Virus record (IMG/VR): IMGVR_UViG_3300049218_000139
Span: 1 to 35,570 of that record
DNA length: 35,570 nt
From: a virus
Reading direction: 5' to 3' (one strand)
In this document: in pieces, positions 1 through 35,570 of the stretch
Position numbering within the stretch: the stretch's first letter is position 1
Layout: each line of letters opens with the position of its first letter
The notes under the pieces: generated by a model
Seen by the model: only the letters and a program-made list of their open reading frames with translations
Database searches by the model: none
Told to the model about the DNA's origin: nothing
Made by a program: the position numbers and the translations under genes

Positions 1-77
1 ATCGGGCTTAACGCCATCGGCCCCGGGCCGTCCCGGTGCGCTCAATTTGAGATAAAGCAAAGGTTTCAAATCGCTCT

Positions 78-127
78 TGGCGCGCCCTGGTGGAGTCGAA
101 CCACCGGCCTCAAGATTAGAAGTCTCG
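78..127 (-). tRNA. 3' half of tRNA-Arg(TCT), probable prophage attachment-site remnant
   Basis: Read on the minus strand, the segment folds as the 3' half of a tRNA. Anticodon stem CGAGA/TCTTG (123-127 and 111-115) closes a 7-nt loop CTTCTAA with anticodon TCT (118-120). A 5-nt variable region (106-110) follows, then a T-stem GGTGG/CCACC with loop TTCGACT (94-100), acceptor strand AGGGCGC (82-88), discriminator G and an encoded CCA (78-80). No D-arm or 5' acceptor strand precedes it, so this is not a working tRNA gene. Many phages integrate at tRNA anticodon loops and carry a copy of the 3' half, which leaves such a remnant at one end of the prophage. Bases 1-77 would then be host DNA. A free-phage attP copy is the alternative reading. 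Confidence 0.8.
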
Positions 128-399
128 CTGTTTTTGTGGTTTTTCAATCGGTTGCACAAAAATCATAGGCGCATAATGCCGACTGTATATCAGGGAATTT
201 TGAAAAGTGAGAAACTTTTGGGGGTTAGGTGGACTTGTATGGCGGCACTGGCTTTTTAACGTTGGCTCTTGCGAGGGCGTATCCAATTCCGATCAGGGGA
301 GGTGCAAGCACCGCCGCCATAACGGCTTTATCGCACAAGTTCATCAATTAGTCCATCAATTTTATTGCCCATCTCTCATAAATGCTGTACGAATAGACG
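128..399. other. Gap between the att remnant and the recombinase; no convincing gene
   Basis: No ORF here has a good start signal. A 39-aa minus-strand frame (344 down to 225) has one hydrophobic stretch but only a weak ribosome site. A perfect 6-bp inverted repeat, AAAAGT/ACTTTT, lies at 203-208 and 214-219 with a 5-nt loop. An 8-bp direct repeat CATCAATT occurs at 342-349 and 354-361. These could be recombinase or integrase arm sites, but nothing in the sequence decides this. Confidence 0.4.
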
Positions 400-1026
400 A
401 TGAGAGATGAGACGCGCCCGAAAATCGGCTACGCGAGGATTTCGACGGGGGACCAGAAGCTAGATTTGCAGATGGATGCGCTGGTCAAGTTCGGCGTTGA
501 GCGAGACCAGATTTACTCGGACCAGGCGAGCGGATCAAAGTTCGACCGGCCCGGTTTGAGGGCGGCGATGAAGGCGCTACGACCCGGCGATACGCTGGTG
601 GTGTGGAAGCTGGATCGCCTGGGTCGCTCGGTCATCGACGTGCTTGAGATGATTAAGCGCCTCAGTGACCGGGACGTAGTGCTTATCAGCCTGACGGAAA
701 GCCTCGACGGCCGCACGGCAATAGGCAAGCTGATGATTACGATTCTGGCGGGCTTTGCCCAGATGGAGCGGGACTTGATTATAGAGCGCACCCTGGCCGG
801 CCAGAAAGCCAGCCGCGAGCGCGGGATTGTACCGGGGCGGCGTGACAAGATGACGCCGGAGATCGAGGCCGAGGCGCTGGCACTGTTGGCCGAGGTTCCC
901 CCCTTGGAGATGAACGAGATTGCCCGCCGGCTGAAACCCTACATCAGTCGGACCAAGTTTTTTTACTGGCTGCGCGACTGGCGGATGCGCCAGGAGGCCG
1001 CCGCAGATGCAAAGGATACGATATGA
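400..1026 (+). CDS. Small serine recombinase (resolvase/invertase family)
   Basis: This 208-aa protein has the complete catalytic fold of the resolvase/DNA-invertase family. The nucleophile is S15 in the motif YARIS, with R13 beside it, and the second arginine pair is R73 and R76 in KLDRLGRS. Enzymes of this type cut both strands at short crossover sites through a covalent phosphoserine link and either resolve or invert the DNA. Residues from about 140 onward look like a helix-turn-helix DNA-binding tail. The length fits resolvases and invertases, not the much larger phage serine integrases. It is the only plus-strand gene in the left arm, 273 bp from the tRNA remnant, and converges on the lysozyme gene. 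No clear ribosome-binding site precedes the ATG. The target site, and whether it takes part in integration, are unknown. Confidence 0.9.
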   Translation: MRDETRPKIGYARISTGDQKLDLQMDALVKFGVERDQIYSDQASGSKFDRPGLRAAMKALRPGDTLVVWKLDRLGRSVIDVLEMIKRLSDRDVVLISLTESLDGRTAIGKLMITILAGFAQMERDLIIERTLAGQKASRERGIVPGRRDKMTPEIEAEALALLAEVPPLEMNEIARRLKPYISRTKFFYWLRDWRMRQEAAADAKDTI

Positions 1027-1089
1027 GGCTAGAGTATCAAAAACCCTCCAAACCGATAGACAAGAAGGTTTGTGTATCGCCGTAAGAGG

Positions 1090-1548
1090 TTAAGGCGCGT
1101 CCGGCGTTTCTGCCAAGACCGTCTCAGCCTGCCGGCGCCGCAGCAGTCCCGAATAAACCTGCCCGCCGGCCTTGTCCCATAGGTCCATCTGCGCGATTGC
1201 ACCGGCATAATCCCCGGCATTGAGCAGCTTTAGCAGCCGCGACGCCTCCCAGTTTCCGGGACCGAGGTTGTAGATGAAATCCGCGAACGCAGCTTTCTGG
1301 TTGTCGGTGATCGGCACCTTTACCGAACGAGAAATCTCATCGAACGCCGACTGCAAATCGCGCCGCATCATCTGATCCGCCTGCGCCCCTGTCACCGGCG
1401 CCGTGTTGGCGGTCACTGGCTGGCCGTTGATGTCGTACCGGGAGCCGAACCCGATGGTCCAATAGCCGGCCACGTCTTGGTACGGCGCGGCGCGGAAGCC
1501 TTCGAAGCCCTCGGCCATCTTCGCGGCCGTCTCAACCGGATTGGTCAT
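1090..1548 (-). CDS. Phage lysozyme / endolysin, GH24 family
   Basis: The 152-aa product matches T4-type muramidases, which cut the MurNAc-GlcNAc bond in peptidoglycan at lysis. The catalytic arrangement E-x8-D-x5-T is intact: E16, D25 and T31, with TIGFG following the threonine. The conserved C-terminal helix region (AAFADFIYNLG and GLLRRR) is also present. There is no signal peptide or signal-anchor, so it should depend on a holin to reach the wall. The start ATG overlaps the stop of the upstream 53-aa gene by four bases (ATGA), suggesting coupled translation. It is the last gene of the long leftward gene series, facing the recombinase. No strong terminator hairpin is visible in the 63 bp between them. 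Confidence 0.93.
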   Translation of the reverse strand: MTNPVETAAKMAEGFEGFRAAPYQDVAGYWTIGFGSRYDINGQPVTANTAPVTGAQADQMMRRDLQSAFDEISRSVKVPITDNQKAAFADFIYNLGPGNWEASRLLKLLNAGDYAGAIAQMDLWDKAGGQVYSGLLRRRQAETVLAETPDAP

Positions 1549-1706
1549 GCGGTGACACGCTTGAACAGCACCACCGCGCGAATTGCCAAGCGGGCCAAAT
1601 CCTCAATTTGCGTATCTGTCGGCCCGGAAGGCGGCACCGCGTTCTTGGCTTCCCAGTTGCGAATATCGCGGAACAAAGTCGACATTTCTTTTACGAGATC
1701 GTCCAT
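1545..1706 (-). CDS. Small protein of the lysis cassette (53 aa)
   Basis: A 53-aa frame from ATG at 1706 to TGA at 1545. It ends with a 4-base ATGA overlap on the lysozyme start and begins 3 bp after the stop of the coiled-coil membrane protein gene, so it fits exactly between its neighbours. The sequence is mostly helical and charged, with conserved-looking tryptophan and a Pro-Pro turn in the middle (NWEAKNAVPPSG) and a short hydrophobic patch near the C-terminus (LAIRAVVLFKRV). It has no clear membrane span and I recognise no family. The tight packing is the main argument that it is real. A role in lysis is inferred from position only. Confidence 0.65.
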   Translation of the reverse strand: MDDLVKEMSTLFRDIRNWEAKNAVPPSGPTDTQIEDLARLAIRAVVLFKRVTA

Positions 1707-1708
1707 TT

Positions 1709-2116
1709 TTACCCAACCCCCAAGATCTTAAGAATCCACCTGCCTGCCGCCGTCAGGACGCCGCCGCTCAGCACCGCCAGCAAAATTTGAAAAATGCCGC
1801 CGCGGATGCCTTTACGAACGCGCTCGGCACCCCTGTCGTCGGCGGTCTGCAGTTCGATCTTCCTGACCGTCTCGCGGATGCCCGATAGCTCAATCGCGCT
1901 GTCGGTGCGCGTGCTTCGGATTTCGTCCAAGACCTCGTTCATCAGGTCTCCGTTTGACGAAAGTTTCTTTTGGGTTTCGGTGTGCCGTTCCTCGATGCGC
2001 TCGTCCCGCAACTTGTCCAAGCGCTCCTTGCCATCGGCCCAGGTTTCCAAACGGGTCACCCGTTCTGACAGTTGTGTGATGGCCGAGATTCCCCCGGGCG
2101 GAGCACGAGGCGGCAC
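1709..2116 (-). CDS. Coiled-coil protein with C-terminal membrane segment (lysis region)
   Basis: A 135-aa product starting at a GTG that directly follows the stop codon of the o-spanin gene. Residues about 15-95 are charged and heptad-like (for example LSERVTRLETW and HTETQKKLSS), predicting a coiled coil. Residues about 105-130 form one hydrophobic segment (IFQILLAVLSGGVLTAAG) followed by a short basic tail. This build, soluble coiled coil plus C-terminal anchor, recalls XhlA-type haemolysin and holin-accessory proteins. I see no diagnostic motif, so that comparison is by architecture alone. An alternative is a structural membrane protein unrelated to lysis. Confidence 0.75.
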   Translation of the reverse strand: MPPRAPPGGISAITQLSERVTRLETWADGKERLDKLRDERIEERHTETQKKLSSNGDLMNEVLDEIRSTRTDSAIELSGIRETVRKIELQTADDRGAERVRKGIRGGIFQILLAVLSGGVLTAAGRWILKILGVG

Positions 2117-2389
2117 TTATTTTTCCGGTTGCAGGTCTGGATCAGCAAGGGCCGCCCCCACCGCCTTGAGGTGATCCGAGCAGTCGAGCCAGGCGCCGCG
2201 CAGAAGCACCATGTAGCGCACCGCATCCCCCTGCATATCCGTCGCCGGCGCGTCCGGCTCGGGCGCGCATGTCAGCAGCGATGAAGGGATGTCCGGCTGC
2301 ACGAACTGGATTTTGGTCACGATCTGCGGCGGCGGTGTGCTGGCGCATCCGGCCAGAGACAGAACCGCGACCATGCACAAGCGCTTCAT
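2117..2389 (-). CDS. Outer-membrane spanin lipoprotein (Rz1-like o-spanin)
   Basis: The 90-aa product begins with a short basic n-region, a hydrophobic stretch and the lipobox LAGC. Cleavage by signal peptidase II would leave C15 as the lipidated N-terminal residue. A proline-rich start to the mature chain (STPPPQ) is typical of Rz1-like o-spanins. Its ATG overlaps the stop of the i-spanin gene by four bases. Together the two proteins would bridge the periplasm and fuse inner and outer membranes in the last step of lysis. The mature part is longer than lambda Rz1 and has two further cysteines. The assignment rests on the lipobox and the partner gene. Confidence 0.8.
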   Translation of the reverse strand: MKRLCMVAVLSLAGCASTPPPQIVTKIQFVQPDIPSSLLTCAPEPDAPATDMQGDAVRYMVLLRGAWLDCSDHLKAVGAALADPDLQPEK

Positions 2390-2754
2390 TTCTGCCCCCT
2401 CAGGTCGGCGAAATACGACGACAGCACCGGCGCATCCTTGGCGTCCTGGCCGGACTGCCCCGCCAGGGCGGAGTATTTCTTCACAGCAGCATCCGTGCCG
2501 GCCTGGTCGGCCGCCACCTCCTGGGCCAGCAGCGTAGCGGCCGCGTTCACCTGCGCCTCACTCGCCTTGAACTTCGCGATCTCCGCGACGTTGGCGGCGT
2601 TAATCGCCTCGACCTGGGTGAGCTGCGTCTCGGCCGCCGCGGTATTGGCGTTCGCCGCCTTGACCTGGGCTCGTTCCACAACGACCGCGCCAACCAAGCC
2701 GGTGATGACGAGGCCGACCGCGAGGCCGGCGATGAGATCAGTTTGGATTGTCAT
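2386..2754 (-). CDS. Inner-membrane spanin (Rz-like i-spanin)
   Basis: I place the start at the ATG at 2754, giving 122 aa; it is preceded by AAAGG at useful spacing, whereas the longer frame to 2847 begins with a non-hydrophobic, arginine-rich stretch. The N-terminal 25 residues form one membrane span (LIAGLAVGLVITGLVGAVVV). A long alanine/glutamine-rich coiled coil follows in the periplasm, ending in a short polar tail. This is the i-spanin architecture. The gene overlaps the o-spanin start by 4 bases and the upstream holin-candidate gene by 17 bases, so the pair is overlapping rather than nested as in lambda. Confidence 0.8.
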   Translation of the reverse strand: MTIQTDLIAGLAVGLVITGLVGAVVVERAQVKAANANTAAAETQLTQVEAINAANVAEIAKFKASEAQVNAAATLLAQEVAADQAGTDAAVKKYSALAGQSGQDAKDAPVLSSYFADLRGQK

Positions 2755-3007
2755 AGCCGCCACCTTTCGGAACGGGGATGGGAATGGAGCCGCCGGCAAA
2801 TGCCGAGCGCAGGCCGAACCCGGCGCAACTTCCGCCGACCAGCGCACCGACGAACATGCCGAAACCGCCGGCGTCGAATGGCTGCTGAAGCTTGATCACG
2901 CTCCACCCCTGGTAAAAGCACCCAAGCAGGAAGCCGAGCACGGACACGAGAGCCTGCTCATCGACCTTGCCGTCCGAGCCTGCGAAGATGTCGCGGACAA
3001 CGCCCAC
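2738..3007 (-). CDS. Small membrane protein, holin candidate
   Basis: An 89-aa product with a GTG start four bases after the stop of the upstream gene. Two hydrophobic segments are visible: about residues 20-40 (ALVSVLGFLLGCFYQGW) and about 48-70 (GGFGMFVGALVGGSCAGFGL), glycine-rich, with a proline-rich polar tail. Size, two spans and position directly before the spanin pair fit a holin, which would open the inner membrane to let the lysozyme out. No sequence family is recognised, and the 77-aa neighbour with one span is a competing candidate. Confidence 0.65.
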   Translation of the reverse strand: MGVVRDIFAGSDGKVDEQALVSVLGFLLGCFYQGWSVIKLQQPFDAGGFGMFVGALVGGSCAGFGLRSAFAGGSIPIPVPKGGGYDNPN

Positions 3008-3010
3008 GGC

Positions 3011-3244
3011 TCAGAAAAGAGTGTGTACGATCACGAGGGCGACACATGCGCCGATCAGCGCGCCGGTGCCGAACATGATCAGCGGGTGCGCCAGGAAGTA
3101 GGACTCGACCTTGGTCGCGTCGGCCTCAACGCCGCTCAGAAGCGGCGGCGCGACATTTACCTGGGCCTGGCCGGTGGCTTCGGCCGTGCCGGGCGGGGCC
3201 GCGGGGGCCAGGGCGGGAAAGGCGGGGCGCTGTTCTTCGGGCAT
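3011..3244 (-). CDS. Small tail-anchored membrane protein
   Basis: A 77-aa protein with a proline/alanine-rich soluble part (residues 1-50) and a single hydrophobic C-terminal segment (PLIMFGTGALIGACVALVIV). It sits between the holin candidate and a glycine/alanine-rich virion-like small protein. The topology, with a C-terminal anchor and the body probably in the cytoplasm, could suit an antiholin or a pinholin-like regulator. Nothing in the sequence proves this, and I do not recognise the family. Confidence 0.65.
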   Translation of the reverse strand: MPEEQRPAFPALAPAAPPGTAEATGQAQVNVAPPLLSGVEADATKVESYFLAHPLIMFGTGALIGACVALVIVHTLF

Positions 3245-3261
3245 CGGATTTTCGCTTTCGC

Positions 3262-3567
3262 TCAGAGGTTGATGGTGAGAGTGCCGCCGGCCAGCACGGC
3301 ACCGGGCGCGCCGGAATTGGTGATCACCAACGACGAGAACGACCCGCTCAGCGTGCCAATGGTGACAGGCATCGAACGAAGCTCGGCAATGTCGGCCGTC
3401 AGCTTCTCAGCCGGCGTCTCATGAGTCGCAGCACCGCCGGACACGCTGGCGGCGCCGCCGGCACCCGCTGTCGACGCGGCTGCGTGCAGCGCGGACGTGC
3501 GCACCGGCGCTTTGGCCGTGTTGGAAATGCCACCGCGCGCCAGAGCGGGAAAATCAGGTCGATCCAT
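3262..3567 (-). CDS. Hypothetical Ala/Gly/Ser-rich small protein
   Basis: The start at 3567 is preferred because AAAGG precedes that ATG by a normal distance; an upstream ATG at 3609 lacks this. The 101-aa product opens with MDRPDFPALARGG. A low-complexity Ala-Gly-Ser stretch follows to about residue 60, then a C-terminal part rich in beta-forming residues (TIGTLSGSFSSLVITN). The latter looks like a fragment of a virion fibre or cement fold. It lies between the lysis cluster and the tail fibre region. Function unknown. Confidence 0.65.
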   Translation of the reverse strand: MDRPDFPALARGGISNTAKAPVRTSALHAAASTAGAGGAASVSGGAATHETPAEKLTADIAELRSMPVTIGTLSGSFSSLVITNSGAPGAVLAGGTLTINL

Positions 3568-3638
3568 GGAAGGGCCTTTCGCTGGTTGACCCGACAATAT
3601 CGGCGCCAAATTTGCTCCGCCACGCCGGCGGCGGCGCG

Positions 3639-3857
3639 CTACTTCTTCAAAGACTTATCATGCATCTTCTCGGAGGCGGACTTGCCGCCGTGCATGCCCA
3701 TGAGCGTCAGGCCGAGCCGCGCCTGAGCGCCTGTTTTGCCGCCATCGCCTTTGTGCGCCTCGGCAAAAGCGTGCGTGCTCATGCCAGCCTTTTTGGCTTT
3801 TTCCCGGAGTGCGCCTTTGTGTTTGACGGCGCCGGCGATCCAATCGTGCGATGACAT
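3639..3857 (-). CDS. Small basic conserved-type phage protein (72 aa)
   Basis: A 72-aa lysine/alanine-rich protein starting at an ATG preceded by AAAGG. It opens with HDWIAGAVKHKGALREKAKK, a pattern I remember from small uncharacterised proteins encoded near virion genes of many phages, ending in a run of lysines. It is rich in histidine and glycine and has no membrane span. It may bind DNA or be a minor virion protein; neither can be shown here. It directly follows the tail fibre gene in the leftward series. Confidence 0.7.
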   Translation of the reverse strand: MSSHDWIAGAVKHKGALREKAKKAGMSTHAFAEAHKGDGGKTGAQARLGLTLMGMHGGKSASEKMHDKSLKK

Positions 3858-3889
3858 TGCAAAACCTTTCTTTATGGAATTATCACGAC

Positions 3890-5494
3890 TTAATGCACCG
3901 AACTGATGATCGCCGATATCTCGAGCCCCACGCCGGCATTATCCCAATTTTGGAAAAACACGCCGACCTCGGTTGCCGTGTTAGGAAGGAGCGCTGTATG
4001 CGCGCCTGAATATGCCACAATCCAGTTGGGGTTTTCTCCATCAAGTGCATATTCAAAATAATAGTTGGTCCCATCGTCTCGAATACGAAAGTTCTTTATT
4101 CTTGACCCGCACAAAATATTTACAGCGCTTGTGCTATTATCGTTGGGCGAGGACCATCCATCCACACGAACGGCATACGAGGCTACAGGGCTATTAAATG
4201 TATTGTAAATCGATTGAATGGTTAGAAAATAGCCGCTGATCGTGTCCCTAAGGCCGATACCAACCCCCACGAAATTGTAAGTGGGCCAATCAAGAAGTGC
4301 TTGCACCGAAAATGGCAGCGGAAAACTGCTTAAAGGCAAAAATGCCCATGTGCAGTTAGGCTGGCTGCCCGACCCACTGCCTCCGGGCGGCGTATTCATA
4401 ATTATGGAATTTGAAGCAGAAACAAGTGTGACGCCAGAAATATCGGTGAAACTCGAAACACTAAAGGGAAGCGCCGGCACTCCGCCGCCGCCCACTGCGG
4501 CCGAAAGCGTGACAAGGCCGCCCGACGTACCGGTGGCTGTGATGCCGGGCTCAATGACCAATCCGGAAACTGCGGTCAATGATGTTGTGCCATAAACCAC
4601 GTCGATGCCACCGGACGAGGTGCCCGTCGCCGCAATCGACACGACGGTTCCGCTTTCGCTCAACTCAAACCCGGACCCAAATTCGAGCTCGAACGCCGTG
4701 CCGCTCATGGTCACGGTGCCGCCGGTCACGATGATGGCATTGGTACCAGGCGCGCCCTGCGGCCCCACTGACCCGGTGTTGCCGACCGGCCCCTGCGGCC
4801 CGCGAATATTGCCGCGCTCCGTCCACGTGCCGCCCGAGGCCAGCGTGTAGGTATTGCCCGTCGTGCCGTCGAGATACTGATCGTTCTGCAACTGCCCGGA
4901 AAACGAGCCAGGCGCGCCGGTGCCCTGATACCAATCCGAGCCGCGCTGACCGGTCGCGCCGATGGAGCCCTGCGCGCCGATGGAGCCCTGCGGCCCTTCT
5001 TCGCCCTGCGGGCCGACCAGTTCGGTGATCACCACCGAAAGCGTGCCATTCGAAAGCGTGGTGTTGACCGCGGTGCCGCTGAAATTGATCTCGTCGACCA
5101 GCGTGCCGTCGACATTCAAGAACCCGGTGACGGCGTCGATCTGCTGAATTTCCATCACGACGAAGTCGAGCGCCGCTTCGACCGCTGGGCCGTAGACCGG
5201 ACCGAGCGGGTTGGCCTTGAACAACTGCTGGTAGGGCACCTTGCGCGTCAGCGTCAGCGACGTGCCGCCGGCAATCGGCGACCCGGTCAGAGGATAGGTG
5301 ATCGTGCCGCCCGCGGCGCTTCCGGCGCCGGAGATCGAAAAATTCGAGGGCGCGATCGGCGTCACGTTGCCTTCGGTGTCGGTGTATTCGAGCGCGCAAT
5401 AGGAAGAGTTCGGGATCGGGAAGCCGTATGAAAACGTCGTGGTCAGGCCATTGCCTTCCCACGTCACCGAGACCTGCGTATTGGTCAATGTCAT
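3890..5494 (-). CDS. Tail fibre protein with T7-type N-terminal adaptor and collagen-like repeats
   Basis: The start at 5494 gives 534 aa; the frame runs further upstream but only through arginine-rich sequence that is a shadow of the neighbouring gene. Residues 1-125 (TWEGNGLTTTFSYGFPIPN to VVMEIQQID) have the layout of the N-terminal domain that joins T7-type fibres to the tail. Two collagen-like Gly-X-Y stretches follow: about residues 158-185 (GPQGEEGPQGSIGAQG) and about 230-252 (GPQGPVGNTG). The last 250 residues are beta-rich and should form the receptor-binding tip. AT content rises clearly in the 3' third (3890-4440), a common sign of exchange of receptor-binding tips between phages. 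There is no chaperone gene next to it. Confidence 0.85.
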   Translation of the reverse strand: MTLTNTQVSVTWEGNGLTTTFSYGFPIPNSSYCALEYTDTEGNVTPIAPSNFSISGAGSAAGGTITYPLTGSPIAGGTSLTLTRKVPYQQLFKANPLGPVYGPAVEAALDFVVMEIQQIDAVTGFLNVDGTLVDEINFSGTAVNTTLSNGTLSVVITELVGPQGEEGPQGSIGAQGSIGATGQRGSDWYQGTGAPGSFSGQLQNDQYLDGTTGNTYTLASGGTWTERGNIRGPQGPVGNTGSVGPQGAPGTNAIIVTGGTVTMSGTAFELEFGSGFELSESGTVVSIAATGTSSGGIDVVYGTTSLTAVSGLVIEPGITATGTSGGLVTLSAAVGGGGVPALPFSVSSFTDISGVTLVSASNSIIMNTPPGGSGSGSQPNCTWAFLPLSSFPLPFSVQALLDWPTYNFVGVGIGLRDTISGYFLTIQSIYNTFNSPVASYAVRVDGWSSPNDNSTSAVNILCGSRIKNFRIRDDGTNYYFEYALDGENPNWIVAYSGAHTALLPNTATEVGVFFQNWDNAGVGLEISAIISSVH

Positions 5495-5535
5495 GCGCGC
5501 AGAGTAGCGACCGGCGGCAGGACGCCGCCACGCCG

Positions 5536-8500
5536 TCAATGCTGCATCGGCACTCCGTGCATCAGGCCGTGGAGAAAATCGCCGAGGTTCTGCGGATCGG
5601 CCTCGCCGTTGCCAATGTCCCAGAGATATTGCGCCGCGGTGCCCGCCTGGCCCGCCGGCAATCCGGTCGCATAACCGACCGTGTCGATGGCGTGCTGCAG
5701 CCATTTGGCCGAAACCTGGCCCTGATCCAGCCCGACGACTTTCGCCAGATCGGCGGCACTGGTGGCGGCCTCTTCGACCGGCTGCTGCAAGGGCGTCACC
5801 TCGTAGCTGTAGCCCTCAAGCGCCGATGTCGCGAGGTCGCGCACGAGCGGAATGCCGGCGGCGACTTGGCCTACGATCGCCTTCGCCCCCCACTCAAAGT
5901 AACCCTCTTGTTCGGGGCTGGTTGTCCCCGAAACCATCGATTCAACCATGGCCGGGACAAGCAAATAATAGAGGCTGCGCCCAGCCACAGCAACGAAATC
6001 ACGTCGTGCACCGACATAGTCACCCGCCTTTGCTGATCGGACCGCGCGCTTGCCCAGAACGACGGTTGCCCGCTCCCGGTTATACATATGGTTGAAGAAG
6101 CCGTAGAACATCGTCAAGGCTTTTTGCCATTCGGCACCCCGCTGGATCGCGGACAGATCAGCGGCCCCAGCCGAGCCATGGGCGAACCGCACCGTGCGAT
6201 CAGCCGCCTTCACCGCCTCATCATCGCCGGCGCCACCCTCCAGAGCCCGCCGGTAGCCCGCCAGCCATGTCGGGACCGCAGTACCCATGTCCATCGCCGC
6301 CACCGGATAGAACCCGAGGCGCTGCACCTGCTGAATCCACCCCGCCTCGCCCATCAACGCCTTCAGGCTTTCGCGTGCATCCCGGTCGATATTCTCCATC
6401 CGGTGCCGCATTTCGCCGGATTTTTCCAGGATCATGTCGCGCATCGCCTTGCCGTTCGGCCCGTACACGTCCCGGCTGGCGCGGATAAGCTGCGGACCGC
6501 CGACCTCGCCGATGGAATTCGACAGCGCCGAGAGCGAATGCTTCAGAACGGTGGTGGCCCTGAACCCAATCTGCACGGCCGAGGTGCCGAGTCGGACCCG
6601 CCGGATGGCGTTGTCCATCCACTGCAGGCTTTTGTCGTCGGTGTTGGCATTGTTCGCGAGATCGCGAAGCCAGGGATTGAACAGGCCGGCATATTCCGGA
6701 CCCATCTTTTGCTTAACAGCGCCGGTGATTTCCGGCCGGTTCAGGAATTTCCACGCATCCATGATCGCTTCCCGGTGGGTCAGATCATGCACCACCTGAC
6801 TGATCTTGTAGGGAATTTGATCAAGGCCGAGCTTCAGCGGCGCGCTATACTCGACGCGGCCGATGGTGTGACCCTTACTGGTGGTGGCGCGGTAGAAGGT
6901 CGGCTCGAACAGGCCAGCCTCGGCACCCTTGGCTGTTTTGGCCCTGCCGGCGTCATAGATGACCGGGAAATAGCCGCCGCGGTAGATGCCGTGCGGCGTC
7001 TCGATCGGGTTGACCTCGACGCGCGGAAAGCCGACGCCCGTGACGCGCCGGTGCATTTCCTCGATGTCCGGCGTCATCTTCTCGAAAATATCCCAGACGC
7101 CTTGAACAAAATCCCAATCGGCCTTCGTCATGCGCTGGCGCAGGACGCGCATGACGATATCGCCGTCCCAGCCGAACCCCTTGATAAGCTTCTCGAAATT
7201 CGATGTCGGGCCGGTGTTGCCGACGTTGAGCGCCATGCCGATCAACTCGTTGCGGTCCATCTCGAAAGGCTTGCCAGTGTCCGGATTGATCAATTCCGGG
7301 ATCGTCATGCGCTGGCGCAGCGATTTCGCCCACCCTGGCGGCATCGTCGCTTTCATCGCCCGCCAATCCCCGGCGATGCCTTCCAACCGATCTTTCTCGG
7401 CGTGCTCTGCCTCCTTCAGGCGGTCAAACAACCGCAGAAACGGTCCGCGCGTGTCGCCGTCGAGCTGCGAGAACATCTGCTCAATCTTCAGCAGCGAAGC
7501 ATCCACCTGGCGCCCAAACGTCGCCATGGCGTGCATGGCGCCTCGCACATCGCGCACATCAAGGATGCGGTCGGGTCGCAGCCGGTTGCTTTGCGCGCGA
7601 TCCGGGAGCGCCATCATGCGATCGACCGCCTCGTCGACCAGATCGGCGAGCGCCACGCGCTTGCCATCCAGCGTCACCTGCTCCTGCGCCCGCCCGGCCG
7701 TCAGCAGCGACGTCACAGCGTCCCGCACGCCCTCAAACTGATCGGCGGTCAATTCGCCGTAGAAGCCCTTGAACGTGCCGTCGCGCAGGAAATCCGGCAC
7801 ATACAAATCGTACCCGGCTGCGGCCTGATCGCGGACAAATCCATCCAGCGGCTTGCCTTTGAGGCCCCGCGCCAGTTCTCCGGCGTCGCGTTTCACCGGC
7901 ACGCCGAGCCGATCCAGAATGCCGTGCACCTGGTCGAGAAACGGCTGTGCGGTCCCGGCACGCGTCGGTTGGCGGGCGACGTTGCGCCAATAGGTGGTGG
8001 TTTTCTGCCACGTGTCCTGCAACCGCTGCGCCTCGGTGGCAAAGGCGTGCGCGATCATCTGGCGCTGTTTGGCCTTGAACGCCTCCACCGGATTCTTGCG
8101 CAGCAGCGCGCGTTCGGCGTCGCGGCCGGCCTTTGCCTCGGCACGACGGTACATGCCGACCCTTGTCGCCTTGTTCATCGCGGTCTCGGCCAGGTTCGAT
8201 TTTGCCCAGGCCTCCACCTGTTTGATTGAGTAGGGCGGTTTCGCGCCGACCTGTTTGGCGAGCTGGCGCATTTCCGCCGCGATCACGTCGCGCTGGCTTT
8301 CGTTGTGCGCGGCCTGTGCCGCGGCCTCTTCGAGCGTGCCGTCCTGCAGCGGATCGCCGAACCGTTCTTCAAGATGCTGATCAAGCGCCTGGTCGACAAG
8401 CCGCGATACATAGGCGTCGAACCCCAGCTTTTTGCCGAGCTGCATGGCGGCGTTTTCGCGGCCGACGTTCTCGTTGACTAGATCGCGCAGCATGTCCTCG

Positions 8501-11500
8501 CCGCTGGCGTAGCTCAGCGCCGGCGCCAGCGTGTCGGGGTGCATCCCGTCTTCGGCGGTCAGCCCACGCGGAAACCGGGCGTAAGCCGGTCCCAGAATTT
8601 CTTTCACCGCGGCCAGCGACAGCTTTCCGCCCATCACGTCCTTGGACGGGTCGAGGATGTCCTTGCCCGACGCCAGAAGCTTCCACGCCTGCAGGACCGG
8701 GCGCGACTTTACCTGCTTTTCGATGCCGGGCCGCGCCTCGTCCTGCGCCTGCTTCCATTCGGCCTTGCGCTTCATTTCCTCGACGCGCAACGCGCGGCGC
8801 AGCACGCGCTCGTACTGAGCGGATTCGGCTTTGCGCATCATGCCGGTGTAAGCGGCGAATTCGCCCACCGTCATGCCCGCTTCCTCGGGCGTCCGGAAAA
8901 GCGGGTTTTTGATCGCCAGCCCGCTCCGCGCATCCTCGATTGCATCGTCCGTCGCCAGCAGGCGGTCCATCACGCCGCGCACCCGGTCGTTGATGGGCGC
9001 GCCCAGACCGGCCATGGTTCGGTAAATCCGGGTCAGCCACAGCGCGAATTTTTGGAACGCCAGCCGCAGCGCCGACGAGGGCGCTTTGCCCTCCATCAGG
9101 TATTGCTCGAACCCCTGAGCGAATTTCTCGTGGGCTTCGACGCTGGCCTTTTCGCCGTCCTTAAGCCCCAGCCATTTGCGCAGCGTGGCGGCATCGTCGC
9201 GCATCTCATGGGGCGCATCCTCGCGTTCAGCATCGCGTAGCGCCTCGTCGAGCCATTGATGCCCAAGCTCGTGCAGGATCGTGGAGCGGTCGGCATCGCG
9301 AAACAACGTAATGATCCGCCGGCCCTCGCCCATTGAGATAGACCCGCGCGCGCCGGCAGCGCCGTCGGGCTGGTTTAGCGTCTGATCAAGGGCGGTTTTG
9401 ATGTCTAAATTGCTGGCGGTTTTGATGTCTATCCCGCGCTCGTTCAAAAACTGATCAAGTTGCCGGACCGTGTCGCGAAACTGCGCCTTCTTCAGCGTGT
9501 CCGTGGAAGGGGTGAGGTATCGCGGACCCCCTTGGATTGCGTCGAGCAGATCGTTCCGGTCGGGCGGCCTGTCCTCGGTGTGGTCCGGAAAATAGCCCTG
9601 CCCGGCCTTGTCGAATGCGCCCGGCTGAAACGCCGCGGCAACCGCTTCATCAAGGCTCATGCCCTTCGGATTGATCAGCTTGCCCTTGACGCCGAGTGCG
9701 GCCAGTTCGCCGCCATCGTCTTTGATGCCGCCCCGTTTGGTCAGAAAATCGACCAGAGAGTCGCCGTAAAGCTGCTTGTCCGTCGGCCCGATGTCGCCAC
9801 GGCGCAGAGCGTCGATCGCCTCGTCAATTCCGGTGTATTGGGCCGGCCCGGCGACGACGCCGGGATCGCGCGTCATCTGGATGCCTTCCGACTTGTACAA
9901 CTCAAGAGGGCTTTGTCCGAGCCGCGCGCCGCGGGCGCCGTAGCGCTCGGACACCAGGGTCGCCACTTGCTCGGCGTGATCCGCCGTCATCCCGACGTTG
10001 CGCGCCTGGTCGAGCACGTCCTGTTTGACGTCCTCCACGTCCTGCATGTGCTGCGTCTGCGACAAATCAATCGGCTCGAATTGATGCCCGGCTGTCTGCG
10101 CGTCGAAATCCAGCGCCTCGCGCATGGTCATGCCGTCTTCGTTGAACCGGATGTCGGGGCGTAGCTGCTGCTCGATCGGCGTGCCGGCGAGGTGCGCGGT
10201 GAAATCGGAGATCGGAATTTCCACATCGCCGCCCGTCAAGCTGGCGCGCGACATCTGCGCTTCAATGTCCGGCACGAAGGCGAACGGATCGTTCGGCGCG
10301 CCGGGGTGCGACTGAATGCCCTGGTACAGATCCTGCAGCCGTTCGCCCGGCACGAAGATCGATCCGCCGCCATTGTACGTGTCCATCAGCGCGGAAAAGG
10401 CGTCGGGCGCCCGGTTGCGCAGCTTCGAGCCGGCGGCCGCACTTTGCATACCTTGCCAGGACTGCAGCGCACGGGTCGCAGCGTCGGCCCGCGCCGCATC
10501 GGCTAGCAGCGAAACGCCCGCCATCGGCACGTGCAGCGATCCGAACAGAGCAGCACCCTGTTCCATCTGATCGACGGTTTGCGTCACCAGCGCGGCGCGC
10601 TGTGCCGGATCGTTGAACACGGTCTGGAAGTCCGGCGACGTGACGGCTTCGGCCACCTGCGGCGCCAGCGTTTGCACAAGGCCCATCCCGCCATTCACAA
10701 ACGCCCCGGTCAGGCCGGATTTGATCGTGCTCTTGGCGAACTGTCCCAACGCGGCAGAAAGCGCCGGGCGCGTCGCGGCTTCGGTGGCGACGTCGCGGAT
10801 GAACGGCGACAACTCGCCGCCGCCGACGGTTGCCAGTGCGCCGGACAAGCCGGCGGCGACCAGTGCCGCCGACTGGCGCGTGATCTCCGAAACCGGCTTG
10901 CCCTGCTTGTCCGTGACGTTGGCAAGAGTGTCGTAGGTTTGGCCATAGGTATCGACCGCCGTCTGGCCGGCAAACCCGGTGACGAGGCCGAGCCCGGCGC
11001 CGCCGATGGCGACCGGAACTGCGCCGACGCCGCCCGCCAGCGAACCCAGCGCAGCGCCGGTGCCGGCGCCGACCACGACTTCCGGCGCGGTGTTTACGAC
11101 GCCCGAGGCAAACCCGCCAGCGCCTTGGGCGAAGTCGCCGATGGTCGGGCTGGGGTTCTGGCCCGGCGTCGCGGGCGGGGGGCCGAGCATCGACTGCCGA
11201 GACGCGCGCGGGCCGGTATATGCCGGCGCCAGCGCGGCCGCCGCGGCGTCGGCATCCTGGTACTGGCCAAGCTGCTCCTTCAGCGTCTGCAGGAAATCCA
11301 TCTGCATCGGCGACGCGATGTGCGCGCCCTCGGATGCCTCAATCTGATTGGCCTGGCTTTGCAGCGTCGCTTCGTTGAAGCCCCGCGCGAAGCGCCCGAT
11401 GACGCCCAAGTTCTGGATGTCGTCGCTGGCCAGTTTCGCGTTGTCGGGCGTCGCTGCCAGCCATGACGCGAGGTTGGCGTCGGTGCCGACCGTCGCGCGA

Positions 11501-11742
11501 TTGGTGCGCTGGGTGAACTGATCCTGCCAGAATTTCGGGTCATCCTCCATCGCCGCGGCGGGAATGTTCAGCACCGGCGCCAGCACCCGCGCGGCAGCGG
11601 CCTTGTCGGGATCCACGCCTTGCGCCGCCGTCAGATTGCCGTTGGCTTGGCCCTGCCGGTCGGACATGAAATTGCCGACTACGCTGTCCCAATCCGGCGG
11701 CGCAGGTGCGGCGGGCGCATCGGCCGGCGGCGTGTCGGCCAT
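5536..11742 (-). CDS. Giant internal virion / ejection protein with HExxH zinc-peptidase motif
   Basis: A 2068-aa protein at the place of T7 gp16, directly after an SLT-domain protein (TAATG overlap). Residues about 205-275 are glycine/alanine-rich and hydrophobic, suited to crossing a membrane. A zinc-peptidase motif HELGH spans H824-H828, and downstream FAQGFE (E872-E879) offers the usual third glutamate ligand. The rest is mostly long charged helices with no enzyme motif I recognise. Such very large multi-domain proteins occur in several phage groups as polyvalent ejection proteins that enter the cell with the DNA. Here the peptidase may open a path through the envelope or act on host proteins; both are inference. 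It is much longer than T7 gp16, which is about 1300 aa and carries the transglycosylase itself. Confidence 0.85.
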   Translation of the reverse strand: MADTPPADAPAAPAPPDWDSVVGNFMSDRQGQANGNLTAAQGVDPDKAAAARVLAPVLNIPAAAMEDDPKFWQDQFTQRTNRATVGTDANLASWLAATPDNAKLASDDIQNLGVIGRFARGFNEATLQSQANQIEASEGAHIASPMQMDFLQTLKEQLGQYQDADAAAAALAPAYTGPRASRQSMLGPPPATPGQNPSPTIGDFAQGAGGFASGVVNTAPEVVVGAGTGAALGSLAGGVGAVPVAIGGAGLGLVTGFAGQTAVDTYGQTYDTLANVTDKQGKPVSEITRQSAALVAAGLSGALATVGGGELSPFIRDVATEAATRPALSAALGQFAKSTIKSGLTGAFVNGGMGLVQTLAPQVAEAVTSPDFQTVFNDPAQRAALVTQTVDQMEQGAALFGSLHVPMAGVSLLADAARADAATRALQSWQGMQSAAAGSKLRNRAPDAFSALMDTYNGGGSIFVPGERLQDLYQGIQSHPGAPNDPFAFVPDIEAQMSRASLTGGDVEIPISDFTAHLAGTPIEQQLRPDIRFNEDGMTMREALDFDAQTAGHQFEPIDLSQTQHMQDVEDVKQDVLDQARNVGMTADHAEQVATLVSERYGARGARLGQSPLELYKSEGIQMTRDPGVVAGPAQYTGIDEAIDALRRGDIGPTDKQLYGDSLVDFLTKRGGIKDDGGELAALGVKGKLINPKGMSLDEAVAAAFQPGAFDKAGQGYFPDHTEDRPPDRNDLLDAIQGGPRYLTPSTDTLKKAQFRDTVRQLDQFLNERGIDIKTASNLDIKTALDQTLNQPDGAAGARGSISMGEGRRIITLFRDADRSTILHELGHQWLDEALRDAEREDAPHEMRDDAATLRKWLGLKDGEKASVEAHEKFAQGFEQYLMEGKAPSSALRLAFQKFALWLTRIYRTMAGLGAPINDRVRGVMDRLLATDDAIEDARSGLAIKNPLFRTPEEAGMTVGEFAAYTGMMRKAESAQYERVLRRALRVEEMKRKAEWKQAQDEARPGIEKQVKSRPVLQAWKLLASGKDILDPSKDVMGGKLSLAAVKEILGPAYARFPRGLTAEDGMHPDTLAPALSYASGEDMLRDLVNENVGRENAAMQLGKKLGFDAYVSRLVDQALDQHLEERFGDPLQDGTLEEAAAQAAHNESQRDVIAAEMRQLAKQVGAKPPYSIKQVEAWAKSNLAETAMNKATRVGMYRRAEAKAGRDAERALLRKNPVEAFKAKQRQMIAHAFATEAQRLQDTWQKTTTYWRNVARQPTRAGTAQPFLDQVHGILDRLGVPVKRDAGELARGLKGKPLDGFVRDQAAAGYDLYVPDFLRDGTFKGFYGELTADQFEGVRDAVTSLLTAGRAQEQVTLDGKRVALADLVDEAVDRMMALPDRAQSNRLRPDRILDVRDVRGAMHAMATFGRQVDASLLKIEQMFSQLDGDTRGPFLRLFDRLKEAEHAEKDRLEGIAGDWRAMKATMPPGWAKSLRQRMTIPELINPDTGKPFEMDRNELIGMALNVGNTGPTSNFEKLIKGFGWDGDIVMRVLRQRMTKADWDFVQGVWDIFEKMTPDIEEMHRRVTGVGFPRVEVNPIETPHGIYRGGYFPVIYDAGRAKTAKGAEAGLFEPTFYRATTSKGHTIGRVEYSAPLKLGLDQIPYKISQVVHDLTHREAIMDAWKFLNRPEITGAVKQKMGPEYAGLFNPWLRDLANNANTDDKSLQWMDNAIRRVRLGTSAVQIGFRATTVLKHSLSALSNSIGEVGGPQLIRASRDVYGPNGKAMRDMILEKSGEMRHRMENIDRDARESLKALMGEAGWIQQVQRLGFYPVAAMDMGTAVPTWLAGYRRALEGGAGDDEAVKAADRTVRFAHGSAGAADLSAIQRGAEWQKALTMFYGFFNHMYNRERATVVLGKRAVRSAKAGDYVGARRDFVAVAGRSLYYLLVPAMVESMVSGTTSPEQEGYFEWGAKAIVGQVAAGIPLVRDLATSALEGYSYEVTPLQQPVEEAATSAADLAKVVGLDQGQVSAKWLQHAIDTVGYATGLPAGQAGTAAQYLWDIGNGEADPQNLGDFLHGLMHGVPMQH

Positions 11743-13931
11743 TATTGCGGCCCGAGCGTCGAGAGGTAGATTTGCGTCGCCGTCGCCACGTCAGGCAACC
11801 GCCCGCCGTTTTGTTTGGCGTAGGCGGTGTTGATCGCCTGCAGCGCCGGCGCCGGAATGTCGGCTTGGAATTTCGAGATATCGCCGCCAGCGCCCTCCTG
11901 CTGGTAAAGCCGGGTCGCCTTGGGACCAAAGAACATCCCGCCGCTGCCGGCGACGGTCCCTTGGACGAGTAGGCGCTGGGTGATTGCGCGCAAGTCCGAG
12001 ACGTCTGGCATCCGGTTGTTTTTCGCGTAGAACGCCTCGACGTCCTGGCCGAACACGCCAGCGAATTGCTGATAGCCGGCATCGTCCTTGTCGATCTTTC
12101 CAGCCTTCACGCCGACGCCAGCACTCACCAGCATCGGCGCAACATAGCCAAGAGCGCCTTCCATATCGCTTGGCGAGATGCCCCGCGCGCCGGCGGAGGC
12201 GGTTTGCGCCTGAAGATTGGACAATTCCGAAATCTGGTCCTGCGGGATGAGGTTGAGCATCTGCGGAGAAAGCAGGTTCACTTTCGCGAACGCCTGCGGG
12301 TTGGTGTAGTAAAGCCCGCGAAGCTGGTCGATGGTCTGCTGCCCCTGCGGCGTCCATTTGGTATCCTGGCCCGGAATATTGTGCTTCATCAGGGCCAGGA
12401 CGCTGCGCTGATGCTCCGGGTCGAGGTCTGCATAAGCCGTCGCCACATCGCCGCCCATCGCCTGGACTTGGCCTGGATCGGTGAATTTGTTCTGCATGAT
12501 GGCGCTTTGCACGATGTTGAAAGAACCGCTCTGCGCATCGTCATAGGCCTGCTTTCGCTTGGAATAATCCGCCAGCACGCGCTGCGCCGCCTGGTCGCCA
12601 GCGTCGGGCTGATCCGGGTACATCGCCGTCGCGGCATCGGATGCCTGCTGCATAAGCGCCGGCAGCTTGGCGCCCAGATCGTCCATGTTCATTCCCACCG
12701 CAGACGGTTGCGGGCTGGACAGGCTCGGGCCGGCGATGTCTTCGACGTATTTGAGCGTCTCGGGTGGAAGCTGGGACATATCGCCGGTGGCGGCGTAGTG
12801 CATCACCCCAGGATTGTTCGGTCCCGCATTATAGGCCGCCAAGGCAACGGGGTAGTTGCCGTTAAATTTCGCCATCAAATCGTTCATGTAGAACGTGCCA
12901 AGCGATTTATTGTAGTCCGGATCGTTGGCCAGTTTCACAGGATCGAACGGAATGCCGTGCTGCTGCGCCACCATCTTCGCCGTGTCCGGCAAAAGCTGCG
13001 CAACGCCGACGGCCCCTTTGGGCGACGTCAGGGGCTGGCCATCTGCGCCGAATTGCTGGCCGCCGCTCTCCACCTGCCATTGCCGGTTTGCCTGATCGCT
13101 GCTGATGAAGGTATGGCCGATGCCAAGGACGCCATCGCTGATGTTGGCGATCACGCCCGGCATGGTGGCCCGCCGAATGCGCGCGCCAACCTCTGCGGAC
13201 GTGGCGGCGTCAAGATAGCCGGCCGAATTGTATTGGTCATAGAGCTTCGAGGCCGCGACCGGGTCCTTTGCCATCGCGGCATCCAAGATCGCGGCCGCTG
13301 CCTGCGAGGTCGATTTCGTCACCAAATCCTGTGTCGCATCGGGTGAAAGCCCCTCGCTCTGCGCTAGTTGCCGGGCGCCGTCGATGGAGGTGTGGATCGC
13401 CGCATCGGTCATCGTCGGGTTGTTGTAGTTGAGCGCACCGTTCTGCACGGCGGAATCGATCATGCCGTTGATCGACCCATTTCGATACGTGATCGTCTCC
13501 TGGGCCGAGTGCTGCGCCATGGAATCCATTTCGCGGTTCAGCATATAGGACGAGGTCTGGTTATAGACCTGCTGGGCAAACGGGTTGCTCAGGGTGCCTG
13601 CATACTGCTTTTGCAGCGCGTTCAGCTTATCGAGCGTGGGCTGATAGGCATCGACCGCATCCTTGCCCTGCAGCGAATAATAGCCCTGGGGCCCGAACAG
13701 GATGTTGCGCTTTGCCGCGTCCATCTGATTGACGGCATTGTAGGCGTCGGCCTGGTCCTTGGTCTGCTGAAGCTGCAGGGCGGTGTCGGTGAGCTGGTCC
13801 GCGCCTTTTTGTACGGTATCGCCAAGGCCGGCGACGGCTTGGTCGGCGGCCGTACCGGCGTCCGGATTTAGCGACGCAAGTTTCGCATCCGGCTGGGTGT
13901 CGGCAAAGGCGTAGTTAGGGACTGTCGGCAT
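11742..13931 (-). CDS. Internal virion protein with soluble lytic transglycosylase (SLT) domain
   Basis: A 729-aa protein. The first 260 residues are helical and glutamine/alanine-rich, followed by an SLT-type lysozyme domain at about 280-395. Catalytic E288 lies in WQVESGG, with GVAQLLPDTA and the closing motif AYNAGP near residue 365. These enzymes cleave peptidoglycan to 1,6-anhydro products, and in podoviruses they make a small hole in the wall during DNA ejection. The remaining 330 residues are helical. In T7 the transglycosylase is part of gp16; here it sits on a separate protein encoded just before the giant protein, so the two probably act together. The gene overlaps the upstream gp14-like gene (TGATG) and the downstream gene (TAATG). 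Confidence 0.9.
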   Translation of the reverse strand: MPTVPNYAFADTQPDAKLASLNPDAGTAADQAVAGLGDTVQKGADQLTDTALQLQQTKDQADAYNAVNQMDAAKRNILFGPQGYYSLQGKDAVDAYQPTLDKLNALQKQYAGTLSNPFAQQVYNQTSSYMLNREMDSMAQHSAQETITYRNGSINGMIDSAVQNGALNYNNPTMTDAAIHTSIDGARQLAQSEGLSPDATQDLVTKSTSQAAAAILDAAMAKDPVAASKLYDQYNSAGYLDAATSAEVGARIRRATMPGVIANISDGVLGIGHTFISSDQANRQWQVESGGQQFGADGQPLTSPKGAVGVAQLLPDTAKMVAQQHGIPFDPVKLANDPDYNKSLGTFYMNDLMAKFNGNYPVALAAYNAGPNNPGVMHYAATGDMSQLPPETLKYVEDIAGPSLSSPQPSAVGMNMDDLGAKLPALMQQASDAATAMYPDQPDAGDQAAQRVLADYSKRKQAYDDAQSGSFNIVQSAIMQNKFTDPGQVQAMGGDVATAYADLDPEHQRSVLALMKHNIPGQDTKWTPQGQQTIDQLRGLYYTNPQAFAKVNLLSPQMLNLIPQDQISELSNLQAQTASAGARGISPSDMEGALGYVAPMLVSAGVGVKAGKIDKDDAGYQQFAGVFGQDVEAFYAKNNRMPDVSDLRAITQRLLVQGTVAGSGGMFFGPKATRLYQQEGAGGDISKFQADIPAPALQAINTAYAKQNGGRLPDVATATQIYLSTLGPQ

Positions 13932-14470
13932 CAGCCATTAACCAACCCAAACCCAGGCGATCCAAATTGCTGGAATTTCAGCCACGTGCTGCCGAGCGAA
14001 CTCGCGCCCCCCAGGATCGTCGAAAACGCGTTGATCGGCGCCGCCGCCTTCAAAGAATTCGACTGCGTCATATCCTGCTGGCTTTGGGTGTTGTAGTTGC
14101 TGATCTGCGCCATGGTGTTGAATTTCAGGTTCGACTGATCGAGCTCGCCCGCCTGCTGGGTGCCGGCAACCACGTTCGCCGCCGACGGCCCGGTGACGTT
14201 GTTCGCCGCCTGGGTGGCTTTCTGCTGGCCGACCTCGGCCCGGGTTTTCAGCGACTGCTCATATTCCTGCTGCTGGCCTTGGGTGGCGGCGATGCCGGCA
14301 TTTTGCGTCGCGATCTTGGCGTTTTGCTTCATCACCCCGGCCTGAAACTGAGCCTGGGAATACGACCCGACTGCGGCCGCCGCGGTGCCGACAACCATGG
14401 CGCCGAGCAGCAGCGGGCCAAAACAGACGCCGGGCATCCGATCTGCGCAGTGTCGCGGCAACCCGTTCAT
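13931..14470 (-). CDS. gp14-like internal virion protein
   Basis: A 179-aa protein with one hydrophobic N-terminal segment (residues about 17-38, FGPLLLGAMVVGTAAAAVG) and a long alanine/glutamine-rich helical region (for example QNAKIATQNAGIAATQGQQQ). This pattern and its place between a gp13-like and an SLT gene match the T7 gp14 ejection protein, which is thought to form the outer-membrane part of the ejection channel. The first eleven residues look unlike such proteins, so translation may begin at the internal ATG giving MPGVCFG. The stop overlaps the next start as TGATG. Confidence 0.75.
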   Translation of the reverse strand: MNGLPRHCADRMPGVCFGPLLLGAMVVGTAAAAVGSYSQAQFQAGVMKQNAKIATQNAGIAATQGQQQEYEQSLKTRAEVGQQKATQAANNVTGPSAANVVAGTQQAGELDQSNLKFNTMAQISNYNTQSQQDMTQSNSLKAAAPINAFSTILGGASSLGSTWLKFQQFGSPGFGLVNG

Positions 14471-14473
14471 GCT

Positions 14474-14926
14474 TTATTGTCTCCGCAGGCGCATCTGCAA
14501 AAACGCGGCGCCGTTGACAGTCACCGTACCGACCGGCTGAAAGCCGAGCCACGCCAGCCACCGGACGGCGCGGCAATAATCCGCGTGCACGTGGCAGATG
14601 ATGCTGTCGTGAAACCGAAAAATGTCCCGGATAAAATCGCGGTTGAGCTTCAGAAAAAGCCGTTTGTGCCGCTCGATCTCCGGCGCCGTCAGGAGCCACG
14701 CCTCGGCCTCGCCGAACAAGCCGACCGCGCCGAAGCCCCACATGGCGATGATCTGGCCATCGCGCTCGGCGGCAAACGCCTCATGCGACGCCGCCAAGCT
14801 GTGTGCGATCATGGTGCCGGGATCGCGGCCAACTGCCAAGCACTCCTGACGATCTTCCGGCCGCAGCCGTGGGGCGAGCCGCGCGACATCGCTCTCCTTG
14901 GCGGCCCGGATCAGCACGAGGTTCAC
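14474..14926 (-). CDS. gp13-like protein with GNAT-type acetyltransferase fold
   Basis: I choose the GTG at 14926, which overlaps the preceding stop as GTGA and gives 150 aa; the frame extends to 14998 but only through the end of the upstream gene. The sequence starts VNLVLIRAAKESDV, the usual first strand and helix of GNAT folds. A core follows with HDSIICHVHADYCRAVRWLAWLGFQPVG, a helix-strand pattern common at the C-terminal end of GNAT enzymes. T7 gp13, which occupies the same position, is a small protein of similar build needed for particle assembly. Whether it keeps acetyl-CoA binding is unclear: I do not see a clean Q/RxxGxG/A loop. Confidence 0.7.
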   Translation of the reverse strand: MNLVLIRAAKESDVARLAPRLRPEDRQECLAVGRDPGTMIAHSLAASHEAFAAERDGQIIAMWGFGAVGLFGEAEAWLLTAPEIERHKRLFLKLNRDFIRDIFRFHDSIICHVHADYCRAVRWLAWLGFQPVGTVTVNGAAFLQMRLRRQ

Positions 14927-16809
14927 GTGTCGCCCATCGTGACTTCCGGCACCACAGCAAGCACGCTGGCGGGCAGCGGGTTCGATTGCTGGATGCACAC
15001 CTGGCCGTCAGGGTTCCATGACGGATCCATGTTGATGCGCTGGTCCTCAAACCGGACCGTCGTCTCGCCGTAGATGCCGAGATACGCGGTCATCTGCACG
15101 CCGCCACCCTCGGAGAACGGCACCGGATTATTGCTCGCGACATAGCCGGCGGGGATGATCGGCTTGAGCATGTCCCAGCGCGACCCGACGTAAAGCCCCT
15201 GGGTGTCCTGCACCCGCACGTTGACCGCAGAAATCTTCTTGCGCTTGGACTGAATCGTGCCACCACCCGGTAGGTCCAGCCGCAGCGTCTGAAGCTGGGC
15301 GGTGTAGCCAAGGCCAACCGAAATCAGCGAAGCCGGCGTCGGCAGGCTGATTGCGCCGTCGGTGACGGTCAGGGGGCCGAACACATCGCCGTCGGCCAGG
15401 CCCACGACGGATTGCCCTTCAAGATGATCGAGATATCCGACCATCGCCGCCGGCGCGCCCTCCGACCAATAACCGGCGGGCGCCGGCGCTACCTGCTGGG
15501 TGTTGGGCATAAAGGCGGTGAACGGCTGCAGGACGTTGCACTGCACGACCTGCGGGCTGGATACGGTGACGATCTGGGCTTTGCCGCCGCTGGCGCGGAT
15601 GACGTCGCCGACGTTGCCGGATGCCCACACCGCGGCGTCGGCGTAAATCGAGCAGGTGTTGCTCACCAGCGGCGTCAGAACCGCGCCCGCGCCGCTGCTG
15701 GCGGCAAGCTGGATCTCCGGCTGCACGTAGCCAGAGCCCGCGCTGTCGACAACGATGGCGGTGATGACGCCGGCGGTGACGGTGATCGACACGGTCGCAC
15801 CGGCGCCCGGCCCGTTGAGGTCCACGATTTGCCCAAGCAGAGGCGAAGGATAGCCGGACCCGCCGGTCACGACGTCGACCGAGCCGATGGCGCCTTGGTT
15901 TTCGAGGGTAATCCACAAATCGGCCGCCGGGTTGCCGGGCAGGATTTGGCGGCCGGCGTCGACGCAATAAGCGTTCTCGACCTCGGACGGCTTGGCCTGC
16001 GCGAAATTGCCGCCGAAATAGCGCGAGGCCATCATCTCGACGGTATAATAATGGTAGGGAACACCGTCGCGGATCGTCACGCGCTCGGCGACGAAATAGA
16101 CAAAATCCTCGCTGTTGGTTTCCGAACTGGCCGTGCCTGGTGTCGGCGTCGGCACCATGCCGGGCGAAAGCTGGACGCCAAACAAGCCTCCAACGTTGGC
16201 TTCGTACACACCAACCGCGGATTGCTGCCAGTTGAATGTGAACGGCTCTGCCGAGGTTCCACTGACGACGACGCCGGTATAGCTGTAAGATTCGAAAAGA
16301 TTTACGCCCGCCACCGTCTGTCCGCATGTCGTGCCGTCTTCGCCCACGTAGGTCAGACCCGTGGTGCTGTCGACAGCCAAGCCCAGATAAAGCGATGCGA
16401 CGCTCGTTGCGGCGCCGTTTGGCCCCGCCGAAATCTGAAATTCATTGACGCTGACATTGGGGTTGATCGGCGTAATTGTAGAAGAGGTCTCAATCTCGAA
16501 AATCACCACGGCCTGGGTCGAGGTGCCAGCATACGGAACGGTCAGCACCGGCGGCGTCGATTCGGTGGCAAGCTTCGTATAAACCGCCAAACCTACGAAA
16601 TCCGTGGTGCTGTGAATCAAATTCGACCAGCCGGAGGGATTTGTCCCGCCAAAGCCAAAGGCATCATCGGCTGGGCCGCCGCCGCCACCCACGCCCAGCA
16701 TCAGCAACAAATTGCCGACCGTGACCGGATTGGGCAGCGTCAAGGTCGCCGGTGCGGTCAGTGCCTGGGCAAACGATTGCTGGACGATTGCGGGTGTCGC
16801 CAAGGTCAT
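14923..16809 (-). CDS. Tail nozzle protein, C-terminal part with an added N-terminal domain (gp12-like, split)
   Basis: I start this gene at the ATG at 16809, which overlaps the upstream stop as ATGA, giving 628 aa. From about residue 233 (EDFVYFVAERVTIRDGV) to the end it resembles the second half of tail tubular protein B/nozzle proteins. This includes YLDHLEGQSVVGLADG (residues about 470-490), LGYTAQLQTL and the ending with QRINMDPSWNPDGQ. The first 230 residues are unrelated to that family and form a serine/threonine/glycine-rich beta domain (NPVTVGNLLLMLGVGGGGG, VVIFEIETSS), like jelly-roll or Ig-like modules on virion surfaces. The missing first half is the neighbouring 882-aa gene. So a nozzle that is normally one chain appears to be made from two. 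Confidence 0.8.
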   Translation of the reverse strand: MTLATPAIVQQSFAQALTAPATLTLPNPVTVGNLLLMLGVGGGGGPADDAFGFGGTNPSGWSNLIHSTTDFVGLAVYTKLATESTPPVLTVPYAGTSTQAVVIFEIETSSTITPINPNVSVNEFQISAGPNGAATSVASLYLGLAVDSTTGLTYVGEDGTTCGQTVAGVNLFESYSYTGVVVSGTSAEPFTFNWQQSAVGVYEANVGGLFGVQLSPGMVPTPTPGTASSETNSEDFVYFVAERVTIRDGVPYHYYTVEMMASRYFGGNFAQAKPSEVENAYCVDAGRQILPGNPAADLWITLENQGAIGSVDVVTGGSGYPSPLLGQIVDLNGPGAGATVSITVTAGVITAIVVDSAGSGYVQPEIQLAASSGAGAVLTPLVSNTCSIYADAAVWASGNVGDVIRASGGKAQIVTVSSPQVVQCNVLQPFTAFMPNTQQVAPAPAGYWSEGAPAAMVGYLDHLEGQSVVGLADGDVFGPLTVTDGAISLPTPASLISVGLGYTAQLQTLRLDLPGGGTIQSKRKKISAVNVRVQDTQGLYVGSRWDMLKPIIPAGYVASNNPVPFSEGGGVQMTAYLGIYGETTVRFEDQRINMDPSWNPDGQVCIQQSNPLPASVLAVVPEVTMGDT

Positions 16810-19454
16810 ACGACCGTTGCCCTTTGCTGCGGAATCGAGGCGACCGAGCGCCAATAGCCTTGCGTATCGTGCCGCGCCCAGCCCTGAATTTGTTGCTCCG
16901 CCAGATAGCACATCGACAGCGCCACCCCGTCATCGCGGATCGACCAGATGTTATAGAACGGCTGCTCGGCCCAAGCCCATTCGACGATCTGCCGGCCATC
17001 GAAAAGATGCGCCGAAAGCACCGAAACGTCAGTTCCGGTGTACGTGTTGATGTAGAAATTATATGACAACTTCCGCACCGCGTAGCCGCGCGCCTGGACA
17101 TAGAACAGCTCGTACCCGATGCGCAGCGGCTGCAGATCGGAGGCGCCGGAAAATGCCTGGGGCTGAGCATTTACCGACGCCGGCGTCACCGGCTCATACA
17201 GCCCCCCGCCGGTGACCTGCCATGCGCCGTCTGCGGTCAGGAGCACCAACCCCGCCGACATCGGCGTCGCGTGCGCGATAGTGCTCAAGTCTTGGGCGTT
17301 GATGGTGATGTCGATCGCGTCGTCATCTTCGGCCGGGACCGAATAATCCATGTTCTGGAACAGGTTCGGCTTCGACATCCAGACGGTCTGCGGATCCTGC
17401 AGCGACGCGGCAAAGACCTTGCGGCCCTGGAAATAGCACACCACGCCCGGATAGTTGTCGGAGCTGGTGACGGTGTATGTGCCCTGCACTTCTACCGAAT
17501 TGGTGAAATTCGAGGCGGCGAAGGCATGCGTGGTGCCACCGACGACATAAGGCGTTGGCCCATAACCGTCCTCGGGCGGCGTGTAGCTCGCATATGCCAC
17601 CTGCGTTGTGGTGCGCGCCCCCTGGACGCCCCCAGTGACGCTGCCGGTGATCGTGACAATGTTCGCGACCATGTCATCGTACATGATCGACCAGGTGTAG
17701 GTTGTCGGCGCGGTGCCGCTCTGATCGCTGTCGAGGGTGTCGCACATGCCCGACGCCTGGCCGCTGATAAGCTGGATGCTGCCCTGCACGTAACAATCCG
17801 CCGCGGTGCTGCCGCTATAGGCGAACCGCACGGTGACGGCCCCGCCCTGCAGATAGCCGGTGCCGAGCCGCGTGCCGCTGTTATAGGCCGATGCCGGCAC
17901 GGCCGGCACGCCGTTCAGGGCATTCGCGGAGACGCCACCGGCAAGCTGGCTGTTCAGCAGCGGATGGTAGCCGGACCCGCCGGAGAAGGCTGATGCGAGA
18001 CAGGCATTGCTGATGCGCCACCGACTGGTGAGCGCGTCGGTATCGAAATTCAGCTCGAAATCGCACACCAAACCGCTGCCGGGCCCGGGCTGCGCGTCCT
18101 GCACGGTGAAATTGCCACCGTCGGCGGGCAGTCCATCCCCGGGGCTGGTGATCTGGATCGACGCGCCGCCGCCCAGGATATTGCCCCAGCCGTCGGTGGA
18201 TAGCCGCACGCTGGCGGTGGGCTCGACGGTGCCGCCGCCGGAGAATGCCACGATCGGCGACAGCAGCCCCAGATAGCTTGGCGGGTTGGTGAGCGTCGGA
18301 CTGGTGATCGTCAGCGAATTGGCGCCTGTGCCGGAAAACGGGTTGAAGTGGATCGGCGGCGACTGGCTGAAATCGGGCTCGATGTTGGTGTCTGTAAACG
18401 ATGTGATCTGGCTTTGCCCGATATAGCCCAACACCCCGGTCGGCACCGTGCAGGCGGTCGAAGGCGGCTGATAGGCTTTGGCGTTTTCGGCATAGACGTT
18501 GTAGCGGGTGGCACCGGTGACAGCGTCCCATGTGAGGTAATTGGTCGGCGCCCGGCCAGACCCGTTGATCGTCCCCAACGCCTCGTTGCCGACCTGGATT
18601 TCGGCGCAGGCGACGCTTTCTTCCTGTGTCGCGTCATTGTAGGCGGTGACCGCATAGTTGATCGAATAGATTTGCGCGCCGCCATCGCCGCCCTGCCCTT
18701 CGATCGCAAGCCCTGAAGGGGGCGATAGCGAAGAGCCGAACGTGATCGGGGTATAGGTCCAGTCCGTGTCCGTGCTGCGTACCAGATCGGCCGGCGGGTA
18801 ACTCGGATGGGTGAAGGTGATCACGTCGCCGCTCTGCGCGTATTTGATCAGACGGAGGTCGGCAAGCTGGTACGGCGTGCCGATGGTATAGACCCGGGAG
18901 ACGGTCGCGTCAGAGCCATAAGCGCTCCACGTGGTGGAATCGATGCCGTTGCCGGTGATCCAATCGACCAGCACGAAATTGTTGTCGTCGATGACCCGGA
19001 TGATAAAGAAGCGCCCATCGAACGCATTGTTGCCGCTCGGCCAGTTCAGGCCGCTGCCATTCGCGGCGAAAACCATGTCCGCATTGGAAAAGCCGTGGCT
19101 CGGCGCCGTGACGATGCAGGGGCTCGCCAGCGAGACCGCGCTGACGTCCTTCGCGGCCTCAAGAACCAGGCCGCCGTTCTGGATGAACCGGATGTTCTCC
19201 TGGCTCATCAGCAGGATGAACGCATCGGTGGTCGAAAAGCGAAACGGGATCAGCCGCGGCGGCGCCGGATAATCTCCGCCACCGGGCCCCACGAAAAGCG
19301 TGCCGGCGCGCGTGCTGGCACCGGAGCGGTAATCGACGAAGAAATTCCGCATCGTGGTTGCGCCGACATGGTAGGCGTCGATGTCCACCTTGCCGAAGAC
19401 GGCCGGCGCGATCTCGCCCGCCGTGAATCCGGTCTGGATGACGGGCTGACCCAA
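16806..19454 (-). CDS. Tail nozzle protein, N-terminal part (gp12-like, split)
   Basis: An 882-aa virion protein beginning at a TTG; an in-frame stop lies just before it, so no longer start exists. The opening (QTGFTAGEIAPAVFGKVDI then a MRNFFVDYRSGASTRAGT region) is the standard start of tail tubular protein B-type nozzle proteins. Residues about 640-870 hold further family landmarks (FQGRKVFAASLQDPQTVWMS, VLLTADGAWQV, LSMCYLAEQQIQGWARHDTQ). The chain ends at SVASIPQQRATVV, where related proteins continue straight into an EDFVYFV-like stretch that is here in the next gene. The extra length includes beta-rich inserts around 240-620. It should assemble in a ring at the tail tip. Confidence 0.85.
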   Translation of the reverse strand: MGQPVIQTGFTAGEIAPAVFGKVDIDAYHVGATTMRNFFVDYRSGASTRAGTLFVGPGGGDYPAPPRLIPFRFSTTDAFILLMSQENIRFIQNGGLVLEAAKDVSAVSLASPCIVTAPSHGFSNADMVFAANGSGLNWPSGNNAFDGRFFIIRVIDDNNFVLVDWITGNGIDSTTWSAYGSDATVSRVYTIGTPYQLADLRLIKYAQSGDVITFTHPSYPPADLVRSTDTDWTYTPITFGSSLSPPSGLAIEGQGGDGGAQIYSINYAVTAYNDATQEESVACAEIQVGNEALGTINGSGRAPTNYLTWDAVTGATRYNVYAENAKAYQPPSTACTVPTGVLGYIGQSQITSFTDTNIEPDFSQSPPIHFNPFSGTGANSLTITSPTLTNPPSYLGLLSPIVAFSGGGTVEPTASVRLSTDGWGNILGGGASIQITSPGDGLPADGGNFTVQDAQPGPGSGLVCDFELNFDTDALTSRWRISNACLASAFSGGSGYHPLLNSQLAGGVSANALNGVPAVPASAYNSGTRLGTGYLQGGAVTVRFAYSGSTAADCYVQGSIQLISGQASGMCDTLDSDQSGTAPTTYTWSIMYDDMVANIVTITGSVTGGVQGARTTTQVAYASYTPPEDGYGPTPYVVGGTTHAFAASNFTNSVEVQGTYTVTSSDNYPGVVCYFQGRKVFAASLQDPQTVWMSKPNLFQNMDYSVPAEDDDAIDITINAQDLSTIAHATPMSAGLVLLTADGAWQVTGGGLYEPVTPASVNAQPQAFSGASDLQPLRIGYELFYVQARGYAVRKLSYNFYINTYTGTDVSVLSAHLFDGRQIVEWAWAEQPFYNIWSIRDDGVALSMCYLAEQQIQGWARHDTQGYWRSVASIPQQRATVV

Positions 19455-19457
19455 GGC

Positions 19458-20270
19458 TTAAAGCCCCAGCCAAGCCGGGCTGTCCCACCCCGCGATATAC
19501 GCCCCGCCGTCAAACCAGTCGCCCTGAAATCCGCGAATTGCGATCCAGTCGGGGATGTGGTCGACGTTGGTGGTTCCCTCGTTGCCGTCCGAGACGCGCG
19601 CCTGCTGCACATAGGCGCCGGCCTGCTGGATCAGCATCTGTGCAAGCTGCTTGTCGCCGGTCAGAGCCATCGCCAGCCGGCCCGCGAGCGCCACGACCAT
19701 GCACTCCTGAAACGACGCGTCCCACAGCGCCGGGTTTTCGATTTTGCAGGTGTAGACGCCGAGCGCCTGCATGATGTTGCACAGCACGACCGGGATTTGG
19801 TTGTTGCTGCTGTCGACGTCGCTGGCGACCTCGAATTTATCCCAACCGCGCGCGCCGCCATAGCCGATGGCGCCGGGCCCGATCCCCACCGGATAGCCGA
19901 CGGCGGTCCCTCCGGCATAACTGGGCGCGACCTTGACCTGGCGCATTTTAAGGCTGTCGGACGGCAGCGCGTATTCATAGAACCAGGGCGGCGGCGGAAA
20001 CGTGTTGCTCCACGGCACGCCTGTGTTGGGATTGTTCGGCGTGCCGGGCGCTGATTTCAGCAGCGAGAGTTGCGCGGTTTTTTTGGCGAAATTCCAGTGC
20101 GCGGCGCGCATGAGGTCATCGCGGGTCGGGTAATAAAGCAGCGCGATCTGGCTGGCCTCGTTGCAGTTCTGGTTGAACGACGAGATCGCCGACGTAGTGC
20201 CGGGGCTACCCGAACGCGCCCCGAGCGCTGAGAGCGCTCGGTTTGCAATCGTCAGGTCGGTCTGGGCCAT
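19458..20270 (-). CDS. Tail tubular protein A-like adaptor (gp11-like)
   Basis: A 270-aa protein with the opening of podoviral adaptor proteins: LTIANRALSALGARS, followed by ALLYYPTRDDLMRAAHWNFAKK, then a proline-rich loop and PWFYEYALPSD. These proteins form the dodecameric ring that joins the portal to the nozzle. Position supports the call: directly upstream of the nozzle gene (3-bp gap) and downstream of the head genes. The ATG has a good AAGGGG ribosome site. It is longer than T7 gp11 (about 200 aa); the additional residues lie in the middle (residues about 110-150, GGARGWDKFEVAS). Confidence 0.88.
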   Translation of the reverse strand: MAQTDLTIANRALSALGARSGSPGTTSAISSFNQNCNEASQIALLYYPTRDDLMRAAHWNFAKKTAQLSLLKSAPGTPNNPNTGVPWSNTFPPPPWFYEYALPSDSLKMRQVKVAPSYAGGTAVGYPVGIGPGAIGYGGARGWDKFEVASDVDSSNNQIPVVLCNIMQALGVYTCKIENPALWDASFQECMVVALAGRLAMALTGDKQLAQMLIQQAGAYVQQARVSDGNEGTTNVDHIPDWIAIRGFQGDWFDGGAYIAGWDSPAWLGL

Positions 20271-20278
20271 GCGGCCCC

Positions 20279-20527
20279 TTAGTCTTTCGGATCGAATTTC
20301 TTGGTGGCGGCTTCCTGGATTGCGACTACCGCCGGGTCCACCTGCTCCTTGCCCCCGAACGCCTTTTTGACGGCGTCGCGGGCGGGATCGTTGAGCGGCT
20401 TCATGTGAAAGCCCGGGACGCCATCATGCAGGATGTGGCGCCCCGCGTCGCAATACTGCACCCGCTGGCCTGGGGCGGGCGCGATATGCGCCGGGCGCGT
20501 CAGTTCGTATTTGGGCATCTCCGCCAT
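20279..20527 (-). CDS. Hypothetical head/tail-region protein (82 aa)
   Basis: An 82-aa protein between the cement-protein and adaptor genes. It is a mixed charged protein with no membrane span. The N-terminal half has YELTRPAHIAPAPGQRVQYC and the C-terminal half is helical, ending KKFDPKD. A second ATG three codons in has a better-placed GGCGGAG sequence, so the true start may be 20518. Small genes at this position are common in BPP-1-like phages and usually uncharacterised; a minor virion role is plausible. Confidence 0.7.
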   Translation of the reverse strand: MAEMPKYELTRPAHIAPAPGQRVQYCDAGRHILHDGVPGFHMKPLNDPARDAVKKAFGGKEQVDPAVVAIQEAATKKFDPKD

Positions 20528-20531
20528 CGGC

Positions 20532-20993
20532 TTAGCTCGTCACAAAGGTTTGCACCGCCGGCGCGGTGTAGGCAAAGCCCGGCGGATAGTTGGTGACCGA
20601 CGATTTCGTGCTGACGAGGTCTGACGTCAGAGCGCCGCCGGTCATGGTGCCGACCACGATGTACTGGAGCCGCAGATAGCGGTACGGCGCCAACCCGACC
20701 GGATCGGCATGCGGCACGTCGTAGTTGGCAATCTGCGCGCCTTCGACGAGCGACGCGACAGGAACCGCCTCGCCGGTGAGCAGCGTGGTCCACGTGGCGT
20801 CGTCCGGCGACCCCTGCACCGCAACCGCAAGCGAGATGCCGCCGGCAAACCCGGTGGTGACGATGGCGGAAATGGCCAGCGGCTCCGTGGGGCCAAGATC
20901 GCGCTTGGCGCCGAGGTCGATGACGTTGGTCGACGTAGCGGTGACGGCGATCGCCAGCGCCGTATCGAAGTTGAGGTTGATATCGCGGATCAT
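20532..20993 (-). CDS. Capsid cement/decoration protein (Bbp16-like)
   Basis: A 153-aa protein beginning MIRDINLNFDTALAIAVTAT and STNVIDLGAKRDLG, a beta-rich opening I recognise from Bbp16-type cement proteins of BPP-1-like phages, which bind on the outside of the capsid and stabilise it. The middle includes AVAVQGSPDDATWTTLLTG and the end YRYLRLQYIVVGT, both typical of this group. It lies directly after the major capsid gene (11-bp gap) with a strong AAGGAG ribosome site, which fits a protein needed in large numbers. The fold assignment is from sequence pattern only. Confidence 0.85.
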   Translation of the reverse strand: MIRDINLNFDTALAIAVTATSTNVIDLGAKRDLGPTEPLAISAIVTTGFAGGISLAVAVQGSPDDATWTTLLTGEAVPVASLVEGAQIANYDVPHADPVGLAPYRYLRLQYIVVGTMTGGALTSDLVSTKSSVTNYPPGFAYTAPAVQTFVTS

Positions 20994-21004
20994 TTTCAGG
21001 CTCC

Positions 21005-22066
21005 TTAAACGGGCTGCGCGGCGGTGACGCGCGCTTCGGTGTTGAGCAGCGCATCCGTGATGCGGATCGGAATGCCCTGAAACGACAGCCGCGGTTTGCC
21101 GGCAAACTGATCCTGCATCAGGAACATGTTTTTCCGGTACGACGCCTGCGCCGTCAGCGCGGTGGCGACCGTGCGGTTCATGTAGATTTCCGTCCGCCCG
21201 CCGCCGACGACACCCGAAGGCTTGGTCGGGTCGGTGTTGTAGCTGGCTTCGCCGTAAACGGTCGGCAGCAGCGACAACGCCGAAATCAGCGCTTGGATCA
21301 GATCCGGCGAGGACGTGCCGGTGCCAACCAGCGTGCTGTCGATGTTGGCCAGGCGCACGTTATAGCGCCAGTCTGCCACGGCGATGCCGCACTGCCAGTT
21401 CCAGCGATTCTGAAACACGACCAGCGAGGAACCGTCGGAGAAGTATTTGACCACCTTCCCCATGTCCTCGTGCTGCAGCCCGGCCACGGTGCCCTTGGGA
21501 AAGATGCCAGCGGTGCAGTTCGCACCCCAGGTCACCACCCAGATCGAGGTGTTGACCGAGTTCTGACCGCCCATGTCGATCACGTTCTGCGCCTGCGCGC
21601 CGTAGGTGGCCGAGGTCGAGCCATAGCGCTTGGACAGGCCGTTGAACGAGTTCGGCAGCACCGCCTCGTCGCCGTAGAACAGGTTGGTGGCGAATTGCTG
21701 GGTCAGGCCCTCGGCAAACGCCATATCCTCGTTCATCAACACCGACGCCGGGTTGCCGCCGAGTTCCGCCAGCTTCACGTCGACCTCGGACACGCCTTCG
21801 AGCATGCCGCAGGACTCGGTGATCTGCGCCGTGGTGGACTTCTGGCTTTGCACACCCTGCCCGAGCGCGCGCCACGTGCCCTGCGGCAGCGAGGTGCGCT
21901 GGGTGATTTTATGGCCGGTCGGCAGATTGCCCTCCGTCCAGAGCATGTTCATCACGACCGGATTCGACTGCGAAAGCAAATCGATCACGACTGCGGGCTT
22001 GCCGTCGGGGTCAAGCTGTGCCGCCAGATCGGCCAGCGTCAAAAAGTTTGAGGAAAGAACAGCCAT
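21005..22066 (-). CDS. Major capsid protein (BPP-1 type, HK97 fold)
   Basis: A 353-aa protein with a pattern typical of BPP-1/Bbp17-like major capsid proteins: LTLADLAAQLDPDGKPAVVI near the N-terminus, LPTGHKITQRTSLPQGTWR at about 47-65, then EVDVKLAELGGN and FATNLFYGDEA. A conserved beta region with LSKRYGSTS and the C-terminal RTVATALTAQASYRKNMF follow. It should form the icosahedral shell. The context is complete: scaffold gene upstream, cement gene downstream. No N-terminal protease-cleavage region is apparent, consistent with a scaffold encoded as a separate protein. Confidence 0.92.
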   Translation of the reverse strand: MAVLSSNFLTLADLAAQLDPDGKPAVVIDLLSQSNPVVMNMLWTEGNLPTGHKITQRTSLPQGTWRALGQGVQSQKSTTAQITESCGMLEGVSEVDVKLAELGGNPASVLMNEDMAFAEGLTQQFATNLFYGDEAVLPNSFNGLSKRYGSTSATYGAQAQNVIDMGGQNSVNTSIWVVTWGANCTAGIFPKGTVAGLQHEDMGKVVKYFSDGSSLVVFQNRWNWQCGIAVADWRYNVRLANIDSTLVGTGTSSPDLIQALISALSLLPTVYGEASYNTDPTKPSGVVGGGRTEIYMNRTVATALTAQASYRKNMFLMQDQFAGKPRLSFQGIPIRITDALLNTEARVTAAQPV

Positions 22067-22092
22067 TTTTTCAAGCCTTCATGAGGTAGGGT

Positions 22093-22788
22093 TTAGCCTG
22101 CGACCTGGCTGAGGGATTTTTCGTACATGCGCTGAGCTGGGCCGGCCTTTGGCAGAGCGGGGTTGCCGGTTACGGCTTTCCCCTCGCCGACGGCGGCCGA
22201 GAGCTTGTTGAGCCATTTGATGAGAACGGGATTGCTTCCAGCGCCGGTCTCATTGAGGGCTGCGCGAATTTCATCAGGGTTGCCGAATTGCGCCATCGCT
22301 CGCGCAACGTTGGTTTTGACCTCTGCCAGCTTGGCGCCACCGATCTCGGGGTCAGCCTGGACAGCGGTTTCCCACTCCTGAAGTCGTGCCGAAGCAAGGC
22401 GGATCGGCTCATCACGAAGAGCCTGAATTTGGCTCGTGAGGCCCGGCAACACCTTGTCGATCATGGCCTGGGCGACTTCCGGCGAAACCTTGTGCTCGCC
22501 GGCGACGCCCTTGAAGGCTTCGAGCAGCGGATCGGCCGCGTCGAAGCCGTCGGGCAATTTCAATGCGGCATAGTCCGGCGCAGGTTTTGTTGCCTGGGCC
22601 TCTGCGCCCTCGGCCGGCTTCGCGGCATCGCCCGCCAACAGCGTCTCACCCGGCGCAGGTGCGGCCTGGGTGGCGGCGGCGGTCTCTGCGGCCGGCGGTG
22701 GGGTTGCGACTGCGGAAGCGGCGGCGGCGGCGGCGGCTTCCGTACTCGTAACCCCACCGGGCGCCGCGGCTGCGGCTTCGGTGGTCAA
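22093..22788 (-). CDS. Capsid scaffolding protein
   Basis: A 231-aa protein starting at a TTG with GAGGTAAG just upstream. The first 70 residues are almost only Ala, Pro, Glu and Thr, encoded by repetitive GCG/GCC codons. Then comes PDYAALKLPDGFDAADPLLE and a long helical region with LQEWETAVQADPEIGG, KTNVARAMAQFGNPDEIR and NETGAGSNPVLIKWLNKL. This second part is a frequent arrangement in phage scaffold proteins encoded directly before the capsid gene, which guide shell assembly and then leave. Some databases label relatives as peptidases; no catalytic motif is visible here. Confidence 0.82.
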   Translation of the reverse strand: MTTEAAAAAPGGVTSTEAAAAAAASAVATPPPAAETAAATQAAPAPGETLLAGDAAKPAEGAEAQATKPAPDYAALKLPDGFDAADPLLEAFKGVAGEHKVSPEVAQAMIDKVLPGLTSQIQALRDEPIRLASARLQEWETAVQADPEIGGAKLAEVKTNVARAMAQFGNPDEIRAALNETGAGSNPVLIKWLNKLSAAVGEGKAVTGNPALPKAGPAQRMYEKSLSQVAG

Positions 22789-22796
22789 GACTTACC

Positions 22797-23171
22797 TCAT
22801 TGGTTTTCGTCTAGCATCAACTTATAGCCGGCGCGCGACGCCCGCCACGCCATGGTGTTGATCTCGATCCCAAGCTGCCGAGCGCCCTCCTTGAACCACA
22901 GCGCCTCGCTGTTGCCGCGCGTGGCGGATGGCATTGGATTGCCAGCGGCGGACCAGATGCCAGCCAATTTGAGGATGTCGTAAATCACGACGCGGCCATA
23001 TTTCGTGCCGAGCAGCGTGCGCAGCGCCTCGTCCTTACCGAGTTCGCGAATCTTCTGCGCTTTGCGGCTGTTGTTCACGTCGGTGCGGTTGGCGGCGTTG
23101 TAGACGCCTTCGGGCATTTCGATATCGCCGAGCGGCAGGCTTTCGGGCGGTGGCGGCAGGTTTTCAGACAA
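22797..23171 (-). CDS. Bbp19-like head-region protein
   Basis: A 124-aa protein whose second half (LRTLLGTKYGRVVIYDILKL, then ALWFKEGARQLGIEI) matches the pattern of Bbp19-like proteins found between portal and scaffold genes in BPP-1-type phages. The N-terminus is proline-rich (NLPPPPESLPLG) and a KAQKIRELGKDE helix precedes the conserved part. It overlaps the upstream 75-aa gene by 8 bases. Its biochemical role is not known to me; location suggests capsid assembly or head completion. Confidence 0.8.
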   Translation of the reverse strand: MSENLPPPPESLPLGDIEMPEGVYNAANRTDVNNSRKAQKIRELGKDEALRTLLGTKYGRVVIYDILKLAGIWSAAGNPMPSATRGNSEALWFKEGARQLGIEINTMAWRASRAGYKLMLDENQ

Positions 23172-23391
23172 ACGCTCCCTCCTTCAGCCTGCCGTCATCA
23201 TCGATGCCGACAACCTTTGCGCTATAGGTGCGCCGTTCCGAAAACATCGGGCTCGCATCGCGCTTTCGTTCGCGGATGACGTCGTGCACTTCGTGTGCGG
23301 CCGCGAACGTGGCGGCCATGTGAAGCTCCGTCACCCACTGATCGCCGCCATAGAACCGGCCGCCATCGCGCACCAAAACCCAGGCGGTCAT
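23164..23391 (-). CDS. Hypothetical small head-region protein (75 aa)
   Basis: The ATG at 23391 shares one base with the portal stop (TGATG), so I prefer this start to the long upstream frame, which is a shadow of the portal gene. The 75-aa product begins TAWVLVRDGGRFYGGDQWV and contains EVHDVIRERKRDAS, ending with a short strand-rich segment (SAKVVGIDDDGRLKEGAFV). It looks like a compact alpha/beta protein without membrane spans. No family recognised; tight coupling to the portal suggests a head function. Confidence 0.7.
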   Translation of the reverse strand: MTAWVLVRDGGRFYGGDQWVTELHMAATFAAAHEVHDVIRERKRDASPMFSERRTYSAKVVGIDDDGRLKEGAFV

Positions 23392-25115
23392 CACTGACCA
23401 GCACCCTGCAGCACCGCCTGCAGCGCATTCGCGCCGCCCCCGACAGGCGTCTGGCTCATCGTCTGCGCACCCTGCGCCAAGGCCAAGCTCTGCTGCATCG
23501 CCGCTTGCTGTTGTTGGGCCGCCTGCTTGGCCTGGCGCATCTGCGCGATCTTCGCCGGATCGTTCAGCAGTTTGGGTGAAATGCCCAGCATATCCGCGTA
23601 TTCTTCCAGTCCCTCGTCCCAGTTCGGCACGTCGAGCACATCCGGCACCGCGCCGGCGAGGTTGCCGACCGTGGCCCAAAACCGCTCAATCGAGCCGGTC
23701 TGCGCCGCGCGCTGTTGCTGCGAGAGCATCGAGTCGTAGGCGATCTTGATTTCCGCGCCGGCGATCTTCTGCGGCGGCGGCGGGATCAGCCCGTTGCGGG
23801 TCATGATACCGAAGATGCGCTCGATGTCGGGTGCCAAGCCTTCGTTCTGGAAACGCTCAAGCACCGGGCCGAGCTGGATCAGTTTTTCTTCGCGCCGCGC
23901 ATCGATCTCGGTTGCGGTGCGCACCGTGTCGAGCTGGCTGATCATCATGAACAGATCGTTGAAGAACGTTTCTTTGATCCGCGCCCGAACGTCCTGGATG
24001 TCGGCGGTAATTTCCTCGAGCGGCGGATTGAACTGGTAGGCCGGCTTAAACTCGTCGCCGGCCTGGGCAAGATACGTGACCGCCCCGGGCATGATCGATG
24101 ACGGGTTGTTCTTCATCCCCGGGCCGGCGGTCATTGGCGGGTTCACGAGCTTGTCGATCGCCTGGGCTTTGCGCTTGCTCTCCAACTGAAGCTGTTTGAT
24201 CGATGGCAGCGCGTCCATTCCAGGGGAGCGGCCATAGGCATCGTTGCCGACCAGGTCCCACCGCGGAAACGAGCCTGGCGCCTCGAAATAGCCTTTGATG
24301 CGAAGCACGCTGGTCTGCCCGACGCCCCATTCCCAGAACATTTCCCGGTAACGAAACCGCTTCGAGACGCCGAACGTGTCGACACCGAGGCCGCCGGTGT
24401 AGTTGACGTTCGGCTCGATTGAGTGCGCCACGATGATTTCCATGTCGCGCCCGGTGCCCTCGTAGGCCTGCCGAACCGACATCGAGACTGCATCGATACC
24501 GAACTCGCCGACCACCTGCGCGGCCGTCATGGTGAATTTGCGGTAGAACGTGTCGATCTCGAAATTCGGTCCGTTTCCGAGGTAATATTCGCCGGCGCAC
24601 GGATTGAAGCACCGGATCACCTTGTCGCGGTCCTCGTAGATCAACATCGGCGCGGTGCCGAACACGGCCAGATCGTAATACTGCACAGCCTTCGCGGTGT
24701 AGTAGTTGCTGTTCGACATAACCAACTGCATGCGCTTGGCGACCTCGTCGCTCCACAGCTTGACCTCGGCGTCGTCGTTCAATTCCTCCTGCTGCATTTC
24801 GACGCGAAACCAAGGCCGCGACGGCGAGGTGATGCCCGACATCATGCCCGAGGCCAGGACGCGGCTGGCCATCGATCCGGTCTCGTCGATGATTTTCTGG
24901 TTGATTGGGGAGCCGCGGTTGAACTGGTTGGCGGTGATGAGCCATTTGTAGCGGCGTGGCAGAATGTACTCAGCCAGGTCGCGCCAGTGCAGCCACCAGG
25001 AATAGCGGTCGGTTTCGAGTGCGGTAAGACGCGCGGTGCACGCGGCGGTGAGTTTGGAGTAGTCGCGCTTTGCCGGCGGCTTGAACGCATCGACCGGCGT
25101 TTCCCAGGAGATCAC
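23391..25115 (-). CDS. Portal (head-tail connector) protein, Bbp21/T7 gp8-like
   Basis: A 574-aa portal of the podovirus head-tail connector family. Landmarks are the N-terminal helices with RYSWWLHWRDLAEYILPRRY (residues about 37-56), IDETGSMASRVLASGMMSG (about 76-94), SPSRPWFRV and then YYDLAVFGTAPMLIYED. Near the end come RARIKETFFNDLFMMISQLD and TATEIDARREEK, the clip/tunnel-helix region. The C-terminus is glutamine/alanine-rich. Twelve copies would form the DNA gate at one capsid vertex, where the terminase docks. The gene starts with GTG overlapping the preceding stop as GTGA. Confidence 0.93.
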   Translation of the reverse strand: MISWETPVDAFKPPAKRDYSKLTAACTARLTALETDRYSWWLHWRDLAEYILPRRYKWLITANQFNRGSPINQKIIDETGSMASRVLASGMMSGITSPSRPWFRVEMQQEELNDDAEVKLWSDEVAKRMQLVMSNSNYYTAKAVQYYDLAVFGTAPMLIYEDRDKVIRCFNPCAGEYYLGNGPNFEIDTFYRKFTMTAAQVVGEFGIDAVSMSVRQAYEGTGRDMEIIVAHSIEPNVNYTGGLGVDTFGVSKRFRYREMFWEWGVGQTSVLRIKGYFEAPGSFPRWDLVGNDAYGRSPGMDALPSIKQLQLESKRKAQAIDKLVNPPMTAGPGMKNNPSSIMPGAVTYLAQAGDEFKPAYQFNPPLEEITADIQDVRARIKETFFNDLFMMISQLDTVRTATEIDARREEKLIQLGPVLERFQNEGLAPDIERIFGIMTRNGLIPPPPQKIAGAEIKIAYDSMLSQQQRAAQTGSIERFWATVGNLAGAVPDVLDVPNWDEGLEEYADMLGISPKLLNDPAKIAQMRQAKQAAQQQQAAMQQSLALAQGAQTMSQTPVGGGANALQAVLQGAGQ

Positions 25116-25324
25116 TGGCCGAGCAGCGTCTTTGAGGTGGTCGCCTTGCCGCCGCCTTGCGTGCTGCCCATGACGGTGCCTCCTTGGAGCGCTGCCGCCC
25201 GCTGCATCTGCAACATCTGCTCTTGGCTCATTTTGGTGGGCGACGTCGATGAGCCCTGCGGCATCGTCGGCGGCGATGGCGTCGCTGGAATGGATTTGGG
25301 ACCACCGCTGAACATCGCGCCCAT
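25112..25324 (-). CDS. Small protein between terminase and portal (70 aa)
   Basis: The start at 25324 is chosen because AAAGG precedes it at a good distance; the frame extends to 25393 without such a signal. The 70-aa product is rich in Pro, Ser, Met and Gln (MSQEQMLQMQRAAALQGG) and ends KTLLGQ. A similar short gene between TerL and portal occurs in other BPP-1-like genomes. It has no recognisable domain and is probably largely disordered. The stop overlaps the portal start by four bases. Confidence 0.7.
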   Translation of the reverse strand: MGAMFSGGPKSIPATPSPPTMPQGSSTSPTKMSQEQMLQMQRAAALQGGTVMGSTQGGGKATTSKTLLGQ

Positions 25325-25389
25325 AGCTGACCTTTCTGTTGCAGGCCAGTCATACCAAGCGGTTAGCGGTGGCCGCCACGCCGGCACAC

Positions 25390-26886
25390 TCAAGCATACA
25401 GGTCATAATCCGTCGGCATCACCGTCGGCTCATTGCCAGCGTTCACCCCCTTAACCACCGGATAGGCGAACGTGAGCGCCAGCGCATCGCCGTCATCGGG
25501 CGAGGCCAGCCCGCGCTTTTGCATGTCCTCCTTGCGCTCTAGCTGGATCACATCGCGACCGTCGCGCATGGCAAAGCCGTATTCCGGGCCTTCCAGGTCT
25601 GTCCGCAACTCGGCGTCGGCAGGGATCGCGGCGCCTTTCAGCCACTCGCGCATATTACCCCACATCTCGGTGCGTTTATTGGCGTAGTTGTGCACCTCGT
25701 CGGCCATTGGCGTGCGGTCCGGCTTGCCGCCGAACTGGACTTCGATCACGTGCAGACCGAGCTGCCGACAGCGATCAACCACGCCGCCGCCCACGCCGCC
25801 GCCATCAATAAACACCGCATCGGCCTTGAATTCCCGCGCAGCCTGCACGACGCGGCCGGCAAGCTGCATGGTGTCGGTCTGTCCGCGCAGTTTGATCCAG
25901 GGAATGGTCCGCGCGTCCCGCCCGCGGCGAAACGCGATGACCGAGCGGGCATTGCCGTGCCTGGCCACGTCAACACCCATGACAAGCGCGTCCGAAAGCA
26001 ACGGCTGCGGCTCACGCTGCTCAGCCTCGCGTACCGCGTCCGGGCTGATGAACTGCATGGACCCGGCCCGCGGGAACATGCCGCGCACGCGCACGCGGAA
26101 GAAATCACTATCTTCCCCGTAGGCTTTCAGCCATTCCTGGATCAGCGCCTTGTTGGTGCCCTCAACCTCGCGGCTGTCGATTTGCTGGCCATGCCACCGT
26201 TCGCGCTGCGCGCCGAACGCCTGGAAAAACTTGCCGCTGGGCTGGGTCGGATTGCCGAATGCGAGCCAGACGATTTCGGTGTTTTCGTCGGTGAGCGCAC
26301 CCTCGGCCGTCTCCCACACAGGATCGGCGATGCCGCTTGCCTCATCGAACAGCAGCACGATGCGCCGGCCCTCGTTGTGAAGGCCGGCAAAGGCTTCGAG
26401 GTTGGTCTCGGACCATGTCACCGCATCGCAACGCCACGTCTTCTCGCGGCCCGGGCTGGTGGACACCACGGAGAGCCCGAGCACCTTGAACCAATGGCCG
26501 TTGATCGCGAGCTTCGCCCATTTCGAAAGCTCCGGCCACGTTTTGGTGCGAAGCTGCGGCTCGGTGTTGGCCGTGATGACGACTTTGGTATCAGCCATGG
26601 TCGAGAGCGCCCACCAGATGATCCACGCGATGAGCGCCGACTTGCCGATGCCGTGACCCGAAGCTATGGCCCGCAAAACGGGCATCAGGACGGCACCTGG
26701 GCTGTGTCCAGCTTTTAGGGCGTCACCGATCGACCGAAGCGTTCTCGCCTGCCAGGCGCGCGGCCCTTCGTGTTTTTCGAGGGGCCCGGGGTCACTCCAA
26801 GGGAACGCGAACCGCACAAACCCCAAAGGGTCGAGTGTGAACCCGGCTACGGCATCAACCAACCGCTCCTCATACGTCTCCGGCAT
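25390..26886 (-). CDS. terL: Terminase large subunit (TerL)
   Basis: A 498-aa packaging motor. The ATPase domain has Walker A GHGIGKS (residues 77-83) and Walker B VLLFDE (177-182), with the catalytic glutamate at 182. The nuclease domain (about 298-475) has the three acidic residues of the RNase H-like fold: D306 in MGVDVARHG, D361 in AVFIDGGG and D468 in SPDDGD. TerL cuts concatemeric DNA and pumps it through the portal. Length and motifs are complete and intact. Its ATG lies 17 bases inside the end of the terS gene. Confidence 0.95.
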   Translation of the reverse strand: MPETYEERLVDAVAGFTLDPLGFVRFAFPWSDPGPLEKHEGPRAWQARTLRSIGDALKAGHSPGAVLMPVLRAIASGHGIGKSALIAWIIWWALSTMADTKVVITANTEPQLRTKTWPELSKWAKLAINGHWFKVLGLSVVSTSPGREKTWRCDAVTWSETNLEAFAGLHNEGRRIVLLFDEASGIADPVWETAEGALTDENTEIVWLAFGNPTQPSGKFFQAFGAQRERWHGQQIDSREVEGTNKALIQEWLKAYGEDSDFFRVRVRGMFPRAGSMQFISPDAVREAEQREPQPLLSDALVMGVDVARHGNARSVIAFRRGRDARTIPWIKLRGQTDTMQLAGRVVQAAREFKADAVFIDGGGVGGGVVDRCRQLGLHVIEVQFGGKPDRTPMADEVHNYANKRTEMWGNMREWLKGAAIPADAELRTDLEGPEYGFAMRDGRDVIQLERKEDMQKRGLASPDDGDALALTFAYPVVKGVNAGNEPTVMPTDYDLYA

Positions 26887-27478
26887 TGCGCACCCGGCTT
26901 AGGCGAGAGTCCAGCATGGCGCCAACATCTTTGATATTTACGTCGAACGTTTCCTTGAACATCCCCAAGTGCCGGGCGATGTTGAGCAGCGCCGCGTCTT
27001 GATCGCGCATCAACACTTGCAGGCCATCCTTGCCCAGCTTAACGCCAGCATAAAGCTTACGGACCGATCCTTTCAGGTTTCGCGTATCGTTAACATGAAC
27101 GATTCCGCGCCCCTGGCCTGCGCAAGCAGGGCAATCCGGATTTATTGTATCCAACTTGACCTTTTCGACCACGCTGGGCCAGCAACTAGAGCACGGTACG
27201 CGACGATATTGAATTACGTCATTCGGATCAGCAGTGGCGATCTCGACCCATTGCTTGAGCACCCACGCGGAATCAATCCCGAGTTTTTCGCCCCGCAATT
27301 TCTGCGCAGCCTGAATTGCCTGCGAAACCTTAGGATTTACTAGCATCCTAGATCCGGTGACGTCCGCGCCATTTTTGCTGTAACCGGCCCGAATTGCCGC
27401 CTGGGTCGCGTTAAGGTCGATCAGGTACTCAGCGACGAACCGCTCCTGCTTTGGCGTAAGGCGCGTTTCAGTTGACAC
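26870..27478 (-). CDS. terS: Terminase small subunit (TerS) with a zinc-ribbon-like insert
   Basis: I place the start at GTG 27478, where GAGGA lies five bases upstream; the longer frame would begin with a TTG at 27490. The 202-aa product has the small-terminase pattern: LTPKQERFVAEYLIDLNATQ then AAIRAGYSKNGADVTGSRML, a helix-turn-helix for binding packaging sites. The middle has two cysteine pairs, PCSSC and DCPACAGQG, about 20 residues apart, so a zinc ribbon is inserted between the DNA-binding and C-terminal parts. The C-terminal helices should mediate ring assembly and contact with TerL. It overlaps the upstream gene by 11 bases. Confidence 0.9.
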   Translation of the reverse strand: MSTETRLTPKQERFVAEYLIDLNATQAAIRAGYSKNGADVTGSRMLVNPKVSQAIQAAQKLRGEKLGIDSAWVLKQWVEIATADPNDVIQYRRVPCSSCWPSVVEKVKLDTINPDCPACAGQGRGIVHVNDTRNLKGSVRKLYAGVKLGKDGLQVLMRDQDAALLNIARHLGMFKETFDVNIKDVGAMLDSRLSRVRNAGDV

Positions 27479-27734
27479 GGAAATCCTCAATCACAGCCGC
27501 AGAGGACGCCCCGGTCACGCGGGCAAAGTATTGCAGCGCCGCTTTTGCCGCCTCGCGAAAACGCTCAGCTTCCTCGTCCGAAAACTGGCCAAGCGCGGCC
27601 CTGGCGGTGGTGTTGATCGGGCGCCGGACAGCGTAAATCTGTTCGGCGATGCACACCGCGAGCTCGTCGACCGAAAACATCGCCGCAGAAACAGGACGGT
27701 CGGCGCGCACGGCATCAAGGAATTTTTTGCCCAT
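27468..27734 (-). CDS. Hypothetical helical protein upstream of terS (88 aa)
   Basis: An 88-aa, alanine- and glutamate-rich protein with an even spread of charged residues (for example EEAERFREAAKAALQYFARV) and no membrane span. The N-terminal MGKKFLDAVRADRP is basic. Its ATG has GGAG about eleven bases upstream. It ends inside the terS gene. I recognise no domain; the gene may belong to the packaging group or be the last of the early genes. Confidence 0.7.
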   Translation of the reverse strand: MGKKFLDAVRADRPVSAAMFSVDELAVCIAEQIYAVRRPINTTARAALGQFSDEEAERFREAAKAALQYFARVTGASSAAVIEDFRVN

Positions 27735-27755
27735 GTTTCGAATTTACTCCGGCCT

Positions 27756-27959
27756 TTAATCGCCGCCACGCCGGTCGGGCAAGCACAAGCCGATCCACCA
27801 TGCCAGGACGAGGAACGTCACCGCCCAGGTGACAGCGCTGTGCCAATCGTTGAGAGAAACCATCCAGATCCAGAAAAACGGCGATAGCATAAGCGCGACC
27901 GCGCAGATGATGATGACCGAGCCTTTCCAGATATAGCGAAGGTTGCGCCAGATGGTCAC
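27756..27959 (-). CDS. Small two-span membrane protein (67 aa)
   Basis: A 67-aa protein with two hydrophobic segments, about residues 14-36 (VIIICAVALMLSPFFWIWMV) and 42-61 (VTWAVTFLVLAWWIGLCL), and an arginine-containing tail. It is unusually rich in tryptophan. Translation starts at a GTG that overlaps the stop of the ribbon-helix-helix gene (GTGA), so the two are coupled. It lies far from the lysis genes, so superinfection exclusion or envelope modification is as likely as lysis. No family recognised. Confidence 0.7.
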   Translation of the reverse strand: MTIWRNLRYIWKGSVIIICAVALMLSPFFWIWMVSLNDWHSAVTWAVTFLVLAWWIGLCLPDRRGGD

Positions 27960-28093
27960 GCCTTTCCCTGCGCCGAAATAACCCGCGCTAGATACTCATT
28001 CACCGAGACACCTTCCCGCTTCGCCACCGCCTTGAGCTTGCGGACGAGTGAAGCGGGCAGCCTGATTTCAACGCGGATTTTCTTCGGAGGCAT
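27956..28093 (-). CDS. Ribbon-helix-helix DNA-binding protein (45 aa)
   Basis: A 45-aa frame from ATG 28093, preceded by AAAGGA at normal spacing. It begins MPPKKIRVEIRLPASLVRKL, the strand-then-helix of Arc/CopG/MetJ-type repressors, and continues with AKREGVSVNEYLARVISAQG, the second helix. Such proteins bind DNA as dimers, often to tandem half-sites and often at their own promoter. Ten copies of a GCGCCA motif lie just upstream of this gene (28115-28278), making it the natural candidate to bind them. Its gene is coupled to the small membrane protein that follows. The length is that of a minimal RHH domain. Confidence 0.88.
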   Translation of the reverse strand: MPPKKIRVEIRLPASLVRKLKAVAKREGVSVNEYLARVISAQGKA

Positions 28094-28114
28094 TGCTCGG
28101 TCCTTTCAGAGTTT

Positions 28115-28278
28115 GCGCCATATTGCGCTATAACTGCGCCAAATCATGGCTTCGGGGTGGGGTGGTGCGCCATATCCTGCGCCAAATCATCGGCCCTTCG
28201 GGCCGTTTTGGCGCGATTTGGCGCAAACCGCCCCTCCGCCACCGTTTTTTGCGCCATAACTGCGCCATAAGCGCGCCA
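28115..28278. repeat. Array of ten GCGCCA motifs phased at about 10.5 bp (operator array or origin)
   Basis: The hexamer GCGCCA starts at 28115, 28136, 28167, 28179, 28251, 28262 and 28273 on +. A one-mismatch copy (GCGCTA) starts at 28125, and inverted copies (TGGCGC) at 28209 and 28219. Most are extended as TGCGCCATAA/T or TGCGCCAAATCAT. Offsets from the first copy are 0, 10, 21, 52, 64, 94, 104, 136, 147 and 158, all within about one base of multiples of 10.5. All copies thus face the same side of the helix, in four clusters. The array lies between the RepA-like ATPase gene and the ribbon-helix-helix gene; its last copies reach the ATPase stop codon. It could be an operator array for that repressor or a phage replication origin. 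Confidence 0.9.
28191..28205. other. Short perfect hairpin inside the repeat array
   Basis: CGGCCC (28191-28196), a 3-nt loop, then GGGCCG (28200-28205), followed on + by TTTT. It sits in the centre of the phased array, at the switch from direct to inverted motif copies. Too few Ts follow for a confident terminator, and no plus-strand gene ends here. Confidence 0.55.
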
Positions 28279-28280
28279 AA

Positions 28281-29498
28281 TCATGAAGGCCTCTTGGTGT
28301 GATTGACCTTTACGCCGGTCGCTTTTTTGCGGTGGTTCGGGTCGACAAATTCCACTTCGAACAGCAGTCCCGACTTCATCCATGTCTCAATCATTTGCTT
28401 CGCCTGTCCTTCTGTGACATCCAAACGCTTGGTCAAAACCAATCCCGCCCAGCGACGGTTTGCCGGACCCCGACGCGTGCCGGCGTATAAAATCCCCGGT
28501 TCGAAATCCTGATCAATGATGTCCAGCACCGCATTAACCTGGGCCGAAGTGACATCCTGAAACACGCTCGGCGGCCTCCAGGATTCGAGCGCTGTGACAG
28601 TGTCGCCGTTCGGATAATCCGGCGTACCGTTGCCCAGAGCGACCGGCGCCAGGTGAAACCATTGCGCTTTCTCGGCCTTGGGCGCCATGTTCGATTTCGC
28701 ATCGTCGAGGCGGATGTACGAATGCCGCTTCTCCGCGGCAACGCCGAGGCGCTCGGCTTCTTCCTCCGGCATCGTTTGCAGGATGAGGCCAGCCCTGGCG
28801 TGGTCGGTGAGCGCCTTGGCGCCCCGGCTGGCATCGATGTCCACAACGGCGCCTTTACGGGTGTGGTGGACCAGCAGAACGGCGCAGTTGACTTCGTGGG
28901 CAATCTGCGCCCACGCCGCCGCCGCAGCCGCCTGCTGGGTGTTGCTGTTTTCATCGAGGTCGTGGCTTCGGACGTATGGATCGACCACCAGGAGCCCGAT
29001 CTCGCAAAGCCGGCATTCCTGGATGATCGCGTCCTTGTCCGGAAAAATGACCGTGCCGCCATCCGGCCCAATCGCCGCCACCGTAAGCGGCCTGTCGCGG
29101 CCGCTGTTCATGAATACCGCGCCCTTCGCATCATCGGCAGCGATGTTGTGGCGCATCATCAGCGCGGCCAACCTACGGTCCATTTCATCCAACGGGTCTT
29201 CGAGATTCATGATCCACGAATTGACCTGATGGTGAATATGATGGCCGAGGAACGAACGCCCGGTCGCTGTTGCCAGAGCTATCGCCATGGCCAACTGACT
29301 TTTGCCGACGCCGCCTGGCGCCACCAGCACGGTGATAAAACCGCGCATGAGAATGGTGCCATAAAGCCATGGCCTGGGCGGGATCTGTGACGGATGCCGC
29401 AAACTCGCCGGCGTGATGTTGAGAGGGGGCAAGGAAACGACCCTACCGCGCGCCTCTCCGCCGACAGGAAGGCCCCATGTCGGGTCATCGGCCATCAT
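28281..29498 (-). CDS. RepA-like RecA-fold ATPase (replicative helicase type)
   Basis: A 405-aa protein with Walker A APGGVGKS (residues 60-67), NLEDPLDEMDRRL at about 98-110, Walker B LLVVD (169-173) and VLLVHHTRKG at about 208-217. This is the layout of the AAA_25/RepA hexameric helicase group found on plasmids and phages. The last 90 residues (VTSAQVNAVLDIIDQDFEPG onward) look like a winged-helix module and could bind DNA or the replisome. It probably unwinds DNA at the phage origin or acts in recombination-dependent replication. No primase domain is present. The first ATG of an ATGATG pair overlaps the upstream stop. Confidence 0.88.
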   Translation of the reverse strand: MMADDPTWGLPVGGEARGRVVSLPPLNITPASLRHPSQIPPRPWLYGTILMRGFITVLVAPGGVGKSQLAMAIALATATGRSFLGHHIHHQVNSWIMNLEDPLDEMDRRLAALMMRHNIAADDAKGAVFMNSGRDRPLTVAAIGPDGGTVIFPDKDAIIQECRLCEIGLLVVDPYVRSHDLDENSNTQQAAAAAAWAQIAHEVNCAVLLVHHTRKGAVVDIDASRGAKALTDHARAGLILQTMPEEEAERLGVAAEKRHSYIRLDDAKSNMAPKAEKAQWFHLAPVALGNGTPDYPNGDTVTALESWRPPSVFQDVTSAQVNAVLDIIDQDFEPGILYAGTRRGPANRRWAGLVLTKRLDVTEGQAKQMIETWMKSGLLFEVEFVDPNHRKKATGVKVNHTKRPS

Positions 29499-30076
29499 CC
29501 ACGGCGCTTTGCGCGGGGCTTGAAGCCGGCAGCGATGTCGGTGAGGTTCTCGGTTGTCAAGAACGGCCAGCCATCCGGAAAACTGCGGCTGGCGACGCTA
29601 AAGGCTTCGACTAGGCCGACAGTCGTTCCGGTCGCTTTGATGTGCGAAAGCGCGATAATTTTGAGTTTTTCGCCGAGTTTTTCCGCAACCTTTATGGCGG
29701 CGGCCCATTCTGTCTGAAAAGCGACTCGGGCGTCGTCGGCGCCGAGCTCGTATTTCGACGAAAGGTGGCAAACGAGCGTAAGGATTTCAGCCTTCGGATC
29801 GGCAATTTCCTTGTCCATCACCCAGCACTGGAGCCGGAAATAAGCTCGGGCCGCCATCTCGCGGGCGTAGGCGGAAATCTCGCCTCGCAACCAGCGTATA
29901 CGAGCCGTGGCGTCCATTTCGGCAAGGCGCCGGGCTTGGTGAACCTCTTGCGGCGTCCGGGCCGCTAGGACGCGGTTGTGTGCGTCCTGAGCCATCATTT
30001 CAAAAATGACCGGATCGTTGAGCAACGCCCTGGCAATGGCGCGCTCGGCTACGTCGAGGGCAGCGGCTTCAGTCAA
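29495..30076 (-). CDS. Hypothetical helical protein next to the RepA-like ATPase (193 aa)
   Basis: A 193-aa protein, largely helical and alanine-rich, with no membrane span or cysteine pairs. It opens with LDVAERAIARALLNDPVIFE and has many short conserved-looking polar motifs but none I recognise (AYAREMAARAYFRLQCWVM, YELGADDARVAFQTEWAAAI). It is coupled to the ATPase gene by ATGA and overlaps the preceding zinc-motif gene by 8 bases. A replication accessory or helicase-loading role is plausible from context only. Confidence 0.75.
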   Translation of the reverse strand: MTEAAALDVAERAIARALLNDPVIFEMMAQDAHNRVLAARTPQEVHQARRLAEMDATARIRWLRGEISAYAREMAARAYFRLQCWVMDKEIADPKAEILTLVCHLSSKYELGADDARVAFQTEWAAAIKVAEKLGEKLKIIALSHIKATGTTVGLVEAFSVASRSFPDGWPFLTTENLTDIAAGFKPRAKRRG

Positions 30077-30245
30077 GCTTCACTACTCCCGTTCCATGAC
30101 ACCACTCGCATTCCGGATCAGCCGGGTAGCCGGGCGCTATGTAGCAGAGCCGACAAACGTCGTGATCGATCCGCGGCACCGGCGCGCCCTCCGCATTCGC
30201 GAAGTCAAGCGCGTGCTGCGAGGGCTGTTCTCGACGAAAATTCAT
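30069..30245 (-). CDS. Small four-cysteine protein, zinc-finger-like (58 aa)
   Basis: The start at 30245 overlaps the stop of the upstream gene as ATGA; the longer frame to 30407 is a shadow. The 58-aa product ends with CRLCYIAPGYPADPECEWCH and GTG, a C-x2-C-x11-C-x2-C arrangement that should bind one zinc ion. The first half is polar. Such mini zinc ribbons are common in phage early regions and may bind nucleic acid or host proteins. It is one of a run of small coupled genes. Confidence 0.75.
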   Translation of the reverse strand: MNFRREQPSQHALDFANAEGAPVPRIDHDVCRLCYIAPGYPADPECEWCHGTGVVKLD

Positions 30246-30436
30246 TCCCGCTCCGTCATCGGCGCGCGGCTCGGCCAATGATCCATACACCACGCCGCCG
30301 CGGGTTCGCCCCTGTTGACCGCGAAGAAGAAATCGAACTGTTCGAACCGTTCCACTGCGGTGCCGGGTTTGAGCGCAATGACGTGCGCAGACCCGCAGAC
30401 GACACACGCCGCAAACGAAAGCGCCGGCGCGGTCAC
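30242..30436 (-). CDS. Small cysteine-containing protein (64 aa)
   Basis: A 64-aa protein coupled on both sides by 4-base overlaps (upstream RuvC-like gene, downstream zinc-finger gene). It has CVVCGSAHVIALKPGT near the N-terminus and WCMDHWP towards the end. The CxxC pair plus the later Cys-x2-His could form a zinc site. Aromatic residues cluster in the middle (ERFEQFDFFFAVNRG). No family recognised; the tight coupling supports that it is real. Confidence 0.72.
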   Translation of the reverse strand: MTAPALSFAACVVCGSAHVIALKPGTAVERFEQFDFFFAVNRGEPAAAWCMDHWPSRAPMTERE

Positions 30437-30957
30437 AGCGCTTCTCCGTGCCGCAGAAAATGCCCTTTGCCCGTCTTGTCGGCCATCACGACGCCGTACT
30501 GCAGAAGGACCAGCGCATCGGCCTCGTCATGCACCCGAACCGCCCAGCCGCGGCGCGCCGCCCACTCCACGATGACGGGCTTGACCTTGTCCGGGCCGCC
30601 CGTCGGATTGCGCCCGAGGACCTTGGAGCGCGCGGTACGGACGTCGAGGTGGCTGCACAGGACGTCGTAGCGGCACGCCGCGAATTCGACCAAAGCGCAG
30701 AGCCCGATCAGCACGAGGCCGGTTTTGGCGTTGGTCTGCTGCTGCGGCGCGAACGGCGCCTCGTATACGATCTGCTCCGGCCGGTGCAGTTTGATCGCAT
30801 CGGCGATGCCATCGAACAGGCGCCCGTAGAGGGGGCCCGGCTGCGCGATGGCGCCAAGTTCCCAATGCCCCCACACCGGGCGCTGGCCAAGGCACCCGTA
30901 GGCCCAGCCGCAGCGCGGGGATGCGTCGATCGCAAGGATGCCGCCAACCCCAGGCAC
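30433..30957 (-). CDS. RuvC-like Holliday-junction resolvase
   Basis: A 174-aa protein with the RNase H-like core of RuvC-type nucleases. D11 lies in ILAIDASPRCGWA, E66 in QIVYEAPF, and the C-terminal HDEADALVLLQY supplies D144 and D147. These four acidic residues bind the two metal ions that cut branched DNA. In phages such enzymes resolve junctions made during recombination-driven replication and trim concatemers before packaging. The GTG start lies one base after the upstream stop. Length matches cellular RuvC (about 170 aa), though similarity outside the motifs is weak. Confidence 0.85.
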   Translation of the reverse strand: MPGVGGILAIDASPRCGWAYGCLGQRPVWGHWELGAIAQPGPLYGRLFDGIADAIKLHRPEQIVYEAPFAPQQQTNAKTGLVLIGLCALVEFAACRYDVLCSHLDVRTARSKVLGRNPTGGPDKVKPVIVEWAARRGWAVRVHDEADALVLLQYGVVMADKTGKGHFLRHGEAL

Positions 30958-30958
30958 G

Positions 30959-31519
30959 TCAGTTCACGCTGGCGCTTGCTTCGGGCAGATCGCCCTTTTT
31001 CGGCGCCGGCGGGCGGCCGCGGCGCTTCGGCGCCATGCCGCTCACGATCTGCTTCTGGCCCTGCAGCCAGCCTCGATCCCAGGCGTCGAACGCGCTGCTT
31101 CCAGGCGCGTTTTTGTTGGTGCTGCGGTTGTGCCCGGCGCCGCCGGCGAACACGCCGTCGTCATAGGCCTTCTCTTCCTCGATCTTTTCCTTGTCGGCCG
31201 ACGACAGGTCCAACGTCGGGCCTCCGAGCAGATCGTCCTGCAGCCGCAGCGGCGCGCCGCTGATCGCCTTCATGCGCAGATATTCCTGCTCGGATTTCAG
31301 CACCTCTTCGGGGTCAAGCATGCGCTCGCGCAGCACCCGGGAAATGGCCGCCTGATCAACGCCGGCCTTTTTGGCGGCTTTCAGGACGGCGCGATGTTCG
31401 CCCAGCGCTGCGGTCGCCAACTCATGCGCGCGCTCGTGCTCCTGCTTGGTTTTCAAGGCCCTGCGGAAAAAGCTGAGCTTGGTCTCGTCGGTGACGTTGG
31501 TGGCGGCGAAGGCGGTCAT
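30959..31519 (-). CDS. Early-region protein with RMF-like motif (186 aa)
   Basis: The start at 31519 has AGAGGA upstream; the longer frame to 31771 is arginine/serine-rich shadow. The first 90 residues are helical and contain HELATAALGEHRAVLKAAKK and AGVDQAAISRVLRE, reminiscent of a helix-turn-helix. Residues about 140-172 hold AYDDGVFAGGAG and FDAWDRGWLQGQ. This is the spacing of glycine and tryptophan seen in ribosome-modulation-factor-like repeats, a motif I recall from other proteobacterial phages. The tail is basic (PKRRGRPPAPKK), like an AT-hook. It might bind DNA or ribosomes; function unknown. Confidence 0.72.
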   Translation of the reverse strand: MTAFAATNVTDETKLSFFRRALKTKQEHERAHELATAALGEHRAVLKAAKKAGVDQAAISRVLRERMLDPEEVLKSEQEYLRMKAISGAPLRLQDDLLGGPTLDLSSADKEKIEEEKAYDDGVFAGGAGHNRSTNKNAPGSSAFDAWDRGWLQGQKQIVSGMAPKRRGRPPAPKKGDLPEASASVN

Positions 31520-31535
31520 GGGTTTTTTCCTCTGA

Positions 31536-31805
31536 TCATGCGATGATTTTGTATTTGCGCAGCGCTTGGCGCAGCAGCGCCACGGTGTCGCGCTCGGCCC
31601 GCAGGTCGTGCTCGGCTTGGCGCAGCAGGCGGTTGAGCTCGATGTTTTCGACGAGCTCCGCCTGCACGCGCTTTGCCATGAGCTTGACCTCGACCCGCGC
31701 GTCGGCGATCTGCGCGTCGAGCGCGCGCATCTTGGCTGCGATCGCCCGCCGCGGGCCGAAAAAGGCGACAAGCTGACGCCATGCGGACCTAAGCAATCCC
31801 GTCAC
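31536..31805 (-). CDS. Small coiled-coil protein (89 aa)
   Basis: The GTG at 31805 is chosen because AGGAG lies just upstream, and longer starts would run into the preceding gene. The 89-aa product starts with an amphipathic helix (LLRSAWRQLVAFFGPRR). An almost continuous coiled coil follows (ALDAQIADARVEVKLMAKRV, LNRLLRQAEHDLRAERDTVA). It has no other domain. It overlaps the preceding HTH gene by 17 bases. Small coiled-coil proteins of this sort are often single-strand annealing accessories or host-binding factors, but nothing specific can be said. Confidence 0.7.
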   Translation of the reverse strand: MTGLLRSAWRQLVAFFGPRRAIAAKMRALDAQIADARVEVKLMAKRVQAELVENIELNRLLRQAEHDLRAERDTVALLRQALRKYKIIA

Positions 31806-32100
31806 GGTAGCTCCTGATGTCCTCGGCAAGGGACGCAGCCAGATCTTCGCAGCGCGCCGCCATAATGAAAATGCTGTCCCAGGATGGCGCCGCATCGCCG
31901 CGTATCCATTCCTCGGTCGTGCGGTGGCTCACCTTGTGCTCGCCGTGCGAGGCCAGGGCCGCGAGCAGCTTCGATGCGCCGCGCCGGTGCGCCCAGCGCC
32001 GATCGATCCAAAGTCGTACCGTCTTCGTAAATACCTCGGTCGGGCGCGTAGTTTTCGCGGGCGCGTCCGTATATTTTTCGGCTGCAATATCCATCCTCAT
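31789..32100 (-). CDS. Putative HTH protein (103 aa)
   Basis: A 103-aa protein whose centre has GASKLLAALASHGEHKVSHR and TTEEWIRGDAAPSWDSIFIM, a helix-turn-helix pattern in which a helix ends, turns at the SH pair and resumes before a WIRGDAAPSWD segment typical of Cro/XRE folds. The C-terminal part is helical. The first ATG (32100) overlaps the preceding small frame's stop as ATGA; a second ATG at 32094 is equally possible. It is the first gene after the terminator-like hairpin, so it may be the first of a separately controlled set. Confidence 0.65.
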   Translation of the reverse strand: MRMDIAAEKYTDAPAKTTRPTEVFTKTVRLWIDRRWAHRRGASKLLAALASHGEHKVSHRTTEEWIRGDAAPSWDSIFIMAARCEDLAASLAEDIRSYRDGIA

Positions 32101-32273
32101 TTCCCTATGTTGCGCTGCAAAAGGAGGTGGATTTTTGCGAATTCGACAAAGAAAAAGAGGCCCGGCGGCGCATTGGGAACGCCGCCGGGCCAGTTCACGG
32201 AGGAAACGTCAGTCCAATAGGCGCGCTCAACAACCCGTTGCCACATCCGAGCGCGGAATGTGCGGGGGATCAT
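32097..32273 (-). CDS. Possible 58-aa coupled gene containing the terminator hairpin
   Basis: A 58-aa frame from ATG 32273, which overlaps the GcrA-like stop as ATGA. It ends at TGA 32097, which overlaps the next gene's ATG in the same way. Such double coupling supports a real gene. The N-terminal part is basic (PRTFRARMWQRVVERAYW). The middle (NWPGGVPNAPPGLFFF) is encoded by the 12-bp-stem hairpin and its T-rich tail. The product is otherwise unlike anything I know. It may be a translated attenuator rather than a protein with its own task, or the frame may be open by chance. Confidence 0.45.
   Translation of the reverse strand: MIPRTFRARMWQRVVERAYWTDVSSVNWPGGVPNAPPGLFFFVEFAKIHLLLQRNIGK
32143..32191 (-). 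terminator. Rho-independent terminator-like hairpin in the early leftward operon
   Basis: GGCCCGGCGGCG (32159-32170) pairs perfectly with CGCCGCCGGGCC (32180-32191) across a 9-nt loop. On the minus strand the stem is followed at once by TCTTTTTCTTTG, giving a strong intrinsic terminator. On the plus strand there is no T-run. It would stop leftward transcription coming from the Cro-like and GcrA-like genes before the replication genes, unless translation of the overlapping 58-aa frame or an antiterminator prevents folding. Confidence 0.75.
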
Positions 32274-32794
32274 GCCGCGACCTCGTATTCGGCATCGTCG
32301 AGGCGGCTGGCCTGGGCGACGCATTGGTCGCAGCGGAAGCGATAGCGAGTCGCAACAAACGGCTCGTTGCAGTTCAGGCAGCGCCGCGCGACGCGCAGCG
32401 CGTCTTCGGGCGCGATCTGCTCCGCCGGCCGGGTCAAGCCGAGTCTGGCAATCACGGTTTCCACGTCCCTGATCGGGACGTGGAACGCCCTGGCGAGTTC
32501 GTAGTTGTCGCGCCCCTCCGCCACCCACTCCTGCAGCGTGGCGAGACGCCGAAGCAGCTTGCGGACGCCGTCGCTGCGCGGAAAAATGTAGAAAACGCAA
32601 TGCGTGGAAATTCGGAACAAAATTTTTTCACGTTCCGGCAAGCCGAGCGCGCGGCGCATCGAGGTGACGGCGTCGGGCGACTTGCCTAGCGCGAGGCCGA
32701 TGGCGATGGCGGACAGCCCGCGCTTCCATAGCGCGCGCAGGGAGACCTTCTGTTCGTCGGTCCACGTCGGCGGCCGGCCGCGCGCTCTGGTCAT
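32270..32794 (-). CDS. GcrA-like regulator with C-terminal zinc ribbon
   Basis: The start at 32794 overlaps the upstream stop as ATGA, giving 174 aa. Residues 11-53 (WTDEQKVSLRALWKRGLSAI then AIGLALGKSPDAV and RRALGL) follow the N-terminal domain of GcrA, the alphaproteobacterial factor that acts with sigma-70 RNA polymerase at promoters carrying methylated GANTC sites. A second helical region lies at 75-130 and may be another HTH (ELARAFHVPIRDVETVIARL). C139, C142, C155 and C158 form a zinc ribbon. Cellular GcrA has a similar length but a different C-terminus. Sitting in the early region, just before a terminator, it is a candidate activator of later genes. Confidence 0.78.
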   Translation of the reverse strand: MTRARGRPPTWTDEQKVSLRALWKRGLSAIAIGLALGKSPDAVTSMRRALGLPEREKILFRISTHCVFYIFPRSDGVRKLLRRLATLQEWVAEGRDNYELARAFHVPIRDVETVIARLGLTRPAEQIAPEDALRVARRCLNCNEPFVATRYRFRCDQCVAQASRLDDAEYEVAA

Positions 32795-32895
32795 GACACC
32801 GCCGCCCAAACCTGATGCGGCGAAATGCCCAGGAACCAGAACGTGGTCACGCTCAGGAACAGCGCGCAGAGCAGGAAAAACCCGATCGTGCTCAT
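32791..32895 (-). CDS. Micro-membrane protein (34 aa)
   Basis: A 34-aa frame from ATG 32895 that overlaps its upstream and downstream neighbours by four bases each. Nearly all of it is one hydrophobic segment (TIGFFLLCALFLSVTTFWFL) followed by a short tail GISPHQVWAAVS. It is too short for a domain. Position between the Cro-like and GcrA-like genes and the ATGA couplings support that it is translated. Function unknown. Confidence 0.65.
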   Translation of the reverse strand: MSTIGFFLLCALFLSVTTFWFLGISPHQVWAAVS

Positions 32896-32984
32896 GGCCG
32901 CGACCGCCGGCGCAGGGCTTTGCCGAGCGCGCCCGCCGCGAGGACGTAGGCGACCAAGGCCGGGATGACGATGAGCCAAGTCAC
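32892..32984 (-). CDS. Micro-membrane protein (30 aa)
   Basis: A 30-aa frame starting at GTG 32984 with an excellent GAGGGGG ribosome site six bases upstream, and ending in a 4-base overlap with the 34-aa gene. It has one membrane span (LIVIPALVAYVLAAGAL) and a very basic end (KALRRRSRP), so the C-terminus should stay in the cytoplasm. The strong ribosome site makes this the best supported of the two micro-proteins. Function unknown. Confidence 0.68.
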   Translation of the reverse strand: MTWLIVIPALVAYVLAAGALGKALRRRSRP

Positions 32985-33048
32985 CGGGCACCCCCTCGGA
33001 AACTACTCATCGTTTCCACGGTTTTGCAACGAATGGGGCAAATTTTTT

Positions 33049-33234
33049 TCAGGCGCACCCATTCGCCTCCAAAAGCTCGACGGGCACAATCGGCAGGCCG
33101 CGCGCCATCTCGTCGCAGATGCGCTTGGTCTCCTGCTCCTGCCACGCCCGGTCCAGCAGGATCAGGTTGCCGCGGGCGATGTCGAGCTGGCGGACCGCGT
33201 TCTTGCGCAGCCGGGTGTATTGTTCGGGGGTCAT
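33049..33234 (-). CDS. Hypothetical early protein (61 aa)
   Basis: A 61-aa helical protein coupled to the Cro-like gene (ATGA at 33231-33234). The sequence TPEQYTRLRKNAVRQLDIAR then WQEQETKRICDEMARG forms two amphipathic helices, and the tail ends in a lone cysteine (EANGCA). As the second gene from the early promoter it is likely made early after infection. It could be a partner of the Cro-like protein, as YdaT-type genes are for YdaS, but I see no similarity that shows this. Confidence 0.7.
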   Translation of the reverse strand: MTPEQYTRLRKNAVRQLDIARGNLILLDRAWQEQETKRICDEMARGLPIVPVELLEANGCA

Positions 33235-33485
33235 TCGGTCGCCTGCGCCGGCGGCGCCGAGTCGCTGGGCGTCTGCGCGGCAAGCACCTTCCGCGCCTCT
33301 TCCGCCAGATCGGGCCGGATTTCCTCGACCAACATGCCGGTGAGCGACGAAATAGTGAGCAAATGCCTAGCAGGAACGTCTTTCCAGTTGGTGATCGCTG
33401 CGGGCGTCATTCCGAGCTTGCGCGCGAGCGCGGCGGGGCCACCCACTTTTTTCAAAACAGCAGTCAGCGGCGAGGAATAGGACAT
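33231..33485 (-). CDS. Cro-like repressor, YdaS family
   Basis: The start at 33485 gives 84 aa; upstream residues in the longer frame overlap the operators. The core VLKKVGGPAALARKLGMTPA followed by AITNWKDVPARHLLTISSLT and VEEIRPDLAEEA is the YdaS_antitoxin/Cro pattern, including the VPA triplet after the recognition helix and the RPDL end. These proteins bind operators between the divergent repressor genes and favour lytic growth. The ATG directly abuts operator O1, and no ribosome site is visible, so the message may be leaderless or nearly so. It is the first gene of the leftward series. Confidence 0.88.
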   Translation of the reverse strand: MSYSSPLTAVLKKVGGPAALARKLGMTPAAITNWKDVPARHLLTISSLTGMLVEEIRPDLAEEARKVLAAQTPSDSAPPAQATE

Positions 33486-33499
33486 ACACAACTTGTGTA
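33485..33499. promoter_or_regulatory. Operator O1 (15-bp palindrome)
   Basis: TACACAACTTGTGTA is a perfect inverted repeat around a central base. It touches the start codon of the Cro-like gene, so a bound repressor would block that gene's promoter or start. Confidence 0.8.
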
Positions 33500-33520
33500 C
33501 GGAAAACTCAGGCTTTGCAA

Positions 33521-33535
33521 GACATTTTTTGTGTC
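33521..33535. promoter_or_regulatory. Operator O2 (15-bp imperfect palindrome)
   Basis: GACATTTTTTGTGTC has the same 15-bp frame as O1, with G/C instead of T/A at the outer positions. Its centre is 36 bp from O1 and 26 bp from O3. Confidence 0.65.
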
Positions 33536-33546
33536 CGCGACGCTCA

Positions 33547-33561
33547 TACACGGAAGATGTA
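33547..33561. promoter_or_regulatory. Operator O3 (15-bp palindrome)
   Basis: TACACGGAAGATGTA matches TACAY-N5-RTGTA and overlaps the -10 box (TATAAT, 33560-33565) of the CI-like gene. Binding here would shut off the repressor's own promoter, as lambda OR3 does. Confidence 0.75.
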
Positions 33562-33565
33562 TAAT
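33560..33565 (+). promoter_or_regulatory. -10 box of the CI-like gene; leaderless transcript likely
   Basis: A perfect TATAAT whose expected start point, about seven bases downstream, is the A of the ATG at 33572. No good -35 is visible, which fits an activated, PRM-like promoter. The only purine-rich sequence, TAAGG, ends too close to the ATG to serve as a ribosome site. Confidence 0.6.
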
Positions 33566-33571
33566 TAAGGC

Positions 33572-33907
33572 ATGAAGAACCCGTCGCCCATCACGCAACA
33601 CAAACTGGAAACCGGCCACAGGCTGGAAATGGTCATTGAAAAAACCGGCCTCTCGCTAGCCAAATGGGCCGAGCGGTACGGCCGCAAAAAGTCGAACGTG
33701 GGGAACTGGACGCAGGGACGAAGCTATCCCGACATTCAAGTTCTCATCCAAGTCTGCGAGGACGAGGGGCTTACGCTGGACTGGTTTTTTCGTGACATTC
33801 TGGCCGGGGTTTCACAGTCCTGGGTGGCTTACCTGAAGCAATCCAAACTGGCATCACAGGAGGCTTTTCAGGAGCAGCCTGTCCGGGTTCACGAAAACAC
33901 ATCATAA
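33572..33907 (+). CDS. CI-like HTH repressor without peptidase domain (111 aa)
   Basis: A 111-aa protein with an XRE-type helix-turn-helix at about residues 18-62 (RLEMVIEKTGLSLAKWAERY, GRKKSNVGNWTQGRSYPDIQ, then VLIQVCEDEGLTLDWFF). It lacks the C-terminal LexA-like self-cleaving peptidase domain of lambda CI, so it is probably not inactivated by RecA directly and may be controlled by an antirepressor. It diverges from the Cro-like gene across three operators. This arrangement marks it as the likely maintenance repressor. It may also bind the two matching sites at 34512-34567. Confidence 0.85.
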   Translation: MKNPSPITQHKLETGHRLEMVIEKTGLSLAKWAERYGRKKSNVGNWTQGRSYPDIQVLIQVCEDEGLTLDWFFRDILAGVSQSWVAYLKQSKLASQEAFQEQPVRVHENTS

Positions 33908-33969
33908 TGAAAGTGCCCCCCCCCAAAAAATTCTGTTTTATTAAACCGCAACATATTGGCATCTGCGCA

Positions 33970-34326
33970 ATGGTCAAGAAAAATCCTGTCTCGCCTTGGA
34001 ATATAATGATTTTTTTCGGCGCGTTTATCATGTGCGAAAATTTTGGCGCTTCGGCGGATGCTCAGAGTGCTCCCGGAACGCTAACTTCACCCGATTATAC
34101 TTACACCCCGGACCCTTACGGCGGCGCTGGCACACTCGAAACTCCGTCGGGGGAAACCTGGGCGCAGCCGACAATCGACGGTGGATTTCAGGCAACCGCG
34201 CCGGATGGAAGCACGGTGATTTACACCCCGGACAGCCCTCAAGGCGGGGAAATCGAAACGACGCCGGCTCCAGACATTTCAGGACCAGACGATCAAACGC
34301 CAGGCGACGAGGGCGATTCCCAATGA
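33970..34326 (+). CDS. Secreted Pro/Thr/Gly-rich protein, possible lysogenic-conversion gene (118 aa)
   Basis: The frame is open from ATG 33907, right after the repressor gene; ATGs at 33970 and 34000-34030 give better signal peptides and I list the 33970 start with doubt. The product has a hydrophobic segment (PWNIMIFFGAFIM) then ASADAQ, a likely signal-peptidase site. The mature part is acidic and rich in Pro, Thr, Gly and Asp. It contains two related stretches, TYTPDPYGG and VIYTPDSPQGG. It has no cysteine or catalytic motif. As it lies next to the repressor on the same strand, it might be expressed in lysogens. No family recognised. GC is lower than in the structural genes. Confidence 0.6.
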   Translation: MVKKNPVSPWNIMIFFGAFIMCENFGASADAQSAPGTLTSPDYTYTPDPYGGAGTLETPSGETWAQPTIDGGFQATAPDGSTVIYTPDSPQGGEIETTPAPDISGPDDQTPGDEGDSQ

Positions 34327-34487
34327 AGGAAAATGCAGGGGTTTTTATTTTAGTTGAGCTGGGCGGACTTGTCTCGATGGTACTTTCGCATTTCGGTCTG
34401 GGCGACGCTTCGCTTTTCTGGGGAGGTTTCGCGCTGCTTTGCGGCGCAGCTTGGATGGCGGCCAAGGAAACGGTCGGGGAAGAATAG
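34323..34487 (+). CDS. Small membrane protein (54 aa)
   Basis: A 54-aa frame whose ATG overlaps the preceding stop as ATGA. Two hydrophobic stretches are visible, AGVFILVELGGLVSMVLSHF and LFWGGFALLCGAAWMA, then an acidic tail. It is probably translated together with the secreted protein. Such repressor-linked membrane proteins sometimes block superinfection; here this is only a guess. Confidence 0.65.
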   Translation: MKENAGVFILVELGGLVSMVLSHFGLGDASLFWGGFALLCGAAWMAAKETVGEE

Positions 34488-34511
34488 TCAGGGCGCCAAC
34501 GCGCAAATAAA

Positions 34512-34526
34512 TACACAAATCATGTA
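34512..34526. promoter_or_regulatory. Operator O4 (15 bp), upstream of the rightward operon
   Basis: TACACAAATCATGTA matches the TACAY-N5-RTGTA frame of the sites between the two repressor genes, a kilobase away. It lies just upstream of the -35 box at 34536. Confidence 0.72.
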
Positions 34527-34535
34527 CGATTTTAA

Positions 34536-34564
34536 TTGACCGGGCAGTAAAGTACATTCATTGT
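34536..34564 (+). promoter_or_regulatory. Candidate promoter of the rightward operon
   Basis: TTGACC (34536-34541), a 17-bp spacer, then CATTGT (34559-34564). The -10 is weak, but its place inside O5 and the following GAGGACACG ribosome site for the gene at 34591 support it. Confidence 0.5.
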
Positions 34565-34567
34565 GTA
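34553..34567. promoter_or_regulatory. Operator O5 (15 bp), over the -10 of the rightward operon
   Basis: TACATTCATTGTGTA again matches TACAY-N5-RTGTA. It covers the proposed -10, so a bound repressor would block transcription to the right. Confidence 0.72.
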
Positions 34568-34590
34568 CCTCGTAACCTAACGAGGACACG

Positions 34591-34785
34591 ATGCCCCACC
34601 CCACCACCTCCCTCCGCCGCTTCCGCCCCCACGAAATCCGCATCAACTTCCGCCCGCGCCGCGTCCTGGCCGAGCTGTGGTCGCTGATCCCGCCGCGTGA
34701 GCGCGTCGTGGTGGCGGCGGTCGGCCTCACTTGGCTGGCGGTGTTTTCGGGCGTCGTCGCGGCGTTTGTGAGGGCGGTGCAATGA
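34591..34785 (+). CDS. Small basic single-span membrane protein (64 aa)
   Basis: A 64-aa protein, the first gene of the rightward operon, with GAGG five bases before its ATG. Residues 1-38 are very basic (TSLRRFRPHEIRINFRPRR) and should remain in the cytoplasm. A membrane span follows (VVVAAVGLTWLAVFSGVVAA). It is coupled by ATGA to the zinc-finger gene downstream. Function unknown. Confidence 0.7.
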   Translation: MPHPTTSLRRFRPHEIRINFRPRRVLAELWSLIPPRERVVVAAVGLTWLAVFSGVVAAFVRAVQ

Positions 34786-35018
34786 GCGCCGACTGCCCCG
34801 CCTGCGACGGGTGCGGCTACTTCACGGACCTCCCAGGAAACCACCCCGACGCCCGCGAAATGTGCTGCGACGAGTGCAACGGCACCGGCGAGGTCTGCAC
34901 GACCGACGAGGACACGCTCTCGGTCGTCCGTGGCGTCTGCGCCCTTTCCGCCGCCGCCGGCGACGAGGAACGCGCACTCCGGCTCTGGAACCTTTTTGTG
35001 GAGAACAAGTTGTCATGA
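34782..35018 (+). CDS. Small double CxxC zinc-ribbon protein, DnaJ-like motif (78 aa)
   Basis: A 78-aa protein coupled on both sides by ATGA overlaps. It has CPACDGCGYF and, 20 residues later, CCDECNGTGEVC, the C-x2-C-x-G-x-G form used in the zinc part of DnaJ proteins. No J domain is present. The rest is helical (EERALRLWNLFVENKLS). Such short proteins are common in phage early operons and may bind host proteins or nucleic acid. Confidence 0.78.
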   Translation: MSADCPACDGCGYFTDLPGNHPDAREMCCDECNGTGEVCTTDEDTLSVVRGVCALSAAAGDEERALRLWNLFVENKLS

Positions 35019-35570
35019 CCAACAAGCCCAAAAAACCAGTCACTGAAACAGTTGCGCCGGTTGCCGCCGAAGAAGTAATCCATTCCATTAAAGGCTTTGG
35101 CCTTGATTGGAAATGTCGAGATTTTCAATTTGAGGCAGGCAATACTTACGAAATCACCGGCCCGATTGTCGCGTGCAAAACCGGCTTCCATGCCATCGAA
35201 GGCAACCCAATCGAAGTATTTGGTTACTATGCGCCCGGCCAAAGCCGGTACGCCGAAGTGAAACAGTCCGGCGCTTTGTCGCGGGATGCGAACGATGGCA
35301 AGTTGGCGTCCGCTAAAATCACGATTGGCGTCGAAATCACGGTCCACGATCTTGTTGAGCGCGCTGTCAAATGGGTCGTTTCGAAGTGTGTTGCTGCTGG
35401 GAGCAATCACGCTGAGGGCGACCAGAGCGCGGCCAGCAGCACGGGCGACCAGAGCGCGGCCAGCAGCACGGGCAACCGGAGCGCGGCCAGCAGCACGGGC
35501 GACCAGAGCGCGGCCAGCAGCACGGGCGACCAGAGCGCGGCCAGCAGCACGGGCGACCAGAGCGCGGCCA
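35015..35570 (+). CDS. Repeat protein with DUF7666-like N-terminal domain (partial, runs off the window)
   Basis: Open from ATG 35015 (ATGA overlap with the upstream stop) to the window edge, 185 codons. Residues 20-125 resemble a phage domain I recall as DUF7666: GLDWKCRDFQFEAGNTYEI, VACKTGFHAIEGNPIEVFGY, then a YY-x-PGQSRYAEV segment and DGKLASAKITIG. From codon 135 the protein is a tandem 9-residue repeat GDQSAASST. Similar repeats (SxA..T every nine or so residues) form beta-rolls in YadA heads and ice-nucleation-like proteins. Expression from a repressor-controlled early operon argues against a virion fibre. The C-terminal end and total repeat number lie outside the window. Confidence 0.75.
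   Translation, partial: MTNKPKKPVTETVAPVAAEEVIHSIKGFGLDWKCRDFQFEAGNTYEITGPIVACKTGFHAIEGNPIEVFGYYAPGQSRYAEVKQSGALSRDANDGKLASAKITIGVEITVHDLVERAVKWVVSKCVAAGSNHAEGDQSAASSTGDQSAASSTGNRSAASSTGDQSAASSTGDQSAASSTGDQSAA
35417..35570 (+). repeat. Tandem 27-bp in-frame repeat
   Basis: Five complete 27-bp units start at 35417, 35444, 35471, 35498 and 35525, and a sixth from 35552 is cut by the window edge. Units are identical except the third (35471), where GACCAG becomes AACCGG. The near-identity at DNA level suggests recent expansion by slippage or recombination, and such arrays are often mis-assembled, so copy number should be treated with care. Confidence 0.95.

Follow-up and report, generated by a model that had tools for sequence, protein, structure and literature searches.

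The Rep protein of SaPIs and Cch2 of SCCmec are helicases whose C-terminal domain binds short iterons located directly downstream of their own gene; their helicase families are DUF927-related and Primase_Cterm/D5-like (PMC7581432). In RSF1010, the iterons are read by a separate protein, RepC, and priming is carried out by RepB′ at hairpins (PMC4234260). The archaeal plasmid pRN1 carries a stem-loop downstream of its replication gene that is conserved in structure and not in sequence, and its initiator (ORF904) ends in a C-terminal winged helix (PMC4234260). GP46 of the lactococcal sk1-like phages is a RecA-fold helicase resembling RepA/AAA_25, which failed to bind the double-stranded DNA assayed (PMC8965321). 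A class combining a RepA-type helicase with an iteron array was not reported in the open-access papers searched.

The locus investigated here lies on a 35.6-kb virus contig with podovirus-type structural genes (IMGVR_UViG_3300049218_000139), the whole stretch of which (35,570 nucleotides) is referred to as the window. Its large terminase is 46–51% identical to those of phiV10-like and Pseudomonas AF-like phages. On the minus strand, the gene of a 405-aa AAA_25 ATPase (28281–29498) comes first, and 187 bp of non-coding DNA, which hold a repeat array, separate it from the downstream gene of a 45-aa ribbon-helix-helix (RHH) protein (27956–28093). The array is very probably an iteron replication origin, and the gene that it directly follows would encode its initiator, an RSF1010 RepA-type helicase with a C-terminal winged helix; the virus is most likely a phage of Alphaproteobacteria. 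An arrangement of iterons around a hairpin next to the initiator gene is well known from origins; this layout, the helicase-type reader and the occurrence of the cassette on plasmids all point to an origin function. Elsewhere in the window, genes of a GcrA-like cell-cycle regulator (32270–32809) and of a YdaS/Cro-like repressor (33231–33551) were observed, and an ORF at the end of the contig (35407–35550) consists of tandem LLAALWSPV units.

As with SaPI Rep and Cch2, the array lies directly 3′ of the helicase gene and is probably read by the C-terminal domain of the helicase. The helicase core, however, is of the RecA-fold RSF1010 RepA/AAA_25 type and not that of the SaPI Rep families, and the locus would therefore work like the SaPI-type rep-ori without being a member of that group. 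It further differs in the structured hairpin at the centre of its array and in its putative reader, a winged helix whose wing code can be deciphered. With RSF1010 it shares a helicase core homologous to RepA and, at the probable origin, iterons plus hairpins, but RSF1010 RepA has only 279 aa, and helicase, iteron binding and priming reside on separate proteins. The downstream stem-loop kept as a structure and the C-terminal winged helix are reminiscent of pRN1, in which, however, the initiator joins an SF3 helicase to an archaeo-eukaryotic primase and iterons are absent. GP46 is likewise a RecA-fold, RepA/AAA_25-like phage helicase, but an iteron array has not been described for it.

The ATPase is predicted from its sequence to be an RSF1010 RepA-type hexameric helicase. 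It matched Pfam AAA_25 (4e-37), its core matched the PDB profile of RSF1010 RepA with an E-value of 2.7e-34, and Foldseek gave fold matches to 1nlf/1g8y (TMt 0.74–0.77); the RecA-fold core is homologous to RepA and contains Walker motifs. The RepA match ends before the C-terminal domain, and the residues past it form a winged helix in the predicted AF2 structure (pLDDT 91). This domain, the putative iteron reader (residues 312–405; 28284–28565, minus strand), showed matches to RQC, MarR, PadR, DtxR and FtsK-gamma domains. The tip of its wing, residues 389–393 (H R K K A; 28320–28334, minus strand), includes R390 and K391, the candidate specificity residues. Among the window genes scanned, no primase was recognised adjoining the helicase, unlike in the plasmids described below. 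A terminator-like site was observed on the plus strand at 28294–28321, within the 3′ end of the helicase gene and antisense to it.

The array occupies positions 28114–28281 (minus strand) and comprises ten 10-bp iterons, which read as NNATGGCGCA-like units in helicase sense. Iteron 1 (28272–28281) overlaps the helicase stop codon and is followed by iterons 2 (28261–28270) and 3 (28250–28259), all on the minus strand. Iterons 4 (28216–28225) and 5 (28206–28215) are inverted, i.e. on the plus strand, and iteron 5 adjoins the central hairpin CGGCCC-TTC-GGGCCG (28191–28205). Iterons 6 (28178–28187), 7 (28166–28175), 8 (28135–28144), 9 (28124–28133) and 10 (28114–28123) are again on the minus strand; iteron 9 carries a single mismatch. 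The preliminary description had counted ten GCGCCA motifs within 164 bp, and all were recovered at the sites claimed, nine being exact: seven direct copies (28115, 28136, 28167, 28179, 28251, 28262 and 28273) and two inverted copies (28209 and 28219), besides the mismatched GCGCTA at 28125. The 42-bp series at 28125, 28167, 28209 and 28251, the central hairpin and both flanking genes were also borne out. The nine exact copies form the densest hexamer cluster of the whole window, and third-order Markov resampling (n=60) yielded a maximum of 5 copies. Reading the array and its flanks by eye revealed no AT-rich stretch beside it (the 1-kb profile is about 60% GC), and the GC skew of the window was uninformative, giving no origin signal.

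A strict helical phasing of 10.5 bp had also been proposed. Helical phase was measured from the core centres of the motifs; the starts of the seed motif misplace the inverted copies. The phase coherence of the array at 10.5 bp was R = 0.88, with p = 0.02 against a null in which tight clusters were kept intact and shifted independently. The phasing is thus real in the window, yet less extreme than its appearance, because spacing within clusters is 10–12 bp anyway. In 60 relatives it was variable and amounted to a tendency and not to a strict rule (mean R 0.59 versus 0.395 expected; p<0.05 in 25 of the 60).

When viral contigs were scanned for three spaced GCGCCA units by DNA only, using no protein information, numerous arrays in non-coding DNA, with a hairpin at their centre, were obtained; the scan also returned many coding tandem repeats, which were excluded by eye. 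Most of the arrays start where an AAA_25 helicase gene ends, at its stop codon or just past it, and are oriented like the one in the window (loci beside AAA_25 genes include L042, L060, L078, L087, L088, L106, L115, L130 and L140). In Microcystis phage Mae-Yong1326-1, the helicase of which is 28% identical, the array lies about 145 bp past the helicase gene. The earlier statement that no phage array with the GCGCCA unit had been described agrees with the open-access literature searched, but arrays of this kind abound in public phage sequences that lack annotation. A search of phage records by DNA similarity gave no match. A near-identical contig (L005, L009 and L161) was not taken as an independent relative, as it represents the same phage and adds nothing. 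Two close structural relatives with 77–78% identical terminases (L010 and L011) have a different replication module, with neither the genes of the window's helicase region nor an array, and are therefore uninformative on the array; the difference between them and the window reflects an exchange of replication modules between close relatives.

A protein-only search with the helicase alignment yielded 80 viral loci and 26 loci from bacterial genomes, the latter mostly of Acetobacteraceae; 104 were usable. The top 7-mer in the 350 bp past the stop codon occurred in 6.1 copies on average, versus 2.6 at the end of the gene and 2.7 further downstream. Of the 69 non-redundant relatives sharing 43% identity or more, 60 had five or more copies of the top 7-mer, so that in most of them an array does lie directly downstream of the helicase gene, the position known from the SaPI-type rep-ori. 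The preliminary description had named the loss of the motif from phages keeping the genes as evidence against it. For the helicase, the opposite was found: most of its relatives keep the array, though its unit can change and its phasing is a tendency only. Multiple short direct repeats are thus tied to a cognate initiator, as in iteron origins. No array could be detected in the available DNA of the helicase relatives L313, L315, L338, L340, L178, L223, L262, L263, L266 and L006.

GCGCCA is used by about half of the loci from the protein search. The rest carry other units at the same place, among them TTGACGC, AACCGTAGC, AACGGCGC, AAGTGCTGC and TTGATGC, and a 10-bp skeleton, NNNYGNNGCR, fits most units. 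The layout in helicase sense is conserved: direct copies at about +9, +20 and +31 after the stop codon are followed by an inverted copy at about +67, the hairpin, a direct copy at about +97 and further direct copies at about +140 to +165. Neighbouring iterons are mostly spaced by 11–12 bp. The central stem was significant in 44 of 49 loci and occurred in 48 different sequences, indicating that the hairpin is conserved as a structure and not as a sequence. In part of a more distant clade, one gene lies between helicase and array. Many members of this clade (L267–L346) have such an inserted gene, which places the array at about +470 to +1080. The near-identical helicases of L267 and L268 differ in whether the array directly follows; gene traffic between helicase and array looks frequent in this clade.

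Covariation with the iteron bases, analysed in 62 relatives with clear iterons, was concentrated in the C-terminal winged-helix domain, where it involved the wing and the loop that precedes helix 2. Residue 391 tracked iteron positions 6–7, and residue 390 tracked position 9. By eye, lysine at residue 391 was paired with GGCGC, asparagine with GAC and arginine with GTA, GCT or GAT, while arginine at residue 390 was paired with C9 and glycine with another base. To limit the influence of common ancestry, nulls were generated by trait simulation along a tree built from the ATPase part alone. Against these nulls, the C-terminal domain contained all significant columns for position 3 (8 of 8) and for positions 6–7 (5 of 5), and the association of residue 391 with G6C7 exceeded that in all 3485 simulations. 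Iteron positions 1–2 also gave significant columns, which were not enriched in this domain. As iteron and domain are physically linked, the covariation is partly shared descent, an effect that the tree-based control reduces but does not remove.

Two held-out sets were used. The first comprised distant relatives fetched afterwards, the plasmids and the loci found by DNA alone. For residue 390 and base 9 it showed 19 R/C9, 6 non-R/non-C9, 2 R/non-C9 and no non-R/C9 combinations (Fisher p 9.5e-5). The iterons of the two R/non-C9 loci (L314 and L086), as well as those of L267, were misread by the automated reading, and these loci were counted as exceptions. In the second set, which overlaps the first and, like it, includes close relatives that are not independent, 40 distant-clade loci were covered by extending the search past the intervening gene; among the C-terminal columns, residue 391 again ranked first for positions 6–7 (0.59, next 0.34), R390 occurred with C9 in 33 of 34 cases, and glycine or serine occurred with A9 in 6 of 6. 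Sister proteins showed the same: at residue 391, L286 has K (with GC), L287 has R (with GA) and L288 has H (with AC), and L290 (R390, GGAGCA) differs from L291 (S390, GGAGAA) at both residue and base. Together with the predicted winged-helix fold, the covariation argues strongly for direct binding of the iterons by the winged helix. Since the repeat and the tail of the helicase change together across more than 100 related phages and plasmids, a recognition code can be derived from the sequences.

The cassette was also found on two complete circular plasmids, pVL1_6 (L347) and pR24_3 (L348), of the alphaproteobacterial hosts Methylobacterium and Microvirga, both of which carry a toprim primase, the helicase and the array. 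In pVL1_6, the annotated genes and the ten proteins scanned included no other recognisable initiator; in pR24_3, a 424-aa MarR/HTH-like protein could be another initiator. Both plasmids appear to replicate with the cassette of toprim primase plus RepA-type helicase. A phage tape-measure gene is present on pVL1_6, which may therefore be a phage-plasmid.

The preliminary description had considered the array either as a large autoregulatory operator of the RHH protein or as a replication origin; the association with the helicase, the covariation with the winged helix and the circular plasmids speak for the latter. The RHH gene directly adjoins the array, and the array spacing of 10–12 bp is the one at which RHH sub-sites are typically found, as would be expected of a large cooperative operator or partition site of the ParR, Arc or omega-repressor kind. 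The iteron bases, however, follow the tail of the helicase, and phmmer found no RHH homologue in 103 relatives (a weak test for 45 aa), most of which have the array. The array is thus not conserved with the RHH gene, as an Arc/ParR-like operator would be, and this protein is a neighbour only, outside the conserved unit. The array may regulate the RHH gene, but the RHH gene is not what maintains it, and an RHH operator or partition site is very improbable. Binding by the helicase tail would also be compatible with a multi-site operator, by which the helicase would repress or time transcription of its own operon and the downstream genes, the array not being an origin; the genes on either side of the array do belong to a single transcription unit, and 20 bp separate the array from the RHH gene. 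A consensus-only scan found no promoter-like site in the region, the downstream genes vary among relatives while the array stays, and the plasmids carry it within a replication cassette. Ten iterons and a structure-conserved hairpin also exceed the needs of an operator, which we therefore regard as an unlikely explanation.

The hairpin with a conserved stem past the helicase gene might instead be part of an RNA element, i.e. a 3′ untranslated structure or a terminator. It generally lacks a T-run, and no terminator-like site was predicted at its position; the array region is non-coding and had no match in Rfam, and the direct repeats at 10–12 bp and the covariation with a protein indicate duplex DNA; an RNA element is very improbable. 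In the window, terminase genes are found about 0.6–2.8 kb downstream, and in some relatives they are no more than a few kb away, as might be expected near a DNA packaging (pac) site. The array nevertheless goes with the helicase, with which its unit covaries, and plasmid pR24_3 has the array but no annotated terminase; a pac site is thus extremely doubtful.

In the proposed origin mechanism, the winged helices of several helicase subunits would bind the direct iterons on both sides as well as the inverted iterons, all on one face of the DNA, and this binding would gather the helicase around the central hairpin. We infer only that the helicase ring would load onto the opened or extruded hairpin region without a separate loader, upon which unwinding and priming would start. 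More tentatively, and with the balance of probability somewhat against it, the helicase might belong to a widely distributed class of self-sufficient initiators. In these, a replicative helicase with a DnaB/RepA-like RecA fold would recognise the duplex origin by its winged helix and would load itself at the hairpin without a separate initiator or loader. Specificity would then be determined largely by two wing residues, so that the origins of phages would have split into many types incompatible with one another.

A likely origin and initiator can be assigned to a large set of unannotated phages, prophages and plasmids of Alphaproteobacteria. The RSF1010 helicase fold and origin recognition would be united in one protein, a combination that was not found in the literature searched. 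The natural pairs of iteron and wing would constitute a specificity code for the winged helix, and this code would predict replication incompatibility groups of phages from sequence. Small orthogonal replicons for Acetobacteraceae and Methylobacteriaceae would become possible.
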